A stretch of 64,000 nt of DNA. Source: Promicromonospora thailandica (GTDB taxonomy: Bacteria; Actinomycetota; Actinomycetes; Actinomycetales; Cellulomonadaceae). The notes beneath the pieces are model-generated. The model had not been told where the DNA came from. It did no database searches and was given only the letters and a program-made list of their open reading frames with translations. A program made the translations under genes and the position numbers. The DNA is taken from assembly GCF_024171955.1 (NCBI RefSeq), contig NZ_JAMTCS010000001.1, positions 1-64,000 of the forward strand, given 5' to 3'. Below, piece after piece: positions 1 through 64,000 of this stretch (the stretch's first letter is position 1; each line of letters starts with the position of its first letter).

Positions 1-1482
1 GAAGCCACCAGCCGCGCCCTGGAGAAGATGGTCCGCCTGCACACCACCGGCGCCACCATCACCGACCCCGCCCCCTACTGGCGACGCGCCGCGGTCAACG
101 AAGCCATCTCCATGACCCGCGAAGCCGGCCGCACCACCCCCGTCCAGGACGACACCCTCGAGGACCTGACCCCACCGGCCCACGGCGCCGAGCTGGACAC
201 CGAACGCCAGGCCGACGTCACCATGCTGCGCACCGCCCTGGCCGACCTGGCCGACGAGGACCGCCAGCTCCTGTTCGACCGCCACGTGCACGACAAGGCC
301 GTCACCGACATCGCCACCGGCCTGGGCGTCCGCCCCCACGCCGTGACCATGCGCCTGCGCCGCGCCGAGGAACGCCTCGCCGGCGCCTTCGCCGCCGCCC
401 ACGCCCGCGCCGTCAACGAACCCGAGTGCCGCACCACCCGCGCCGGCATGCACGACTACCTCAAAGGCCGCATGCTGCCCCGCCGCCAGCACCGCCTCGA
501 GATCCACATGGACACCTGCCCCGACTGCACCCGCGCCTTCATGGACGTCCGCGAAGTCTCCTGGATGCTCCGCGACCTCGGACAACACCTGGTGGCGGGC
601 GCCGTGGCGACGGGCACGCTCGGTGCCGCGCTCGGCAGCTCGGGGCTCACCGCCGTGGCACCCGTGGCCCCCGTCCGGCCACGGCTGCCCCGGCCGCAGA
701 CGGCGGTGGCCGCGGGCGTCGTGACCGTGCTCGCGCTGGGCGGCGTCGCGTACGCGTACCTGAGCGCCCTGGACGAGGCGCCGCCCGCCCCCGTCGTGGC
801 GGGGCCCGACGCCCCGGCCACCGGTCCTGCGGCGCCCGTCCCGGACCCGCCCGAGGCCCCCGTCGAGGACCCGGACCCGGAGCCCGCGGAGCCGCGCATC
901 GAGCAGGTGGCGGACGCCGCTCCCCCGGCCACGGAGCCTCGGCCCGCCCAGGACGCCGAGCCTGCGCCGGAGACCCGGCCCGCTGCACCGCCCGCTGCAC
1001 CGCCCGCCGCCCCGCCCGCTGCCGGGCGCCCGGACCCTGGTCCGACGGACCCGGAGCCCGCGACGACCCCTCCGGCAGCCCCGCAGGAGCCGCCAGCCGC
1101 CGCGCCGCCGGCGCAGCCCGAGCCGGCCCAGCCCGAGCCGGAGGAACCCCCGGCGCCCGCGCCGCCGGCGGCGACACCGCCTCCGCCCGCGCCGCCCGCG
1201 GCGACACCGCCCCCGCCGCCCGCGACCGCACCGCCCCGGGGCGGCCCGCCCGGGAACCCCGGCAACGAGCACGGCCGGGGGCCGGCGAAGGACAAGGGTC
1301 AGGGCCCGGGCAACGGCAAGGGGCACGACAACGGCCACGACAAGGGCAAGGGCCACGACAAGGGCAAGGGTTCCGACCGCGGCAAACGCCCGGGCAAGGG
1401 CCACGAGACGGGCAAGGGCACAGGCCCCCGCACGCAGCAGGCGCCCGTCGTCACGGTCGCAGGCATCACCGTGCGACCGTGA
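1..1482 (+). CDS. Sigma-70 family (ECF-like) factor fused to anti-sigma zinc finger, TM segment and Pro/Gly-Lys-rich tail (5' partial)
   Basis: The reading frame is open to the window edge, so the N-terminus (sigma region 2) lies outside. Numbering from the Met at base 28: residues 66-118 are sigma region 4 with its helix-turn-helix (about 90-117). Residues 150-170 carry an H160-x3-C164-x2-C167 motif typical of zf-HC2 anti-sigma domains. A single membrane segment spans about 225-246, followed by roughly 160 residues of Pro/Ala-rich linker and a tail of GKG/HDKGK repeats. The order sigma - anti-sigma finger - membrane anchor - extracytoplasmic tail suggests a self-contained membrane-tethered regulator that senses envelope conditions; that role is inference. 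Sigma/anti-sigma fusions are known in Actinobacteria. The tail is strongly basic and low in complexity. Confidence 0.75.
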   Translation, partial: EATSRALEKMVRLHTTGATITDPAPYWRRAAVNEAISMTREAGRTTPVQDDTLEDLTPPAHGAELDTERQADVTMLRTALADLADEDRQLLFDRHVHDKAVTDIATGLGVRPHAVTMRLRRAEERLAGAFAAAHARAVNEPECRTTRAGMHDYLKGRMLPRRQHRLEIHMDTCPDCTRAFMDVREVSWMLRDLGQHLVAGAVATGTLGAALGSSGLTAVAPVAPVRPRLPRPQTAVAAGVVTVLALGGVAYAYLSALDEAPPAPVVAGPDAPATGPAAPVPDPPEAPVEDPDPEPAEPRIEQVADAAPPATEPRPAQDAEPAPETRPAAPPAAPPAAPPAAGRPDPGPTDPEPATTPPAAPQEPPAAAPPAQPEPAQPEPEEPPAPAPPAATPPPPAPPAATPPPPPATAPPRGGPPGNPGNEHGRGPAKDKGQGPGNGKGHDNGHDKGKGHDKGKGSDRGKRPGKGHETGKGTGPRTQQAPVVTVAGITVRP

Positions 1483-1636
1483 CGACCGGTGCGCGCGTCG
1501 CCGGCGCGGACAGTGATGGTTCCTATCATCCTGATTGACCGGACCAGGGCCCGGGCCCGACATTCGACGCAGGCCCCGGCGTGATCCGCCGTCGCGCACC
1601 GGAGCGCGACCGCCGCCGGGCCGGAGCGGAGTCGCC

Positions 1637-2698
1637 ATGCACATCGACGGGCAGATCGACGGGCAGATCGACGACAGGTCCTCACCCCGTCTCGGCCGGA
1701 ACCTCGACCGCCATCTCGACCGGAGGAGCCTGCTGCGAGGCGCGGCGGTGCTCGGCTCGGCCGCCGCCCTGGGCGTGGGCGGGCTCGCCGGCGGCATGCC
1801 GGGCGCCGTGCCACGCGCTGCCGCGGCCGTGCCCGGCTTCCCGACGTTCACACGGGTCGGCGCCGCCCTCGACAAGGCGGCGCTGGCCTACAACCCCACC
1901 GACGAGCTGATCTTCCCGTCGGTGCGGCACGTCGCGGGCCGGGTCCGCAACCCGCTGGGCGCCTGGTACATGTACTACGCGCCGCACGACGCGCCGGGCG
2001 GCATCTGCCTGGCCTACGCCGACTCGCTGGCCGGGCCGTGGCGCGAGCACCCGGCCAACCCGGTCATCCCCCGCACCTGGTCGCCGCACTACTCGGTGTC
2101 CCACGTCTCCAGCCCGGACGCGGTGTGGAACGCGGCCGACGGCCGCATCTACCTCTTCTTCCACGGCGAGAACACGACCACGCGGGTCGCGACCTCCGAG
2201 GACGGCGTCACGTTCACCTACGGCGGCACGGTGCTCACCACGGCGATGCTGCCGTCGAACGTCAGCGAGGCCTCGTACGCACGCGTCTTCCCGCACCCGA
2301 CGCAGTCCGGCACGCACATCATGCTCTTCATGGGCAACCAGGCCGGGACCCGCAAGATCTTCATCGGCTGGTCGACCCGGCTGGGGTCGGGCTGGCAGTT
2401 CAAGCCGCAGCCGCTCATCACGCCCGGGGCGGGCGAGGGCGGGCAGCTCTCGGGCGCCCACTACTGGTCGCGCAACGGCGGCGGCCACGTGGTCTACCAC
2501 AGCGGCTCGGGCTCCATCCACGTGGCCGACGTCGGCACGAGCTTCGACCGCGAGAACCACCTCGGCGTGCTGTACACGGACCCGGTGGCGACCCGGGCCG
2601 CCGCGCCGAGCTTCGCCGAGGAGAACGGGCGCCTGCACATGTTCTACGAGGCCGGGGCGCGCGGGAACACCAACATCGCGGTCGCCCGCGCGGGCTGA
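1637..2698 (+). CDS. Tat-exported glycosyl hydrolase-like five-bladed beta-propeller protein
   Basis: 353 residues from the ATG at 1637, which has a GGAG-type site just upstream; an in-frame ATG at 1535 would only add an unlikely Pro/Arg-rich stretch. A twin-arginine signal is clear: RR at residues 29-30, SLLRGAAVLG, a long hydrophobic core and an Ala-rich cleavage zone near residue 64. The mature part has repeated strand patterns such as WYMYYAPHD, IYLFFHGE and LHMFYEAG, as in GH43/GH117-like propellers that bind or cleave glycans outside the cell. I cannot place the catalytic acids with confidence, so substrate and activity are unassigned. An iteron of GQID near the N-terminus (residues 5-12) is odd but short. 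A strong terminator follows. Confidence 0.6.
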   Translation: MHIDGQIDGQIDDRSSPRLGRNLDRHLDRRSLLRGAAVLGSAAALGVGGLAGGMPGAVPRAAAAVPGFPTFTRVGAALDKAALAYNPTDELIFPSVRHVAGRVRNPLGAWYMYYAPHDAPGGICLAYADSLAGPWREHPANPVIPRTWSPHYSVSHVSSPDAVWNAADGRIYLFFHGENTTTRVATSEDGVTFTYGGTVLTTAMLPSNVSEASYARVFPHPTQSGTHIMLFMGNQAGTRKIFIGWSTRLGSGWQFKPQPLITPGAGEGGQLSGAHYWSRNGGGHVVYHSGSGSIHVADVGTSFDRENHLGVLYTDPVATRAAAPSFAEENGRLHMFYEAGARGNTNIAVARAG

Positions 2699-2728
2699 CG
2701 GCGGCGTCGCGACCGCTCGCGCGCGGGA

Positions 2729-2758
2729 GCGGGCCGGTTTCGCTGGAAACCGGCCCGC
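2729..2758. terminator. Rho-independent-like hairpin after the beta-propeller gene
   Basis: Perfect 13-bp arms (2729-2741 and 2746-2758) separated by a 4-nt GCTG loop, starting 31 bp after the stop codon. There is no T-tract, as is common in high-GC Actinobacteria. Confidence 0.6.
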
Positions 2759-2826
2759 GACCTGCGCGAGGATGGCCGGGAGGACGCCGGCCCGCGGGCC
2801 GGACAGGACGCGACGCGGGGAGCCGT

Positions 2827-3927
2827 ATGACCGACAGGCGGACGACGACCGGACCGGGCCTGGCGAGCCGCGGGCACCTGCTGCGGCTCGGGGCGCCACG
2901 CGACACCGCCGCCGTGCGGCACCTGGTGACGTTCCTGGTCGCGAGCGTGGTGACGGTGCTCGCCACACGGGGCTACCTCGCCGCCACGGGCTACCCGCAG
3001 ATCGGCGGCGGCGACCTGCACATCGCCCACGTCCTGTGGGGCGGCCTGCTCATGGCACTGGCGATGATGCTGCTGCTGTCGTACGTGGGACCGGTGCCGC
3101 GCTCGCTCGGCGCGATCCTGGGGGGCGTCGGCTTCGGTCTGTTCATCGACGAGGTCGGCAAGTTCGTGACCTCCGACAACGACTACTTCTACGCGCCCAC
3201 CGCCGCGATCATCTACGTGGTCACGGTGCTGCTCGTGCTCGTGGTCGAGGGCCTCCACGGCCGCCGTCCGCACCACCCCGCGGAGTACCTCGCGGTGGCT
3301 GCCGACCGGCTGACCGCGGGCCTGGCGGGCGGGTTCACCCCGGCCGCGCGCGAGGAGGCGCGGGCCCTGGCCGCCCGCGGTGCGGGCGAGCCGGGCGCCG
3401 ACCTGGTGGCCGGTCTCGTCGACACCGTGCCCAACGACGACTCCGACGTGCCCGACCTGGTGCGCCGCGGCGTCGACCGGGTGGTGGGCTGGCTCGACGG
3501 CCTGGTGGACCGCGCCTGGGCCGCGTGGCTGGTCATCGGGGTGCTCCTGCTCGGCAGCGCCGCCGAGGTGATGGTGGGCCTCGACATCCTCGGCGGGCGG
3601 GTGCCGGGCCTGCCCGCCTGGACCGGCGTCGCGATCCTCGCGGCCGTGTCGGTGTCCGTGGCGCTGCTGGTCGTGGGCGTGGTGGTCGGGCGCCGGGACC
3701 GGCTGCGGGGCGCGGCCTGGGTGCGCCGCGCGGTGCTGGTCAGCCTGCTGTTCACGCAGGTGCTCGTGTTCCGCGCCGTCCAGTGGGCCGCCGCGTTCGG
3801 CCTGGTGCTCGACGTGCTGGCGTTCATAGCGCTGGAGGTCGCGCTCCGCGAGGAACGCCTGGCCGCCGGCGGCGGCGCCGCGACGAGACGCATGCCTTCG
3901 GATGGAAACGAGAGGGGTATCCGCTAA
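2827..3927 (+). CDS. Polytopic membrane protein of unknown function
   Basis: 366 residues from the ATG at 2827. Hydrophobic segments are visible at about 32-52, 66-86, 92-108 and 122-141, and at least three more lie in the C-terminal half (around the WLVIGVLLLGSAAEVMVG and TGVAILAAVSVSVALLVVG stretches). A conserved-looking acidic/aromatic loop (FIDEVGKFVTSDNDYFY) sits between the third and fourth segments. No catalytic motif is recognisable. It resembles uncharacterised actinobacterial integral membrane proteins. It stops 37 bp before the tetR-type start, so the two may be co-transcribed; the TetR protein may act on this promoter, but that is inference. Confidence 0.55.
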   Translation: MTDRRTTTGPGLASRGHLLRLGAPRDTAAVRHLVTFLVASVVTVLATRGYLAATGYPQIGGGDLHIAHVLWGGLLMALAMMLLLSYVGPVPRSLGAILGGVGFGLFIDEVGKFVTSDNDYFYAPTAAIIYVVTVLLVLVVEGLHGRRPHHPAEYLAVAADRLTAGLAGGFTPAAREEARALAARGAGEPGADLVAGLVDTVPNDDSDVPDLVRRGVDRVVGWLDGLVDRAWAAWLVIGVLLLGSAAEVMVGLDILGGRVPGLPAWTGVAILAAVSVSVALLVVGVVVGRRDRLRGAAWVRRAVLVSLLFTQVLVFRAVQWAAAFGLVLDVLAFIALEVALREERLAAGGGAATRRMPSDGNERGIR

Positions 3928-3964
3928 GATCGTGGGTTGCTGAGCACGTCGATTGGAGCCCCCC

Positions 3965-4594
3965 GTGACCGACCAGGTAGCCCGCCCTGCCAAGCGCGCC
4001 GACGCCGCGCGCAACCGGCAGCGGATCCTCGAGGTGGCGCGCGCGGCGATGGACGAGCCGGGGGCCGACCCGTCGATGGCCGAGATCTCCCGGCGTGCCG
4101 GCGTCGGCATGGCCACGCTGTACCGCAACTTCCCGAGCCGGCTCGACCTCGTGTCCGAGCTCTACCGGAACGTGGTGGACGAGATCTGCGCGGCCGCCGA
4201 GCAGGCGCAGGGTGCCGCCGACCCGGGCGCCGCGTTCTTCGGCTGGCTCGAGGAGTTCCACGCGGCGGGCAGCCGCAAGGGCCCGCTCGCGTCCCTCCTG
4301 CTGGCCGACGCCGGGGGCGGCACCGCGAGCGACACAGGGGGCGGCACAGGGGGCGGCACTGCCGTGCTCAACACCAGCAGGGCGCGCGTGATCGCCGCGG
4401 GCGAGCCGGTCTACGCCGCGGCACGGGCGGCCGGCGCGGTGCGCAGCGACCTCCCGCTCGGCCCGGTGCTCGACGCGATCGTCGCCGTCGGCCGGGTGGC
4501 CGAGGACCCGGAGCACACCGGTGCGGTGTTCCGGCTCGTGCTGGACGGGCTGCGCTGCGGCGGGCACGCGGGCGCGCCCGCCGCAGCCTCCTAG
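3965..4594 (+). CDS. TetR/AcrR family transcriptional regulator
   Basis: 209 residues from GTG 3965; GGAG at 3955-3958 gives good spacing and makes the in-frame TTG at 3953 less likely. The N-terminal HTH is classical: RILEVARAAM then ISRRAGVGMATLYRNFPSRLDLVSELYR (recognition helix VGMATLYRNF). The C-terminal ligand domain carries an unusual Gly/Thr-rich insert (three GGGT-type repeats near residues 115-130). It follows the membrane protein on the same strand and converges on the dehydrogenase downstream, with the two stop codons sharing bases in CTAG at 4591-4594. Target unknown; the flanking membrane protein and dehydrogenase are natural candidates. Confidence 0.85.
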   Translation: MTDQVARPAKRADAARNRQRILEVARAAMDEPGADPSMAEISRRAGVGMATLYRNFPSRLDLVSELYRNVVDEICAAAEQAQGAADPGAAFFGWLEEFHAAGSRKGPLASLLLADAGGGTASDTGGGTGGGTAVLNTSRARVIAAGEPVYAAARAAGAVRSDLPLGPVLDAIVAVGRVAEDPEHTGAVFRLVLDGLRCGGHAGAPAAAS

Positions 4595-5520
4595 GCCGCG
4601 GGGTCCGGGCCCGGTCCCCCGAGCTGCTCGTACAGCAGCACCGCGGCGGACAGGTCGTCGCCGCCGTGGCCCAGGGCGGCCACGGCCCGGAAGAGCTCGT
4701 GCGCCTGCGCGGTCGCGGGCAGCACGGCGCCGCTGCGCCGCGCCGCGTCGAGCGCCAGCCCGAGGTCCTTGACCACCATCGAGGTGGCGAACGCGACGCC
4801 GAAGTCCCGTGCCGCCAGCGACACGGACTTGTACTTCACCAGGGGCGACGCGACGGGGCTGTCGCCGATCACGTCGAGCATCTGCTGCCACCCGAGCCCC
4901 GACCGCCGGCCCAGGTCGAGGGCCTCGCTCATGGCGAGCGTGGTCTGCGCGATCATCGTGTTGACGGCCAGCTTCATCACGCGCGCCTCCTCCGCCTCAC
5001 CGAGGCGGAAGACCCGGCGGCCGATCGCGTCGAGGACGACGCCGAACGCGTCGATGCCCGCCGCGGGGCCGGAGGCCAGCACGCCGAGCTGCCCCGACCG
5101 GGCGAGCACGGTGCTGCCCATGAGGGGTGCGCGCACGTACGGCACGCCGACGGCGTCCGCGGCCGCGGCGACGTCGGCCGACGCCTCGGGCGAGACGGTG
5201 CTCATGTCGGCGTACACCAGGCCGGGGTGCGCGGCGCTCAGCACGCCGTCGGGTCCGGTGGTGACGTGCCGCAGGGCGTCGTCGTCCGCCACGAGGGTGA
5301 GCAGCAGGTCGACGCGCGCGGCGAGCTCGGCGCCGCTGGGCGCCCAGTGCGCGCCCGAGGCGACGAGGTGCTCGGCCCGGGCGGCGGTGCGGTTGTGCAC
5401 CCACACCTCCAGGCCCGCGTCGAGCAGCCGGGCGGCGACGGTGCGCCCCATGGTCCCGAGACCCAGGACCCCGACCCGGCGGGTCCGCGCCGGGTCGCCG
5501 GTGGTCTGCGTGTCGCTCAT
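4591..5520 (-). CDS. NAD(P)-dependent beta-hydroxyacid dehydrogenase (6PGDH/3-HIBADH family)
   Basis: 309 residues; ATG at 5520 is preceded by AAGGAG on the minus strand. The Rossmann glycine motif GVLGLGTMG is at residues 17-25 with HNRT at 42-45, typical of NADP preference. The substrate-side motif is APLMGST (131-137), and the catalytic Lys is K183 in VMKLAVN. The family reversibly oxidises beta-hydroxyacids such as 3-hydroxyisobutyrate or tartronate semialdehyde, or reduces imines in the related imine reductases. The substrate cannot be read from sequence. It lies 95 bp downstream of the amidohydrolase on the same strand, probably as its operon partner, with a long imperfect hairpin in the gap. 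Confidence 0.85.
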   Translation of the reverse strand: MSDTQTTGDPARTRRVGVLGLGTMGRTVAARLLDAGLEVWVHNRTAARAEHLVASGAHWAPSGAELAARVDLLLTLVADDDALRHVTTGPDGVLSAAHPGLVYADMSTVSPEASADVAAAADAVGVPYVRAPLMGSTVLARSGQLGVLASGPAAGIDAFGVVLDAIGRRVFRLGEAEEARVMKLAVNTMIAQTTLAMSEALDLGRRSGLGWQQMLDVIGDSPVASPLVKYKSVSLAARDFGVAFATSMVVKDLGLALDAARRSGAVLPATAQAHELFRAVAALGHGGDDLSAAVLLYEQLGGPGPDPAA

Positions 5521-5552
5521 GCGCACTCCTTGGTGAGTTGTCGGAAGGGAAG

Positions 5553-5595
5553 GACCGGGACCGGCGGGCGCCTCACGTACCCGCCGGCCCCGGTC
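5553..5595. promoter_or_regulatory. Intercistronic imperfect hairpin
   Basis: Arms 5553-5568 and 5580-5595 pair over 16 positions with one mismatch (11-nt loop). It lies between the amidohydrolase stop and the dehydrogenase ribosome-binding site, and could attenuate transcription or stabilise one half of the message. Confidence 0.4.
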
Positions 5596-5615
5596 GGCTC
5601 GTGGCCGTCCGGCCG

Positions 5616-7223
5616 TCAGCTCCAGCCGAACAGGTCCTGCCGCAGGCCGGCACCGCGGAACAGGTAGTCCCGCGAGGTCTCCAGCTCGCGCCGCAGGCGG
5701 TCGAGGTTGGCGTCGAGCAGGCGCCCGCGCCACTTGCGCACCTTGCCGGCGACGATGACGGTCTCGACGTTGGACCGCTCCATGAGCGAGACCACGGCAC
5801 CGGGCACGCTGTTCAGCGGCGCCACGTTGAGGGCCGTCGCGTCGAGCAGCACGATGTCGGCCTCCTTGCCCGGCGTGAGCGAGCCCGTCTTGTGGTCGAG
5901 CCGCAGGTGCTTGGCGCCGTTGATCGTGCCGAAGCGCAGCACGTCGCGGACGGTGAGCAGCTCCGGGGTGCCGGGTGCCGGCGTCGGCCACTGGTTCGGC
6001 GGCGTGAAGTCGCCCTGCTCCAGGATCTGCTGGTTCACGACCATGCGCTGCATGGTCATCGCGGACCGCATCTGGGTGAACGGGTCGGCGGTCATGGTCG
6101 TCTCGACGTCGGAGCTCAGCGACGGTTCCATGCCGAGCTCCTGCATCTTGAGGATCGGCGGCACGCCGTGCCGCATGTTCATCTCGATCGGGAACGCGAC
6201 CGAGACCTGGGCACCCGCGTCCCGCGCCCGCTGCCACGCCATGTCAGACATGCCCGTCATGTGGATGAGCAGGTTGTCCGGGCCGAAGCCGAGGTCGTTG
6301 TTCGTGCCGCCGGTGCCCCGGGCGATGTCGTCGACGATCAGGCGCGTGCCCCAGCCGGACACGATGTGCGCCGCGATCTGCAGGTCGAGCTCACGCGCGA
6401 TCTTCCACGACTCGGAGTACATCTCCTCGGTGATGTAGATCTCGCCGCCCATGACCATGGTCAGGAGCTGGTCGTCCGAGGAGAAGTACTGCTCGCGCAG
6501 CCGGTAGGCGTCCCGGGGGTAGCGGGCCGACGCGCGGCCGTCGCCCTCGAAGTAGCCGAAGGCGCTGCGCCGGCCGGTGTCCCGCAGGGCGCGGATCGCC
6601 GCGTCCGAGTGCTCGGGCGAGTGGTGGATCTGCGAGACGTCGAGCACGGTGGTCACGCCCGCGTCGAGCTGCGAGAGGCCCGCGAACAGCTCGTTGATGT
6701 ACACGTCCTGCGGCCGGTAGACCGGCGAGAACCGCTGCAGGATGTACTCGGTGTAGTCGGGGTCCGCGCTCGGGGAGCCCGAGTTGTCGTCCACCAGGAG
6801 GCCGTTCGCGAGGAACGCGCGCTGCGACGTCTCGAACAGGTGGTGGTGGGTGTCCACGAAGCCCGGCATCACGATGCGGCCGCGGGCGTCGATCACCGAG
6901 GCACCCGCCGCGTTGATGTTCGGCCGCACCGCCACGATCTTCGTGCCCTCGACCAGCACGTCGGCGACGGCGAAGTTGCCGACGGCGGGGTCCATCGACA
7001 TCACGGACCCGCCCTTGATGACGTACCGGCGGCCCGGGCGGCCGCTGTCACGCGGGCCGGAACCGTGGTCCACGCCCCGGTCGTGGGCGGAGGCCGTGCC
7101 GGGCAGGAGCATGCTCGCCCCCGCTACGGCGGCGGTCACGGCCGAGGCCTTCAGCACGGAGCGCCGCGCGACCCCGGAGGTGTCGCCGCTTCTCTCCGGC
7201 TTCTCGTCGGATGATGTATTCAT
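5616..7223 (-). CDS. Tat-exported amidohydrolase (metal-dependent hydrolase superfamily)
   Basis: 535 residues from ATG 7223, preceded by AGGAAGGAA. An upstream in-frame Met at 7406 is rejected because the signal peptide would become internal. A Tat signal (R20-R21 SVLKASAVTAAVAGA, Ala-rich cleavage near residue 46) implies export after folding. The HxH metal motif is H126/H128 in GFVDTHHHLF; further metal ligands are likely in AAHIVSGWG and LLIHMTG, and the catalytic Asp in SLSSDVETT. The layout matches the cytosine deaminase/chlorohydrolase-like branch, which removes ring substituents or opens cyclic amides. Secretion is unusual for that branch, and the substrate is unknown. First gene of a likely operon with the dehydrogenase. 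Confidence 0.8.
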   Translation of the reverse strand: MNTSSDEKPERSGDTSGVARRSVLKASAVTAAVAGASMLLPGTASAHDRGVDHGSGPRDSGRPGRRYVIKGGSVMSMDPAVGNFAVADVLVEGTKIVAVRPNINAAGASVIDARGRIVMPGFVDTHHHLFETSQRAFLANGLLVDDNSGSPSADPDYTEYILQRFSPVYRPQDVYINELFAGLSQLDAGVTTVLDVSQIHHSPEHSDAAIRALRDTGRRSAFGYFEGDGRASARYPRDAYRLREQYFSSDDQLLTMVMGGEIYITEEMYSESWKIARELDLQIAAHIVSGWGTRLIVDDIARGTGGTNNDLGFGPDNLLIHMTGMSDMAWQRARDAGAQVSVAFPIEMNMRHGVPPILKMQELGMEPSLSSDVETTMTADPFTQMRSAMTMQRMVVNQQILEQGDFTPPNQWPTPAPGTPELLTVRDVLRFGTINGAKHLRLDHKTGSLTPGKEADIVLLDATALNVAPLNSVPGAVVSLMERSNVETVIVAGKVRKWRGRLLDANLDRLRRELETSRDYLFRGAGLRQDLFGWS

Positions 7224-7474
7224 GGGGGGATTTCCTTCCTGGCGGTGCGGTGGGGACACCCAGCAGGCTAGGAACGGAAGACGCAGGGCCGTGGTCGCAT
7301 TCCAGTCGACTGCTTGCGTATTCCAGATCTCACCCGGGCACGTTTCACCCGGGCACGGCGAAGCCGTCGTCGGTGAGGACAACAGTCGCCGTGTCCGCTG
7401 AGACACAGGGGATCCGGCACGGAGGGGCCGGCATGGTCGGGCGGCGAGGTGGGTGGCCGCCGGACGTTCTTCCC

Positions 7475-7500
7475 GGTCGGGAGAAGGTGGTCTCCCGACC
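7475..7500. terminator. Terminator hairpin of the XRE regulator gene
   Basis: Perfect 10-bp arms (7475-7484, 7491-7500) with a 6-nt loop, a few bases after the regulator's stop codon. Confidence 0.55.
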
Positions 7501-7505
7501 CGGGG

Positions 7506-8375
7506 CTACGGGGTGGTCGGCGCGGCGGTGTCCCCGGTGAGGGACCAGCTGGCCAGCAGGTTGAGGGCCCGGGCCGACGGCGACCCCGGCTCGGTGGAGT
7601 AGACGTACAGCGTGGTGTCGGAGTCGCCCGGCAGGCTCAGGGTCTCGTACTCGACCGAGAGGTCACCGACCACGGGGTGCCGCAGCCGCTTGGTGCCGTA
7701 GGTGCGCTGGTTGACGCGGTGCTCGTCCCACCACCTGCCGAACTCGGGAGCGGACTCCCGGAGCTCTGCGATAAGTTCTGCCGTGGCCCGGTCGGCGGGG
7801 TCGTTGCCCGCCTCCAGGCGAAGGCTCTCGACGGTGACCCGGGCCTGCTCCTCCCAGTCGACGAAGAGGTCACGTGACCCTTCGTCCAGGAACATCCACC
7901 GGGCGTAGTTGCGCTTCGGCGCGGGGAACCGCTCGAAGTCCGTGAACAGCGCACGGGCCATGCGGTTCTGCGCCAGCACGTCCGAACGGCGGCCGAGCAC
8001 GAGCACCGGCACGTCGTCCAGGGCCTCGAGCAGCTGGTACAGGCCGGGCCGGAGCCGCTGCACCGGGCGCGAGCGCTGCTGCGGGGTCACCGTGCCGAGC
8101 CCGATCAGGTCGGCCAGGTGGGCGCGGCCCGCCGCGTCCAGCGCGAGCGCACGGCCGATGGCGTCGACGACCGCCGGGGACGGCACGATGCGCCGCCCCT
8201 GCTCCAGCCGTGCGTAGTAGTCCGTGGACACGCCGGCCAGGAACGCGACCTCCTCGCGGCGGAGCCCGGGGACCCGGCGCACCCGGCCGTCGGCCGGGAG
8301 GCCGGACCGCGAGGCGTCGACCTGGTTGCGTGCCCGCCGCAGGAAGTCCGCCAGCTCAGTGTTCTTCTCTGCCAT
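7506..8375 (-). CDS. XRE-family regulator with MmyB-like ligand-binding domain
   Basis: 289 residues from ATG 8375. The HTH spans about residues 36-78 (LRREEVAFLAGVSTDYYARLEQGRR). The C-terminal two-thirds is an MmyB-type domain, recognisable by RNYARWMFLDEGSRDLFVDWEEQARVTVESLR and by GTKRLRHPVVGDLSVEYETL. Family members characteristically sit beside oxidoreductase genes and bind acyl or aromatic ligands (family knowledge). Here it is divergent from the PfpI-like gene at 8524, across a 148-bp gap that should hold both promoters. The window has two further members of this family, one intact and one a pseudogene. Confidence 0.9.
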   Translation of the reverse strand: MAEKNTELADFLRRARNQVDASRSGLPADGRVRRVPGLRREEVAFLAGVSTDYYARLEQGRRIVPSPAVVDAIGRALALDAAGRAHLADLIGLGTVTPQQRSRPVQRLRPGLYQLLEALDDVPVLVLGRRSDVLAQNRMARALFTDFERFPAPKRNYARWMFLDEGSRDLFVDWEEQARVTVESLRLEAGNDPADRATAELIAELRESAPEFGRWWDEHRVNQRTYGTKRLRHPVVGDLSVEYETLSLPGDSDTTLYVYSTEPGSPSARALNLLASWSLTGDTAAPTTP

Positions 8376-8523
8376 GTCTCCAGTCTGGGTACCCGGACCG
8401 CCCCGTGCACCCCCTTGAGTGGTCCTCCGCGTCCTAGGTCGCCCAGGGCCTGTGGAGCCCGCCCGCGGCGCGGTTCCCGCGGCGAGGCTGGAGCTCTACG
8501 CGATGCACTCGAGGAGGAGCACC

Positions 8524-9231
8524 ATGAGCAAGATCCTGATCGTCATGTCGGCCGCGGACACCTGGGAGCGGACCGACGGCTCCACGTACCCGACCGGGTA
8601 CTGGGCCGAGGAGCTGGCCGCCCCGCACATGCGGTTCACCGAGGCCGGCTACGACGTGGACCTCGCCTCGCCCGGGGGCGTGCTGCAGCCGCTCGACGAG
8701 CACAGCGCCGACCCCGCGATCGCCGGCCCCGACTGCGCCACCTACGTCGAGTACGCGCAGCGGGTGCTGCGCGAGTTCGGCCCGCTGATCCCGCTCGCCG
8801 ACATCGACCCCGCCGACTACGTGGGCGTGGTCGTGCCCGGCGGCCACGGCCCCGTGGTCGACCTCTACCAGGACCCGGACCTCGGGCGCATCCTGCGCCG
8901 CGTCGACGACGCCGCCGGCCTGATCGGCGCCGTGTGCCACGGTCCGGCGGGGCTGCTCAGCGCCGTCGACCCGGACGGGAGCTGGCGCTTCGCGGGCCGC
9001 CGGATGGCCGCCTTCACCGACGAGGAGGAGGAGCTCTTCGGCACGGCGGAGGCCGCACCCTGGCTGCTGGCGTCCCGGCTGCGCGAGATGGGCGCCCGGC
9101 ACGAGGGCGGCACCGCCTACCAGCAGTTCAACGTGCAGGACGGCAACCTCTTCACCGGCCAGAACCCGGCCTCCAGCGCCCGCATGGCCGAGCAGATGAT
9201 CGCGGCCGCCCGCTCCACCGGCCTGGTCTGA
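8524..9231 (+). CDS. DJ-1/PfpI (Hsp31-like) type 1 glutamine amidotransferase domain protein
   Basis: 235 residues from ATG 8524 with AGGAGG just upstream. The nucleophile elbow is AVCHGPAGLL with C138-H139, and the acidic residue near the N-terminus is in YWAEEL (E29/E30), giving the Cys-His-Glu arrangement of Hsp31-type glyoxalase III/chaperones. VVPGGHG (103-109) supplies the oxyanion loop. The usual function is detoxification of methylglyoxal-type dicarbonyls or protein deglycation. Full length for the family. Divergent from the MmyB-type regulator, which probably controls it, and upstream of the fumarate-lyase homologue by 25 bp. Confidence 0.85.
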   Translation: MSKILIVMSAADTWERTDGSTYPTGYWAEELAAPHMRFTEAGYDVDLASPGGVLQPLDEHSADPAIAGPDCATYVEYAQRVLREFGPLIPLADIDPADYVGVVVPGGHGPVVDLYQDPDLGRILRRVDDAAGLIGAVCHGPAGLLSAVDPDGSWRFAGRRMAAFTDEEEELFGTAEAAPWLLASRLREMGARHEGGTAYQQFNVQDGNLFTGQNPASSARMAEQMIAAARSTGLV

Positions 9232-9256
9232 CGACGGACCGAGGAGGCCGAGCACC

Positions 9257-10681
9257 ATGGGCACGTTCTCCCTGCTGACGCACCTCGACGGGTCCGCCGA
9301 GCAGCTCGCCACGTTCTCCGAGCGCAGCTCCGTCGAGGGCTGGCTCGCCGCCGAGCGCGCCCTCGCGCTGGCCCAGGCCGAGCACGGCGTCATCGCCGCC
9401 GACGACGCCGCGGCCATCGTCCTGGCCGCCCGGTTCGACACCGTCGACCTGCCCGCCCTGTGGCAGGTGGCCCGCACGGTCGGCTACCCGGTGCACGGGC
9501 TGGTGGAGCAGATCGGCGGCGCCCTGCCCCCGCACGCGGCGGGCCGGGTCCACTTCGGTGCCACGACGCAGGACGTCATGGACACCGGCCTGGCCCTCCA
9601 GCTCGTGCGCTCGCTCGGCCTCCTCGACCGTGACCTGGGCCTGCTGGGCGATGCCCTGGCGGCCCGGGTCACGGAGCACGCCGGGACGGTCATGCCCGCC
9701 CGGACCCACGCCCAGCAGGCGGTGCCCACCACGCTCGGCGCGACCCTCGCGCCGCTGCTCGCCGAGCTGGCCCGGCACCGCACCCGGATCGCCGAGGCGC
9801 TGCCGCGCCTCGGCGTGGCCCAGCTCTTCGGGGCCGGCGGCACCGCGGCGGCCCTCGGGCCACGCTCGCGCGAGGTCCGGGCCACCTACGCCCGCCTGCT
9901 CGGCCTGCGCGACCCCGGGGTCGCCTGGCACGTCGCCCGCGACGGCGTCGCCGAGTTCGGCTGGCTGTGCGCCACGGTCGCGGCCACGTGCGCGCGCCTC
10001 GCGCGCAACGTCGTCGACCTGTCACGGACCGAGGTCGGCGAGGTGTTCGAGCCGTACACGAGCCACCGCGGCGCCTCGTCCACGATGCCGCAGAAGGTCA
10101 ACCCGATCTCGTCCGAGGCGATCATCGGCCTGTCCGGCGCCGCGGGCGCCCTGGTCTCGTCGCTGCCCCGCATCCAGGAGGCCGGGCACGAGCGAGCCGC
10201 CGGGGAGTGGCAGATCGAGTGGCAGGTGATCCCGCAGCTCGCCGTGCTCGCGGGCAGCGCGCTCGAGCAGACCCGCGTCGTGGTCGAGGGCCTGCGGGTC
10301 GACGCCGACCGGATGCGCGCCAACCTCGGCCTGGAGGGCGGGCTCGTCATGGCGGAGGCGCACATGATGCACATGGCCGACCGCATCGGTCACCAGCTCG
10401 CCCACGACCTGCTCTACGAGGCGGCCACCCGGGCCCGCGCCCGGCACACGCCCCTCGACCCCGCGCTGCGCGAGGTCGCCGCGGAGCAGGGCCACACCGA
10501 CGCCCTCCCGGACGTGACCATCTCGCCGGAGGACTACCTCGGCGAGGCCACGACCGTCACCCGGGTCGCCGTCGACCACTGGGCCGCCGCCCCGGCGCTG
10601 CCCACCACGCCCGTGCCCGTCGCCGAGCTGGCGACCCGCACCCGCACCCCGCAGTCCACCCCGAAGGGAACCCGTTCATGA
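9257..10681 (+). CDS. Fumarate lyase superfamily protein (adenylosuccinate lyase / carboxymuconate cycloisomerase-like)
   Basis: 474 residues. The superfamily signature GASSTMPQKVNP lies at residues 272-283 with the mobile catalytic Ser in its SS pair; GATTQD (101-106) and ARTHAQQA (His151) supply the other substrate-binding and base regions. The best match by motif is the 3-carboxy-cis,cis-muconate cycloisomerase/adenylosuccinate lyase-like group, not housekeeping PurB. The reaction would be beta-elimination or lactonisation of a succinyl-type substrate. Its stop overlaps the ATG of the aldehyde dehydrogenase (ATGA at 10678), so the two are translationally coupled. A lyase that releases a semialdehyde-yielding product, with the dehydrogenase oxidising it, is a plausible two-step route. 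Confidence 0.8.
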   Translation: MGTFSLLTHLDGSAEQLATFSERSSVEGWLAAERALALAQAEHGVIAADDAAAIVLAARFDTVDLPALWQVARTVGYPVHGLVEQIGGALPPHAAGRVHFGATTQDVMDTGLALQLVRSLGLLDRDLGLLGDALAARVTEHAGTVMPARTHAQQAVPTTLGATLAPLLAELARHRTRIAEALPRLGVAQLFGAGGTAAALGPRSREVRATYARLLGLRDPGVAWHVARDGVAEFGWLCATVAATCARLARNVVDLSRTEVGEVFEPYTSHRGASSTMPQKVNPISSEAIIGLSGAAGALVSSLPRIQEAGHERAAGEWQIEWQVIPQLAVLAGSALEQTRVVVEGLRVDADRMRANLGLEGGLVMAEAHMMHMADRIGHQLAHDLLYEAATRARARHTPLDPALREVAAEQGHTDALPDVTISPEDYLGEATTVTRVAVDHWAAAPALPTTPVPVAELATRTRTPQSTPKGTRS

Positions 10682-12159
10682 ACACCATCAGCGCGCACGC
10701 CTCCAACGACCCGACCGCGCAGGACCTGGGCGTCGACCCGCGGCTCTTCCTCGGCGGACGCCGGCAGCACGGGTCCACCGGGCAGACGATCGTCGTCGAG
10801 AACCCCGCCACGGGCACCGCCCTGACGGAGGTCGCGAGCGCCACGCCCGCCGACGCCCTCGCCGCCCTGGACGCGGCGTCCGCGGTGCAGGAGACCTGGG
10901 CCGCGACGCCGCCGCGCGAGCGCGGCGAGATCCTGCGCCGGGCGTACGAGATCCTGACCGACCGGGCGGAGGAGCTCGCCCGCATCATCACGCTCGAGAT
11001 GGGCAAGTCCCTCGAGGAGTCGCGGGGCGAGGTGGCCTACGGCGCCGACTACCTGCGCTGGTTCTCCGAGGAGGCCGTGCGCATCTCCGGCGAGTGGAAG
11101 GTCAACGCCGCGGGGACCGCCCGCGTGCTCACCATGCGCCAGCCCGTGGGCCCGTGCCTGCTCATCACGCCGTGGAACGCGCCCCTGGCCATGCCGGCCC
11201 GCAAGATCGGCCCCGCGATCGCCGCGGGCTGCACGATGATCCTCAAGCCGGCGGCCCAGACGCCGCTGACCGCGCTGTTCCTCGCGGAGGCGCTGGCCGA
11301 CGCCGGGCTGCCCGAGGGCGTGCTCAGCGTGCTGCCGACGTCCGACGCCGGCGGCCTCACCGACGCCCTCTTCGCCGACGACCGCATCCGCAAGGTGTCC
11401 TTCACCGGGTCCACCGAGGTGGGGCGCATGCTGCTGCGCAAGTCCGCCGACCACGTGCTGCGCACGTCCATGGAGCTCGGCGGCAACGCCCCGTTCATCG
11501 TGTGCTCCGATGCCGACGTGGACGCCGCCGTAGACGGCGCCATGCTCGCCAAGATCCGCAACAACGGCGAGGCCTGCGTGGCCGCCAACCGGTTCCTGGT
11601 GCACGCCGACGTCGCCGAGGAGTTCTCGGCGAAGTTCGCCGAGCGCATGCGCGCGCTGCGCACGGGCGACGGCAGCGAGCCGGGCGTGCAGGTGGGCCCG
11701 CTCATCGACGCCGCCCAGCGGGACAAGGTCGCCGGCCTCGTGGCCGACGCGATCGCGCAGGGCGGGCGCCTCGTCACCGGCGGCGCCTCCCCCGACGGCG
11801 CGGGCTACTTCTTCACGCCCACCGTCATCACGGACGTCCCGGCGTCGGCCCGGATCAACCGCGAGGAGGTGTTCGGCCCGGTCGCCCCGATCCGCGTCTT
11901 CCACGACGACGACGAGGCGGTCCGCCTCGCCAACGACACCGAGTACGGGCTGGTGGCCTACCTGTACACGCGCGACGTGAGCCGCGCCGTCCGCCTGTCC
12001 GAGCGGCTCCAGACCGGCATGGTGGGCCTGAACCGCGGGCTCGTCTCCGACCCGGCGGCCCCGTTCGGCGGCGTCAAGCAGTCGGGCATGGGCCGCGAGG
12101 GCGGCTCGGCCGGCATCGACGAGTACCTCGAGACGAAGTACGTGGCGCTCGCCGTGTGA
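10678..12159 (+). CDS. gabD: NAD(P)-dependent succinate-semialdehyde dehydrogenase-like aldehyde dehydrogenase
   Basis: 493 residues. The aldehyde dehydrogenase catalytic set is complete: N167 in TPWNAPL, E266 in MELGGNAP and nucleophile C300 in NNGEACVAANR. Binding-pocket sequence and length fit the SSADH/glutarate-semialdehyde group, which oxidises the semialdehyde to the dicarboxylic acid in the cytoplasm. It is coupled to the upstream fumarate-lyase homologue by an ATGA overlap, which argues that its in vivo substrate comes from that enzyme and not necessarily from the GABA shunt. The symbol is by family resemblance only. Confidence 0.8.
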   Translation: MNTISAHASNDPTAQDLGVDPRLFLGGRRQHGSTGQTIVVENPATGTALTEVASATPADALAALDAASAVQETWAATPPRERGEILRRAYEILTDRAEELARIITLEMGKSLEESRGEVAYGADYLRWFSEEAVRISGEWKVNAAGTARVLTMRQPVGPCLLITPWNAPLAMPARKIGPAIAAGCTMILKPAAQTPLTALFLAEALADAGLPEGVLSVLPTSDAGGLTDALFADDRIRKVSFTGSTEVGRMLLRKSADHVLRTSMELGGNAPFIVCSDADVDAAVDGAMLAKIRNNGEACVAANRFLVHADVAEEFSAKFAERMRALRTGDGSEPGVQVGPLIDAAQRDKVAGLVADAIAQGGRLVTGGASPDGAGYFFTPTVITDVPASARINREEVFGPVAPIRVFHDDDEAVRLANDTEYGLVAYLYTRDVSRAVRLSERLQTGMVGLNRGLVSDPAAPFGGVKQSGMGREGGSAGIDEYLETKYVALAV

Positions 12160-12187
12160 TCCTCCGGCGCGGGCGGGGCCCGCGGGG

Positions 12188-13069
12188 TCAGCCCCGCGCG
12201 GCCCCCGCCGCGGCGTCCGTCTCCGCGGCCCACGAGCCGAGGAGGCGCAGCCGTTCGGCCGACGGCGACCCCGGTTCGGCCGTGTAGACCAGCAGCACCT
12301 GGCCGGGTTCGGCGGTCAGCGCGAGCTCCTCGTAGGCCAGGGTGAGCTCGCCGACGACGGGGTGCCGGAACCGCTTGGTGCCGGCGCCGTGGATGCGTAC
12401 GTCGTGGGCCGCCCACAGCGTGCGGAACACCTCGCTGCGCGTCGAGAGCTCGCCGACGAGGTCCTGCAGGGCCTTGTCGTGCGGGTCGCGGCCCGCCTGG
12501 ACGCGCATCATGGCCGCGCACATGGCGGCGAACCGGTCTCAGTCCGGGTAGAAGTCGTGGGCGGCCGGGTCGAGGAACAGGAAGCGCGCGATGTTCGGCG
12601 TCCGGCCGCCCTGCCCGATCAGGGGCGAGTAGAACGCCCGGCCGAGCGCGTTGGCCGCGATCATGTCCTGCCGCTGGTCGCGGACCACGGCCACGGCGTC
12701 CCGCATCGCGTCGAGCGTCCACTGCAGGCCGGGCCGGGGCGCGCCCGCGCGGGTGGCCCGCCGCCGGCCGCGGCCGGACGACGGCACGCCGTCGGCGGCG
12801 CGCGCCAGGTCGAGCAGGTGGGCGTGCTCGGCGTCGTCGAGCCGCAGCGCCCGGGACAGCGCGTCCAGGACGGCCGCCGACGCGCCGCCCAGGGCGCCCC
12901 GCTCCAGCTTCGCGTAGTACTCCACGCTCACCCCGGCCAGCGCGGCCACCTCGCTGCGACGCAGACCCTGGACCCGGCGGTTCGACCCCGCGGGCAGCCC
13001 GGCCGCCTCCGGCGCCACGCGCGCCCGGCGGGTCATGAGGAACTCACGCACCTCGGCTCGGTTGTCCAT
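12188..13069 (-). pseudogene. XRE/MmyB-family regulator interrupted by an in-frame stop
   Basis: Translation from ATG 13069 gives a normal MmyB-type regulator: HTH LRRSEVAALAGVSVEYYAKLERG near residues 38-60, then FLFLDPAAHDFYPD. It meets TGA at 12539-12541 and continues in the same frame as DRFAAMCAAMM...TKRFRHPVVGELTLAYEEL to 12188. In homologues the position after FYPD is Trp (compare FVDW in the intact paralogue at 7506-8375), so one TGG to TGA change explains the stop. The rest of the frame is clean, so the lesion is recent, a sequencing error, or suppressed. It is divergent from the zinc alcohol dehydrogenase gene it would be expected to regulate. Confidence 0.85.
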
Positions 13070-13214
13070 GGATCCAGGCTACGGCGGGCGCCCGGGGCGG
13101 GAGGTGCCCTGGTGGTACACCCCACGCCAGGGACTCCCCCGCGGCCGGACGCCGCCCAAGACTGGACGAGCCGCGCCGTTCCGGGTGCGGCTCCCCGAGC
13201 AAGGAGTGAGACCC

Positions 13215-14237
13215 ATGCGTGGAGTTGTCATGCACGCCCCCGGCGACGTGCGCGTCGAGGAGCGCCCCGACGCGACGATCGTCGAGCCCACCGACGCCGT
13301 GATCCGGGTGACCGCGTCCTGCATCTGCGGGTCGGACCTGTGGGGCTACCGCGGCCCTGCGCCGCTGGCCGAGCCCCGGCCGATGGGGCACGAGTACGTG
13401 GGGGTCGTGGAGCAGGTGGGCGACGAGGTGCGCGACATCACGGTCGGCGACTACGTCGTCGGCTCCTTCGTCGCCTCCGACAACACGTGCGAGATCTGCC
13501 GGGCCGGCTACCAGTCGCGCTGCGTCCACCACGTGATGATGGGCACCGTGGGCACGCAGGCCGAGCTGGCCCGCATCCCGCACGCCGACGGCACCCTCGT
13601 GCCGACACCGGGCGTGCCCGACGCCGACCTCGTCCCCTCGCTGCTGGCCGCGTCCGACGTGCTGGGCACCGGCTGGTTCGCGGCTGTGGCCGCCGAGGCC
13701 GGCCCCGGCAGGACGATCGCGGTGGTCGGCGACGGCGCCGTGGGCCTGTCCGCGGTGCTCGCCGCCAGGCAGCTCGGCGCCGAACGGATCGTCCTGTTCA
13801 GCCGGCACCCCGAGCGCGCCGCCCTGGGCCGCAAGTTCGGCGCCACCGACGTGGTCGAGGAGCGCGGCGACGCCGGGGCGGCCCGCGTCAAGGAGCTGAC
13901 CGGCGGGTACGGCGCCCACGGCGTGGTCGAGGCCGTCGGTACCGACGAGGCGATGTCGCAGGCGATCCGCTCGGCGCGCCCCGGCGGGCACGTCGGGTTC
14001 GTCGGCCTGTCGCACGACGTGCACCTCGACGGCCTCGAGCTGTTCTACAGCACGGTGCACCTGCACGGCGGGCCCGCCCCCGTGCGCCGGTTCCTGCCCG
14101 AGCTGGTCCGCCTCATCTGGGACCGCACCATCGACCCGGGGCAGGTCTTCGACCTGACGCTCCCCCTGGAGCAGGCGGCCGACGGCTACCGCGCGATGGA
14201 CGAGCGGCGCGCCACCAAGGTGCTGCTCACGCCGTGA
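13215..14237 (+). CDS. Zinc-dependent alcohol dehydrogenase (MDR superfamily)
   Basis: 340 residues from ATG 13215, AAGGAG at 13201-13206. Catalytic zinc ligands are C38 (CGSD) and H59-E60 (MGHEYVG). The structural zinc lobe DNTCEICRAGYQSRC keeps C92, C95 and C103 but has Asp/Asn at the expected first cysteine. The Rossmann segment is VVGDGAVGLSAVLAARQLGA. The family oxidises alcohols or reduces aldehydes with NAD(P). The upstream divergent regulator gene is broken, so control of this gene may have been lost. The substrate cannot be read from sequence. Confidence 0.85.
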   Translation: MRGVVMHAPGDVRVEERPDATIVEPTDAVIRVTASCICGSDLWGYRGPAPLAEPRPMGHEYVGVVEQVGDEVRDITVGDYVVGSFVASDNTCEICRAGYQSRCVHHVMMGTVGTQAELARIPHADGTLVPTPGVPDADLVPSLLAASDVLGTGWFAAVAAEAGPGRTIAVVGDGAVGLSAVLAARQLGAERIVLFSRHPERAALGRKFGATDVVEERGDAGAARVKELTGGYGAHGVVEAVGTDEAMSQAIRSARPGGHVGFVGLSHDVHLDGLELFYSTVHLHGGPAPVRRFLPELVRLIWDRTIDPGQVFDLTLPLEQAADGYRAMDERRATKVLLTP

Positions 14238-14262
14238 CGCGGGCGGACATCGCGGCGGGCGC

Positions 14263-15537
14263 TCAGGAGGCCAGCGGGTCGCCTCCCGGCGGGAGGTTGG
14301 CCCGCTGGCCGGCCCGGTCCAGGGTGCGGTCCGGGAGCCAGATCGTGAACGTGCTGCCCCGGTCCCCGTGGTCGGCGTGGAGCAGGTGGCCGTCGTGGCT
14401 CTCGGCCACCTGGCGGGCGATGGCCAGGCCGAGGCCCGTACCGTCCGGTGCCTCACCGGGCCGGTCGTCCGCCCCGCCGTCCGGGCCCCGGTAGAACCGG
14501 TCGAAGATCCGGTCGCGGGCCTCGGGCGGGACGCCGGGACCCTCGTCGGCGACGGCGACCCAGGCCCACCCCTGCCGGCTGCCCACGCCCACCGTGACGG
14601 CGCTGCCCGCCGGGGCGAGCCGCACCGCGTTGGACAGCAGGTTGTCCAGCGCGCGAGCCAGCGCGTTCGCGTCGCCGTACGCGACCGGCCCGGGGTGGGC
14701 CCGCTCGGTGATGGACACGCCCCGCCGTCCGGCCACCGCCCGGTTCTCGCGCGCGGCGGCCGCCGCGAGCGCCGCGAGGTCCACCTCGCGGTCGGTGAAC
14801 GCCTCCGAGCGGAGGCGGGCGGTGGCCAGCAGGTCCTCCAGCAGGCGCGACATGCGGCCGGTCGCGGCGAGCACGACGGCGGTCGCCTCGGCCCGCTGCG
14901 CGCGGTCGGCCTGGTCGTCGGCGAGCACCGCCTCGACGTTGGCCTGCACCACCATGACGGGGTTGCGCAGCTCGTGGGAGACGTCCTCGATGAGCCGCCG
15001 CTCGGCGCTGAAGGCGCGGTCGAGGCGGTCGAGCATGCCGTCGATGGTGTCGGCGAGGGTGCGCAGCTCGTCGTGGGGTCCGGTGGCGCCGATGCGGCGG
15101 GAGAGGTCGGTCGCGCCGATCTCCTGGGCGGTGCGGGTGATCGCCTCGACGGGTCGCAGCGCACGCCCGGCCACCCACCAGCCGATCACCACGCTGAGCA
15201 GGAACATGATCCCGAGCGCCACCGCGGAGTAGTCGCGCAGGGTCTGCAGGGCGGTCCAGTTCACGGCGTGCTGCACGGTGTCGAGGTCGGCGGCCTGGAA
15301 CTGCTCGCCCGGCTTGTAGGCGATGCTGCCGTCGGGCTTCTTCTCGAACCGCTTGACGGTGACGGGGTCCAGGGGCGCGGCCACGACGGTGCTGGACAGC
15401 GCCAGGTACACGCCCGCGAGGATGAGCGCGGTGACGCCGAACAGGGTGGCGGAGTAGGTCAGCGCGAGCCGCATCCGGACGGTGCGTGCCCACCCCGGCA
15501 GCCGCACACGGCGCGGGGACGGGCCGGTGCGGGTCAT
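14263..15537 (-). CDS. Sensor histidine kinase (HAMP, HisKA, HATPase)
   Basis: 424 residues from ATG 15537, which overlaps the stop of the response regulator (ATGA). Two membrane segments (about 27-47 and 105-127) flank a short extracytoplasmic sensor of about 55 residues. HAMP follows (RALRPVEAITRTAQEIGATDLSRRI), then the H-box DVSHELRNPVMVV with phospho-acceptor H188. The ATP lid motifs are LDNLLSNAVR, DEGPGVPPEARDRIFDRFYRG and GTGLGLAIARQV. It autophosphorylates and passes phosphate to the coupled OmpR-type regulator. The signal is unknown; the small sensor loop is Lys-rich with no obvious binding domain. Confidence 0.92.
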   Translation of the reverse strand: MTRTGPSPRRVRLPGWARTVRMRLALTYSATLFGVTALILAGVYLALSSTVVAAPLDPVTVKRFEKKPDGSIAYKPGEQFQAADLDTVQHAVNWTALQTLRDYSAVALGIMFLLSVVIGWWVAGRALRPVEAITRTAQEIGATDLSRRIGATGPHDELRTLADTIDGMLDRLDRAFSAERRLIEDVSHELRNPVMVVQANVEAVLADDQADRAQRAEATAVVLAATGRMSRLLEDLLATARLRSEAFTDREVDLAALAAAAARENRAVAGRRGVSITERAHPGPVAYGDANALARALDNLLSNAVRLAPAGSAVTVGVGSRQGWAWVAVADEGPGVPPEARDRIFDRFYRGPDGGADDRPGEAPDGTGLGLAIARQVAESHDGHLLHADHGDRGSTFTIWLPDRTLDRAGQRANLPPGGDPLAS

Positions 15538-16253
15538 GCGAGCACGCCGCCGATGGGTGCGGGCAGCTCGCGCAGCCGGTAGCCCCGGCCGATGACGGTC
15601 TCCAGGGCAGGCTCCTCGTCGTCGACGGTGAGCTTGCGGCGCAGGGTGCCGACGGTGACGCGCACCGTCTGCGTGAACGGGTCGGCGTTCTCGTCCCACA
15701 CGTGCTCGAGCAGCTCCTCGGCGGGCACCACGTAGGCGGGCCGGCTCATGAGGTAGCGCAGCACGGCGAACTCCTTGCGGGTCAGGGCGAGCTCCCGCGC
15801 GCCGCGCCAGGCGAGCTGCCGGGCGGCGTCGAGCCGGATGGGGCCGTGCGTGAGCACGGCGGCGGCCACCTCGCGTGCCTCGCGGCGCAGCAGGGCGCGG
15901 ATGCGGGCGGACAGCTCGATGATCGCGAAGGGTTTGACGAGGTAGTCGTCGGCGCCCACGTCGAGGCCGGTCACCCGGTCGGTGAGGCGGCCGCGCGCGG
16001 TGAGCATGAGGATGCGCGGCGGGTCGCCGTCAGCGAGGGGCACCTGGCCGGCGCGGACGGCGCGGGTCAGGTCGAAGCCGGTGCCGTCGGGCAGGTTCAC
16101 GTCGAGCAGCACGAGGTCGTAGGGGCTCAGGGCCAGCTTGTCCCGCGCCTCGCCGACGGTGCGCGCGTGGTCGACGGCGTAGCCCTCCCTGCGCAGCGCG
16201 ACCTCCAGGGCGCTCACGAGCCCTGCCTCGTCCTCCACGATCAGCAGCCGCAC
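15534..16253 (-). CDS. OmpR/PhoB family response regulator
   Basis: 239 residues from GTG 16253. The receiver domain has D8-E9 (VEDE), phospho-acceptor D51 (LLDVNLPDG) and the conserved Lys in DYLVKPF; a winged-helix DNA-binding domain follows (LTRKEFAVLRYLMSRPAYVV, then TVRVTVGTLRRKL). It is the first gene of a two-gene operon with the kinase. It is divergent from the moxR-type operon across about 116 bp, so autoregulation or control of that operon is possible but not shown. Confidence 0.92.
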   Translation of the reverse strand: MRLLIVEDEAGLVSALEVALRREGYAVDHARTVGEARDKLALSPYDLVLLDVNLPDGTGFDLTRAVRAGQVPLADGDPPRILMLTARGRLTDRVTGLDVGADDYLVKPFAIIELSARIRALLRREAREVAAAVLTHGPIRLDAARQLAWRGARELALTRKEFAVLRYLMSRPAYVVPAEELLEHVWDENADPFTQTVRVTVGTLRRKLTVDDEEPALETVIGRGYRLRELPAPIGGVLA

Positions 16254-16369
16254 ACCAGAACCGTAACCGCCGAGGACCGGGACCGACAGGCCCTGCCGGC
16301 CGGGCGCTTTCGGTCGGCTTTCGTTCGGGTTTCCCGCAGTTTTCTCCCCTGTCCGGTGGAGTCGGTGCC

Positions 16370-17412
<1,043 letters not shown>

Positions 17413-17416
<4 letters not shown>

Positions 17417-18330
17417 CCGACGGCGCGGCCAGGTTCCGCCGCCTCGAGCTCACGGTGCGGCGCCGGGTCGACGGGCTGCTGCAGGGCGACGCCGACGGCG
17501 ACGCCCTGGGTCCCGGCACCGACCCGGAGGAGCTCACGCTCTACCAGCCGGGCGGCGACGTGCGCCGCATCGACTGGAACGTCACGGCCCGCACCGGCGA
17601 GCCGCACCTGTGGCGCACGCGCGCCCAGCACGAGCTCGACACCTGGCTGCTCGTGGACCGCAGCCCCAGCATGGCGTTCGGCACGGCGCTGACCGAGAAG
17701 GTCGACGTCGCCGAGCGCGTGGCGGCCGCCGTCGGCCTGCTGACCGCTGGACCCGGCAACCGCGTGGGCGTCGGCCTGGTCGACGCCGCGGGCCTGCGCT
17801 GGCTCGCGCCCCGCCCGGGGCCGGCCGCCGCGGCCCTGCTGACCCGGCTCGGCCCTGCCGCCCGGGAGGGCGACGCCGCGGTGCCGCTCGCCGACGCGCT
17901 GCGCGGCCTCGGCGCCCGCGCCCGCCGCCGCGGGCTATGCGTGGTGGTCACCGACCTGGTGGTGCCCGACGGCGCCGTCGAACGTCCCTTCGCCTGGGAG
18001 GGTCCGCTGCGCCGGCTGACCGCGCGGCACGACGTGGTCGTGGTGGAGATCGACGACCCCCGGGAGCGGGAGCTGCCCGACGTGGGCGAGGCCGTGCTCG
18101 TGGACCCGGAGACGGGGCTGCAGCGCGAGATCTCCACGTCCGACCCCGAGCTGCGGCTCGCCTACGCCCTGGAGGCCGCCCGCCACCGGGACCAGACCGC
18201 CGCGGCGGTGCGCGCGTGCCGTGCCGAGCACGTGCGCGTGGGCACGGACGAGGACTGGGCGACGGCGCTCGCCCGGTTCGTCCGGGAGCGCCGCCGCACC
18301 CCCGCCCGACGCGTCCGGAGGACCCGATGA
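17413..18330 (+). CDS. DUF58 domain protein, MoxR partner
   Basis: 305 residues, coupled to both neighbours by ATGA overlaps. The DUF58 hallmark RRIDWNVTARTGEPHLW lies near residues 52-68, followed by WLLVDRSPSMAFG, a VWA-like metal-binding strand. Some DUF58 proteins carry N-terminal membrane anchors; this one does not. DUF58 proteins are regular companions of MoxR ATPases and VWA proteins and are presumed clients; the biochemical role is unknown. Confidence 0.88.
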
Positions 18331-19340
18331 CCTTCACCAGCCCCCTGTTCCTGCTGGCCCTCGTGCCGGTGGCCGCCCTGGCCGCCGCCTACGTGGTGCT
18401 GCGCCGGCGCCGCACCCGGTACGCCGTGCGGTTCGCGACCCTGCCGATGCTCGACCGCGTGGCCCCCGCCCGCCCCCGGTGGCGGCGCCACCTGGCCACC
18501 GGCCTGGTCCTGACCGCGCTGGCCGCGTTCGCGCTGGCGGCCGCCGGCCCCCAGATGCGCCTCCAGGTGCCGTACGAACGGGCCACCGTCATCGTCGCGA
18601 TCGACGTGTCCGGCTCGATGGAGGCGCAGGACGTGCCCCCGGACCGCCTGACGGCGGCGAAGGAGGCGGCCGCGCAGTTCGTCCGCGACCTGCCCGGCAC
18701 GGTGCAGGTCGGCGCCGTCGCCTTCGCCGAGGGCGCGTCGCTGGTGGCCCCCGTCAGCGACGACCGCGCCCTGGTCGAGCGGGCCATCGCGAGCCTGGAG
18801 GCCGACGGCGGCACCGCCATCGGCGAGGCCGTGTTCACGTCGGCCGAGGAGGTGGTGCGACAGGCGAGCGCTGCCCCGTCGGACGCGTCCGGCTCGCCGG
18901 GCTCGTCGAGCTCGGCCGGGACCGCCGACGACGACGCCGAGGTCGCCGAGCCGGTCCCCGCCCGGCTGGTGCTGCTCTCCGACGGGCACAACACCGCCGG
19001 CCGCAGCCCCGCCGAGTCCGTGCAGGCGGCGCTCGACGCGGAGATGCCCGTCTCGACGATCGCCTACGGCACGCCCTCCGGCACCATCGGCAACGGGGTG
19101 CGCACCCAGTCCGCGCCCGCCGACGCCGCGTCGCTGCGGATGCTCGCCGAACGCACCGGCGGCCACTTCTACAGCGCCGAGAGCGTGGCCGAGCTGGACC
19201 AGGTCTACGAGGACATCGGCTCGGCGGTCGGCTGGCGCACCGAGACGACGTCCGTCACCACCCCGCTGATCCTCCTCGGCCTCGGCCTCGCGGTCGTCGC
19301 CACGGCGCTGTCGCTGCGCTGGTTCTCCCGGCTCGTCTGA
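18327..19340 (+). CDS. Membrane-anchored VWA-domain (BatA-like) protein
   Basis: 337 residues starting inside the DUF58 stop (ATGA at 18327). N-terminal segments at about 7-25 and 58-73 and one C-terminal segment (LILLGLGLAVVATALSL) anchor a VWA domain. Its metal site D93-x-S95-x-S97 in AIDVSGSM and the later LLSDGHN are intact. BatA-like proteins project the VWA domain into the cytoplasm or periplasm next to MoxR/DUF58 and are linked to stress tolerance or envelope integrity in other bacteria. Between MIDAS motifs there is a Ser/Asp-rich insert (residues about 185-215), probably a flexible loop. Confidence 0.88.
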   Translation: MTFTSPLFLLALVPVAALAAAYVVLRRRRTRYAVRFATLPMLDRVAPARPRWRRHLATGLVLTALAAFALAAAGPQMRLQVPYERATVIVAIDVSGSMEAQDVPPDRLTAAKEAAAQFVRDLPGTVQVGAVAFAEGASLVAPVSDDRALVERAIASLEADGGTAIGEAVFTSAEEVVRQASAAPSDASGSPGSSSSAGTADDDAEVAEPVPARLVLLSDGHNTAGRSPAESVQAALDAEMPVSTIAYGTPSGTIGNGVRTQSAPADAASLRMLAERTGGHFYSAESVAELDQVYEDIGSAVGWRTETTSVTTPLILLGLGLAVVATALSLRWFSRLV

Positions 19341-19391
19341 CCCGTCCGCTCGCCCGACCCGTCCGCTCGCCCGACCTGAAGGAGTGGTCCC

Positions 19392-20480
19392 GTGCAGAAC
19401 CCTGTCCCGCCTACCGGTCCCGTCCCTGCGTCGCCCGACCCCGTACCGACCCCCGCCGCGTCCTACCGCGCGGCGGCGGCCCGGGCCGAGGACGGCCCCG
19501 TCACCCGCACCCCGGTCCCGCGGGGCCCCACGACCGGCCTCGGCCGCCCTGCGGGCCCACGCCAGTTCGTACTCGGCGAGCCGGCCGCCCCGGCCCCGCC
19601 CGCCGTGCGGCGGTTCGTCACGTCGCCCGGGCTCGCGCCTGGCACGGCGGTGCCCCTGATGGCCAACGGGGCGGCGGACAAGACGGCGGGCAGGGCGGTG
19701 GCACCGCCGGCGTCCGCCACGCCGCTCCCAGAGAGCGCGCCCGCCGACCCGCGCCGCCGGTCGTGGCCGCTGGTCACCATGTCGGCCGTGCTCGCGCTGG
19801 GCGCGCTGTTCGGGTCGGTCACGACGGGCCTGGTCACGGGGCTGGTCACCGGGCCGGACGAGACTGCGCCGGCGGCGGCCGCCCCGGCCCCCGTGCCCGG
19901 CGTCGGCCTCACCACGTCGGGCGCGGCGCAGCGGGTGCTGCCGAGCGTGGTCCAGGTGCGGGCCGGCTCGCGCGGCGGGTCGGGCGTGGTCATCGACGGC
20001 AGCCACGTGGTGACCAACGGGCACGTCGTCGTCGGGGCGTCCACGGTCGAGCTCGTGCTGGACGACGGCCGCCGGGTCAGCGGCCGCGTGCTCGGCGCGG
20101 ACGAGCGCAACGACATCGCGGTGGTCGAGGCCGACCTCGGTGGTGCGCCCGCGGCGACCCTGGGCAGCAGCGCGGCGCTGCGTATCGGCGAGCCGGTGAT
20201 CGCCGTCGGCTCGCCGCTGGGTCTCACGGGGAGCGTCACGGCGGGCGTGGTGAGCGCCGTCGACCGGGACGCGGGCGGCTTCCCCGGGCCGATGGTGCAG
20301 ACGGACGCCTCGATCAACCAGGGCAACTCCGGTGGTCCGCTGGTGGACCTGAGCGGCGACGTGGTGGGCATCAACACGGCCATCGCCACGGTGGGCGGCT
20401 CGGGCAGCATCGGCATCGGTTTCGCGGTGCCGATCGACCGCGCCGCGCAGGTCGCCGAGCGCATCATCCGCGGCTCCTGA
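19392..20480 (+). CDS. Membrane-anchored HtrA-like trypsin-fold serine protease without PDZ domain
   Basis: 362 residues from GTG 19392 (AAGGAG 8 nt upstream). About 120 residues of Pro/Ala-rich disordered cytoplasmic tail precede one membrane segment (125-153). The extracytoplasmic protease domain has the triad H211 (VVTNGHVVV), D241 (ERNDIAVV) and S313 (QGNSGGPL). The protein ends at residue 362, immediately after the protease fold, so the usual PDZ domain of HtrA/DegP is absent. It probably degrades or cleaves misfolded or signalling proteins at the outer membrane face. It follows the MoxR operon by 51 bp on the same strand and may be co-transcribed. Confidence 0.87.
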   Translation: MQNPVPPTGPVPASPDPVPTPAASYRAAAARAEDGPVTRTPVPRGPTTGLGRPAGPRQFVLGEPAAPAPPAVRRFVTSPGLAPGTAVPLMANGAADKTAGRAVAPPASATPLPESAPADPRRRSWPLVTMSAVLALGALFGSVTTGLVTGLVTGPDETAPAAAAPAPVPGVGLTTSGAAQRVLPSVVQVRAGSRGGSGVVIDGSHVVTNGHVVVGASTVELVLDDGRRVSGRVLGADERNDIAVVEADLGGAPAATLGSSAALRIGEPVIAVGSPLGLTGSVTAGVVSAVDRDAGGFPGPMVQTDASINQGNSGGPLVDLSGDVVGINTAIATVGGSGSIGIGFAVPIDRAAQVAERIIRGS

Positions 20481-20482
20481 GC

Positions 20483-21316
20483 TCAGTCGCTCCTGACCGC
20501 CATGTCCTGGAGCCCGACCGTCGCCACGAGCGCCAGCCGGCTCCGGGACTCGGCGTCGCGCGGCGTGTCCACGACGAGCCGCAGGTCCGAGCCCTGCGTG
20601 GTGAGCACGTTGGACTCCACCGCGATGTCGCCCACCTCGGGGTGCTCGACGACCTTGCGCGCACCCTGGTGCTCCCCCACCGCCCGCTGCTCCCACAGCT
20701 CCCGGAACCGGTCGCCGCGCAGCAGCCGTGCCACGAGCGCCCGCAGGTCCGGGTCCTTCGGGTAGCGGCTCGTGGTCGCCCGCAGGTCGGCGACCAGCGA
20801 CCGCTCGAACGCGTCCCGCTCGTCGGTGGTCTGCCGGATGCGGGACGGCTGTTGCTCGAACTGGAACAGCATCGCGTTGCGGTCCTCGGCCGGCTGCCGC
20901 GTCGGGTCGCCGAGCGCCGCCGCGAACAGCGGGTTCCAGGCCAGCATCTGCCAGCCCGCGTCGCAGACCAGCACGGGACTGCCCGCCAGCTGCTCGACGA
21001 TGCGGTGCACGCTGCCGGGGATCAGGCGGGGCACACGGTCCGGCGTGGTGGCGTGGCCGGCGAGGCGGAAGAGGTGGGACTGCTCGTCGTCGGACAGCCC
21101 GAGCGCCCGGGCGAGCGCCGCGCACACCTGGGCCGACGGCGTGCTCGCGCGCCCCTGCTCCAGCCGCACCACGTACTCGACGGAGATGCCGGCGAGCTGC
21201 GCGAGCTCGCTGCGCCGCAGTCCCGCGACCCGGCGCGGGGAGAGGTGCGGCAGGCCGACGTCGCCCGGCGCGATCCTGTCGCGCCAGGTCCGTAGCGCGG
21301 TTCCAAGCTCGTCCAT
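20483..21316 (-). CDS. XRE-family regulator with MmyB-like ligand-binding domain
   Basis: 277 residues from ATG 21316 (AGGA upstream); an in-frame ATG at 21334 adds six residues and is the alternative. HTH: LRRSELAQLAGISVEYVVRLEQGRAS. The MmyB-like domain holds DAGWQMLAWNPLFAAALGD and VEHPEVGDIAVESNVLTTQGSDLRLVVDTP. It is divergent from the NAD-dependent epimerase gene at 21419 with only about 100 bp between, the arrangement usual for this family, which tends to repress the adjacent short-chain dehydrogenase until a ligand binds. Its stop lies 2 bp from the convergent HtrA-like gene's stop. Confidence 0.9.
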   Translation of the reverse strand: MDELGTALRTWRDRIAPGDVGLPHLSPRRVAGLRRSELAQLAGISVEYVVRLEQGRASTPSAQVCAALARALGLSDDEQSHLFRLAGHATTPDRVPRLIPGSVHRIVEQLAGSPVLVCDAGWQMLAWNPLFAAALGDPTRQPAEDRNAMLFQFEQQPSRIRQTTDERDAFERSLVADLRATTSRYPKDPDLRALVARLLRGDRFRELWEQRAVGEHQGARKVVEHPEVGDIAVESNVLTTQGSDLRLVVDTPRDAESRSRLALVATVGLQDMAVRSD

Positions 21317-21418
21317 GGGCTCATCCTGCTGCATGCCGCCCCGCCCCGGCGTGGTACGGGCTGTACCACCACGAGCCGTGGCTCCCTCGCACCGGCGCCG
21401 GGCCGCAGGCTCACTGCC

Positions 21419-22417
21419 ATGGACATCTTCCTCACCGGCGGCAGCGGATTCGTCGGACAGCACCTGATCACCCGCCTCCTCGCGGACGGCCACACCGTGC
21501 GAGCCCTGGCCCGCAGCACCGAGGCGGCACGACGCGTCGAGGCGGCCGGCGCGACGGCCGTACGCGGCGACCTCGCCGACCTCCGCCGCACCTCGGACGG
21601 CGGGCCCGACCGGCCCCCGTCCTGGCTCACGTCGCTGGACGGCGCGGACGCCGTCGTCCACGCGGCCGCCCGCATGGCGTTCTGGGGGCCGGACGCCGGT
21701 TTCGAGCGCGACAACCACTGGCCCACGATCACCCTCTTCCGGGCTGCGGCGGACGCCGGGGTCGGACGCTTCGTGCTCATCAGCGCCGCCGCCGTCTCCA
21801 CCGACGGGCGGGGCGGCCCCGCCGTCGTCGACGAGACGACGCCCACCGGCCGCCCGCTCATCGCCTACGGCCGTGTCAAGCTCGCGACCGAGCAGGCGCT
21901 CGCCGCGCTGCCGACCCCCGGGACGACGCTGGTGACGCTGCGTCCCCCGATGATCTGGGGCGTCGGCATGACGACGCTGCGCGAGGCGGCGCAGGGTGCA
22001 CGGGCCGGGCAGTACGCCTGGATCGACAACGGCCGGCACCTCGTGGACCACGTGCACGTCGACAACCTCACCGCGGCGACGTCCGCCGCCCTGACCCGCG
22101 GCACCGACCGCGGCGTCTACTACGTGACCGACGGCGCGCCCCGGTCGGTGCGCGACTTCATGACGCCGATGATGGCCGCCGCCGGGGCCGACGTGCGCTC
22201 GGCGCGGAGCGTGCCGTACGGGACGGCGGCGGTGCTCGCCGGCGTGCTGGACGCGACGTGGCGCCTGCTGCGCCGTCCGACCGCCCCGCCGCTGGACCGC
22301 TGGCTGCTCGCCTTCCTGGGCCGCGACCGCACGTACGACATCACGCGGGCACGGGTGGAGCTGGGGTACCGGCCGGTGCTGTCGTTCGAGGAGGGGGTGG
22401 CGGAGCTGCGGGCGTGA
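21419..22417 (+). CDS. Extended SDR / NAD-dependent epimerase-dehydratase family protein
   Basis: 332 residues. The nucleotide motif TGGSGFVG (residues 6-13) and the catalytic pair Y150-x3-K154 in IAYGRVK identify an extended short-chain dehydrogenase. The C-terminal half (RGTDRGVYYVTDG, TYDITRARVELGYRP) is like 3-beta-hydroxysteroid dehydrogenase/dihydroflavonol reductase-type members. It would oxidise or reduce a hydroxyl or keto group on a lipid-like or cyclic substrate in the cytoplasm. The divergent MmyB-type regulator probably controls it. Confidence 0.85.
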   Translation: MDIFLTGGSGFVGQHLITRLLADGHTVRALARSTEAARRVEAAGATAVRGDLADLRRTSDGGPDRPPSWLTSLDGADAVVHAAARMAFWGPDAGFERDNHWPTITLFRAAADAGVGRFVLISAAAVSTDGRGGPAVVDETTPTGRPLIAYGRVKLATEQALAALPTPGTTLVTLRPPMIWGVGMTTLREAAQGARAGQYAWIDNGRHLVDHVHVDNLTAATSAALTRGTDRGVYYVTDGAPRSVRDFMTPMMAAAGADVRSARSVPYGTAAVLAGVLDATWRLLRRPTAPPLDRWLLAFLGRDRTYDITRARVELGYRPVLSFEEGVAELRA

Positions 22418-22431
22418 GGCGGCTCGCGTGG

Positions 22432-23211
22432 TCAGGCGGCGTCGGCCTGGAGGGCCGGGCCGAGCGTGAGCCCGCCGTCGATCACGTACTCCGCCCCCGT
22501 GACGAACGACGCGTCCGACGACGCGAGGAACAGGAGCAGGCCGCTGACGTCGGCGGGCTCCCCGAGCCGCGGGACGGCGAACGGCTCGGGCGAGTAGAAG
22601 TCGGCGATGGCCGTGCTCGCGCCGGCCGCCGGCTCCTGGATGAACGGGGTGGCGATCACGCCGGGGAGGATGGTGTTCACCCGGATGCGGTCGCGGCCCA
22701 GCTCGAGCGCCGCCGTCTGCGTCAGCCCCCGCACCGCCCACTTGCTGGCGACGTACGGCGCGTAGTGCGCCGTGCCGGCCAGGGCCATGGTCGAGGCGAT
22801 GTTGACGACGGCGCCCCCTCCCGCGCGGCGCAGGGCGGGGGCCGCGGCCCTGATGCCGAGGAACGTCCCGGTGAGGTTGACGTCGAGGATGCGCGACCAG
22901 GTGGCCGGGTCGGTGTCCTCGACCGTCGCGGGCGGGTTCTGCACCCCCGCGTTGTTGACCAGCACGTTCAGGCCGCCGAAGGCCTCCTCCGCCGCAGCCA
23001 CGGCGGCGGACCACGAGCTCTCGTCGGTGACGTCGAGGTGGACGGCGAGGGCGCGTGTCCCGAGCTCGTCGACCAGGGCGGCGCCACGCTCCTCGTCGAG
23101 GCCGGCGATCACGACGTGCGCGCCCTCCGCGTGGAAGGCGCGCACGTGGCTGGAGCCCTGGCCGCCGGTGCCGCCGGTCACGAGCACGGTCTGGTTGTCG
23201 AAGCGGGGCAT
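22432..23211 (-). CDS. Classical short-chain dehydrogenase/reductase
   Basis: 259 residues from ATG 23211, with AAGGAG upstream on the minus strand. Cofactor motif TGGTGGQG (12-19), NNAG (86-89), catalytic S140 and Y153-x3-K157, all in place. D60 in HLDVTD is the usual adenine-binding Asp. Of the family it is closest in pattern to 3-alpha/20-beta-hydroxysteroid dehydrogenase-like SDRs (NAD-dependent secondary alcohol oxidation). The promoter region carries two copies of a GTGAGTC-N4-GACTCAC palindrome, so a dimeric repressor encoded elsewhere probably controls it. Confidence 0.88.
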   Translation of the reverse strand: MPRFDNQTVLVTGGTGGQGSSHVRAFHAEGAHVVIAGLDEERGAALVDELGTRALAVHLDVTDESSWSAAVAAAEEAFGGLNVLVNNAGVQNPPATVEDTDPATWSRILDVNLTGTFLGIRAAAPALRRAGGGAVVNIASTMALAGTAHYAPYVASKWAVRGLTQTAALELGRDRIRVNTILPGVIATPFIQEPAAGASTAIADFYSPEPFAVPRLGEPADVSGLLLFLASSDASFVTGAEYVIDGGLTLGPALQADAA

Positions 23212-23237
23212 GGGGTGCTCCTTCGGTGTCGCGGGTT

Positions 23238-23303
23238 GTGAGTCGAGTGACTCACCATTGCTTCGACAGTAGGCCTCTGGTGGTTGTGAGTCAAGCGACT
23301 CGC
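23238..23303. promoter_or_regulatory. Tandem operator-like palindromes upstream of the SDR gene
   Basis: Two inverted repeats: GTGAGTC-N4-GACTCAC at 23238-23255 (perfect) and GTGAGTC-N4-GACTCGC at 23286-23303 (one mismatch). Their centres are 48 bp apart. Symmetry and size fit a TetR-type dimer; no TetR gene is adjacent. Confidence 0.65.
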
Positions 23304-23357
23304 CACCTGCCCCACCCGCCCGCTCACGGCAACACCGGTCCGGACCCCGTCATGGCA

Positions 23358-25031
23358 TCAGCCCGCCCTGCAGGCCACGTCACGCTTCGGGAGGGTCCCG
23401 TCCACCAGGAACGTCGTGGTGGTCTCCAGGGCGCAGGGGTTGTCGTGCAGCACGTAGGCCCCGTGCCCGCTCTGGTCGACAGTCACCAGACGCGACCGGT
23501 CACCGAACCGCTCCCGGGCGAGCTGGCCGCCGCGCAGCGGAGTAGCCGGGTCCCGCTCGTTCTGCACGATCAGGATGTTCCGCTTGCCTTCCCGCGAGAT
23601 CTCCGCCTGCTCGACGGGCTCGTACGGCCAGTACGCACACGGCGTGATGTTGGCCCCCGCCGCGCCGAACATCGGGTACTTCGCCCGGTCCTCGGCCGCG
23701 GTCTCCTTGTAGTGCTGCACGTCCGTGGGCCACTCGGCGTCGTTGCAGCTCACCGAGAGGAACACCGTCAGCGCGTTGTCGGGCTCCCAGGGTTCCTCGG
23801 CGTTGGCCGCGGGATCGGCCGGGGCACCCACCAACGGACCGGCGGGCGCGTCAGCGGCCAGCTGCTTCACGACCCCTGCCCCGTCGTCGGCCATGACCGA
23901 CTCCCAGATCTCAGCGATCTTGGGGTACTGGGCCGGGCTGTAGAGATACCCGAAGTTGGCCATCCGGAAGATCACGCCATCCACCCCGACCATCGGCTGC
24001 TCGTCGAGCCGCTCGGCCAGCTCGAAGTAGGTGGCACGCACCTGCGCCGGGGTGCGGCCCAGCCCGTAGCTGCCGTGCCGCTTGGCCGCCCACCTCGCGA
24101 AGTCAGGGAACGTCTCCTCCATGCCCGGACCCCACAGACGGAGCACGTCCTGGTTCAGGTGCGTGGCACCGATGTTGCTGTCCAGCACCACCCGGTCGGC
24201 CCGGTCGGGGAACATCGCGTCGTACGTGGCACCCAGTCCGCTGCCGTAGGAGTAGCCCAGGTAACTCGCCTTCTCCTCACCCAGCGCTGCCCGGATCTGG
24301 TCCAGGTCGCGCGCCGTGTTGGGCGTGTTCAGGTGCTGCAGCAGCTCGGCGTCGGACGACGCGGCGCACTGCTCGGCGATGCCCCTGACGACCTCCGCCT
24401 GCGCCTCGACGGATGCATCGTCCACGGCGTAGGGCGGGAGGTTGCCGAAGTGCGGGGTCTCCGCGGTGAACCCGCAGTGCGCGGCCGTCGAGTGCCCGAT
24501 GCCCCGGGTGTCCATCCCGATGATGTCGTACGCGTCCCGAACGCTCTTGGGCAGACCCCTGGACGCCAGCACCGTGGGCAGCGCGAGCCCGGAACCGGAC
24601 GGGCCGCCGGGGTTCAGCAGCAGGATGCCGCGGCGCTTCTCCGGATCGGTACTGGCCATCCGCGAGATCATGAGGTCGATCTGCTCGCCGCCGGGCTCGG
24701 CGTAGTCCATCGGCACCTGCACCGTCGCGCAGTCCAGCACGTACGGGAAGGCGTCCTCGACCACGTCGACGGGACAGGTACCCCACTCCGCCGCCGCCGG
24801 CGTAGGTACCTGCGCCGTCCCGGCCGCCGCCGGGCTGGTCGTGGCGGACCGATCGCCGGCCAGGGCGGGCACGCTCACCGAGGCCGCCAGGCCCACCGCC
24901 AGCGTCACCGCGATCCCGCGACGTGCGGCGCGTCGAGACAGCCACCGCCTCGGGTCTCGGGCCTCGGACGCATCCGGTACAGACATGACAGGTCCGTCAT
25001 CGACAGGGATCGGCTTCGTGCGCTCTGGCAT
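23358..25031 (-). CDS. Secreted tripeptidyl aminopeptidase-like alpha/beta hydrolase
   Basis: 557 residues from ATG 25031 (GAAGGAAGG upstream). An Arg-rich n-region (RRAARRGIAVTLAVGLAASVSVPALA, about 33-58) is an export signal. The oxyanion motif LNPGGPSGSG is at 139-148, the nucleophile elbow GYSYGS has S261, and the C-terminal family domain carries QSGHGAYVL with the catalytic His. Three conserved Cys pairs fit extracellular disulfides. This is the Streptomyces Tap/SlpD-like family, which removes N-terminal tripeptides or processes exported proteins. It is a single gene between divergently regulated neighbours. Confidence 0.88.
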   Translation of the reverse strand: MPERTKPIPVDDGPVMSVPDASEARDPRRWLSRRAARRGIAVTLAVGLAASVSVPALAGDRSATTSPAAAGTAQVPTPAAAEWGTCPVDVVEDAFPYVLDCATVQVPMDYAEPGGEQIDLMISRMASTDPEKRRGILLLNPGGPSGSGLALPTVLASRGLPKSVRDAYDIIGMDTRGIGHSTAAHCGFTAETPHFGNLPPYAVDDASVEAQAEVVRGIAEQCAASSDAELLQHLNTPNTARDLDQIRAALGEEKASYLGYSYGSGLGATYDAMFPDRADRVVLDSNIGATHLNQDVLRLWGPGMEETFPDFARWAAKRHGSYGLGRTPAQVRATYFELAERLDEQPMVGVDGVIFRMANFGYLYSPAQYPKIAEIWESVMADDGAGVVKQLAADAPAGPLVGAPADPAANAEEPWEPDNALTVFLSVSCNDAEWPTDVQHYKETAAEDRAKYPMFGAAGANITPCAYWPYEPVEQAEISREGKRNILIVQNERDPATPLRGGQLARERFGDRSRLVTVDQSGHGAYVLHDNPCALETTTTFLVDGTLPKRDVACRAG

Positions 25032-25153
25032 CGTGGCCTTCCTTCAACAGAGAGGTTTCACCCCGGGAGCAGCCGGCACCGAGCGTCGACCAGCCCCCGA
25101 GGTCGGTCCGACCAGTCTTCGCAGGATCCGGCGCGTCGCCCAGTGACGAGCCG

Positions 25154-26449
25154 TCACCAGCACCCAGGAGGTTCTCCGTCCCCGTCCGTGACATGTGTCA
25201 CGCCGGTTGCGCACGGTGCCGCGGGCGGGCGACAGGGAGCGTCTGCGGCGCCGACCGTGATGACGACGGTGAACGTCTGGCCGTCACGGCGCACCTCGAG
25301 GTCGCCGTCCACCTCGGACGCCCGCCGGGCGATGCCGGTCAGCCCCGCCCCGCCCGCGTTCCCGGGCCGGTCGGGGGCGTCGGCCGCGACGTCGTTGGAG
25401 ATCTCGTAACGCCACGTCCGATCCGTGCGGGTGAGGGACAGTCGGGCCCACCTGCCGCCGCCGTGGCGCAGCACGTTCGTCGTCGTCTCGCGGACGACCG
25501 GACCGAGGGTGGACGCCGGGGCGAGCGAGGCGTCGGGGTCCACCGTGGCCTCGGCCTTGGTGCCGGCGGCGCGCAGCAGGTCGACGGCGTTGGCGAGCTC
25601 GTCGCGCAGCGGGACGGACCGGAAGCGGGTGGCCAGGTCGCGGGTGCCCTGCCGGGCGTCGTCGACGCTGGCACGTGCGGCGCGCAGCTGTTCCGTGCCC
25701 GCCCCCGGGTCGCGCGGCATGAGCCGCTCGGCGAGCTCCAGCTGGAGGGCGACGACCTGCAGGTGGTGCCCTTGCAGGTCGTGCACGTCGGTCGCCAGGC
25801 GGAGCCGCTCGTGGGTCGCGGCGAGCCTGGCCTCCGAGGCGCGGGCCCGGTCGAGCGTGGCGAGCACGTCCCACCACCACAGCGACGACACGGTCACGAT
25901 CGGCAGGATGGCAGACAGGAGGAGCACCTGGGGCCAGTTGGCGGCCGGAACCTCGCCCAGCGTGCGGCGGACGTCGATCACGCAGAGCGCGACCAGCAGC
26001 GCGGTCGCAGCCAGCGCGACGCGCAAGCGAACTCCAGGCGGCCAGTTCACCAGCATGGCCACCTGGATCAGCGGCAGGACACCCACCACCCACACCCCGG
26101 TGACCAGCCCAGCCGCGAGCCCGTACGCCGCTGCGAGCAGGAGCGGTGGGAGATGGCGCCACCAGACCACCAGCGGCACATCCACGGTGCGATGCCGGTA
26201 GTCGAGCAGCAGGGGCAGCGTCGCGAGCCACCACAGCAGCCCACCGACACCGACGGCTGCGGACGTGACACGGCCGAACCCACTCTCGACGAGAGAGTTC
26301 ACCAGGAGGACCACGATGACGAGCTGGGAGACCACGATCGCCAGTGCGACGTACCACCAGGTCGCGCTGATGCTCCGGGTCAGCCGTAGCGCGGTACGGG
26401 CCTCGACAGCCGATGCGGCGACGGCGGAGCGATCGGGCCGGCTGCTCAT
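25154..26449 (-). CDS. NarL/DesK-type sensor histidine kinase without adjacent response regulator
   Basis: 431 residues from ATG 26449. Six or so membrane segments lie in residues 30-195. The dimerisation/phospho-acceptor region is LATDVHDLQGHHLQVVALQLELAERL with H223 (HisKA_3 type). The HATPase part has VVRETTTNVLRHG and GLTGIARRASEVDGDL. Such kinases nearly always pair with a LuxR-type regulator, but none is encoded on either side, so the partner is elsewhere or lost. The last about 30 residues (CRPPAAPCATGVTHVTDGDG) run past the ATPase domain. The DNA encoding this tail contains a palindrome that recurs just upstream of the start codon. Confidence 0.85.
   Translation of the reverse strand: MSSRPDRSAVAASAVEARTALRLTRSISATWWYVALAIVVSQLVIVVLLVNSLVESGFGRVTSAAVGVGGLLWWLATLPLLLDYRHRTVDVPLVVWWRHLPPLLLAAAYGLAAGLVTGVWVVGVLPLIQVAMLVNWPPGVRLRVALAATALLVALCVIDVRRTLGEVPAANWPQVLLLSAILPIVTVSSLWWWDVLATLDRARASEARLAATHERLRLATDVHDLQGHHLQVVALQLELAERLMPRDPGAGTEQLRAARASVDDARQGTRDLATRFRSVPLRDELANAVDLLRAAGTKAEATVDPDASLAPASTLGPVVRETTTNVLRHGGGRWARLSLTRTDRTWRYEISNDVAADAPDRPGNAGGAGLTGIARRASEVDGDLEVRRDGQTFTVVITVGAADAPCRPPAAPCATGVTHVTDGDGEPPGCW
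25184..25200. repeat. Palindrome GTGACA-N2-TGTCAC inside the kinase gene's 3' end
   Basis: Perfect 6-bp arms around TG. On the minus strand the 16-mer TGACACATGTCACGGA matches the plus strand at 26468-26483, so the pair brackets the kinase gene as inverted copies. Confidence 0.55.
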
Positions 26450-26466
26450 TCGCCCAGGTTACGAGC

Positions 26467-26483
26467 ATGACACATGTCACGGA
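26467..26483. promoter_or_regulatory. Operator-like palindrome upstream of the kinase start
   Basis: TGACA-CA-TGTCA lies 18-31 bp ahead of the kinase ATG (26449), within the expected promoter/leader. Its inverted copy is at 25184-25200. Confidence 0.5.
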
Positions 26484-26548
26484 TGCGGCCCTCACGCCCG
26501 CACGGCGCTCATGCTCCAGCCCGGGTAGACCGTGGCGACGGCGGGCGG

Positions 26549-27130
26549 CTACGGCGCGGGAACGTCGACGTGCGCCGTCGCCGCACGTGCCGGGTCCGCC
26601 GGTTCGCGATGGATCGCGGCGTCCACCGCTGCGCCGATGCGCCGCAGGGCAGCCAGGTCGCGCGGTTCGAGCGAGTCGATCAAGTATTCGCGGACTGCCG
26701 CGACGTGCCCGGGCGCAGCCGCGACGACGACGTCGTAGCCGGCCTCGGTCAGTGTCGCGTTGGTGCGGCGACCCGCACCGGGTATCCGGGACCTGGCAAG
26801 CAGCCCACGCTTCTCCAGTCGTCCGACGACGTGCGACAACCGCGACAACGACGCCGACGTGCGCGTGGCCAGGGCGCTCATCTGCATGGTCCGATCCGGC
26901 TCCTCGGAGAGGACCGACAGCACCATGTACTCGAAGAAGGTCATCTGCGACTCGCGCTGCATCCGCGCATCCAGGGCAGCGGGCAAGCTGATCATGATCG
27001 CGGAGTTGGCCAGCCACGCCGCCAGCTCGTCGCTGTTCAGCCAACGCGGCTCGACGTCCGACGCGCGGGACTGCGAGCCGGCCTGCCGGGGCCTCTCGCC
27101 CCGCTGCTGAGCATCTCCCGTCTTCGCCAT
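26549..27130 (-). CDS. MarR-family transcriptional regulator
   Basis: 193 residues from ATG 27130. The winged helix is clear: FEYMVLSVLSEEPDRTMQMSALATRTSASLSRLSHVVGRLEKRGLLARSRIPGAGRRTNATLTEAG (about 66-135). It binds DNA as a dimer and typically senses phenolic or oxidant ligands. It is divergent from the aldo/keto reductase gene; the 146-bp intergenic region holds three near-identical TTGACGCATCAA-type sites, the likely operators for itself and the reductase. The 35-residue N-terminal extension is Gln/Arg-rich and unusual. Confidence 0.92.
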   Translation of the reverse strand: MAKTGDAQQRGERPRQAGSQSRASDVEPRWLNSDELAAWLANSAIMISLPAALDARMQRESQMTFFEYMVLSVLSEEPDRTMQMSALATRTSASLSRLSHVVGRLEKRGLLARSRIPGAGRRTNATLTEAGYDVVVAAAPGHVAAVREYLIDSLEPRDLAALRRIGAAVDAAIHREPADPARAATAHVDVPAP

Positions 27131-27154
27131 GCGGGCAGCCTACGGCGCCAGTTA

Positions 27155-28248
<1,094 letters not shown>

Positions 28249-28335
28249 GGAACGACGGCAACGAGCCGAGCGACGCGGAACCCCCGCGCGCTCGCCGCAC
28301 AGAACACCCCGTAGACGACTGAATGGAGCAGCACC

Positions 28336-29427
28336 ATGGCAGGCAACCCGATCCGCGTCGGGATCATCGGCGCGGACACGAAGGCCAGCTGGGCCGGCGC
28401 ATCTCACGTCCCCGCGCTCATGGCCCAACCGCAGCTGAAGCTGGCCGCCGTAGCGACCCGGCGCGAGGAGAGCGCTCGGCAGGCCGCCGAGCTGTTCGGC
28501 GCCGAGCGCTGGTATGCCGACCCGTACGAGCTGATCAGCGACCCGTCGATCGACGTCGTCACGGTCGCCGTCAAGGTCCCCGCACACCGCGAGCTCGTGC
28601 TCGCGGCCCTCGCGGCCGGCAAAGCCGTCTACGCGGAGTCGCCGTTGGGTGCGAACGTCGCCGAGACCGAGGAGATGGCGGCGGCGGCCGGCACCCTGCA
28701 CACGGCGATCGGGTTGCAGGGCAGTCTCAGCCCCTCGGTGCGCCGGGCTGCCGAAATCGTGGCCCAGGGCCGGCTCGGGCGGCTGCTGTCAGCCCGAGCG
28801 ACCGCGACCACGTTCGGGAACGGCCCGGAGTCGGTGAGCGCCTACGAGTACTTCGACAAGGCGGACGCCGGCGCGAGCTTCATGACGATCGCGGTGGGCC
28901 ACGTGCTGGACGTGATCGAGACGGTCCTTGGCGACATCACCGAGATCGACGCCCGCACGGAGCTGCTCTGGCCGGAGGTGAAGCTGGTCGACACCGGCAC
29001 GACCACCACCCGCGAGGTGCCGGACCACCTCGACGCGATCCTCAAGACGTCGTCCGGAGCTCCCGTCGGAGTGCAGGTCCTGGCGGGCGTGCCCGTGCCC
29101 GACGCGCGGTTCAGCCTCGAGGTCCGGGGCGCCGACGGCTGGCTCAGGCTGACCGGCAACCACCCCGCCGGCGTCCAGGTCGGCGACCTCACGCTGACCT
29201 CGAACGTCGACGTCGAGGAGCCCGACCGCCCTGTCGCCACGGGAACCGGTCCGGCCGCGGCCGAGATCTGGACCGGTGCCGCCATCAACGTGGGCGAGGT
29301 GTACGCGAGCCTCGCGCGCGACCTCGCCGACGGCACCCACCACACTCCTGGGTTCGCCCGTGCCGCCCACAACAGCCGCCTGGTCGCCCGGGTCGAGCGA
29401 GCCGCACGAACCGGCGTCCGGCAGTAG
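28336..29427 (+). CDS. Gfo/Idh/MocA-family protein with altered EKP motif (Gal80-like)
   Basis: 363 residues. N-terminal Rossmann fold (VGIIGADTKASWAG, residues 8-21) and the C-terminal alpha/beta domain of the family. At the position of the catalytic EKP motif it has E101-S102-P103 (YAESPLG), so the Lys that acts in most sugar dehydrogenases is missing. Gal80-type regulatory members also lack it, and the start of the C-terminal domain (ATTFGNGPESVSAYEYFDKADAGASFMTIAVGH) resembles that branch. It may bind NAD(P) without catalysis. It lies 87 bp downstream of the aldo/keto reductase on the same strand, perhaps under the same MarR control. Confidence 0.8.
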   Translation: MAGNPIRVGIIGADTKASWAGASHVPALMAQPQLKLAAVATRREESARQAAELFGAERWYADPYELISDPSIDVVTVAVKVPAHRELVLAALAAGKAVYAESPLGANVAETEEMAAAAGTLHTAIGLQGSLSPSVRRAAEIVAQGRLGRLLSARATATTFGNGPESVSAYEYFDKADAGASFMTIAVGHVLDVIETVLGDITEIDARTELLWPEVKLVDTGTTTTREVPDHLDAILKTSSGAPVGVQVLAGVPVPDARFSLEVRGADGWLRLTGNHPAGVQVGDLTLTSNVDVEEPDRPVATGTGPAAAEIWTGAAINVGEVYASLARDLADGTHHTPGFARAAHNSRLVARVERAARTGVRQ

Positions 29428-29474
29428 GTGTGCCGGCAGGAACGGCCGCCCGGGCTCCTGCCACCAGCCGAGTC

Positions 29475-29861
29475 TCAGGGGGATGCCGTTCCCCGGCGCA
29501 GTGCCCCGTGGCGTGTGCGTGCCAGGCAGTCGCTGAGGGTGTCACGGCTCCGGGTGAGCTCCTGGAGCCTGTCGTTGACGACCGTCAGCTCGTCGGCCAG
29601 CTCCTTGGCCAGATCGATGGGGCACTCGGGGGTCTCGTCGCGGGCCCACTGCTGCTCCGCGTCCAGGATCATCTTGGCCATCCGGGTGGTCAGCCCGGCT
29701 CGGATCAGGCCGCGGACCCACATCGCGCGATCGACCGCGCACTCGCCGTAGGCCCGGTAACCGTTGCTCTCCCGCAGGGATTCGATGAGTCCCTGGCTCT
29801 CGTAGTAGCGCAGCATCCGGGTGGCGATTCCGGTGCGTTCAGACAGCTCGCCGATCCTCAC
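29475..29861 (-). CDS. MerR-family transcriptional regulator
   Basis: 128 residues from GTG 29861 (GGGAG 6 nt upstream), which starts the protein at VRIGELSERTG as usual for MerR proteins. The upstream in-frame ATG codons at 29891 and 29906 fall inside the operator and are rejected. HTH plus wing: IGELSERTGIATRMLRYYESQGLIESLRESNGYRAYGE; a dimerisation helix follows (IDLAKELADELTVVNDRLQELTRSRDTL). No cysteine pattern for metal binding is present, so an organic inducer is likely. It faces the LLM oxidoreductase across a typical long-spacer MerR promoter. Confidence 0.9.
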   Translation of the reverse strand: MRIGELSERTGIATRMLRYYESQGLIESLRESNGYRAYGECAVDRAMWVRGLIRAGLTTRMAKMILDAEQQWARDETPECPIDLAKELADELTVVNDRLQELTRSRDTLSDCLARTRHGALRRGTASP

Positions 29862-29884
29862 GGTCAACTCCCGGCAGGCCCCTC

Positions 29885-29916
29885 TTGACATTGACACCAG
29901 TGTCAATCTCTAGCCT
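29885..29916 (+). promoter_or_regulatory. MerR-type promoter with dyad in a 20-bp spacer
   Basis: -35 TTGACA at 29885-29890, -10-like TAGCCT at 29911-29916, spacer 20 bp. The spacer holds the dyad ATTGACAC-CA-GTGTCAAT (29890-29907). Overlong spacers twisted by a MerR dimer are the family's known mechanism. Confidence 0.8.
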
Positions 29917-29922
29917 CTCCGC

Positions 29923-29994
29923 ATGATTCCCGAGGCGATCGAGAGAGCCGCTCCGCACACCGTCAAGCTCCCGCCCGGCAGCCTCACCGGCTGA
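29923..29994 (+). other. Possible 23-codon leader ORF or gene remnant
   Basis: ATG 29923 to TGA 29994 begins 6 bp after the MerR-type -10 box, so it would be the first (nearly leaderless) ORF on that transcript. It encodes a short peptide starting MIPEAIERAAPHTVKLPPG. I recognise no family. It may be a leader, the stub of a deleted gene, or chance. Confidence 0.3.
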
Positions 29995-30075
29995 CCCGCG
30001 GGGGCCGAGACCCCTGACCCGTCAGACGCAGAAGAACGACAGCGGCGAGAGATCTCGCCGAGGAGGCTCATCACC

Positions 30076-30978
30076 ATGCAGCTCGGACTTACGATTCCCG
30101 TCGTCGGGCCCGCCGTCGGCGACGCACCCGCCCTGGGCGCCTTCGCCCGCGGGCTCGAGGACCTGGGGTACGACACCCTCTGGATCAGCGACCGTCTGGT
30201 CACGCCGGTCGATATCGGCAGCGACTACCTCGACCGGAGCCCGCAGATGGCCCGCTCCTTCGATCCCGTGCTGCTGCTGACCGTCGCCGCGGCGGCCACC
30301 AGCAGGGTGCGCCTGAACACCAGCACCCTCAGCACGTTCTACTACGAGCCGGCGCACCTGGCCCGGCAGCTGACCACGCTCGACGTGCTCAGCGGCGGCC
30401 GCCTCGGTCTCGGGGTGGGCGTGGGCTGGATGAAGCAGGAGTACGACGTCGTCCGCACCGCGGACTGGCACCGTCGCGGCCGGATGCTCGACGACACGCT
30501 GGCGTTCCTGCGGGCGTGGTGGACGACCAGCCCCGTGTCCTGGGACAGCGAGTTCTTCACCATGTCGCCGGTCCACGTGGGCCTGCGGCCCATCCAGCCG
30601 GGCGGGCCGCCCATCTGGGTCGGCGGTGCCAGCGAGGCCGCGATGCGCCGGGTCGGCCGCAGCGGCATCGGCTGGCTCGGTGTCGAAGGTCCGGCGCCCA
30701 CGGCGGCCATCGGCCATGAGGACGACGGCGCGAGCCGCCTGTGGTCGGTCGCGCGCCGCGCCGCGGAGGACGCCGGCCGCGACCCCGACGCCCTGAAGAC
30801 GGCCATGCGGATCAACCTCGACCCGGACACGACCGTCGACACCGTCGCGGACCAGCTCAAGCGGTACGCCGACTCCGGCGTCGACGAGGCGTACGTCGAT
30901 GCCTTCGCGAAGTTCACCACCCTCGACCAGCACCTCGACTTCGCCGCCCAGGTGATCGAGCGCACCGGTCAGCTGTGA
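30076..30978 (+). CDS. LLM-class F420-dependent oxidoreductase
   Basis: 300 residues from ATG 30076 (GAGGAGG upstream). The luciferase-like barrel is recognised by LGLTIPVVG at the start, LGYDTLWISDRL, RVRLNTSTLS, the LDVLSGGRLGLGVGVGWMKQEYD core and PIWVGGASEAAMRRVGRSGIGW. Actinobacterial members use deazaflavin F420 for hydride transfer to aldehydes, enones or sugar phosphates. It is downstream of the MerR-type promoter and 37 bp upstream of a quinone oxidoreductase-like gene, so a MerR-induced reductive detoxification pair is likely. Confidence 0.88.
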   Translation: MQLGLTIPVVGPAVGDAPALGAFARGLEDLGYDTLWISDRLVTPVDIGSDYLDRSPQMARSFDPVLLLTVAAAATSRVRLNTSTLSTFYYEPAHLARQLTTLDVLSGGRLGLGVGVGWMKQEYDVVRTADWHRRGRMLDDTLAFLRAWWTTSPVSWDSEFFTMSPVHVGLRPIQPGGPPIWVGGASEAAMRRVGRSGIGWLGVEGPAPTAAIGHEDDGASRLWSVARRAAEDAGRDPDALKTAMRINLDPDTTVDTVADQLKRYADSGVDEAYVDAFAKFTTLDQHLDFAAQVIERTGQL

Positions 30979-31015
30979 CCCCCGTGCTCAGCCGTCTCGA
31001 AAGAGGAGAAGAAAG

Positions 31016-31921
31016 ATGAAGGCGTCCGTCATCACGTCGTTCGGAGGACCGGAAGTACTTCAGGAAGCCGACGTGCCCACACCGGGTCCGGGACGGGGCC
31101 AGGTGCTCGCCCGAGTACACGCCGCGGGTGTGAATCCCGCCGAGCTGACCGCGCGTTCCGGAGGTTTCGGCCTGCCGGCACCCGCGATCATCGGCTTCGA
31201 GTTCGCCGGGACGGTCGAGCAGGTCGGGGAGGGCGTCACAGGCGTGCGGGTCGGCGACCGCATCGCCGGCTGGCCCGACAGCTTCGTTCAGGGGGCGTAC
31301 GCGGAGTTCACCCTGAGTGGCAACTACGCGCTGATACCCGACGGCGTCACCTTCGAGCAGGCAGCAGCCACGGTGATCGGCGCCGACAACGCCGCGCGCG
31401 GGCTGGCGCTCCTCGCTCCCGAGCGCGGAGAAACCCTGGTCGTCACCGGCGCCAGCGGTGCCCTGGGTAGCGCTGCGGTTCAGTTCGCCCGGCTCGCCGG
31501 CCTCACGGTGATCGGCATCGCCGGTAGAGACAGCCTCCCCTACGTCGAGAGCCTCGGCGCGACCGCCGTCGAGTACGGAGACGGCCTCGTGGACCGGGTG
31601 CGCGACGCCGCTCCCGACGGTGTCGACGCCGCGCTGGACACTGCGGGCAAGGGCTTGCTCCCCGCACTGATCGAGCTGCGGGGCGGGACCCGTCGCGTCG
31701 TCACGCTCGCCGACCTGGACGCCGGCCGATACCGCGTCCAGTTCAGTGGGGGAAACCCCGGCAACCGCCGGAACCAGTTCGTCAGGACTGCGCTGGAGCA
31801 CATCGCGGCAGGCGAGTGGCGCACCCGCATCGGCCGCACGTTTCCGCTCTCGCAGGCAGCCGACGCGCACAGGTTCCTGGCGGCCGGTCACACCGGGGGG
31901 AAGGTCCTCCTCGTACCCTGA
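31016..31921 (+). CDS. Zinc-free NADPH:quinone oxidoreductase-like MDR protein
   Basis: 301 residues, RBS AGAGGAGAAG. MDR fold without zinc ligands: HAAGVNPAELTARSGGFGLPAPAIIGFEFAGTVEQVG, then the nucleotide motif VVTGASGALGSAAVQFARLAG (about 143-163). The family reduces quinones or enones with NADPH. It is the second gene behind the MerR-type promoter. Confidence 0.88.
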   Translation: MKASVITSFGGPEVLQEADVPTPGPGRGQVLARVHAAGVNPAELTARSGGFGLPAPAIIGFEFAGTVEQVGEGVTGVRVGDRIAGWPDSFVQGAYAEFTLSGNYALIPDGVTFEQAAATVIGADNAARGLALLAPERGETLVVTGASGALGSAAVQFARLAGLTVIGIAGRDSLPYVESLGATAVEYGDGLVDRVRDAAPDGVDAALDTAGKGLLPALIELRGGTRRVVTLADLDAGRYRVQFSGGNPGNRRNQFVRTALEHIAAGEWRTRIGRTFPLSQAADAHRFLAAGHTGGKVLLVP

Positions 31922-32059
31922 GGGCTGACGGCGACGCCGTGGTCCACGGCTGAAGCCGGGCACATGTCTCCGATGCCGACGGCGACCGGATCGTCCGGCA
32001 GCGCTGCCCGAGAGGGCGCGCTGCCGGACGCGAGCATCAGGCGCACAGGCGGACGCGGC

Positions 32060-32576
32060 TCACCCGCCGTGCTCCGTGGCGGCGACGGGCGTGGCCAGGA
32101 TGGTGAACGCGACCGGGACCGCGTCGGCGGGCCGAGTGTCGTGGTCGCCGATGCGGCGGCGCTGGGTAGACCAGGCCGTTGACGAGATCGGTCGGCCTGG
32201 CCCAGCGCGCGTCGTACTGGTCCCGGCGCTCCTGCCACTCCTGGAGCTGCACGACCGCCTGCTGCACGATCTGCTGCTGCAGCAGGTCGGTCGCCGCGCG
32301 GCCCTCAGGATGCTCGGACCTCGTGTCCATCGAGGTCGAGGTGACCCGCCAGGACCGGACGCGATCGTCGCCGGCCGTGGCTCGCTCGATGAACCCGTAC
32401 TTGGCGAGCTAGCGGAGGTGGCGGCTGGCCAGCGCCTGGCTGATCCCGAGCTGGCGTGCGGCCTCGGTGCCGGTGATCGTGCCCTCGCGGCCGACGAGCT
32501 GGAGGTTGTCGCCAGTGCCGTGCGCGGAGCCGCCGGCGTCTCCCTGCCCACCCTGGATTGCTGAGCTCCGCACCAT
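32060..32576 (-). pseudogene. ArsR-family winged-helix regulator remnant
   Basis: From ATG 32576 the frame reads through an HTH (GTITGTEAARQLGISQALASRHLR) to TAG at 32409-32411, where homologues would have Gln. It then continues in frame as LAKYGFIERATAGDDRVRSW...RWARPTDLVNGLVY to about 32175. After that the family's conserved C-terminal part is missing and the ending resumes in another frame as RRRIGDHDTRPADAVPVAFTILATPV. So there are two lesions: one nonsense codon and one deletion/frameshift. The gene is dead. It would have followed tRNA-Pro and its hairpin on the same strand. Confidence 0.7.
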
Positions 32577-32619
32577 CGCCCGGGCGCAGACCGACCACCC
32601 GGCCCCACCCGCACATGAC

Positions 32620-32658
32620 GAATGGCCTGAACCTACGAATCGTAGGTTCAGGCCATTC
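32620..32658. terminator. 19-bp perfect hairpin downstream of tRNA-Pro
   Basis: Arms 32620-32638 and 32640-32658 are perfect complements around a single A. It starts 22 bp past the tRNA 3' end, so it probably terminates tRNA transcription, although no U-tract follows and the loop is too tight for a classical terminator. Confidence 0.55.
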
Positions 32659-32680
32659 CGTGTCCTGCGACATCACAGGG

Positions 32681-32754
32681 TCGGGCTGACTGGATTCGAA
32701 CCAGCGACCCTCTGCTCCCAAAGCAGATGCGCTACCAAGCTGCGCCACAGCCCG
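32681..32754 (-). tRNA. tRNA-Pro(TGG)
   Basis: 74-nt cloverleaf on the minus strand. Acceptor arms CGGGCTG/CAGCCCG, anticodon loop TTTGGGA with anticodon TGG flanked by a CTGC/GCAG stem, T-arm with GGTTCGAATCC, discriminator A. CCA is not encoded. Confidence 0.96.
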
Positions 32755-32864
32755 CCGTCGGCGGCGAATCCGGGCACCACCTGAGGTTTCACCCGACCGG
32801 TCCCGGCCGACGGACCGATCATATCGGGTAGCACCCCACCTGCGGCCAACGGATAACCGCCGCG

Positions 32865-32980
32865 GTGGGCCCGCCCCCCGAAAGTCCGCCGCAAGCAGGC
32901 GATTCGGCACGGGGATCGGGCGACTTCCATGCGGAACCGCCTGGTCGCGGCGGACTTTCATGGGCGGCGGCTGGGCCCGC
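32865..32980. repeat. Large imperfect inverted repeat (about 45-50 nt arms)
   Basis: Arms 32865-32909 and 32930-32980 with a 20-nt loop. The core AAAGTCCGCCGC (32881-32892) pairs perfectly with GCGGCGGACTTT (32947-32958). Non-coding on inspection. Confidence 0.7.
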
Positions 32981-33006
32981 AGCTCCTCGTCTTCTGGTGT
33001 GTCGCT

Positions 33007-33131
33007 TCGGTCGGATGCACACCGCCCGGAGGCGACTTCGGTCAGTTGCCCTGAGATCGGCCCATTGATGGACCGATCTGGAGGCAACCGACCGAAGTCG
33101 TCGCCAGACGGAGGCAAAGGACCGACACCGG
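33007..33131. repeat. Palindromic direct-repeat element, copy 1
   Basis: About 125 bp, nearly identical to 33191-33316. It holds nested inverted repeats: GACTTCGGTC (33034-33043) with GACCGAAGTC (33090-33099), then GTTGCC/GGCAAC, then AGATCGG (33054-33060) with CCGATCT (33073-33079). It would fold into a long stem. Confidence 0.75.
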
Positions 33132-33190
33132 GGCCGGTGGAGCAGCCGCCCGCCAGTAGAGCAACTCGGCGCAGACCCCCATGGATCACA

Positions 33191-33316
33191 TCGGTCAGAT
33201 GCACACCGCCCAGACACCACATCGGTCAGTTGCCCTGAGATCGGCCCATTGAAGGACCGATCTCGAGGCAACCGACCGAAGTCGTCGCCAGACGGGCGCC
33301 AAAGGACCGACGCCGG
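33191..33316. repeat. Palindromic direct-repeat element, copy 2
   Basis: Second copy of the 125-bp element, about 184 bp after the first. The inner stem (AGATCGG/CCGATCT) is kept; the outer arm has diverged (ACATCGGTC against GACCGAAGTC). Confidence 0.75.
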
Positions 33317-33426
33317 CGCACACCACGCCCTCCACCCCGACCATGCAAAGTAAAGGTTAGGGACCCGCGGGCCACCGCTGCCATCGTCGAGACACCACAC
33401 CCCCACTGCTCGGGAAGGGATCACCC

Positions 33427-33873
33427 ATGTCTCGCCGGTGGACGACCGCGCTCGTCCTTCCGCTCGCCCTCACCGCCTGCGCCGGCGGCCACTACGCGCC
33501 CGGCACCGGCGCACCGCACACCGACGCTCCCCGCACCATCGCCGTCGAGAGCTACCCGGCCCGGACGGAAGAAGCGTCCCCGCCGCCCGCCGGCGTGGTC
33601 CACGCCCGGGTCGACGCCGGCGTCCGCCCCGCGCGCCTCGAGCTGACCATGTGGGGCACGCCGGGCTGCATGCCCTACCCCGTGGACGTCGGCTGGACCG
33701 ACAGCACCACGGTCGAGGTCCTGACCGCGGCCGGCGTGGACCCGGCGTGCTCGGACGAGTACCTGCCGGTGAGCCAGGTCGTCGTCCTGCCGGTGTACTA
33801 TCCCGCCGACGGTGTCCGCACCGTCCGGGTCGACGGCGCCACGGTCGCCCTCGCGGTCGACACCGGGCGTTAA
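33427..33873 (+). CDS. Putative lipoprotein of unknown function
   Basis: 148 residues from ATG 33427 (GGAAGGGA upstream). A lipoprotein signal peptide ends in LALTAC with Cys18. The mature part has two Cys (in GTPGCMPYP and DPACSDEYL) that could form a disulfide, and looks like a small all-beta domain (RLELTMWGTPG, VRTVRVDGATVALAVD). I recognise no family. Its TAA stop overlaps the stop of the convergent LacI gene at 33870-33873. Confidence 0.6.
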   Translation: MSRRWTTALVLPLALTACAGGHYAPGTGAPHTDAPRTIAVESYPARTEEASPPPAGVVHARVDAGVRPARLELTMWGTPGCMPYPVDVGWTDSTTVEVLTAAGVDPACSDEYLPVSQVVVLPVYYPADGVRTVRVDGATVALAVDTGR

Positions 33874-34901
33874 CCGTCTCCCAGGGTCGACGCCCGCACC
33901 ACCAGGCGCGGTGCCAGCCGTTCGACGCCGTGCGTCGGCTCGCCCTCGATGGCCGCGATCAGGAGCTCGGCGGCGCGCTGGCCCAGTCGTTCGAGCTGCA
34001 TGTCGACGGTGGTCAGCGGCGGGCGGCTGGCGAGCGACATGACCTCCCAGTCGTCGTAGCCGGTGACGGCGATGTCGTCGGGCACGCGGACGCCGAGCTC
34101 CCGCAGCCGGTCGCACCCGCCGCGCGCGAGCTGGTCGGAGGCGAACACGATGGCGTCCACGGGCAGCCGGCCGCCGTCCCGCCGAGACGCCGCGGCGACG
34201 CCCAGGATCTGGTCCACCGCGCGGCGGCCCCACTGCTCCGACCAGTCGCCGTACAGCGGCGGGCCCACCATCTCGAGGTCGCGCGACGCGAGCTCCGCGG
34301 CCAGGGTCTCGTAGCGCACCGTCGACGCCGGCTGCTCCACGCGGCCGCCCACGTAGGCGATCCGGCGTCGGCCCAGGCCGACGAGGTGCTCGGCGAGCAG
34401 GCGCATGCCGGTGGCGTCGTCGGGCACCACGGAGGCGTCGTCGGGGTCGGCGGACGGCGCGAACGCGTACACCACCGGCATCGGCACCCGGATGGGCTCG
34501 CGGGGTTCGGTGGTGCGGCCGGTCACGATGATGCCGTCCACGCGCCGGGCCACCAGGGCGCGCACGTGGTGCTGCTCGCGCACCGGGTCGTGCCGGGCGG
34601 TGGCCAGCAGCGCAGACAGCTCGCCGCCCACCAGCGCGTTCTCCGCGCCGAGCACCACGGGCAGGGAGAACCGGCCGGCGGAGTCGGTGCTGAGCAGCCC
34701 GACGGTGAAGCTCCGGCGCGCGGAAAGTGACCGCGCGGTCACATCCGGGACGAAGCCGAGGCGATCCGCCGCCTCCCGGACCCGCTCGCGCGTGCTCTCG
34801 CGCAGGGAGCCCGTCCCGTTGAGCGCCTTGGACGCCGTGCCGGGCGCCACGCCCGCCAGGGCGGCCACGTCGGTGATCCGCACCACCCGTCCCCGCTCCA
34901 T
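33870..34901 (-). CDS. LacI-family transcriptional regulator of the GH127/ABC sugar locus
   Basis: 343 residues from ATG 34901. The HTH is VRITDVAALAGVAPGTASKALNGTGSLRESTRERVREAADRLGFVPDVTARSL (with the hinge helix). The periplasmic-binding-like domain follows (FTVGLLSTDSAGRF, RRVDGIIVTGR, RRRIAYVGG, DAIVFASDQLARGGCDRLRELGVRVPDDIAVTGYDD). It is divergent from the GH127 arabinofuranosidase gene, where an operator-like GGAA-N2-CG-N2-TTCC overlaps the presumed start of transcription. An arabinose-containing inducer is inferred from that target. Confidence 0.92.
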   Translation of the reverse strand: MERGRVVRITDVAALAGVAPGTASKALNGTGSLRESTRERVREAADRLGFVPDVTARSLSARRSFTVGLLSTDSAGRFSLPVVLGAENALVGGELSALLATARHDPVREQHHVRALVARRVDGIIVTGRTTEPREPIRVPMPVVYAFAPSADPDDASVVPDDATGMRLLAEHLVGLGRRRIAYVGGRVEQPASTVRYETLAAELASRDLEMVGPPLYGDWSEQWGRRAVDQILGVAAASRRDGGRLPVDAIVFASDQLARGGCDRLRELGVRVPDDIAVTGYDDWEVMSLASRPPLTTVDMQLERLGQRAAELLIAAIEGEPTHGVERLAPRLVVRASTLGDG

Positions 34902-35032
34902 CCCGCGCCGACCTCCCCGTTTCCGTTTTCCTCGCGTTCCGCACGGCATCCCGCACCCGCGGGACGACGCCGCCATCGTACCTCCCAGAACCCAGCGAAC
35001 TCGCACGCCGCGCACAACGTCGGAGGAAACCT

Positions 35033-35062
35033 TTGACTCCGCCCGCACCCCTTCCCTACGAT
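35033..35062 (+). promoter_or_regulatory. Promoter of the GH127-ABC operon
   Basis: -35 TTGACT (35033-35038), 18-bp spacer, -10 TACGAT (35057-35062), a good SigA-like match in an AT-richer stretch. Confidence 0.7.
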
Positions 35063-35063
35063 C

Positions 35064-35079
35064 AGGAAATCGGATTCCT
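35064..35079. promoter_or_regulatory. LacI-type operator overlapping the start of transcription
   Basis: AGGAA-N6-TTCCT with a central CG, as in LacI-family operators, placed directly after the -10 box where binding would block transcription. Confidence 0.65.
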
Positions 35080-35150
35080 AGTTTCCGCGAGCGCCGTCTC
35101 GCGGCGCGTGGACCCCGGCCCGTGTACGTCAGCCTGTGAAGGAGCCATCG

Positions 35151-37076
35151 ATGACGACCCTCACCCCCAGCGGCACCACGCGCGGTCCTGCCGCGCCCTC
35201 CGACGACGCCCGGGTGCTGCTGCGCCCGCTGGCGCCGGGGCACGTGACGATCGACGGCGGCCTGTGGCGGCGCACCGCTAACGTGAACCGTTCCGCCGCG
35301 ATCCCCGAGGGCCTGGAGCAGCTCGACAAGGCAGGCAACCTGCGCAACCTGGAGATCGCCGCGGGCCGGGCCGAGGGCGAGGCGATCGGCCCGATCTTCG
35401 CCGACTCCGACGTGCACAAGTGGCTCGAGGCCGCCGCCTGGGAGTACGCCCGGGAGCCCGACGAGAAGCTGCTGGCCGACCAGCTGCGCATCACCGAGCT
35501 GCTCGCCGCGGCGCAGGCCGAGGACGGCTACCTCGACTCCGTGCCGATGCTCCGCAAGGTGCCGAGGTACAGCGACCTGCCGTGGAGCCACGAGCTGTAC
35601 TGCGCGGGACACCTGTTCCAGGCCGCGGTGGCGCAGGTGCGCGGCACGGGCCACACCGAGCTGCTGGACGTCGCGGTGCGGCTGGCCGACCATCTCGTGG
35701 CCACCTTCGGCGACGGCGAGGGGCAGCTCCGCGAGGTCGACGGTCACCCGGTGGTCGAGATGGGCCTGGTCGAGCTGTACCGCGAGACGGGCACGCGCGC
35801 CTACCTCGACCTGGCGAGCTGGTTCGTCGAGGCGCGCGGCACGGGCATCATCGAGGGGCACGACAAGGCGCCGACCTACTTCTCCGACCGGGTCAAGGTG
35901 CGTGAGGCCACCACGGTCGAGGGGCACGCGGTGCGCGCCGTGTACCTCGGGGCGGGCGCGGCCGACGTCGCGGTCGAGACGGGCGACGCCGAGCTGCTGG
36001 CCGCCCTGGACACCCAGTACCGCGCGATGGAGCGCGGCAAGCAGTACGTGACCGGCGGGCTCGGTTCGCGCTGGGAGGGCGAGTCGTTCGGCGACCCGTA
36101 CGAGCTGCCGAACGACCGCGCCTACGCCGAGACCTGCGCGGCGATCGGCGGCGTGCAGTGGGCGTGGCGCATGCTCCTGGCCACGGGCGAGGCGCGGTAC
36201 GCCGACCAGATCGAGCGCATGCTGCTCAACGGGTTCCTCGCGGGCGTGTCGCTGAGCGGCACCGAGTACTTCTACGTCAACCCGCTGCAGCTGCGCAGCG
36301 ACGCGCACGCCGAGGAGGACCGCAGCCCCGCGCACGGGCGCCGCTCGTGGTTCAGCTGCGCGTGCTGCCCGCCCAACATCATGCGCACGGTCTCCAGCCT
36401 GACCGGCTACCTCGCCACGGCGGACGGCACGAGCCTCCAGGTGCACCAGTACGCCCCCGGCACGGTCACGGCGCCGCTCGACGGCGGCACGCTGCGCCTG
36501 CGCGTCGAGACCCGTTACCCGGACGAGGGCCGCATCGCGCTGCACGTCGAGGAGGCGCCGGACGGCGAGGCGACGCTCGCCCTGCGCGTCCCCGCCTGGG
36601 CGGACGGCGCCACGCTCGACGGCGACCCGGTGCAGGCCGGCACCTACGCCCGCACCGCGCGCCGGTTCTCCGCGGGCGACACCGTGGTGCTCGACCTGCC
36701 GCTCACCCCGCGCCTGACCGGCGCGGACCCGCGGGTCGACGCCGCCCGCGGCGCCGTCGCCATCGAGCGCGGACCGCTGGTCTACGCCCTGGAGCAGCCC
36801 GACCAGGAGGACGGCGCCGTCGTCGACGACCTGCGGATCGACCCCGCGGGCGCACTCTCCGACGAGTTCCGGGACGGCCTGCTGGGCGGCGTCACGGTCG
36901 TGCGGGCGCAGGGCGCCGTCGTCCCCGGGCCCGACGCCGAGGCGACCACCCCGTACTGCCCGGCCGCGACGCCGTCGCCCGAGCCCTCGCGCGACGTGAC
37001 CCTGACCGCCATCCCCTACTACGCGTGGGCCAACCGCGGCCCGCAGCCGATGCGGGTCTGGGTGCCCACCCGCTGA
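35151..37076 (+). CDS. GH127 beta-L-arabinofuranosidase
   Basis: 641 residues from ATG 35151 (AAGGAG 8 nt upstream; in-frame ATG 35136 lacks it). The GH127 hallmark is the zinc-thiolate catalytic site: AETCAAIGG supplies the Glu and first Cys, and SCACCPPNIMRT the Cys-Cys pair whose Cys is the nucleophile in the characterised bifidobacterial enzyme. An alpha/alpha-barrel comes first, then beta-sandwich domains. There is no signal peptide, so it probably cleaves imported beta-L-arabinofuranosyl oligosaccharides in the cytoplasm. It is the first gene of an operon with an ABC importer, divergent from the LacI regulator. This supports use of arabinosylated plant glycans (inference). Confidence 0.92.
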   Translation: MTTLTPSGTTRGPAAPSDDARVLLRPLAPGHVTIDGGLWRRTANVNRSAAIPEGLEQLDKAGNLRNLEIAAGRAEGEAIGPIFADSDVHKWLEAAAWEYAREPDEKLLADQLRITELLAAAQAEDGYLDSVPMLRKVPRYSDLPWSHELYCAGHLFQAAVAQVRGTGHTELLDVAVRLADHLVATFGDGEGQLREVDGHPVVEMGLVELYRETGTRAYLDLASWFVEARGTGIIEGHDKAPTYFSDRVKVREATTVEGHAVRAVYLGAGAADVAVETGDAELLAALDTQYRAMERGKQYVTGGLGSRWEGESFGDPYELPNDRAYAETCAAIGGVQWAWRMLLATGEARYADQIERMLLNGFLAGVSLSGTEYFYVNPLQLRSDAHAEEDRSPAHGRRSWFSCACCPPNIMRTVSSLTGYLATADGTSLQVHQYAPGTVTAPLDGGTLRLRVETRYPDEGRIALHVEEAPDGEATLALRVPAWADGATLDGDPVQAGTYARTARRFSAGDTVVLDLPLTPRLTGADPRVDAARGAVAIERGPLVYALEQPDQEDGAVVDDLRIDPAGALSDEFRDGLLGGVTVVRAQGAVVPGPDAEATTPYCPAATPSPEPSRDVTLTAIPYYAWANRGPQPMRVWVPTR

Positions 37077-37084
37077 CCTACCCA

Positions 37085-37113
37085 CGGGCGGCCGGGGACG
37101 CCCCGGCCGCCCG
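37085..37113. promoter_or_regulatory. Intercistronic hairpin between GH127 and binding-protein genes
   Basis: Perfect 13-bp GC arms (37085-37097, 37101-37113) with a 3-nt loop. It may act as a partial terminator or message-processing site that sets the enzyme-to-binding-protein ratio. Confidence 0.5.
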
Positions 37114-37149
37114 CACCCCCCACGCGACGACGCGCAAGGAAGGAGAGCA

Positions 37150-38463
37150 ATGGAGCTCACCAGACGCCAGCTGCTCACGCTCGCCGGGTCGGCGACCGTG
37201 GCCGCCGCGCTGGCCGGCTGCGGCGGCACGCTGCGCCCGGCGGACGTCGAGGCCCCGGGCTTCGGCGAGAACGCGAGCGGCACCCTCAACCTGTGGTGCC
37301 GCTCGGACACCGTGAACGGCACGCAGGCCGTGGTGGACGCGTTCCACCGCTCGCAGGACCGCATCCGGGTGCGGGTCACGCCCATCCAGAACGGGCAGTA
37401 CGTGACCAAGCTGGCCACCGCGATCCGCGGCGGCCGGGTGCCCGACGTGATCGACATCGACGACATCTACTCGACCCTGTTCGCCTACCGCGGTGCCTTC
37501 ACCGACCTCACGCCTCTCATCGAGGACCTGGGCATCGGCGATGCGCTCAGCCCGGGCCACCTCGCCCTGAGCACCAAGGACGGGCGGCACTACGGCCTGC
37601 CGTTCATCGGCGACTTCTCGGTGCTGTTCTGCAACACCGAGCTGTTCGACCGCGCGGGCCTGGACGTGGACGAGCACACGCGCGACTTCGCGGGCATGCT
37701 CGAGGCGGCGCGCGCCATCACGGCCCTGGACGACGACGTCTACGGCTGGTCCTACCCCGGCAACGCCTCGGGCGCTCTCGGGTTCACGGTGCAGCCGCAC
37801 GTGTGGGCCACCGACCGGGACCTCATCGCGGGCGACGTCGGCAGCCAGACCGGCGACGTCGCGGGCAACGACGCCCTGCACCGCACGCTCGACCTGCTGC
37901 GCACACTGTGGGAGGAGCAGCTCGTGCCGCCGGGCAGCTTCTCGGACGACGCCTCGCGCTGGTCCGCCGACTACACCGCCGGCCGGCTGGGCATGTTCCC
38001 GGCGGGGTACGGCGTCGTCGTCCCGAACGCGGACCCCGCGCTCCTGGAGCGCACGCGCGTGGTCATGCTCCCGGGGCCGGACGGCGGCCGCGCGTTCTTC
38101 GACGGCGGCGACAACCTCTGCATGCCCAACGGCGCCAAGAACCCGTCGGCGGCGTGGGAGTTCATGCGGTTCGCCGTCTCCGTGGAGCAGCAGTCGCGCA
38201 TGCCGGAGGGGTTCTACTCCCCCGTGCGGTCCGACGTCGTGACGCCGCAGTTCGCGCAGGACAACCCGTTCGTGCTGCCGCCGCTGGAGTCCATCGACCG
38301 CGGCTACGCGCCCACCACGCTCGCCTACAACCTGATCTACAACCAGCAGGACGGACCCTGGCTGCGCATGTTCCGCCGGGCCGTCTTCGACGGGGAGGTC
38401 GATGCCGCCATGGACGAGGCCCAGAGCACCTACGACCGCATCCTGCGGCAGGCGCAGGCATGA
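37150..38463 (+). CDS. ABC sugar transporter substrate-binding lipoprotein
   Basis: 437 residues. Signal peptide with RR at 5-6 (possibly Tat) and lipobox LAGC, Cys24. The body is a family 1 (CUT1) solute-binding protein: GTLNLWCRSDTVNGTQAVVDAFHRSQ, then LPFIGDFSVLFCNTELFDRAGLD and FDGGDNLCMPNGAKNPSAAWEFMRF. It presents an oligosaccharide to the two coupled permeases; its stop overlaps the first permease start. The neighbouring GH127 suggests arabinofuranosyl oligosaccharides. Confidence 0.9.
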   Translation: MELTRRQLLTLAGSATVAAALAGCGGTLRPADVEAPGFGENASGTLNLWCRSDTVNGTQAVVDAFHRSQDRIRVRVTPIQNGQYVTKLATAIRGGRVPDVIDIDDIYSTLFAYRGAFTDLTPLIEDLGIGDALSPGHLALSTKDGRHYGLPFIGDFSVLFCNTELFDRAGLDVDEHTRDFAGMLEAARAITALDDDVYGWSYPGNASGALGFTVQPHVWATDRDLIAGDVGSQTGDVAGNDALHRTLDLLRTLWEEQLVPPGSFSDDASRWSADYTAGRLGMFPAGYGVVVPNADPALLERTRVVMLPGPDGGRAFFDGGDNLCMPNGAKNPSAAWEFMRFAVSVEQQSRMPEGFYSPVRSDVVTPQFAQDNPFVLPPLESIDRGYAPTTLAYNLIYNQQDGPWLRMFRRAVFDGEVDAAMDEAQSTYDRILRQAQA

Positions 38464-39404
38464 GCGCGCCGACGACGGGCGCCCGCCCGCTGACGCCCGT
38501 GCCGCAGCCGCAGACCCTGCGCCGCCGTCGGTCCGGGACGCTCACGCACCCCCACCGCACCGGCCTCGCCCTGGTCACGCCTGCCGTGGCGCTGGTGGTC
38601 GTCTTCGTGTTCGTGCCGCTCGTGGTGGCGGTCTACATCTCGCTGACGAACTTCCCGCTCATCGGCCCCTACCGGTTCATCGGCCTGGACAACTACGCGT
38701 CCGTGCTCACCGACCCGACGTTCTGGGGCTCGCTGGGCTACACCCTGCTGTACACGGCGATCGTCACCCTGCCGATCCTGCTGCTCGGGTACGGCCTGGC
38801 CGTGCTGGTGCGCTCCAACCGGCGGGGCGCCACGCTGCTGCGCACCATCTTCTTCGTGCCGTTCGTGATCGGCCTGACCACCCTGAGCTTCCTCACGCTG
38901 CTGGAGGCGCAGCCGAACAGCGGCCTGATCAACGTGGCGCTCAAGACGCTGGGAATCACGGACGGGACCACGGCGTGGCTCGTCGACGGGCCGCTGGCCA
39001 CCGGCCTGCTGTGCGTCATGGTGATCTGGGGTGTCTCCGGGCTCACGATGGTGCTGCTCATGTCCGGCATGCAGGGCATCCCGCGGGAGGTCTACGAGTC
39101 GGCGGAGATCGACGGCGCCACCTGGTGGCAGCGCGAGCTGCAGATCACGGTGCCGATGCTGCGCCGCACCATCGCGATGACCGTGATCCTGTCGGTGATC
39201 GGCTCGTTCCTCGCGTTCACGCAGTTCTACATCCTGACCCAGGGCGGTCCCGGGTCGGACACCACGACGATCGTCATGGCGATCTACCGCCGCGCGTTCG
39301 TCCAGCTCCAGCTCGGTGCGGCGACGGCGATGTCGCTCGTGCTGGTGGTCATCACCGGTCTGGTCACCGCGGCCCAGTTCTGGCTGCTGCGGGAGAGGAG
39401 CTGA
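38460..39404 (+). CDS. ABC sugar permease, CUT1 MalF-like
   Basis: 314 residues, coupled to the binding protein by ATGA. Six membrane segments. The EAA loop, where the ATPase docks, is EVYESAEIDGATWWQRELQITVPMLRRT near residues 222-249. The family tail GGPGSDTTTIVMAIYRRAF is conserved. It pairs with the next gene to form the channel. No ATPase gene is present in the operon. Confidence 0.92.
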   Translation: MSAPTTGARPLTPVPQPQTLRRRRSGTLTHPHRTGLALVTPAVALVVVFVFVPLVVAVYISLTNFPLIGPYRFIGLDNYASVLTDPTFWGSLGYTLLYTAIVTLPILLLGYGLAVLVRSNRRGATLLRTIFFVPFVIGLTTLSFLTLLEAQPNSGLINVALKTLGITDGTTAWLVDGPLATGLLCVMVIWGVSGLTMVLLMSGMQGIPREVYESAEIDGATWWQRELQITVPMLRRTIAMTVILSVIGSFLAFTQFYILTQGGPGSDTTTIVMAIYRRAFVQLQLGAATAMSLVLVVITGLVTAAQFWLLRERS

Positions 39405-39405
39405 C

Positions 39406-40323
39406 ATGGCTGCTGTGACATCCGCGCCCCGTACGCCCGCCGTGGTGCGGCGCCCCGCCGTCGTCCCCGCCCCGAGCGCGGGCGGGCCCGAGCGGGACAC
39501 CCGGGTCAAGCGGACGCTCTACGTGGTGGGCGGCACTCTGGCCGCCCTGGTGTTCCTGGTGCCGCTGCTGGTCGCGTTCCTGCGGGCGGGGCAGCCGGGC
39601 GACGTGATCGTGGCCGCCCCCGACGGCCGGTTCCTCGACCTGTCCTGGGTCAACTTCCGGGCCGTGATCGACCAGCCGGAGGTGTGGCGCGGCATCCTGA
39701 ACTCGGTGATCGTCTCGGTGTCGACGGCGGTGCTCACCGCCGCGCTGGCGACGCTGGCCGGGTACGGGTTCGCACGGTTCCCGTTCCGGGCGCGTGGCGT
39801 GCTGTTCGGGCTCGTGCTGGTGACGCTGATGATCCCGTTCCAGGCCATCCTGACGCCGCTGTACCTGCAGATGAACGTCATGGGCCTGACCGACAGCCTG
39901 TTCGGGCTCGTGCTGTTCTACACGACGGTGAACCTGCCGTTCGGCATCTTCGTCATGCGCAACACCTTCGCCGCGGTACCCGCGGAGCTCGAGGACTCCG
40001 CACACGTCGACGGCGCGGGCACCCTGCGCATCCTGGTGTCGGTGCTGCGGCCCCTGGTGGTGCCCGGCACGGCGACGGCGGCGCTGTACGCGTTCCTGGC
40101 GTCGTGGACCGAGTTCCTGGGGGCACTGACGTTCCTCACCGACTCGGACCTCTACACGCTGCCGGTCTCGCTGGTGAACCTGCAGCAGGGGGCGTACGGG
40201 CAGGTCAACTTCGGTCTGCTGGCGGCAGGGTCGGTGATCGCGATGATCCCGTGCGTGATCCTGTACGTGGCGCTGCAGCGGTACTACGTGGCGGGGCTGG
40301 CGTCGGGGTCGGTGAAGGGCTGA
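39406..40323 (+). CDS. ABC sugar permease, CUT1 MalG-like
   Basis: 305 residues from ATG 39406 with GAGGAG upstream, one base after the previous stop. A long Ala/Pro-rich cytoplasmic N-terminus precedes six membrane segments; the EAA loop is AELEDSAHVDGAGTLRILVSVLRPLVVPG. Last gene of the + strand sugar operon, followed by the AGATCT repeat array, which probably ends transcription. Confidence 0.92.
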   Translation: MAAVTSAPRTPAVVRRPAVVPAPSAGGPERDTRVKRTLYVVGGTLAALVFLVPLLVAFLRAGQPGDVIVAAPDGRFLDLSWVNFRAVIDQPEVWRGILNSVIVSVSTAVLTAALATLAGYGFARFPFRARGVLFGLVLVTLMIPFQAILTPLYLQMNVMGLTDSLFGLVLFYTTVNLPFGIFVMRNTFAAVPAELEDSAHVDGAGTLRILVSVLRPLVVPGTATAALYAFLASWTEFLGALTFLTDSDLYTLPVSLVNLQQGAYGQVNFGLLAAGSVIAMIPCVILYVALQRYYVAGLASGSVKG

Positions 40324-40424
40324 CGGGCGGGGCGCCGGGGGCCGCTGGGGCCGCCCGCCGGCGCCGCCGCCCGCCGCCGGTGCCGCCGCCCGTCGGTGCC
40401 GCCGCCCGCGGGGGCCGCCCGCCG

Positions 40425-40614
40425 AGATCTGGTGCTGGGCCGCTGAGATCTGGTGCCCGCGCCGAGATCTGGTGGAGCTCTACCAGATCTCGGCGCGGGC
40501 ACCAGATCTCGACGGCGCGCCACCAGATCTCAGCGGCCCAGCCCTGGCCGTGGCGGCACACACACCAGATCTCGGCGGCCCAGCCCGGGCCGTGGCGGCG
40601 CGGCGACCAGATCT
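40425..40614. repeat. Array of eight AGATCT-centred repeats with a 29-bp perfect hairpin
   Basis: AGATCT occurs at 40425, 40446, 40465, 40485, 40504, 40525, 40567 and 40609. The first three read GAGATCTGGT and the last five ACCAGATCTC, so the array is itself inverted about its centre. Arms 40445-40473 and 40482-40510 are perfect complements with an 8-nt loop. The unit CACCAGATCTCRGCGGCCCAGC recurs on the right side. It sits exactly between two convergent operons and may be a bidirectional terminator or a recombination-born repeat. No convincing gene lies in 40324-40654. Confidence 0.85.
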
Positions 40615-40654
40615 CAGCAGGCCGCCCGACAGCCGCGAGCCAGGCCGCGCCCGC

Positions 40655-42112
40655 CTACCGCACCGTGACCGTGCCCTGCAGCACGTTCACGCCGCGCGCC
40701 GCGTCCCAGGTGCCCGTGTTCGCTGTCCGAACGGCGAAGCGCGGGTCCTGCTGCGTCCCGGCGTCCGCCGACGGGAGCGCGAGGGCGAGGGTGTACGTGC
40801 CCGCCGGGACGTTCGCGAGCGCCGCGGTCAGCGTGGTCGTGGTGCCGGGTGCCCAGGTGCGGGCGTCGGAGCCGAACGGCACGGTGACCTGTCGCCCGTC
40901 GGTGCGGGTGAGCACGAGGTGCGCGGGGCGGGGCGTGTAAGGGGCGGCCCAGCCGTCGTTGCGTACTCGGACGGTGACGGTGGGCGCCGCGTGGCGACGT
41001 GCGGCGCTGACGCTGCTGGACTCGAGCACGAACCGGTAGCCGAGGCGGCGGGCGGTCTCGGCGATGCCGGCGGTGCCCCAGGAGTTGAGGACGTCCTGGT
41101 TGTAGTCCCGGTTGAGGTAGCTGTAGTGGTAGCGCGCGAGCTCGGCGGAGGCACTGGCCCACTCGGAGCGGGGCGCGTTGACGGCGCAGGTCTCGCCGCC
41201 GACGGGCACGTACCGGCTCTCGGCGGCGAGGTACTCCTGGTCGAGGGTGATCGGGTCGGAGAGGAACGTGCCGAAGTCGTCGGGCGAGGCGAGGAGGCAG
41301 TCGTTGTGGTGGCCGACGCGGGCGCTGGTCTGCCCGGTCCAGGCCTCGTCCGGCCCGACGGCGCTCCCCTCGCCCGACGGCACACCCAGCAGCCGCTGCT
41401 TGGAGAGCATGGTGCGCACCTGCACGGACCGGTCGGCGGGCAGCTCGTCGAGCAGGGCCTGGGTCACCGCGGACCGGTTGGCCCAGTCGGCGTCGGTGAC
41501 GACGCCGGGGTCGGCCGGGTCGGCCACGAAGTGGTCGGTGTAGTAGCCCTCGCCCCAGAGGCCGATGAACCCGTTCTGCACCACGGGCACGACGTCAGCG
41601 TTGGCGCGCAGGATCGGGCCGAGCTGCTCGATGTGCGCGAGCACGGTGCTCAGCGGCGCGTCTCCGTACGGGGGCGAGTAGGGCCACTCGCCGCCCTGCG
41701 CGTAGGCGAACCGGGTGATGACGGAGACGCCGGCGGCGCGGGCGGTGTCGTAGTCGGCCTGCACGAGGTCGAGGAACGCCTGGTCGAGCTGCGGCGTGCT
41801 CGCGAACTTCTCGAGGTAGAACACGCGCAGGATCTGCGTGATCCCCTCGGCGCGGTAGCCCTCCAGGGAGGCCTGGTCGAGCGGGGTGTAGCCGGAGCCG
41901 TCGGCGCGGTAGTGCGTCTCGGTGTGGTGGTAGAAGCCGCGCTGCGGGTTGGGCACGTTCTCGTCGCTGGGCGCGTAGGTGGCGGTGGTGACGTGCGGGT
42001 GCGGTGCGGGGCGGTGCCGCCCGTGCCCCTGCGCGTACGCGGTGGGCAGGGCGGCGGACCCGAGCAGGGTCGCGGCCGCGAGCGCGGCGAGAACGCGGGT
42101 GCTTCGGTGCAT
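40655..42112 (-). CDS. Secreted DUF4874/DUF4832 protein, probable glycan-active
   Basis: 485 residues from ATG 42112 (GAGGAGG upstream). A Sec signal peptide (STRVLAALAAATLLGSAALPTAYA) precedes a TIM-barrel-like N-terminal part typical of DUF4874: NPQRGFYHHTETHY, ITQILRVFYLEKF, VSVITRFAYA, NGFIGLWGEGYYTDHF. The C-terminal DUF4832 part has HYSYLNRDYNQDVLNSWG, ending in a beta-sandwich (TVTVRVRNDGWAAPYTPRPAHLVL). Acidic residues in LWGEGYY are candidate catalytic ones. The pair of domains is known from glycan-degradation loci but without assigned activity. It is the last gene behind a sugar importer, which supports action on an external polysaccharide. Confidence 0.75.
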   Translation of the reverse strand: MHRSTRVLAALAAATLLGSAALPTAYAQGHGRHRPAPHPHVTTATYAPSDENVPNPQRGFYHHTETHYRADGSGYTPLDQASLEGYRAEGITQILRVFYLEKFASTPQLDQAFLDLVQADYDTARAAGVSVITRFAYAQGGEWPYSPPYGDAPLSTVLAHIEQLGPILRANADVVPVVQNGFIGLWGEGYYTDHFVADPADPGVVTDADWANRSAVTQALLDELPADRSVQVRTMLSKQRLLGVPSGEGSAVGPDEAWTGQTSARVGHHNDCLLASPDDFGTFLSDPITLDQEYLAAESRYVPVGGETCAVNAPRSEWASASAELARYHYSYLNRDYNQDVLNSWGTAGIAETARRLGYRFVLESSSVSAARRHAAPTVTVRVRNDGWAAPYTPRPAHLVLTRTDGRQVTVPFGSDARTWAPGTTTTLTAALANVPAGTYTLALALPSADAGTQQDPRFAVRTANTGTWDAARGVNVLQGTVTVR

Positions 42113-42138
42113 GGTGCGTGTCCTCCTCGTGATGCCTG

Positions 42139-42162
42139 CCGGGGCGCCGGGCGGCGCCCCGG
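42139..42162. promoter_or_regulatory. Intercistronic hairpin before the DUF4832 gene
   Basis: Perfect 10-bp arms (42139-42148, 42153-42162) with a 4-nt loop, just after the permease stop; possible partial terminator. Confidence 0.45.
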
Positions 42163-42165
42163 GTC

Positions 42166-43002
42166 TCACTTGAGGCCGCTGGAGGCCAGGCCGTCGATGA
42201 CCCGGCGTTGCAGCAGCACGAACATGACGAGCACGGGGGCCATGGCGAGCAGGCTCGCGGCCATGACCACCGGGTAGTCGGTGGTGCGGTCGCCGATGAG
42301 GGTGGCGAGCCCGGCGGACAGCGGCATGCGCTCGCTGTAGGTGGTGACCACCAGGGGCCAGAGCAGCTCGTTCCAGGACCACAGCACCGTGGTGATCGCC
42401 AGGACGGCGACCGTGGGCCGGGCGAGCGGCAGCATGATCTTCCAGAAGATCTGGAAGGGGTTGGCGCCGTCGAGCCGCGCGGCCTCCTCGAGCTCGTTCG
42501 GCATGGACAGGAACGCCGTCCGCATGAGGAAGGTGCCGAAGGCGCTGAACAGGCCGGGCAGCACGAGGCCGCCGACGCTGTCGAGCAGGCCGAGGCTCTG
42601 GATGATCTGGTACTGCGACAGCAGGTAGACCTGCGACGGCACCATGAGGATCGAGAGCACGAGGCCGAGCAGCAGGCCGCGCCCGCGGAACCGCATGCGC
42701 GCGAACGCGTAGCCCGCGAGCGTGCAGAACAGGATCTGGGCGAGCGTGCGCAGCACGGTGACGAGCACGGAGTTGCCGAGCTGCTGCAGGAACGGCATGC
42801 GGTCGAACACCTGGGCGTAGTTCTCCCAGTGCAGCTCGGAGGGCCAGAACACCGGGGTGACGCTCTGCACCTCGGCGTTCGTGGACAGCGACATGACGAG
42901 CTGCCAGACGAACGGGAAGGCCATGACGAGGCTGCCCAGGCCGAGCACGAGGTGCGCGACGACGTGCGACCCTCTGCGCCGTTGGATCACTCGGTCAGTC
43001 AC
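42166..43002 (-). CDS. ABC sugar permease, CUT1 MalG-like
   Basis: 278 residues from GTG 43002, overlapping the upstream permease by 8 bp. Six membrane segments; EAA loop NELEEAARLDGANPFQIFWKIMLPLARPT. C-terminal QRRVIDGLASSGLK is the usual MalG-type ending. Together with the next-door permease it forms the second importer's channel. Confidence 0.92.
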   Translation of the reverse strand: MTDRVIQRRRGSHVVAHLVLGLGSLVMAFPFVWQLVMSLSTNAEVQSVTPVFWPSELHWENYAQVFDRMPFLQQLGNSVLVTVLRTLAQILFCTLAGYAFARMRFRGRGLLLGLVLSILMVPSQVYLLSQYQIIQSLGLLDSVGGLVLPGLFSAFGTFLMRTAFLSMPNELEEAARLDGANPFQIFWKIMLPLARPTVAVLAITTVLWSWNELLWPLVVTTYSERMPLSAGLATLIGDRTTDYPVVMAASLLAMAPVLVMFVLLQRRVIDGLASSGLK

Positions 43003-43951
43003 TGTGCACCCACCTCCGCTGGAGCCGGAACTGGAGGGCCGTCAGCAGCCCGATGAGCAGGAAGATGACCATCGCGATCGCCGCCGCGTAGCCCTTGTCG
43101 TTGGCCACGAACCCCTCGCGGTAGAAGAAGTAGACGAGCGACATGCTGCGGGGCAGCACCGGGTTGCTGCTGCCGAGGATCGCGTAGAGCAGGTCGAACA
43201 CCTGGAAGCTCGCGATGACGGTGATGATGAGCACGAAGAAGATGCTCGGGGTCAGCAGCGGCACGGTGATGGCGCGGAACTGCCGCCACCGGGTGGCGCC
43301 GTCGAGCTCCGCGGCCTCGTACAGCTCGGGCGGGATGCTCTTGAGCCCGGCGGCGAGCACGATCATGGAGAAGCCGAGCGACGACCACAGGCCGACCACG
43401 GCGACGGCGACGGTCGCGGCCCCGGGCGTCGAGATCCAGTACGGTCCCTCGATGCCGACCACGGCGAGCGCCCGGTTCAGGATGCCGAAGTCGCCGTTGA
43501 AGATGACGCGCCACACCATGGCGACGGCCGTCGGCATGGCCACGTAGGGCAGGAAGAACAGCACCCGGTAGACGGCGGCGAACCGCAGGCCGGGCAGGTT
43601 GAGCAGGCTGGCCAGGCCGACGGCGATCGGGATGCCGAGCAGCACGATCACGGTGTAGAGCAGCGTGTTGCCGAGCGACAGGTACAGCTCGGGGTCCTGG
43701 AACAGCGCGACGTAGTTGTCGACGCCGGCGAACGTCGAGCCGCCGAAGGGGCCGGTCTCGGTGAATGAGTACCCGGCGGTCTGGACGATGGGCCACAGGT
43801 AGAACACGGCGATGCCGGCCACCAGCGGCGCGACGAACAGCCACGGCCACAGGGTGTGCTCGGGGCGGGGGCCGCGGCCGGGCGCGGGGCGGCCCCGCCC
43901 GGCCGGCCGTGTCAGGGCCGGCGCGGGCGGGGCCTTCTGCGAGGTCGTCAT
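42995..43951 (-). CDS. ABC sugar permease, CUT1 MalF-like
   Basis: 318 residues from ATG 43951. A Pro/Arg-rich cytoplasmic N-terminus precedes six membrane segments; EAA loop PELYEAAELDGATRWRQFRAITVPLLTPS; family tail SLVYFFYREGF. It starts 4 bp after the binding-protein stop. The ATPase must come from elsewhere in the genome (MsmK-type shared ATPases are known in Actinobacteria). Confidence 0.92.
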   Translation of the reverse strand: MTTSQKAPPAPALTRPAGRGRPAPGRGPRPEHTLWPWLFVAPLVAGIAVFYLWPIVQTAGYSFTETGPFGGSTFAGVDNYVALFQDPELYLSLGNTLLYTVIVLLGIPIAVGLASLLNLPGLRFAAVYRVLFFLPYVAMPTAVAMVWRVIFNGDFGILNRALAVVGIEGPYWISTPGAATVAVAVVGLWSSLGFSMIVLAAGLKSIPPELYEAAELDGATRWRQFRAITVPLLTPSIFFVLIITVIASFQVFDLLYAILGSSNPVLPRSMSLVYFFYREGFVANDKGYAAAIAMVIFLLIGLLTALQFRLQRRWVHSD

Positions 43952-43955
43952 GCGG

Positions 43956-45266
43956 TCATTCCTCGGCCAGCGCGGCGTCCATCTGCTCGGCCAGCTCCGT
44001 GGCGACGTCGGCCACGGGGCGCTCGCCGGAGAAGGCCTGGGGCAGCAGCTCGGTCTCCAGGGCGTTCCACTCCGCGGAGCTCAGGCTGACCGGCAGCGGC
44101 CGCGAGTACTCGACGGCGTCGAGGAACACCTGGAGGTCGGCGTCGGGCATGGAGCCCGTGAACGAGCTCTGCGTGCCCTCGAAGGCGGGGATGACGGCGC
44201 CGGAGTCGCCCTGCTGCTGCTGGGCCTCCTGCCCGGCGAGGAACACCTGGAGCGCCTGCGCGGCCTGCTTCTCCTTCGACGTGGCCGAGACGACGTTGGC
44301 CACGCCGTGGATGACGGTCGCCTGCTCCTCGCCCGACGGCAGGGGTAGCACGGTGACGTCCTCGGCGAGGTCGCTGTCGGTGAGCGCGGAGCGGAACCAG
44401 CTGCCACCCCAGTACATGGCGAGCTTGCCGGAGGTGAACCACTGGTCGGCGGTGGTGTCGGTGAGCTGCTGGATGGACGGCGACCCGCCCGACGCGATGA
44501 GGTCCGTCCAGAACTGCAGGCCCGCCTGCGCCTCGGGCGTCGCGTACCCGGAGGCGCCGTCGTCCACGACCGTGCCGCCCGCCTGGAAGATCGTGTTGTA
44601 GTAGGTGGTCTGGCCGTCCATGCCGCCCGCCGCGCCGTAGACGCCGTCGTCGGCGAGCGCCTCGGAGATGTCGACGGCGGTCTGCTGGAACTCGTCCCAG
44701 GTCCAGCCGTCCTCGGGCAGCTCGACGCCCGCCTGCTCGACCAGGGCCGTGTTGACCCAGATGCCGATGGTGTCGAAGTCCTTGGGCACGCCGTAGGAGA
44801 CGTCGTCGATCGTATACAGGTCCACGAGCGCCTGCGGGTAGTTCGCGGGGTCGATGTCGCCGGCCTCGACGGCGCCGGTGATCGGCTCGAGCATGCCGTT
44901 GGACGCGTACAGGCCGATGTTGGGGCCGTTCATCCAGAACAGGTCGGGCAGCGTCTTGCTGGAGGCCTGGGTCTGCAGCTTGGTCCAGTACTCGGCGAAC
45001 GGCGTGACGTTCACGGTCACGTCGATGTCCGGGTACACCTCGTTGAACGCGGCGATGTTCTCCTCGATCGCGGGCACCTGGTTCTGGTCCCAGACGCCGT
45101 AGGTGATCGAGGCGGCGAGGTCGGAGTCGGGCGCGGCGTACTCGGCGGCGTCGGCGTCCGGCGAACCGGACGCGGAGCCGCAGGCGGCCAGGGCCGTGGT
45201 GAGGACGACGGCGGAGGCCGCGAGGGCCGTGCGCCGGAGCGGTGAGGTGCGGCGGGTCGGGGTCAT
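43956..45266 (-). CDS. ABC sugar transporter substrate-binding lipoprotein
   Basis: 436 residues from ATG 45266, which overlaps the stop of the Gfo/Idh gene (ATGA). Lipobox LAAC, Cys29. Family 1 solute-binding fold: ITYGVWDQNQVPAIEENIAAFNEVYPDIDVTVNVTPFAEYWTKLQTQ, then DLFWMNGPNIGLYASNGMLEPI, GVPKDFDTIGIWVNTALVEQAG and LAMYWGGSWFRSAL. Trp- and Tyr-rich stretches are usual for sugar stacking. Ligand unknown. Confidence 0.9.
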   Translation of the reverse strand: MTPTRRTSPLRRTALAASAVVLTTALAACGSASGSPDADAAEYAAPDSDLAASITYGVWDQNQVPAIEENIAAFNEVYPDIDVTVNVTPFAEYWTKLQTQASSKTLPDLFWMNGPNIGLYASNGMLEPITGAVEAGDIDPANYPQALVDLYTIDDVSYGVPKDFDTIGIWVNTALVEQAGVELPEDGWTWDEFQQTAVDISEALADDGVYGAAGGMDGQTTYYNTIFQAGGTVVDDGASGYATPEAQAGLQFWTDLIASGGSPSIQQLTDTTADQWFTSGKLAMYWGGSWFRSALTDSDLAEDVTVLPLPSGEEQATVIHGVANVVSATSKEKQAAQALQVFLAGQEAQQQQGDSGAVIPAFEGTQSSFTGSMPDADLQVFLDAVEYSRPLPVSLSSAEWNALETELLPQAFSGERPVADVATELAEQMDAALAEE

Positions 45267-46468
45267 GGGGTGGTCCTTCCGGAAGACTCGGGGGCCGCCG
45301 TGCGGCGGGCGAAGTGGTCGAGCACGTGGTCGGGCAGGGCGGGGACGTCGCGCGGGGCGGACCCGTCGCGCAGGGACTCGGCGGCGAGCGCCCCGGCCGC
45401 GACGGCTGCGCGCGCCGCGACGGGCGAGACGACGGTCGGCGCGCCGTCGAGCACGTGGTCGAGGAACTCGGTCATGGTCAGCAGGTCGGCGTCGGCGTGG
45501 CCGCTGGCGACGCCCTCGATCGCGTGCTCGGCGTCGCCGTCGACCTGCCACTCGTGGCGGCGGTTCCACACCTTGACCACGCCGCCGCCGGTGTCGCCCA
45601 CGTTCTCCAGGCGGCCCTCGGTGCCGATCACGGTGTAGTTGCGCCAGTAGTCGGGCGTGAAGTGGCACTGCTGGTAGCTGGCCAGGACGCCGTTGTCGAG
45701 GCGCATCAGCATCATCGAGACGTCCTCGACGTCGACCACGGGGTTGAGGCCGGTCTGCGCCGCGGGCGGCCAGTTGTCGAAGGAGAACCAGTCGGGCATG
45801 GTCTCGCCGGTGCGGTCGCGCCGGTCGTCGATGCCGCCGTACAGCATGAGGTCGCCCATGCCCACCACCCGGCGGGTGTAGCCGGAGGCGAGGTAGTGCA
45901 CGACGTCGATGTCGTGGCTGGCCTTCTGCAGCAGCAGGGTGTTGGTCCGGGTGCGGTCGGCGTGCCAGTCCTTGAAGTAGTAGTCGCCGCCGTTGCCCAC
46001 GAAGTGGCGCACCCACACGGCCCGGACCTCGCCGATCTCGCCGCGCTCGATCACGCCGCGCATCGCGCGCACCACGCCCGAGTGCCGGAAGTTGTGCCCC
46101 ACGTACAGCGGCGTGCCGGTCTCGGCCGCGGTGGTCAGCACCCGGTCGGCGCCGGCCACGGTGATGGCGAGCGGCTTCTCCAGGTAGACGGCAATACCGG
46201 CCCGCAGCAGCGCGACGGCGATCTCCTCGTGCGTGTCGTCCGGGGTGAGCACGAGCGCGGCGTCGGCGGTGCCCGCGGCGATCAGCTCGTCGACGCTCGC
46301 GTGCACCGCGGCGTCGGGGTGCGCGGCCTGCCCCCGTCGGCGGCCGGTCTCGCTGGTGTCGACGACGGCGCTGACGCGCGCGCCGGGCCGGGCGTGCGGC
46401 ACGTGCTCGGCGATGGGTGAGCGGGCGCCGTAGCCGACGACGGCGACGCGGACGCCGTCGCTGCTCAT
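45263..46468 (-). CDS. Gfo/Idh/MocA-family sugar oxidoreductase
   Basis: 401 residues from ATG 46468 (GGAG-type site). Rossmann motif VVGYGARS (10-17) and intact EKP motif E97-K98-P99 in YLEKPLAI; the second domain has LLQKASHDIDVVHYL with the catalytic His/Asp pattern HDIDV. NAD-dependent oxidation or rearrangement of a sugar or inositol derivative is expected. It is the first gene of the second sugar operon, under a 192-bp leader with palindromes and downstream of the DeoR-type regulator. Confidence 0.9.
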   Translation of the reverse strand: MSSDGVRVAVVGYGARSPIAEHVPHARPGARVSAVVDTSETGRRRGQAAHPDAAVHASVDELIAAGTADAALVLTPDDTHEEIAVALLRAGIAVYLEKPLAITVAGADRVLTTAAETGTPLYVGHNFRHSGVVRAMRGVIERGEIGEVRAVWVRHFVGNGGDYYFKDWHADRTRTNTLLLQKASHDIDVVHYLASGYTRRVVGMGDLMLYGGIDDRRDRTGETMPDWFSFDNWPPAAQTGLNPVVDVEDVSMMLMRLDNGVLASYQQCHFTPDYWRNYTVIGTEGRLENVGDTGGGVVKVWNRRHEWQVDGDAEHAIEGVASGHADADLLTMTEFLDHVLDGAPTVVSPVAARAAVAAGALAAESLRDGSAPRDVPALPDHVLDHFARRTAAPESSGRTTP

Positions 46469-46486
46469 GCTCCGCTCCGGTCTCGT

Positions 46487-46504
46487 GAGCACGACGTCGT
46501 GCTC
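46487..46504. promoter_or_regulatory. 18-bp perfect palindrome upstream of the second sugar operon
   Basis: GAGCACGACGTCGTGCTC lies 19 bp ahead of the Gfo/Idh start. A second dyad, TTACG-N4-CGTAA, is at 46588-46601. Both are candidate operators for the DeoR-type or another sugar regulator. Confidence 0.5.
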
Positions 46505-46660
46505 GAACTTGTCACTTTCGACTCTGAATTGAGCATGTCCAGACACTAGGGGTTCCGGGCGCGCGCAAACAGGGGCGAGCGGACCTTTTACGACGACGTA
46601 ACACGCGCGCCGATGCTCCTGGGACGGCCGATGTCGGGCCGTGAGGTGCGTCCTGCCTGG

Positions 46661-47449
46661 TCAGGCGGAGGCGACGACGATCTGCACGCCGGCGGTGGCG
46701 AACTCGGCCTCGATCTCCGGAGCGACGGGCTGGTCCGTCACCAGCACGTCGACGTCGGCGAGCGGGCAGATGCGCGCGAAGGTGGCCCGGCCGAGCTTGG
46801 TCGCGTCGGCGGCGACGATCACGCGGCGCGAGGTGGCGCCGATGCGGCGGCTGACCTCCGCCTCGCCCTCGTGCACGGTGGTGGCGCCGAAGGCGGCGCT
46901 CAGCCCATCGACGCCGAGCACCGCGGTGTCGAGGCTGAACTCGCTCAGCGTTGCGCCGACCAGGGGCCCGACCAGCTCGTACGACTGGCGGCGCGACACT
47001 CCCCCGGTGACCACGATCTTGACGTGCTCCCGCACGGAGAGCTCGTAGGCGATGTTGAGGGCGTTGGTCACGATGGTGACGCCAGGGGCTTCGGCCTTGC
47101 GCAGCCGCTCGCTGCGGCCGAGCTCGCGGGCGACCTCCGTCGTCGTCGTGCCACCGTTGAGCCCCACCGACTCGCCCGGCCCGATGAGTTCGGCGACGGC
47201 GCGCGCGATCGCCTTCTTGGCCTCCGCCTGGCTCGCGATCTTGTACTGCAGTGGCAGCTCGTACCCGGACCCGAGCGACGTCGCCCCACCGTGCGTGCGG
47301 GTGACCAGGCGCTGCTCCGCGAGGGTGTTGAGGTCGCGGCGCACCGTCGCCGTCGACACCCCGAGCTGCTCGCTGATGTCCGTGATCGACACGCTCCCCC
47401 GCTCGCTCACGAGCTCGAGCACGAGGTTGAGTCGCTGCTGCTGCGTCAT
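46661..47449 (-). CDS. DeoR-family sugar regulator
   Basis: 262 residues from ATG 47449; an in-frame GTG at 47485 is the alternative. The N-terminal DeoR HTH is RLNLVLELVSERGSVSITDISEQLGVSTATVRRDLNTLAEQRLVTRTHGGA. The sugar-phosphate-sensing domain has GLNGGTTTTEVAREL, VTIVTNALNIAYEL, VLGVDGLSAAFG and VIVAADATKLG. Such proteins usually repress until a phosphorylated sugar binds. It is upstream of, and on the same strand as, the second sugar operon, with a promoter-sized gap. Confidence 0.92.
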   Translation of the reverse strand: MTQQQRLNLVLELVSERGSVSITDISEQLGVSTATVRRDLNTLAEQRLVTRTHGGATSLGSGYELPLQYKIASQAEAKKAIARAVAELIGPGESVGLNGGTTTTEVARELGRSERLRKAEAPGVTIVTNALNIAYELSVREHVKIVVTGGVSRRQSYELVGPLVGATLSEFSLDTAVLGVDGLSAAFGATTVHEGEAEVSRRIGATSRRVIVAADATKLGRATFARICPLADVDVLVTDQPVAPEIEAEFATAGVQIVVASA

Positions 47450-47654
47450 CGGGGCGCCCTGGGGTTCACGGCAGAATCTTCGCACGGGTGGGCGGGGGTG
47501 CGTGATCGATTCTGCTCATGTGGGGGGCGAATGAGCATGCTGGGTGACGGGTGTGCTCTGGTTCGCTCGCGCCGGCTCGGCCGTGGCGACGGGAGAGGTG
47601 CGGGCGCGGAGTTTGCTAAGGTATCGCTCGCGCCGTACCTGCTGGGACGGCCGT

Positions 47655-47725
47655 GCGGGCGTAGCTCAATGGTAGAGCCTTAGTCTTCCAAACTAATTAC
47701 GCGGGTTCGATTCCCGTCGCCCGCT
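47655..47725 (+). tRNA. tRNA-Gly(TCC)
   Basis: 71-nt cloverleaf. Acceptor GCGGGCG/CGCCCGC with discriminator T, D-arm GCTC-AATGGTA-GAGC, anticodon loop CTTCCAA (TCC) on a TTAGT/ACTAA stem, T-arm GCGGG-TTCGATT-CCCGT. CCA is not encoded. Confidence 0.96.
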
Positions 47726-47735
47726 CAGAGTGCGG

Positions 47736-47770
47736 AAGCCCAGGTCAGAGAGTGTTTCTGACCTGGGCTT
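47736..47770. terminator. Terminator hairpin of tRNA-Gly
   Basis: Perfect 14-bp arms (47736-47749, 47757-47770) with a 7-nt loop, 10 bp after the tRNA. Confidence 0.7.
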
Positions 47771-47805
47771 CGTGCATTCTGGAGGGGTGGAAGCGGCGCC
47801 GAGTG

Positions 47806-48062
47806 GCCCTTACGGGCCTCACGCAGCTCGGCCTTGTCGACCTCGCTCAGACCGGGCCGCCGGCGTCCTCGACATCAGCCTGCTTCATCCAGTTCGCCAG
47901 CGAGCCTTCGGAGATACCGAAGTCCTTGGCGATCTGCGCCAGCGGCGCCTGGCCCTTACGGGCCACGGCCACGACGTCGTCGCGGAACTCCTTGGGGCAG
48001 GGCTTTGCCACGGGACATCCTTCCAGCGAGGACCAGATCCTCACAGTTCAGGTGTCAACCAA
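47806..48062 (-). mobile_element. IS3-family transposase orfA remnant next to tRNA-Gly
   Basis: From GTG 48011 the minus strand encodes an IS3 OrfA N-terminus: CPKEFRDDVVAVARKG, APLAQIAKDFGISEGSLANWMKQADVED, the helix-turn-helix of IS3 transposases. The frame then shifts: the stop at 47847 is only in the original frame, and the +1 frame continues GLSEVDKAELREARK before homology ends near 47806, where the leucine-zipper part should follow. OrfB is gone. The element's upstream region (TTGACA-like box, to about 48062) is still present. It is an inactive relic beside a tRNA gene. Confidence 0.75.
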
Positions 48063-48129
48063 ACTCGGGGCACACCCTCCATCCCTGGGGCAGTCCCCGA
48101 GGTTGGCCGCCGTGGGAGGCTCTAGCGTC

Positions 48130-48495
48130 GTGGAGAGCATCATCGGGTACATGATCGGCCAGCGACTCGGCAGACGGTTGGAACGCCGTCGCAACAAGCG
48201 ACTGCGCTCACAGGGCAAGGCAGCAGCGAGCATCCGCGGATTGCCCAGGTTCTCCAACCAGTGGATTTCCGGTGACTGGGAGGTCGCGCCCGGAAGACTG
48301 ACCTTGTGGCGTACAACTGCCCGCATCGACGAGATCAACCTCGAGTTTCGTCCGCCCACACGTCCCGATTCCTGGGACGTCAATCCAGAAGCTCGCATCT
48401 ATACGGCTACGAGCAACGGCACGACTATCGAGATCGCACTGCTGCCCGATCAGAGCGACTGGGTAATCGAGCGTCTCGGCGTAGCACCGTCGTGA
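48130..48495 (+). CDS. Small protein of unknown function
   Basis: 121 residues from GTG 48130 (GGGAGG upstream, spacing about 10). The N-terminus has a short amphipathic or hydrophobic stretch (MESIIGYMIGQRLGRRLERRRNKRL) that then becomes strongly basic. The rest looks like a small beta-domain (NQWISGDWEVAPGRLTLWRTTARIDEINLEF, then IYTATSNGTTIEIALLPDQSDWVIERL). The arrangement recalls small actinobacterial DUF2550-like proteins, but I cannot confirm that. GC is lower than in its surroundings, consistent with acquired DNA next to the IS relic. Confidence 0.5.
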   Translation: MESIIGYMIGQRLGRRLERRRNKRLRSQGKAAASIRGLPRFSNQWISGDWEVAPGRLTLWRTTARIDEINLEFRPPTRPDSWDVNPEARIYTATSNGTTIEIALLPDQSDWVIERLGVAPS

Positions 48496-49124
48496 TCCTT
48501 GTGGCACAGGTCCGGTGAGCGAAAACGCCACCCTTCTCCTCGATCTGCAAGAGGCGTGACCCGGTCTCGGTCGGTGCGGAACCCGCCGTCTGTCCGCTCG
48601 TCTGCCCTGGCCACGCAGCCGCGTCCGTCGCGTCGTTGTGTCCATCGCGCGCTTACATCGTCGCGCGCATGTCCGTCGTTACGTGCCCGTCGACCGTGTG
48701 CGAACAAGCTGCCCGGCCCCATGCCGACGCCCGCAGCACGGCTCGTCATCTCCACATCGTCGACGAAGACCAGCACCTGGAAGCCGTCATACGCGTCAGC
48801 CGCCGCTACCTCGAACCGGACCGTCTCGGCAGGCGTGCGCGGAACCACCGTGCTGTCGTCCGCCACGACATCCGAGAGCGCAATCCCACGAGGGCGCGGC
48901 AGCATCAGCTCTCGCAAAGCGGTATCGAGCAGCCCGCGCAGCTCCTCGGTATCCCTGTGACGTGCGGCCCCGGCGAGCTCACGCAGGGTCGGCGAGTCGA
49001 CGCCCGAAACAAGGGCGTCCGTGGCGGCGTCGATCAGAAACGCGTTGTCCACACCCTGGTCGAAGGACCAACGTGTCGCGGCCTCGTAGAGACGCTGCCT
49101 GGTAGACGTGTTGCGCGATGTCAT
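48450..49124 (-). CDS. Unknown protein, C-terminus probably frameshifted
   Basis: 224 residues from ATG 49124. The first about 145 residues look like a real coding region: an N-terminal helical part (TRQRLYEAATRWSFDQGVDNAFLIDAATDALVSGVDSPTLRELAGA) and a beta-domain ending in VLVFVDDVEMTSRAAG. Beyond that, composition changes to random Arg/Asp-rich sequence. Another frame gives a short Thr/Met-rich ending soon after, which suggests a frameshift near 48715. The tail overlaps the convergent small gene by 46 bp, which also argues that the true end is earlier. Function unknown. Confidence 0.45.
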   Translation of the reverse strand: MTSRNTSTRQRLYEAATRWSFDQGVDNAFLIDAATDALVSGVDSPTLRELAGAARHRDTEELRGLLDTALRELMLPRPRGIALSDVVADDSTVVPRTPAETVRFEVAAADAYDGFQVLVFVDDVEMTSRAAGVGMGPGSLFAHGRRARNDGHARDDVSARWTQRRDGRGCVARADERTDGGFRTDRDRVTPLADRGEGWRFRSPDLCHKDHDGATPRRSITQSL

Positions 49125-49269
49125 CGCCGCCCATTCTGGACCACACCGGTTCCGAGCCGGGATCGCGTTTCGCTCAGCCCGCGGACGCTTACGATCGACC
49201 GCGCATCCCTGTGTGTCGGTTGTCCGGAGAGGCAGCACACAGTTCACAAGGGATCCGGGCCGTGCCCTG

Positions 49270-50100
49270 CTACCCCTCGTAGAGCGCGAGGTACCGGGAA
49301 TACAGATCGTCGACAGACGTGCCCAGTGCTGCGGGCGTCACGATGTCGTGCCCGACGTTCGCGGCGGCAGGAATCACGTAAGCGCCCAGCGACGCGCCGG
49401 CGGCGACCGCGATCGCGGAGGGCACAGCAATGACCGACCGCGTGTCCACGGACTGCTCCCGCGCCGAGACGGCGACCGCCACCCGCAGCAGATCACCGTC
49501 GCCGGGCACCGGGCGGATCTCGGTCGCGATCCGCAGGTACTGCGCGAGCGCCGTGTACGAGTGCCCCCGCACATCGAACCTGTCGGGCAGCAGTCCCGCA
49601 CCGTACAGGACACGCATCGCGGCCACGGCGGCCGGCGGCACCCGGCGCGGATGCGGGCGGTAGAACGGAGCGAGGACCAGCAGGCGCCGAACACGACAGG
49701 CCGTGCGGGTCGCCAGCCAGGTGGCCAGCACCCCGCCGCCGGACACCCCGACGACACCGGCATCGGAGCCCAGTCGTGCGGTCACGGTCCATGCCTCGGC
49801 GGCATAGCGACGCAGGGCGCCGGGGACAACCCGGGCGTGCGCGCGCCGGGTGGTCAGCCCGTGCAGCGGCGCACGCGGGGCGAACACGTTGTACCCCAGG
49901 GCGAAGAATCGCTCGGCCAACGCTGCCACCTGTGTCGGCGTGTGGGTGTAGCCGTGCAGGACCAGCGCGGCCTTCGACCGAGGCTCCCCGTGCGACCACA
50001 GCCTGGTACCGGCGCCCCGCAGCACCGACGGGTCCGACGCGTCGGCCTCGACCATCGCCCGCGCGTGCGCCTCGGCGGCTGCGAAGCCCACGAGAGTCAC
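49270..50100 (-). CDS. Alpha/beta hydrolase of the SARP-linked operon
   Basis: 276 residues from GTG 50100, which overlaps the ligase stop (GTGA). Oxyanion motif LVLHGYTHTP (residues 46-55), nucleophile elbow G118-V-S120-G-G, and a late NVGHDIV His complete the triad. It is likely a carboxylesterase, thioesterase or lactonase-type enzyme. Being last in a peptide-ligase-hydrolase operon, it could release, hydrolyse or cyclise an acyl product made by the ligase; that is inference. Confidence 0.8.
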   Translation of the reverse strand: MTLVGFAAAEAHARAMVEADASDPSVLRGAGTRLWSHGEPRSKAALVLHGYTHTPTQVAALAERFFALGYNVFAPRAPLHGLTTRRAHARVVPGALRRYAAEAWTVTARLGSDAGVVGVSGGGVLATWLATRTACRVRRLLVLAPFYRPHPRRVPPAAVAAMRVLYGAGLLPDRFDVRGHSYTALAQYLRIATEIRPVPGDGDLLRVAVAVSAREQSVDTRSVIAVPSAIAVAAGASLGAYVIPAAANVGHDIVTPAALGTSVDDLYSRYLALYEG

Positions 50101-51521
50101 CGTGTCCCTGGCAGGTCCCGGTCGCTCGCTCCCGGCATCGGGCCACTGGTGTACCGGTGCTTGACGCCGCGTGGGAAGTACTCGGGATCGCCGGACCGCC
50201 TGAGGTCCACCTGAGGTGTCTGACCGGCCTCCGGGACGTAGTGCGCGAACTCGCTGTTGATCCTCAGGAGCTCCGTACGGATCGACTCGGCCACCAGCCG
50301 CTCGCGTTCCGCGGAGGGCTCCGCTCCGTCGGCCAGCTCCACAACCACCGTCAGCCGGCGGTCACGGTCGGTGTCCTCGACCGTGTCCAGCACGAACCGG
50401 CCGGTCGTCCAGTCGCTGACGGGTGCGCGCTCCAGACCGACGGTGACGTGCTCCGGGTAGATGTTGGCACCGAAGTACGAGACGGTGAACATGGACCGCC
50501 CGAAGACGTACACGAAGGGCAGCTCCGGTCCGGCACCGGGGTCGAACCCCGCGTCCTGGCACCGCCCGAGCAGCTCGTCGTAAGAGTAGAGACCGCCTTC
50601 GTCGGCGATGTGGTACCGCACGAGCGGAACGGTCCCGTCGGCGCTGAACACGAGCGTGCCGTCCGGCCCGGCCTCGAACTGGCGCGCGGCCGGGTCGTAC
50701 TGCAGCAGGGTCGGGAGGCGGGACTGGCCGAAGAGCGCCTCCGCGAAGCCGGGGCGTTCGGCCGCGAAGCGGCGGATCCGGACGCTGAGGGGGGTCTCGT
50801 TGGCCAGCACTCCGGCGTCCGCCGTCCCGTAGAGGGACGCGATGTCGGTCGCCGGGTCCTGGATGCCTGCCCGGTGGGCGACGAGGTCGCGCCACTGCTC
50901 GCTGAACACCTCGCCGGCCAGGACCAGCCTGACCCGGTGCCTCGGCCAGTCGACGCCGCGGGCCAGCCCGGCGTCGATCACGTTCTTCACGAACGGCGGG
51001 TAGCCCAGCAGGACCGTCTGGTCGTACTGGCCGGCCAGCTGGTCGACGACGCGGAGGATCTCGTCGACGTCGTTGCCCGGGGTCGCGAGGGTGATCGGGT
51101 AGCCCTTGGCCGACAGGTGGCGGCACGCCGTCGCGGTGTACATGCCTCCGACCCAGTTGCCGAGGGCGAAGCAGACGACGGCGAGCGTGCTACGGCGGGC
51201 GGCATCGAAGCCGTCGCGGAACACCTGCTCGAAGCGCTCCGCGACCGTGCGCTCGTCGAGGGCCGAGCGCGGCCAGACAGTCGGCGCGCCGGACGAGCCG
51301 GACGAGAGCGCGACGGCGTCGGCGTCGGCGAGCCGCCCGTAGCGGCAGCGGCCCGCGAGAGGGTACCGGTGGTGGTAGTTGTCCTTCGTCGTCAGGGGGA
51401 TCTGGGACGGGTCGCGGACCGACGACGGGTCCAGGCCCAGCTCCCGCAGGAATGTCAGGTACGCGGGTACGGTCTCGACCGCGTCGCGGAAGAGGGCCAC
51501 GACCGGGTCTGGGCGGCTCAC
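50097..51521 (-). CDS. PaaK/CapK-like AMP-forming acyl ligase
   Basis: 474 residues from GTG 51521. The nucleotide loop LSSGSSGAPTVWPRS is at about 72-86, then SLYGTADAGVLANETPL (A5-like, with YG-TAD) and GANIYPEHVTVGLERAPV, which corresponds to the lid hinge of PaaK-type ligases (GENIFP in phenylacetyl-CoA ligase). It would activate a carboxylic acid as an acyl-AMP, with CoA, an amine or a carrier as acceptor. No carrier-protein gene is visible nearby. Its GTG overlaps the TGA of the 49-codon ORF (51518-51521) and its own stop overlaps the hydrolase GTG, so the three genes are translationally coupled. Confidence 0.82.
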   Translation of the reverse strand: MSRPDPVVALFRDAVETVPAYLTFLRELGLDPSSVRDPSQIPLTTKDNYHHRYPLAGRCRYGRLADADAVALSSGSSGAPTVWPRSALDERTVAERFEQVFRDGFDAARRSTLAVVCFALGNWVGGMYTATACRHLSAKGYPITLATPGNDVDEILRVVDQLAGQYDQTVLLGYPPFVKNVIDAGLARGVDWPRHRVRLVLAGEVFSEQWRDLVAHRAGIQDPATDIASLYGTADAGVLANETPLSVRIRRFAAERPGFAEALFGQSRLPTLLQYDPAARQFEAGPDGTLVFSADGTVPLVRYHIADEGGLYSYDELLGRCQDAGFDPGAGPELPFVYVFGRSMFTVSYFGANIYPEHVTVGLERAPVSDWTTGRFVLDTVEDTDRDRRLTVVVELADGAEPSAERERLVAESIRTELLRINSEFAHYVPEAGQTPQVDLRRSGDPEYFPRGVKHRYTSGPMPGASDRDLPGTR

Positions 51522-51667
51522 GCCGGCACCACCTCCTGGCCGGTGACGTGGCGGCAGCCGGTGGGCAGCTCGTCCGGCGGGCGTGTCGCATCGGCGTCCA
51601 GGTGACGGGCCCTGTTCCCGCCGGCCGTCACCGAGGTGAGGACGGTGTACTGCACGAGTCGTTGCAT
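51518..51667 (-). CDS. 49-residue peptide heading the ligase-hydrolase operon
   Basis: Begins ATG 51667 with a strong AGGAG 6 nt upstream and ends in a TGA that overlaps the ligase GTG. GC at third codon positions is about 90%, as in real genes here. The peptide starts MQRLVQYTVLTSVTAGGNR, turns polar and Pro-rich, has a single Cys in the segment LPTGCRHV and ends EVVPA. There is no signal peptide or membrane segment. I recognise no family. A SARP-type triplet lies 64-91 bp upstream, so it is the first gene of the regulated transcript. Candidate roles: precursor peptide, small carrier or regulatory leader for the ligase. Confidence 0.6.
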   Translation of the reverse strand: MQRLVQYTVLTSVTAGGNRARHLDADATRPPDELPTGCRHVTGQEVVPA

Positions 51668-51730
51668 CGAGGCTCCTGTGATGAGAGGGGTGGCCCAGAC
51701 GGGGCGACACCCATGACACAGCAGGCCGGT

Positions 51731-51758
51731 CGACGCACGGTCGACATCACGTCGATGC
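51731..51758. promoter_or_regulatory. SARP-type triplet box 1 (peptide-ligase-hydrolase operon)
   Basis: GTCGAC (51731), GTCGAC (51742) and GTCGAT (51753), each 11 bp apart, 64 bp ahead of the 49-codon ORF. Direct repeats at helical-turn spacing are the known binding pattern of SARP proteins. Confidence 0.8.
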
Positions 51759-51906
51759 GGTCCGGCCATCGCCGGAGGTGCCGACAGCTCTGCGCACGAT
51801 CGGCACCTCCGGTCTCACACGACGGGCACGTCGGTGTCGTCGTCGTAGATCGGTGAGAAGGCGGTCTCCCGGTCCCCGCCGCTCTGGCGCAGGCCGTGGG
51901 CAGCGT

Positions 51907-51934
51907 GTCGACGTCGTGTCGACCGGACGTCGAT
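51907..51934. promoter_or_regulatory. SARP-type triplet box 2 (FAD oxidase)
   Basis: GTCGAC (51907), GTCGAC (51918) and GTCGAT (51929), 11 bp apart, 52 bp ahead of the FAD oxidase ATG. Boxes 1 and 2 share the 319-bp divergent promoter region. Confidence 0.82.
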
Positions 51935-51985
51935 ACGTGGGGTGGAAAGTCGGGAACGTTGTTCTCGAACGAAGAGGAGTACCCC

Positions 51986-53362
51986 ATGTCCACCAACCGC
52001 CTCGATGCCGCGACGCTGCGCGCGGAGCTCGACGGCAGCCTGTTCCTCCCCGGGGAGGACGGCTGGGACGAAGCACGTCAGGCCTGGCAGCTCACCGTCG
52101 ACCAGCGCCCCGAAGCGGTCGTGGTGGCAGCCTCCGTGCGTGACGTGGTCACCACCGTCAACGCCGCCCGCACCGCGGGCCTACGGGTGGCCGCTCAGTC
52201 GACCGGCCACAACGCCGGCCCCCTGGGGGCGCTCGCGGGCACGGTGCTCCTGCGCACCTCCGGGCTGACCGGCATCACCGTGGACCCCGCCGCGCGCACG
52301 GCCCGCGTGGAAGCGGGCGTCGTGTGGGGCGACGTGACCGCCGCCGCGGCCCCGTACGGCCTGGCGGGTCTCGCCGGTACGGCACCGGACGTCGGCGTGG
52401 TCGGCTACACGCTCGGCGGTGGCATGTCGTGGCTGGGACGCACCTACGGGGTCGCCGCCAACCACGTCGTGTCAGCCGACGTCGTGACCGCCGACGGCGT
52501 CCAGCGGCATGTCGACGCCCAGAACGAGCCCGACCTGTTCTGGGCGCTGCGCGGCGGTGGCGGCAGCTTCGCCGTCGTGACGGCCCTGGAGATCGGTCTG
52601 GTGCCGGTGCCCGACCTGCACGGCGGCGCCCTCTTCTTCCCTCTCGACCAGGCATCCGAGGTGCTGCAGAACTGGCAGCGATGGACGCGGACCGTTCCGG
52701 ACGCGATCACGTCGGTCGGCCGGCTCCTGCGTTTCCCGCCCCTGCCCGAGATCCCCGAGCCCGTGCGCGGGCAGTCCTTCGTCGTCGTCGAGCTGGTCTC
52801 GCTCCTGAGCCGGGAGGCGACGGACGAGGCGCTCGAGCCCCTGCGCGTCCTCGGCCCCGTGATGGACACCGTCCACCCGTCGGAGCCTGCCGAGCTGGCC
52901 GCCATCCACATGGATCCGCCGGCTCCGGTGCCGGGAACCGGGGACGGCTTCCTCCTGACCGACCTGCCGCTCGAAGCCCTGGACGCCTTCCTGTCGGTCG
53001 CGGGGCCGGGCGAAGACTTCGGGTTGCTGAGCGCGGAGATCCGCCACCTGGGCGGGGCCTTCTCTCCCGACACCACTCGGGGTGGCGTGGTGTCCGGGTT
53101 CGCCGCCGGGTACGCGATCTTCACCGCGACGATCACCCCGGACGAGACCGCCGTGAAGGCCACCCACATCGTCCTGGACCGACTGCGCGACACGCTCCGC
53201 CCGTGGACCGCACCGGTCTCGTACCTGAACTTCGCCGAGCGTCCCGGCGGTGCGCCGTTCGCGCACACGGCGGCGCTGCACCGCCTGCGGAGCATCAAGG
53301 CCCTCTACGACCCCGCAGACGTCATCCGCGCCAACCACCCGGTCAGCCCGGCCCAGGGCTGA
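51986..53362 (+). CDS. FAD-linked oxidase (BBE/6-hydroxynicotine oxidase-like, p-cresol methylhydroxylase fold)
   Basis: 458 residues from ATG 51986 (AGAGGAG upstream). FAD-binding domain: AAQSTGHNAGPLG with H75, the usual 8-alpha flavin-linking His, and VGYTLGGGMSWLGRTYG. The second flavin-linking Cys of bicovalent members should fall in the GTAPDVGV segment, but the position is Ala133, so the flavin is at most singly linked. The C-terminal berberine-bridge motif appears as LYDPADVIRANHPV. It oxidises an alcohol, amine or ring carbon with O2. It is divergent from the peptide-ligase operon and has its own SARP-type triplet. Confidence 0.88.
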   Translation: MSTNRLDAATLRAELDGSLFLPGEDGWDEARQAWQLTVDQRPEAVVVAASVRDVVTTVNAARTAGLRVAAQSTGHNAGPLGALAGTVLLRTSGLTGITVDPAARTARVEAGVVWGDVTAAAAPYGLAGLAGTAPDVGVVGYTLGGGMSWLGRTYGVAANHVVSADVVTADGVQRHVDAQNEPDLFWALRGGGGSFAVVTALEIGLVPVPDLHGGALFFPLDQASEVLQNWQRWTRTVPDAITSVGRLLRFPPLPEIPEPVRGQSFVVVELVSLLSREATDEALEPLRVLGPVMDTVHPSEPAELAAIHMDPPAPVPGTGDGFLLTDLPLEALDAFLSVAGPGEDFGLLSAEIRHLGGAFSPDTTRGGVVSGFAAGYAIFTATITPDETAVKATHIVLDRLRDTLRPWTAPVSYLNFAERPGGAPFAHTAALHRLRSIKALYDPADVIRANHPVSPAQG

Positions 53363-53455
53363 CCGGCCGGACTGCCTCGTCGATGCAGGGGCTCTCAGCG
53401 GGGTGACCGCATCCGGCGAGGCATGGGCCGACGGGTAAGGGATGACCTGTCGGCC

Positions 53456-53491
53456 CGGCGCCGGCCGGGCCGCACGGCCCGGCCGGCGCCG
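53456..53491. terminator. Bidirectional terminator between FAD oxidase and SRPBCC genes
   Basis: 16-17-bp perfect GC arms (53456-53472, 53475-53491) around CA, placed between two convergent stop codons. Confidence 0.7.
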
Positions 53492-53498
53492 ACGTGCG

Positions 53499-53972
53499 TC
53501 ACGAACGGCTGACGAGCGGCGCGTCCGCCGCGAAGAGCTCCTGGAACCGTCGGGCGTCCCGCTCCAGGGTCCGGGCCAGCACCCGGGACATCAGCGGGAA
53601 CAGGAGCCGCTGACCGAAGCCGCGTGCGGAGTACCGCAGCGTGAGGCAGACCACCGACCGACCGCTGGGACCGGTGGTCAGGCGACGAGAGCCCTCCACG
53701 TCGAGCCCTTCGACGGCGACCCAGCGGAACATGCCCCCGGTCTCCGAGGCCGTGACGGCCGTGACGGCGGTGACGGTGCGCAGCGTCGAGCCCATGGCGC
53801 GCATCGTCTCGTAGGTGATGGTTCCCTCGACCACCGTGCCGCGGTTCGACTGCCTCATCTCCACGACGCCGCCCCGCCACCGGGGATCGTGCGTGCAGTC
53901 GGCGAGAACCGCCCAGACCTCCGCGGCCGGGGCGTCGACGGTGGCCTGCGCTGACAGGGTGACGGTGGGCAT
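53499..53972 (-). CDS. SRPBCC (START-like) family protein
   Basis: 157 residues from ATG 53972 (GAGGAA upstream); the longer frame to 54245 is not coding-like. Typical SRPBCC start: VTLSAQATVDAPAAEVWAVLADCTHDPRWRGGVVEMRQ; then GTITYETM, FRWVAVEGLDVEGSRRLTT and the long C-terminal helix LARTLERDARRFQELF. The fold has a hydrophobic pocket used for lipid or polyketide-like ligands, sometimes as cyclase. A SARP-type box lies 55 bp upstream, so it belongs with the oxidase and ligase genes. Confidence 0.85.
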   Translation of the reverse strand: MPTVTLSAQATVDAPAAEVWAVLADCTHDPRWRGGVVEMRQSNRGTVVEGTITYETMRAMGSTLRTVTAVTAVTASETGGMFRWVAVEGLDVEGSRRLTTGPSGRSVVCLTLRYSARGFGQRLLFPLMSRVLARTLERDARRFQELFAADAPLVSRS

Positions 53973-54025
53973 GGTGTTCCTCGGTCTTTCGTCGGGATCA
54001 AGACGCCCGATCGTCGCCCGCCTGG

Positions 54026-54053
54026 ATCGACAGACGGTCGACATCCGGCGAAC
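54026..54053. promoter_or_regulatory. SARP-type box 3 (SRPBCC gene, possibly the SARP gene)
   Basis: ATCGAC (54026) and GTCGAC (54037) are 11 bp apart; the third position (54048) is degenerate, GCGAAC. It lies in the divergent SRPBCC/SARP promoter region. Confidence 0.65.
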
Positions 54054-54166
54054 GCCCGGAAACGAATTCGCCCCGCTCTTCCGTCGCTGCGCGCCGACGA
54101 GCGCTCGTATGCTCTTGGCGGGTCTGCCTGCGGGGCAGCGACCCGGAGGCAAGAAAGGTTCTCCCC

Positions 54167-57025
54167 ATGTCCGACGACATGACGTTCGCGCTGCTGGGCC
54201 CCGTCCGTATGTGGCGTGCCGGGACCGAGCTGCCGGCAGGCTCACCGCAGCAACGGGCCCTTGCCGCGATGCTGCTGCTGCACGAGGGCCGCGTCGTCGG
54301 CATCGACGAGATGGCCACCGCCCTGTGGGAGGACGAGCCGCCGCGCGGAGCCTTCGGCACCCTGCGCACCTATGTCTCCCGTCTGCGCCGGCTGCTGGAG
54401 GGCACCACCGCCACCATCGACACGGTCGGCGGAGGCTACGCGCTGCGCACGCCGCAGGAGTCCGTGGACGTCGCGCGGTTCGAGACCCTGCTACGCCGTG
54501 GCCGCGAGCTCGGACGGACCACCGACCTCACCGGCGCCGCGACCGTCCTCACGGAGGCCCTCGACCTCTGGCAGGGCGACGGGCTCGACGGAGTTCCCGG
54601 CGCCTACGCGGCCCACCAGCGGGTCAGGCTCCAGGAGGAACGGCTGGCAGCCAGGACGCTGCGCCTCGCCGCCCTGCTGGACACCGGGGGCTCGGTGGTC
54701 CCGGAGCTCACCACGCTGGTCGAGGCGCACCCGTACCGCGAGGAGCTGCGTGCCCTGCTGATGCGGGCCCTGTACCGCGACGGCCGCCAGGCCGACGCCA
54801 TCGACGCCTATCACACCGGCGCCCGCCTGCTCGGCGACGAGCTCGGTCTGGACCCCGGCCCGGCCCTGCGCGAGATGCATCAGCGCATCCTCGTCTCGGA
54901 CCCGACCCTCACCGTCACGCCACGCACCGAGACCAGCACGACCGTTCCGGACGGCTCGGCCCGGGCCGAGCAGACCCCCGTGCCTCACCCCGCGCAGCTC
55001 CCCGCCGACCAACGCGGCTTCGTCGGACGGCACCGCGAGCTCGCCTGGGCCGACGCGCTCCTCGACACGCGGGCGGCTCCGACCACGGCCGTCATCTCCG
55101 GGATGGGCGGCGTCGGCAAGAGCGCCCTGGCCGTCCACTGGGCACACCACAACGCGACCGCGTTCCCGGACGGCCAGCTCTACGTCGACCTGCGCGGCTT
55201 CGACCACACCCAGGCACCCGTGAAGCCTCACGACGCGCTCATCAGGCTGCTCGAGGCCTTGGGCATCGCCGGCCAGCACGTCCCGGACAGCCTCGACGCA
55301 CGCGCAGCGCTGTTCCGCTCCGCGCTGGCAGGCCGCCGGATGCTGGTGCTCCTCGACAACGCACGCGATGCCGACCAGGTGCGTCCCCTGCTTCCCGGCA
55401 CGGGAGACAGCCTCGCCCTGGTCACCAGCCGTCACCGGCTCTCGGCGCTGTGCGTCGCCGGCGCGGCGTCCATACACCTCGATGTCCTGCCCGACGACGA
55501 CGCCAAGGTGCTGCTCACCCACCGCGCGGGACCGGACCGGGCGGACGCCGACCCGGAGTCGCTCGACCGGATCGTCCGCGCGACGGGCAGGCTGCCGCTG
55601 GCACTGGCAGTCGTCGGAGCACGGCTCGCCGACTCCCCGGACATCCCGCTCCGCGTGATCGCCGACGAGCTGGGCAGCGCGCACACCGTCCTGGACTCGC
55701 TCGGCGATCCCGACCCGACCGTGGACGTCCGCGCGGTGCTCTCGTGGTCGTGCACCGCCCTGGACCCCGCGGCCCTGCACGCACTGCGCCAGCTCGCGGT
55801 GCTGCCGGAGGCGGCGTTCGACGTCCCGGCCGCCCGGTCCGCGGTCGGGCACCACGACCCGGTCCCCGTGGACGCGCTGGTCCGAGCCAGCCTGCTCGTG
55901 CGGACGCGCCCGGGCTGGTACGCCCTCCACGACCTGGTGCGCGCCTGCGCGGCCGAGTTCGCCGTCAAGCACCCCGAGGCACGACGAGAAGCGGTCGCCC
56001 GGGTGCTGGACCACTACCTCGGCTCCGCCCACCGGGCCACGATGCTCCTGGAGCCCCGCCGGGTACCTCTCGACCTGCCCGAGCCCACCATCGGCACGGA
56101 GGTCCTCCGCCACGCCGACGCGACCGCTGCGTTCGACTGGCTCGCGGGACACCGACGAACGTTGCGCGCGGCTGTCGACCTCGCGGTCACTGAGCGCTCG
56201 TACGGTGCGGCCTGGCAGCTCGCCTGGTGCCTGGCGGCCTACCTGCACCGCGCCGGGTACTGGTCGGACGCCGTGAACCTGTGGCAGGTCGCGCTCGGTG
56301 CCGCGGAACGCGACCAGAGCGTGATCGGGCAGGCGCGGACCCACCAGGGCCTGGGCGTCGCGCTCGGCATGAGCCACGGGCTGAGCGCCGCGGGGTTCCA
56401 CCCGCCATCTGCGGCGCAGGACGACACCCAGGCCGCAGCCTGTGCCCACGTCACCGAGGCGATCCGCCTGTACCTGTCGATCGGCATGCGGGCGGCCGCC
56501 GCCTGGGCGCTGGTGAGCCTGGCGTCCCTGCACGACTCGACCGCCGACCCGGACGCCGTCACCGACGCCCTGGAACGAGCCCGCGAGCTGTCCGACGAGC
56601 CCTCGTTGCAGGTGGCCGTGCTGAACAACCTCGCGGTGCTCCACGCCAGGCTCGGCGACGGGCCGCGCGCGGTCGCCGCGGCACGCGAGGTTCTCGACCT
56701 CATCCAGACCATCGGCGACACCTCGACCGGCGCCCACGCGACCGACACACTCGGCATGGCGCAGATGGCCGACGACGACCCCGGCGGCGCCACCACCTCG
56801 TTCCGGGCGGCCGCCCGCGCCTTCGAGGCGGCCGGCGACCCGATGAACCAGGGGGTCAGCCTCGCCAACCTGGGCGACGCGTACGTCGCAGCGGGTGACG
56901 CCGCCGCAGCCCAGGCCGCGCGGGCCGAGGCGCTCGCCGTCCTGGACGGCACCGGGCACCCTGTCTCGGACCGGCTGCGGGTGCTGCTCGGCCAGCCGGC
57001 AGAGATGACCGACGTCGACCGCTGA
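54167..57025 (+). CDS. SARP/AfsR-like regulator: winged helix, BTAD, NB-ARC, TPR-like
   Basis: 952 residues. An OmpR-type winged helix is at about 5-95 (FALLGPVRMWRAGTELPAGSPQQRALAAMLLL, LRTYVSRLRRLLEG). The bacterial transcriptional activation domain follows at about 100-245 (DVARFETLLRRGREL, HPYREELRALLMRALYRDGRQADAIDAYHTGARLLGDELGLDPGPALREMHQRIL). The NTPase domain has P-loop GMGGVGKS (312-319) and GRLPLALAVVGARLA. Helical repeats run from about 640 to the end. This is the large SARP architecture of AfsR, which activates secondary-metabolite promoters through 11-bp-spaced repeats. Boxes of exactly that spacing occur four times within 6 kb, so it is the likely cluster activator. Confidence 0.93.
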   Translation: MSDDMTFALLGPVRMWRAGTELPAGSPQQRALAAMLLLHEGRVVGIDEMATALWEDEPPRGAFGTLRTYVSRLRRLLEGTTATIDTVGGGYALRTPQESVDVARFETLLRRGRELGRTTDLTGAATVLTEALDLWQGDGLDGVPGAYAAHQRVRLQEERLAARTLRLAALLDTGGSVVPELTTLVEAHPYREELRALLMRALYRDGRQADAIDAYHTGARLLGDELGLDPGPALREMHQRILVSDPTLTVTPRTETSTTVPDGSARAEQTPVPHPAQLPADQRGFVGRHRELAWADALLDTRAAPTTAVISGMGGVGKSALAVHWAHHNATAFPDGQLYVDLRGFDHTQAPVKPHDALIRLLEALGIAGQHVPDSLDARAALFRSALAGRRMLVLLDNARDADQVRPLLPGTGDSLALVTSRHRLSALCVAGAASIHLDVLPDDDAKVLLTHRAGPDRADADPESLDRIVRATGRLPLALAVVGARLADSPDIPLRVIADELGSAHTVLDSLGDPDPTVDVRAVLSWSCTALDPAALHALRQLAVLPEAAFDVPAARSAVGHHDPVPVDALVRASLLVRTRPGWYALHDLVRACAAEFAVKHPEARREAVARVLDHYLGSAHRATMLLEPRRVPLDLPEPTIGTEVLRHADATAAFDWLAGHRRTLRAAVDLAVTERSYGAAWQLAWCLAAYLHRAGYWSDAVNLWQVALGAAERDQSVIGQARTHQGLGVALGMSHGLSAAGFHPPSAAQDDTQAAACAHVTEAIRLYLSIGMRAAAAWALVSLASLHDSTADPDAVTDALERARELSDEPSLQVAVLNNLAVLHARLGDGPRAVAAAREVLDLIQTIGDTSTGAHATDTLGMAQMADDDPGGATTSFRAAARAFEAAGDPMNQGVSLANLGDAYVAAGDAAAAQAARAEALAVLDGTGHPVSDRLRVLLGQPAEMTDVDR

Positions 57026-57129
57026 ACCCCGCCGGCGAGTCACGCCATCGCCCCGCGGCAGGCTCACGTGTCCGGGGTGCAGGACGCGGCGGGTTCCCGC
57101 GCGACAGCCGGCGCCCACGGGTCACAGCG

Positions 57130-57166
57130 GAGGTGCCCGCCCGGCGACGAGCCGGGCGGGCACCTC
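57130..57166. terminator. Bidirectional terminator between SARP and lipoprotein genes
   Basis: Perfect 15-bp arms (57130-57144, 57152-57166) with a 7-nt loop, in the 184-bp gap between convergent genes. Confidence 0.75.
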
Positions 57167-57209
57167 GATGCCTCTGAATCCCCGTCGGTCGGGGTCTATC
57201 GGGTAGGTG

Positions 57210-57767
57210 TCATTCGTCTCCGTTCGCCTTGGTGCCATCCGGCGCGGCGGTGAACCAGACGCCGCCGACCGCCTCGCCGTTGATCTGGCCCGGCTCGGTG
57301 TCCCCGCTGAAGCGGTACAGCGGCCAGCCGCCGAGCGTGACCTGCAGGCTGCCGTCGTCCCTGGTCGTGGTGCCGAGCAGCGCTTGGTCTATACCCGTGT
57401 AGACGATCTTGTTCCTGGTCAGTACCGGCGGCCAGGTCGTCGCGCAGTCCCCGTAGCAGGTGGTCGTCGACGGCGAGGCCGTGTCGTCGTCGAACCGGTA
57501 GAGCGTGAAGCCCTCGCCGTCGGCCACGACATGGCCCAGCTGCGGGTTCTGCACCACCTGGACGCCGGCCGGCCAGTAACCCCCTGAGGGGTTCGTCTCC
57601 GCGGGGGTCGACGCGTCGGCCGGTGCCCCGGGCTCCTCAGCCGCCGGCTGGGAAGCAGCCGTGTCCGACGGGACCACCGGTGCGGGGGCATTGACGGTGC
57701 AGCCGCTGAGCAGCAGACCGGCGACGACAGAGGCGGCCGCGAACGAGGCGCGAACGGTGCGAGTCAC
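57210..57767 (-). CDS. Lipoprotein with tandem Yx(FWY)xxD-type repeats
   Basis: 185 residues from GTG 57767 (AAGGAG 9 nt upstream), giving a compact lipoprotein signal ending LLLSGC. An in-frame ATG at 57830, also with AGGAGG, adds 21 basic residues and is the alternative. After a Pro/Ala/Glu linker come two repeats of the secreted Yx(FWY)xxD family: GEGFTLYRFDDDT..TTTCYGDCATTWPPVL and GGWPLYRFSGDTEPGQINGEAVGGVWF. The CYGDC pair may form a disulfide. Related proteins occur with redox or iron systems, but function is unknown. A SARP-type triplet lies upstream, so it is probably co-regulated with the cluster. Confidence 0.82.
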   Translation of the reverse strand: MTRTVRASFAAASVVAGLLLSGCTVNAPAPVVPSDTAASQPAAEEPGAPADASTPAETNPSGGYWPAGVQVVQNPQLGHVVADGEGFTLYRFDDDTASPSTTTCYGDCATTWPPVLTRNKIVYTGIDQALLGTTTRDDGSLQVTLGGWPLYRFSGDTEPGQINGEAVGGVWFTAAPDGTKANGDE

Positions 57768-57894
57768 TTTCGGATACTCCTTCACGGTACGAGGGGGAAG
57801 GCGACGTCGGGCCGGCACCGAGCTGAGCATGATGTCCTCCTGGGGTGGATGGGGCCCCGCCGGTCGGCGGGACGACCCATCCGACCCCTCACAC

Positions 57895-57922
57895 ATCGAC
57901 ACCAGATCGACGTACCGTCGAT
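57895..57922. promoter_or_regulatory. SARP-type triplet box 4 (lipoprotein gene)
   Basis: ATCGAC (57895), ATCGAC (57906) and GTCGAT (57917), 11 bp apart, 65 bp ahead of the upstream ATG at 57830. That is the same distance as box 1 from its ORF. Confidence 0.78.
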
Positions 57923-58179
57923 GAAGACAACGCGTCTCCGACCTTGCGAGGTCCCCCTCGACGACCCCCATGGCGCCTGGCCGGTGGGCGCCGGTTGGCA
58001 GGCGCCCTGAACTGTGCCAGGTCTTGATGATGGCGTGTCGTCACGCCGGGCTGTGGCGGGCCACCAGCCACTCGACCGTGGTCCACACCGGCTCCGGGCG
58101 AATCGAACCGGGACCGGTCCCGCTACCCCGTTGCTACCTTCCTCCGGCCCGCGGAAAGCACCGCCTTGAGGAGCGCGAC

Positions 58180-58464
58180 ATGCGGAGAAAGCGATCGACC
58201 CCGGAGCCAGAACGGAACGACCTCGCTGTTCGGTCGCTCGCGGCAGGCATCGTCACGTGGTTCTGCATCCCGGGAGTGTTTGCCATCGTGGCGATCCACC
58301 TCGGGCGCAAGGCCCGGGAGGCGGCTCAGCGGGGAGAAGCCGACAACGCGCACCTCGCCGACGCCGGTATCGTCCTGGGTTGGCTGCACCTCGGCGTCCT
58401 GGGCGTGGTCGTTCTCGTGCGCATCGTCATCTTCTTCATCGGCACGGCGGGTGGCCTCGCATGA
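58180..58464 (+). CDS. Small membrane protein, DUF4190-like
   Basis: 94 residues from ATG 58180 (GAGGAG upstream). Two membrane segments: LAAGIVTWFCIPGVFAIVAIHLG and IVLGWLHLGVLGVVVLVRIVIFF, joined by a loop with KAREAAQRGE, the pattern of DUF4190 proteins. These are often appended to or near secretion and envelope genes; function unknown. Confidence 0.7.
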   Translation: MRRKRSTPEPERNDLAVRSLAAGIVTWFCIPGVFAIVAIHLGRKAREAAQRGEADNAHLADAGIVLGWLHLGVLGVVVLVRIVIFFIGTAGGLA

Positions 58465-58641
58465 GCGCTGCCGGGGCGAGCCATCTCGCCCGGTTCGGGT
58501 GACGGTTCGGAACCGACACCCCTGTCATCGCCGGCATGCTGCCATCGGGCCCTCTACCAGGTCCCGAGACGAAGCACACCCGTCCGTCCTGGAGGTTCAC
58601 CTGGCCGGCGAGACGAGCGTCGCTGCTCGTACCCCCGTCCG

Positions 58642-60039
58642 TCACCGCGCAGTCCGCGCCTTCGGCGTCAGAGACGGTCCGGTCGACGCCGGGTCCGGCC
58701 GCTTCTTGCCGTCCTCCCCGATCATCCGCGGCGCCGGCTTGACGGGCCAGCGCTCGACCACCCGTGACCGCAGCTCGTAGCCCCGAGCGGCGGCCACGAC
58801 GTCCCACACGACGGCGGCGACCACGACGGCGACCGAGCCCGCGAGCGTCACCAGCGCCTGCGGCACGAAGCCGCCGAAGGTCTCGTCGGCGTCGCCGTAC
58901 AGCGTCGCGACGTCCGCCATCCCACCGGTGCCGAGGCTGTACACGGCCCAGCCGAACGTGGTCCCGAGCGCGGCGAGGAAGGCCAGGGCCTGCGCGAAGA
59001 CCACCGGCTGATGGTCGGCGTACTTGCGCAGCAGCGTCCGCTGCGGGCGGGGAGCGTCCGGGGCCGCCAGCGCCTCGCGCAGGATCTGCTGCTCGCGCCG
59101 CTGCACGGCCGAGTCCGCGAAGAATCCCACCACCAGGAGCGCGACCGCCACCACCATGAAGGACGCGAAGACCCAGATACCGGCGACGAGCACCACCTCG
59201 ATGCCTTCCGCATACTCCACGCGTGGACCGGCTTCGGTCCTGGTGCGGTACGGGTGCGTGACGAACAGCCAGAGCTGCATGAGGCTGAACCCGAGGGCGA
59301 AGCACACGATGCCCACGTACTCGTACCAGGTGGCTCGGCGTCGCAGCCGCTGGAGGTCGGGCGGAAGCTCCGCCTCGTCGTCGCCCGCGGGTCGCGCGGA
59401 GGCGGCCCGCCGCCAGGCGGCCTGCTCGTCGGCGGTGGTCCAGTGCGCGGCGATCTCCCGACGACGCCGGTGGTGCGCGGGACGGCCCGCCAGTGCAAGC
59501 AGTACGAACACCCCGCCCACCCCCGTAGCGGCGAGGAACCCCCAGAGGATGGGCAGCTCGCTGCCGTCGACGGTGAAGGCCGCGATCACGGCCATCAGCA
59601 GCCCGATCCCCGCGACCAGCACCGACATGATGAAGAACGCGAGGAACGGCGGCTGAGCCGCCACCAGGTCGACCTGGCTCGGGTGTGGCACGGCCGCCCT
59701 CGGCGCTCCCCCGCGAGCAGCCCGGACCAGGGCACGCGAGGTGATCACCTGCCGCAGCGCGAACAGCACAGTGGTCACCGCCCCGCCACCGAGGGCGAGC
59801 ACCAGCACCGGTACCATGCCGGCCCGGGCGAGCTGGTCGAGGGCGCTGCTCACGGCGGGCTCGCCGGACAGGGCTTCTTCGCCGACCATCGCGACGGCCA
59901 GGAGGAGGACGAACGAGGCCCCGATGCCGAGAAGGAACGGGCCGAGCGCGTTGATCGCTCCGTTCACGAGTCGCCCGACGAAGCTCACCGGGTACACGCG
60001 CCAGTGCGGCTCCACTGCCGCAGGTCGTCGTGTCGTCAT
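58642..60039 (-). CDS. Polytopic membrane protein of unknown function
   Basis: 465 residues from ATG 60039. About eight membrane segments in four pairs (LGPFLLGIGASFVLLLAVAMVG; VPVLVLALGGGAVTTVLFALR; FLAFFIMSVLVAGIGLLMAVIAAF; GFLAATGVGGVFVLLALAG; then EYVGIVCFALGFSLMQLWLFV; VVLVAGIWVFASFMVVAVALLVVGFF and two near the end). Between are basic, Ala-rich cytoplasmic loops. I recognise no family. It is divergent from the next gene across 117 bp. Confidence 0.6.
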   Translation of the reverse strand: MTTRRPAAVEPHWRVYPVSFVGRLVNGAINALGPFLLGIGASFVLLLAVAMVGEEALSGEPAVSSALDQLARAGMVPVLVLALGGGAVTTVLFALRQVITSRALVRAARGGAPRAAVPHPSQVDLVAAQPPFLAFFIMSVLVAGIGLLMAVIAAFTVDGSELPILWGFLAATGVGGVFVLLALAGRPAHHRRRREIAAHWTTADEQAAWRRAASARPAGDDEAELPPDLQRLRRRATWYEYVGIVCFALGFSLMQLWLFVTHPYRTRTEAGPRVEYAEGIEVVLVAGIWVFASFMVVAVALLVVGFFADSAVQRREQQILREALAAPDAPRPQRTLLRKYADHQPVVFAQALAFLAALGTTFGWAVYSLGTGGMADVATLYGDADETFGGFVPQALVTLAGSVAVVVAAVVWDVVAAARGYELRSRVVERWPVKPAPRMIGEDGKKRPDPASTGPSLTPKARTAR

Positions 60040-60156
60040 GGCGCGGGCAGTCTATCGATGACCACGAGATGGGGCCCGGCAAGCCTGTCCGCCAGACCTG
60101 AAAGGGTGCCGTCACCCGTGGCACACTCGCGTCGCAACAGACGCTCGGAGGCATCG

Positions 60157-60786
60157 GTGCGATCAAACTTCTACTGGACAGCCAACCGGATGACCGCGGC
60201 ATGGCTCTTCGGCATGGTCGCGTCGGCCGGCGCCTTCGGCGCGCTCGCAGAGGCTGCTCGCCTGCCGCCGGCGGTCCTCGGCGTGCCGGCGCTGTTGGGG
60301 TCCGCGGTTCTGATCATCCCGCTCCTGCGGATCCTTGCCCGCCAGGTCGATGGGGTTGCTGCCCACGCGTCCGTGCAGCGACCGCACGGCGTCGTCATCC
60401 CCGCTTCGGCCCTGACCCTGTCGTCCGACACCGGCAGAGAGCTCGGCCTTCAGACCGCTGGGCTGAATGCGTCAGGTGGCAGTCCTGTCGCACTGGTCGT
60501 GCTGCCGGATCGCGTCGAGGTCTGGAGCGGCCGCAACGAGTCGGAACCTCGTTGGTCGGCCGATGCGGCCGACCTGACGGCCACAGTGGGGCTGGTCCGA
60601 GTGGGCCTGGCGAACAAATGGGACGTCGTTCGCCTGACGGACGGCACGACGACCCTGGCAGTCTCTCCGCGCTACGGGACGTTGCCGCTCGATGCGGGCG
60701 GGGACATCGACCGCGTGCTCGCCGAGCTCGGGCTCGACCCATCGGCGGTGCGTCGAGCGTCGTCCACGGCGAGCCCCGAGCCTTAG
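60157..60786 (+). CDS. Membrane protein with PH-like cytoplasmic domain, unknown function
   Basis: 209 residues from GTG 60157 (GGAG 6 nt upstream). Two membrane segments (about 9-28 and 36-54) are followed by a soluble domain (VALVVLPDRVEVWSGRNESEPRWSADAADLTATVGLVRVGLANKWDVVRLTDGTTTLAVSPRYG). Its strand pattern resembles bacterial PH-like domains. It may sense or scaffold at the membrane; this is inference from fold-like pattern only. Confidence 0.6.
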   Translation: MRSNFYWTANRMTAAWLFGMVASAGAFGALAEAARLPPAVLGVPALLGSAVLIIPLLRILARQVDGVAAHASVQRPHGVVIPASALTLSSDTGRELGLQTAGLNASGGSPVALVVLPDRVEVWSGRNESEPRWSADAADLTATVGLVRVGLANKWDVVRLTDGTTTLAVSPRYGTLPLDAGGDIDRVLAELGLDPSAVRRASSTASPEP

Positions 60787-60925
60787 GCAGCACACCGCGC
60801 ATCTGCCGGTACTCCGTGCCCCGGTGGGACAGGCTGGGTATGAGGAGCACGCCGCGTCTGTTCCACGCGGGGCCGTCCCGACATGCTTTCCAGCAACGGT
60901 GCATGCGGTCGGCCGGCGAGCAGCG

Positions 60926-61195
60926 TCAGTTGCGTAGTTCGTCAGACCACACGCGCACGTCGCGGAAGTCAGTCACGGCAAGGTAGGCAGCAGAGATGAA
61001 CCGCGAGAGATCGCCGTCCGCAATCAGCCAGATGTCATCGATGACCTGCTCGGGCGGAGACGACTCGCCGTAGCAGTCGTGCCAAGCAAGGTCGAGCGAC
61101 GCCAAGACGTCGAGCACCGCGCCGGCCTGACTGCCGAAGGTGTCGGTGGCACGCGGACCTCTGGACGTTCGCCGGTCAGCCTCTCCGCTCACCAT
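60926..61195 (-). CDS. Small acidic protein of unknown function
   Basis: 89 residues from ATG 61195. Acidic and Trp/Tyr-rich in its C-terminal half (WHDCYGESSPPEQVIDDIWLIADGDLSRFISAAYLAVTDFRDVRVWSDEL), after a basic N-terminal 20 residues. Size and acidity resemble orphan immunity-type or regulatory proteins in Actinobacteria, but no toxin gene is adjacent. It lies downstream of, and on the same strand as, the AAA+ ATPase gene, 93 bp away. Confidence 0.5.
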   Translation of the reverse strand: MVSGEADRRTSRGPRATDTFGSQAGAVLDVLASLDLAWHDCYGESSPPEQVIDDIWLIADGDLSRFISAAYLAVTDFRDVRVWSDELRN

Positions 61196-61288
61196 CCGCG
61201 AGGTCTGCCAGGCTTACGGTCACCGACGTGCGACATGCTGGATGGCCGTACCACCGTCCACGCTCACGACCGCCTCCCCCGAGCAGAC

Positions 61289-62566
61289 CTACCGGCGCCG
61301 CTTCTTCAGGTACACCGCGAGCTCGTCGTAGGCACCGGCGTCGTTCCCGTACATCGCGTAGTTCTTGGCGGTCTCCATCCACTCCCCGATGCTCGGGCGC
61401 ACGGACTTCGCCGCGTCCTGCAGGTGCCGCTGCGTGATCGGGACCACCCGGCCGGCGGCCATCGACTCCTCCATCGCGGTCTCCGTCGCCTGCTCGCACA
61501 CCAGCGCGAGGTCGGCGCCCGACATGCCGTCGGTGGCGCGCGCGATCTTCGCGAGGTCGATCCGGTCGGCCGGCCGGCCGCGCAGGTGCAGGCGCAGGAT
61601 CGCCTCGCGGCTCTCGACGTCGGGCGGCAGCACGAGCACCGTCCGGTCGAAGCGTCCCGGCCGGAGCAGGGCCGAGTCGATGTCCCACGGGTGGTTGCTC
61701 GCGCCGAGCACGAAGAGACCCTCGTTCTCGGTGCTGGCGCCGTCCAGCTCGGACAGCATCTGGTTCACCACGCCCCGCATGGCGGACCCACCGCCGCGCA
61801 GGTGCGACCGCTTCTGGCCGAGCGCGTCCATCTCGTCGAAGAACAGGACGCACGGCCGGTTCCGCCGCGCCGTCTCGAAGATGCTGCTCAGGTTGCGTTC
61901 GCTGCTGCCGATCCACATGTCCAGCACGTCGCTCAGGCCGATCTCGTAGAAGCTCGCCCCGAGCTCCCCGGCGAGCGCCCGGGCGATGAACGTCTTGCCA
62001 CATCCGGGAGGGCCCCAGAGCAGCAGGCCGCCGCGGAGCGACTTGCCGAACTCCCGGCTCAGGTCGGGGTTGCGCAGCGGCGTGAGGAACGACTGGTCCA
62101 GGCGCTTCTTCACGCTCGCCAGCCCGCCGACGTCGACCAGCGTGACCCCTGCCTGCCCGAGCGTGCCGAGGGTGGGTTCGGCGACGGGCTCGCTGTCGGA
62201 CCACTGCTCGAGGATCTCGTCGGCGGTGTCGGGGATGGCGGCCGCGGCAGCCTGCGGAGCGTCCGCGACCGGAACCGGGGCAGCCGCGGCGGGGGTGGCC
62301 GTCGGGGCCGCCGGTGCGAGCGCGTCGGCAAGGCGGCCGTAGGACGCCGCCTTCGTCTCGTCACCGAGGGCCCGTGCGGCACCGGCTGCGACGCGCAGCG
62401 CCTCGACGTGGTCGGGCACGGCCGCGAGCACGGTGGTGGCGTGGGTGAGCGCCTCGTCCGGGCGGTCGGCCTCCGCGAGCAGTCTGGCGACGTGGGCGCG
62501 CACCTCGTGATTGGCGGGGTCTGCGGTCAGCGCGACGAGCAGTGCGTCGATCACCGGATGCGTCAT
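61289..62566 (-). CDS. AAA+ ATPase with N-terminal TPR-like helices
   Basis: 425 residues from ATG 62566. The N-terminal 80 residues are TPR-like (ALLVALTADPANHEVRAHVARLLAEADRPDEALTHATTVLAAVPDHVEALRVAAGAARALGD). An Ala/Pro linker follows, then one classic AAA module: VTLVDVGGLASVKKRL, Walker A WGPPGCGKT (184-192), Walker B FFDEMDALG (242-250), and arginine-finger region SALLRPGRFDRTVL. It resembles single-module CDC48/SpoVK-like ATPases that remodel or unfold partners. It is divergent from a TPR membrane protein whose repeats look similar, which suggests the two proteins work together. Confidence 0.87.
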   Translation of the reverse strand: MTHPVIDALLVALTADPANHEVRAHVARLLAEADRPDEALTHATTVLAAVPDHVEALRVAAGAARALGDETKAASYGRLADALAPAAPTATPAAAAPVPVADAPQAAAAAIPDTADEILEQWSDSEPVAEPTLGTLGQAGVTLVDVGGLASVKKRLDQSFLTPLRNPDLSREFGKSLRGGLLLWGPPGCGKTFIARALAGELGASFYEIGLSDVLDMWIGSSERNLSSIFETARRNRPCVLFFDEMDALGQKRSHLRGGGSAMRGVVNQMLSELDGASTENEGLFVLGASNHPWDIDSALLRPGRFDRTVLVLPPDVESREAILRLHLRGRPADRIDLAKIARATDGMSGADLALVCEQATETAMEESMAAGRVVPITQRHLQDAAKSVRPSIGEWMETAKNYAMYGNDAGAYDELAVYLKKRRR

Positions 62567-62681
62567 TCGCCGAACGGTACCGGATTGCTTTGGTCCGCTT
62601 TGACCGGTCCTGTCTGGACCTCTACGGTGTGCCTCACTCGTGCTCGATCCCGAGCCACGACCAGTGCGCCCGGGGTGGACG

Positions 62682-63908
62682 ATGAACGAGACTGCAGCTG
62701 CCGCTGAACAGCGTGGCCGTGCCCTGCTGGAGCTCGGCCGGGGGCGGGAGGCGGAGCAGCAGTTCCGCACCGCGCTGGCCGTGACCCCTGACGATCCGGA
62801 CCTCCAGGCCCAGCTCGCTCAGGCGTTCCTGCTGCAGGACCGCTACCAGGAGGCGCACGACGCCAGTCGCGACGCCGTCGGCGCGGCGCCGGAGCACGCG
62901 TTCGCGTACTCGATCCTCTCGGCGTCGCTCGCCGGCCTCGAGCGCCTGCCCGAGGCGCACGCCGCCGTCCGGCAAGCTCTGGCGCTCGCGCCGCACGTCG
63001 CGGGACTGCACGTGCAGGAGGCCCGGGTGCTGCTGGCGCAGAAGAAGCCCACCGAGGCGCTGGCGAGCGTCGCGCAGGCACGCGCGCTCGACCCGGAGGA
63101 CGCCGACGCCACGGCGGTGCAGGCCGCCGTCCTGTTCGAGCTGCAGCGGTTCGGTGAGGCCGACGCGGCGGTGCACGAGGCGCTGAGCCTGGAGCCGGAG
63201 AACGTGGCGGCGCACCGCGTCAAGGGTCTCCTGGCGCTCCGGCGCGGTGGCGGCGCCTCCGCGGTGCAGGCGCACCGGACGGCGCTGCGCCTGGAGCCCA
63301 CGGACTCCGGTGCGCGCCAGGGCCTCTCGTTGTCGCTCAAGTCGCGCAACCCGCTCTACGGGCTCCTGCTGCGCTACAGCATGTGGCTGCAGGCGCAGCC
63401 GAAGGGCCTGCGGATCGGCATGGCCTTCGCGCCGATGATCCTGATCCGGGTGCTGCGCCCGTTCGAGGGTCAGCTGTGGGCGGGCGTGCTGCTCGGCCTC
63501 GTGATCGCGTCCGTCGTGCTCAGCTGGAGCCTCGAGCCGCTGATGAACACGGTGCTGCTGCTCAGCCGCGACCGGCACGTGCTCGGCCGTCCGGAGCGGC
63601 TGGCGACCTATTCTTACCTCGGTTTCGCAGGGGCCGGCATCGCCGTGCTCGTCGTGGGCCTGACGGCGAGCATCCCGTTCTTCTCGACGCTGGCGATCGG
63701 GCTCGGCCTGTGGGCGATGGCCACCGGCTCCGCCCATCTGGTCCGGCCGGGCCTCGTCCGGGTGCTGATCATCGGGGCCGGGGTCGCCGCCGTCCTCGCC
63801 GCGGTGGCGTTCGGCGGCACGCTGGCCGGTGTCGCCGGCCTGGCGGTCGCGGCGCTGGTGGTGCTGCTCGGCGGCGTCGCGGCGCTCTGGTTCACCGCCT
63901 TCGCCTGA
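62682..63908 (+). CDS. TPR-repeat protein with C-terminal membrane segments
   Basis: 408 residues from ATG 62682; an in-frame GTG at 62640 is the alternative. About six tetratricopeptide repeats fill residues 1-220 (for example GRALLELGRGREAEQQFRTALAVTPDDPD and ALSLEPENVAAHRVKGLLALRRGG). Five or six membrane segments then form the C-terminal half (from SMWLQAQPKGLRIGMAFAPMILIRVL to the end). The TPR part is cytoplasmic and would dock a partner at the membrane. Its divergent neighbour is a TPR-tagged AAA+ ATPase, the obvious candidate. Confidence 0.85.
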   Translation: MNETAAAAEQRGRALLELGRGREAEQQFRTALAVTPDDPDLQAQLAQAFLLQDRYQEAHDASRDAVGAAPEHAFAYSILSASLAGLERLPEAHAAVRQALALAPHVAGLHVQEARVLLAQKKPTEALASVAQARALDPEDADATAVQAAVLFELQRFGEADAAVHEALSLEPENVAAHRVKGLLALRRGGGASAVQAHRTALRLEPTDSGARQGLSLSLKSRNPLYGLLLRYSMWLQAQPKGLRIGMAFAPMILIRVLRPFEGQLWAGVLLGLVIASVVLSWSLEPLMNTVLLLSRDRHVLGRPERLATYSYLGFAGAGIAVLVVGLTASIPFFSTLAIGLGLWAMATGSAHLVRPGLVRVLIIGAGVAAVLAAVAFGGTLAGVAGLAVAALVVLLGGVAALWFTAFA

Positions 63909-64000
63909 CCGTTCACGGTGGACGACGGCGCAGTTCGCACGCAGTACCGCCTGCTGGACGCGGTCACGCCCCCTCCGCGCCGGTGACGGCCGCGGAGGGG
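63909..64000. other. Window end, no gene recognised
   Basis: 92 bp after the TPR membrane protein. I see no start codon with a convincing ribosome-binding site and no hairpin. Confidence 0.4.

Follow-up and report, generated by a model that had tools for sequence, protein, structure and literature searches.

A rare triple-repeat box marks a putative SARP regulon and a peptide gene family at two loci of Promicromonospora thailandica

The window analysed here, the first 64,000 nucleotides of contig NZ_JAMTCS010000001.1 of Promicromonospora thailandica, contains an AfsR-like SARP (antibiotic regulatory protein) gene among four repeat boxes, each ahead of a gene or operon. The features are as follows.

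49270–50100, minus strand: alpha/beta hydrolase, the last gene of the peptide operon, with a GTGA overlap with the ligase stop
50097–51521, minus strand: PaaK-like adenylating ligase, with a GTG start overlapping the peptide stop (GTGA)
51518–51667, minus strand: 49-aa peptide gene, one of four family copies in the genome
51713–51718, minus strand: TGTCAT, the predicted −10 hexamer for the peptide operon
51729–51756, minus strand: box 1, strict triplet ahead of the peptide operon
51907–51934, plus strand: box 2, strict triplet ahead of the FAD oxidase
51945–51950, plus strand: GAAAGT, the predicted −10 hexamer for the FAD oxidase gene
51986–53362, plus strand: FAD oxidase, with mitomycin radical oxidase and EncM as its nearest relatives of solved structure
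53499–53972, minus strand: SRPBCC protein (Polyketide_cyc2, from Pfam)
54010–54015, minus strand: GACGAT, the predicted −10 hexamer for the SRPBCC gene
54026–54053, minus strand: box 4; in the SRPBCC direction, units 2 and 3 are perfect and the outermost is poor (GGCGAA)
54167–57025, plus strand: large SARP regulator (Trans_reg_C, BTAD, NB-ARC, TPR)
57210–57830, minus strand: SCO0930-like lipoprotein, taken to start at the upstream ATG (GTG at 57767 could also serve as the start)
57879–57884, minus strand: TCGGAT, the predicted −10 hexamer for the lipoprotein gene
57895–57922, minus strand: box 3, strict triplet ahead of the lipoprotein gene

The peptide, ligase and hydrolase genes were read as one coupled operon because a GTGA overlap occurs at each junction. 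The ligase is a weak PaaK relative with adenylation-type motifs visible by eye, the FAD oxidase matched the solved structures of mitomycin radical oxidase (E 1.6e-78) and EncM (E 1.6e-53), and the SCO0930-type match of the lipoprotein fell below the NCBIfam cutoff. The types of these three proteins suggest that the window genes may serve a metabolite that is either a small molecule or derived from a peptide and that undergoes redox handling, and the regulon is probably concerned with making or processing a small metabolite. The boundary of the cluster of about 8.5 kb (49270–57830) proposed in the first-pass annotation is putative. In the large SARP, an OmpR-type DNA-binding domain (PF00486, 34.9 bits) is followed by BTAD (PF03704, 135.1 bits), both over cutoff, and then by C-terminal NB-ARC (PF00931, 34.1 bits, over cutoff) and TPR parts (models below cutoff only), the layout of an AfsR-type, or large, SARP. 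Chains of AfsR in the PDB were its best solved-structure match, aligning to residues 5–942; against the AfsR equivalog model (NF053617) it scored 528 bits, short of the cutoff of 1430.

A pattern scan of the window recovered boxes 1 to 3 as perfect RTCGAY-N5-RTCGAY-N5-RTCGAY triplets at 11-bp steps. These are the triplets of the first-pass annotation, with box 1 moved two bases to the left (from 51731–51758), and the degenerate copy that it listed was recovered as well. Nothing else in the window reached 15 of 18 matching letters save shifted registers of the four boxes, in agreement with the earlier statement that the window held no further triplet. The distances from box edge to start codon (61 bp for the peptide gene, 51 bp for the FAD oxidase, 64 bp for the lipoprotein from its upstream ATG and 53 bp for the SRPBCC gene) fall at 51–64 bp for all four boxes, within the 50–95 bp first proposed. 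Between boxes, the spacers vary while the units stay constant, and the 11-bp step is that of SARP operators, which are direct repeats 11 or 22 bp apart. In the stretch between the divergent boxes 1 and 2 (51772–51906), a GC-rich hairpin is visible by eye at 51772–51812; just before it on the minus strand, a short open tail ending in DDDTDVPVV-stop resembles the end of a lost gene, and a Pfam scan of 26 of its residues gave no match.

Across the genome (5,380,599 bases in 24 contigs), the scan that the first-pass annotation had proposed as a check found only five strict NTCGAY triplets, three in the window and two at 628 and 636 kb, all in these two loci ahead of genes. In a GC-rich genome where TCGA is common, such triplets could be chance or repeat debris, and 13 of 58 related genomes do hold one strict place each (14 of 59 with this genome counted). 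The reversed pattern occurred in 3 of the 59 genomes and nowhere in this one, an imperfect control because AGCT and TCGA differ in frequency, and the spacing was therefore varied instead: with gaps of 2–10 on both sides, 16 places were found over 81 spacing pairs, 5 of them at the 5/5 spacing and 11 over the other 80. Allowing up to two mismatches gave 14 places, of which nine were non-strict: two are shifted registers of strict boxes (51896 and 635986), two are one site in two registers (626319 and 626330), one is a further place at 626894, one lies upstream of another FAD oxidase gene, found on contig C4, and the remaining three (C1:280788, C3:223946 and C5:18264) were taken for chance. Box 4, with three mismatches, lies outside this list.

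The first-pass annotation had described a local regulon. It is not only local, because the two strict boxes at 628 and 636 kb, and degenerate ones with them, precede genes paralogous to those for the peptide and the hydrolase in the window. The box at 635975 is followed by a peptide copy and then a hydrolase 58% identical to that of the window (overlapping by TTGA if the hydrolase starts at TTG); the box at 628301 by a peptide copy fused to an apparent hydrolase remnant, with a pyridine nucleotide-disulphide oxidoreductase downstream; and the degenerate box at 626319 by a peptide copy overlapping (ATGA) a glycosyltransferase gene that, by eye, is apparently broken off. This last copy was found because its degenerate box flagged the place, and the rare box has thus acted as a genome-wide address, leading to a gene group about 575 kb away and to a peptide paralogue. 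The box at 626894 is without a clear gene, and a fifth peptide behind it was not counted, the peptide profile not having listed one. The second locus is partly decayed. Similar GntR/FCD-type regulators, one near a second SARP (C1:674812–675459, minus strand) and one beside the 636-kb box (about 636052–636700, minus strand), suggest that parts of the contig end are duplicated. A long frame in the same region (C1:628310–633922, plus strand, 1870 aa) has an opening (WRTSRHS...ACVQA) similar to those of two frames of locus L040 (568–5061, minus strand, 1497 aa; 12076–16485, plus strand, 1469 aa); the former L040 frame carries a C-terminal papain-fold toxin 1 domain (PF15644, over cutoff), the latter had no Pfam match, and the three frames are probably polymorphic toxins used between bacteria.

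When eight promoters were aligned on the 3′ edge of the box (the four of the window, those at 628 and 636 kb, that on contig C4 and one from the congener G006), T stood at +16 in all eight and A at +15 in six. T is likewise found at +16 of the degenerate boxes at 626894 and 626319, and of box 2 in the reverse direction, but 626330, the other register of the 626319 site, has C; at the three places taken for chance, read in both directions as a control, T stood at +16 in one case out of six. In 20,000 shuffles, an invariant A/T column never arose for sets of 8 or 10 promoters, sets that include related promoters. For the four window promoters alone, such a column appeared among 50 in 1106 of 20,000 shuffles, so the window alone would not carry the claim about geometry; T exactly at +16 arose for these four in 15 of 20,000. 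The hexamers at +11 to +16 (the four listed above together with TCAGAT, TTTCCT, GAGGAT, AACGAT, TCATCT and TTGGCT) are, as predicted −10 elements, poor ones, as expected for activator-dependent promoters. In SARP operators the 3′ repeat stands 8 bp from the −10 element; the predicted hexamers would lie at this distance if the repeat is counted as TCGAYNN, and transcription starts are predicted at 51706 (minus strand), 51957 (plus strand), 54003 (minus strand) and 57872 (minus strand).

A search for doublets with T at +16 gave 10 matches in the genome, all in the two loci and some of them the same box in the other direction or register; the pattern misses promoters without G at the variable place (that on C4) or with a poor proximal unit (626319). 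In G006 it gave three matches, two of them in the box of the FAD oxidase gene; the sole match outside that box (C1:3651019–3651051, minus strand) is a possible target or chance. The number of strict triplets expected per genome from frequencies in the window is 0.07, a crude figure because the same arithmetic gives about 8 doublet-plus-T places, none of which was found outside the two loci. Genome-wide rarity, the spacing control and the confinement of all 10 doublet-plus-T matches, together with units that are kept while spacers differ, leave chance or repeat debris with almost no probability as the origin of the boxes, and we rejected it.

Box 4 was read as the promoter of the SRPBCC gene because only that way are its proximal units perfect and is GACGAT in place. 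The first-pass annotation had likewise set it ahead of that gene; toward the SARP it is wrongly built, with a poor proximal unit (the nearest unit is without its T) and C at +16, which disfavours autoregulation of the SARP through this box.

Beyond the two loci, the box recurs where a FAD oxidase gene adjoins a SARP gene. In G006, a FAD oxidase 69% identical to that of the window has a strict box 52 bp before its start and is convergent with a SARP, and on contig C4 of this genome a second FAD–SARP pair has the variant box GTCAAC-N5-GTCAAC-N5-ATCGAC 54 bp before the FAD gene. A box was thus present in three of three FAD genes with an adjacent SARP (scores of 18, 18 and 16 of 18), the pairs being few and related, and absent from three of three FAD genes at 73–76% identity (one in G006, two in G011) with no SARP match in the 20 kb around them; the best scores in the 200 bp upstream of these three genes (12, 11 and 11 of 18) were at the random level. 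A wider search found 31 SARP places in 29 of 394 class genomes, and a FAD gene stood beside a SARP in only 2 of 30 compared class loci, both in this genome.

That the boxes would serve as SARP operators is well supported by their step, their place before a −10-like hexamer and before genes, and their recurrence beside a SARP in another species. Since TCGA is palindromic, the orientation of the reader is hidden, and another winged-helix activator or repressor could read the triplets, with the SARP neighbourhood coincidental; the 11-bp step, the place before a −10-like hexamer and the co-occurrence with SARPs make this improbable. The first-pass annotation spoke of one SARP gene, and the window SARP is favoured as the activator by its position, but two more SARPs of this genome, at 677 kb (65% identical) and on contig C4 (44%), have the same recognition-helix letters and make the assignment uncertain. 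GTLRTYVSRLR is common to four SARPs, those of the window, 677 kb, C4 and G006; a further SARP of this genome has AAVRTFVADLR, and two on contig C10 differ again. At C10:253553–260298, two large SARP-like regulators, each of about 1,100 aa, are neighbours in divergent orientation. In the remaining 28 class loci, the helix reads RTYASRLRK in 20 and RTYVSRLR, with different flanking letters, in 3, and the other 5 did not match the search motif, so the V of the helix is not unique to box-bearing SARPs.

The three SARPs sharing a helix mean that the acting one cannot be named from sequence, and a paralogue (677 kb or C4), or several SARPs, might be the main activator, with the window SARP having another job. 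The variant box at the C4 FAD gene, which lies beside one such SARP, and the unsuitability of box 4 as a promoter of the window SARP both point that way; the window SARP, however, sits among four boxes and the 677-kb SARP has none nearby (best score 14 of 18 within 20 kb), and we regard a paralogue as main activator as rather unlikely.

The reading that we consider probable is that an AfsR-type SARP activator, most likely that at 54167–57025, uses the boxes as its operators on weak promoters, and that its regulon extends to 626–636 kb. Units 2 and 3, which cover the −35 region, would each be occupied by a SARP protomer, the pair recruiting RNA polymerase in the manner of AfsR, and unit 1 would hold a further protomer. 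In the window, the activator would act on the peptide–ligase–hydrolase operon and on the genes for the FAD oxidase, the SRPBCC protein and the lipoprotein, and boxes of the same kind would carry the regulon to the second locus. The sequence itself shows the boxes, their rarity in the genome, their constant distance to a hexamer ending in T, their recurrence beside SARP–FAD pairs and the paralogous peptides; binding, activation, the acting SARP and the product are inferred. If the hexamer occupies −12 to −7, the T of unit 2 falls at −38 and that of unit 3 at −27, the positions read by R92 of AfsR, in a numbering of our own that rests on a predicted start; unit 1 would then be an additional repeat on the upstream side. 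In a study of AfsR (PMC10936776), change of T-38 or the matching T-27 abolishes binding.

All four genomic copies of the peptide family lie behind a box; in three of them the stop overlaps the following gene (NTGA), and the fourth is fused to the hydrolase remnant. The window peptide had no Pfam or NCBIfam match. A profile built from the four peptides refound its own sources at E 2.4e-21 to 2.8e-30 and gave nothing convincing in 219 other family genomes (best E 0.001 among the matches listed); something at E ≤0.1 appeared in 114 of the 220 family genomes, mostly as partial matches inside longer frames, and such weak matches were read as noise. In each of the six pairs of copies, differences are most frequent at the third codon position (the window copy and the 636-kb copy, for instance, differ at 6 first, 14 second and 18 third positions), a pattern that agrees with selection on the frame. 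Nonsynonymous changes are nevertheless more numerous than synonymous ones in every pair (for example, 17 versus 11), so any constraint is loose.

A SARP-driven promoter-plus-precursor cassette, in which peptides of 49–65 aa, induced via the triple RTCGAY boxes, form a new RiPP-like class translationally coupled to interchangeable enzymes (a PaaK-like ligase with a hydrolase, a hydrolase alone or a glycosyltransferase) and an adenylating enzyme would activate the peptide or attach it to a second molecule, is a tentative proposal that we hold to be doubtful. The window peptide matched no RiPP precursor family in Pfam or NCBIfam, the only families matched by its neighbours are general ones (oxidase, ligase and hydrolase), and a match to HaaT falls on the SARP, far below cutoff. 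The peptide may instead be a translational leader that moves with the promoter and couples the next gene, without a product of its own, a reading that we place close to an even prospect: the NTGA overlaps with three different next genes, the excess of nonsynonymous changes and the lack of a recognised RiPP enzyme speak for it, and the third-position differences and the motifs kept in both halves of the peptide speak against it.

Conservation of the whole cluster was not found in other genomes. The window SARP at E ≤1e-200 (a strict limit, with the best three candidates scored per genome) was seen in 1 of 221 family genomes and the hydrolase at E ≤1e-25 in 1 of 394 class genomes, in both cases this one; the ligase at E ≤1e-40 was seen in 10 of 394, and the nine other copies, in loci of about 3.4–4.4 kb, had no strict triplet and no loose peptide motif match. 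A related-loci search with the window SARP gave two uninformative loci (36 and 39% identical), and 11 plasmid records all fell below 60% identity. No description of the cluster was among the open-access literature matches listed.

What is new here is a peptide family in which each copy lies behind a box, in a predicted SARP-type regulon, and a shared peptide gene before different enzymes may point to an unrecognised natural product. One paper (PMC12224297) proposes that regulators can serve as beacons to gene clusters that present software overlooks; what is seen here looks like such a case, outside Streptomyces and with base-level predictions. Compared with known systems, the box 2 enzyme has its nearest solved relatives in mitomycin radical oxidase and EncM, although the genes of the mitomycin and enterocin systems were not seen in the window region studied. 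Like RiPP precursor-plus-enzyme operons, the peptide operon couples a short peptide gene, with several paralogues, to candidate modifying enzymes; unlike them, the peptide and its neighbours have no RiPP precursor or tailoring model above cutoff. The window SARP shares with AfsR of Streptomyces coelicolor the Trans_reg_C, BTAD, NB-ARC, TPR order, a full-length structure match and, at the afsS promoter, 11-bp repeats, and it keeps AfsR residues R87, T88, S91, R92 and R94; it differs in its helix (LAAVRTYASRLRK in AfsR versus FGTLRTYVSRLRR), in scoring far below the AfsR model cutoff and in its sites, AfsR using two repeats of a different sequence, CGTT(T/C)ATCGNN. The sites of DnrI, ActII-ORF4, VlmI and FdmR1 have TCGAG-type repeats and lie in Streptomyces antibiotic clusters, whereas here the units are RTCGAY with no known antibiotic cluster. 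Three-repeat sites are reported for these four regulators in PMC10972967, and in having three direct repeats upstream of their targets they resemble the boxes described here.
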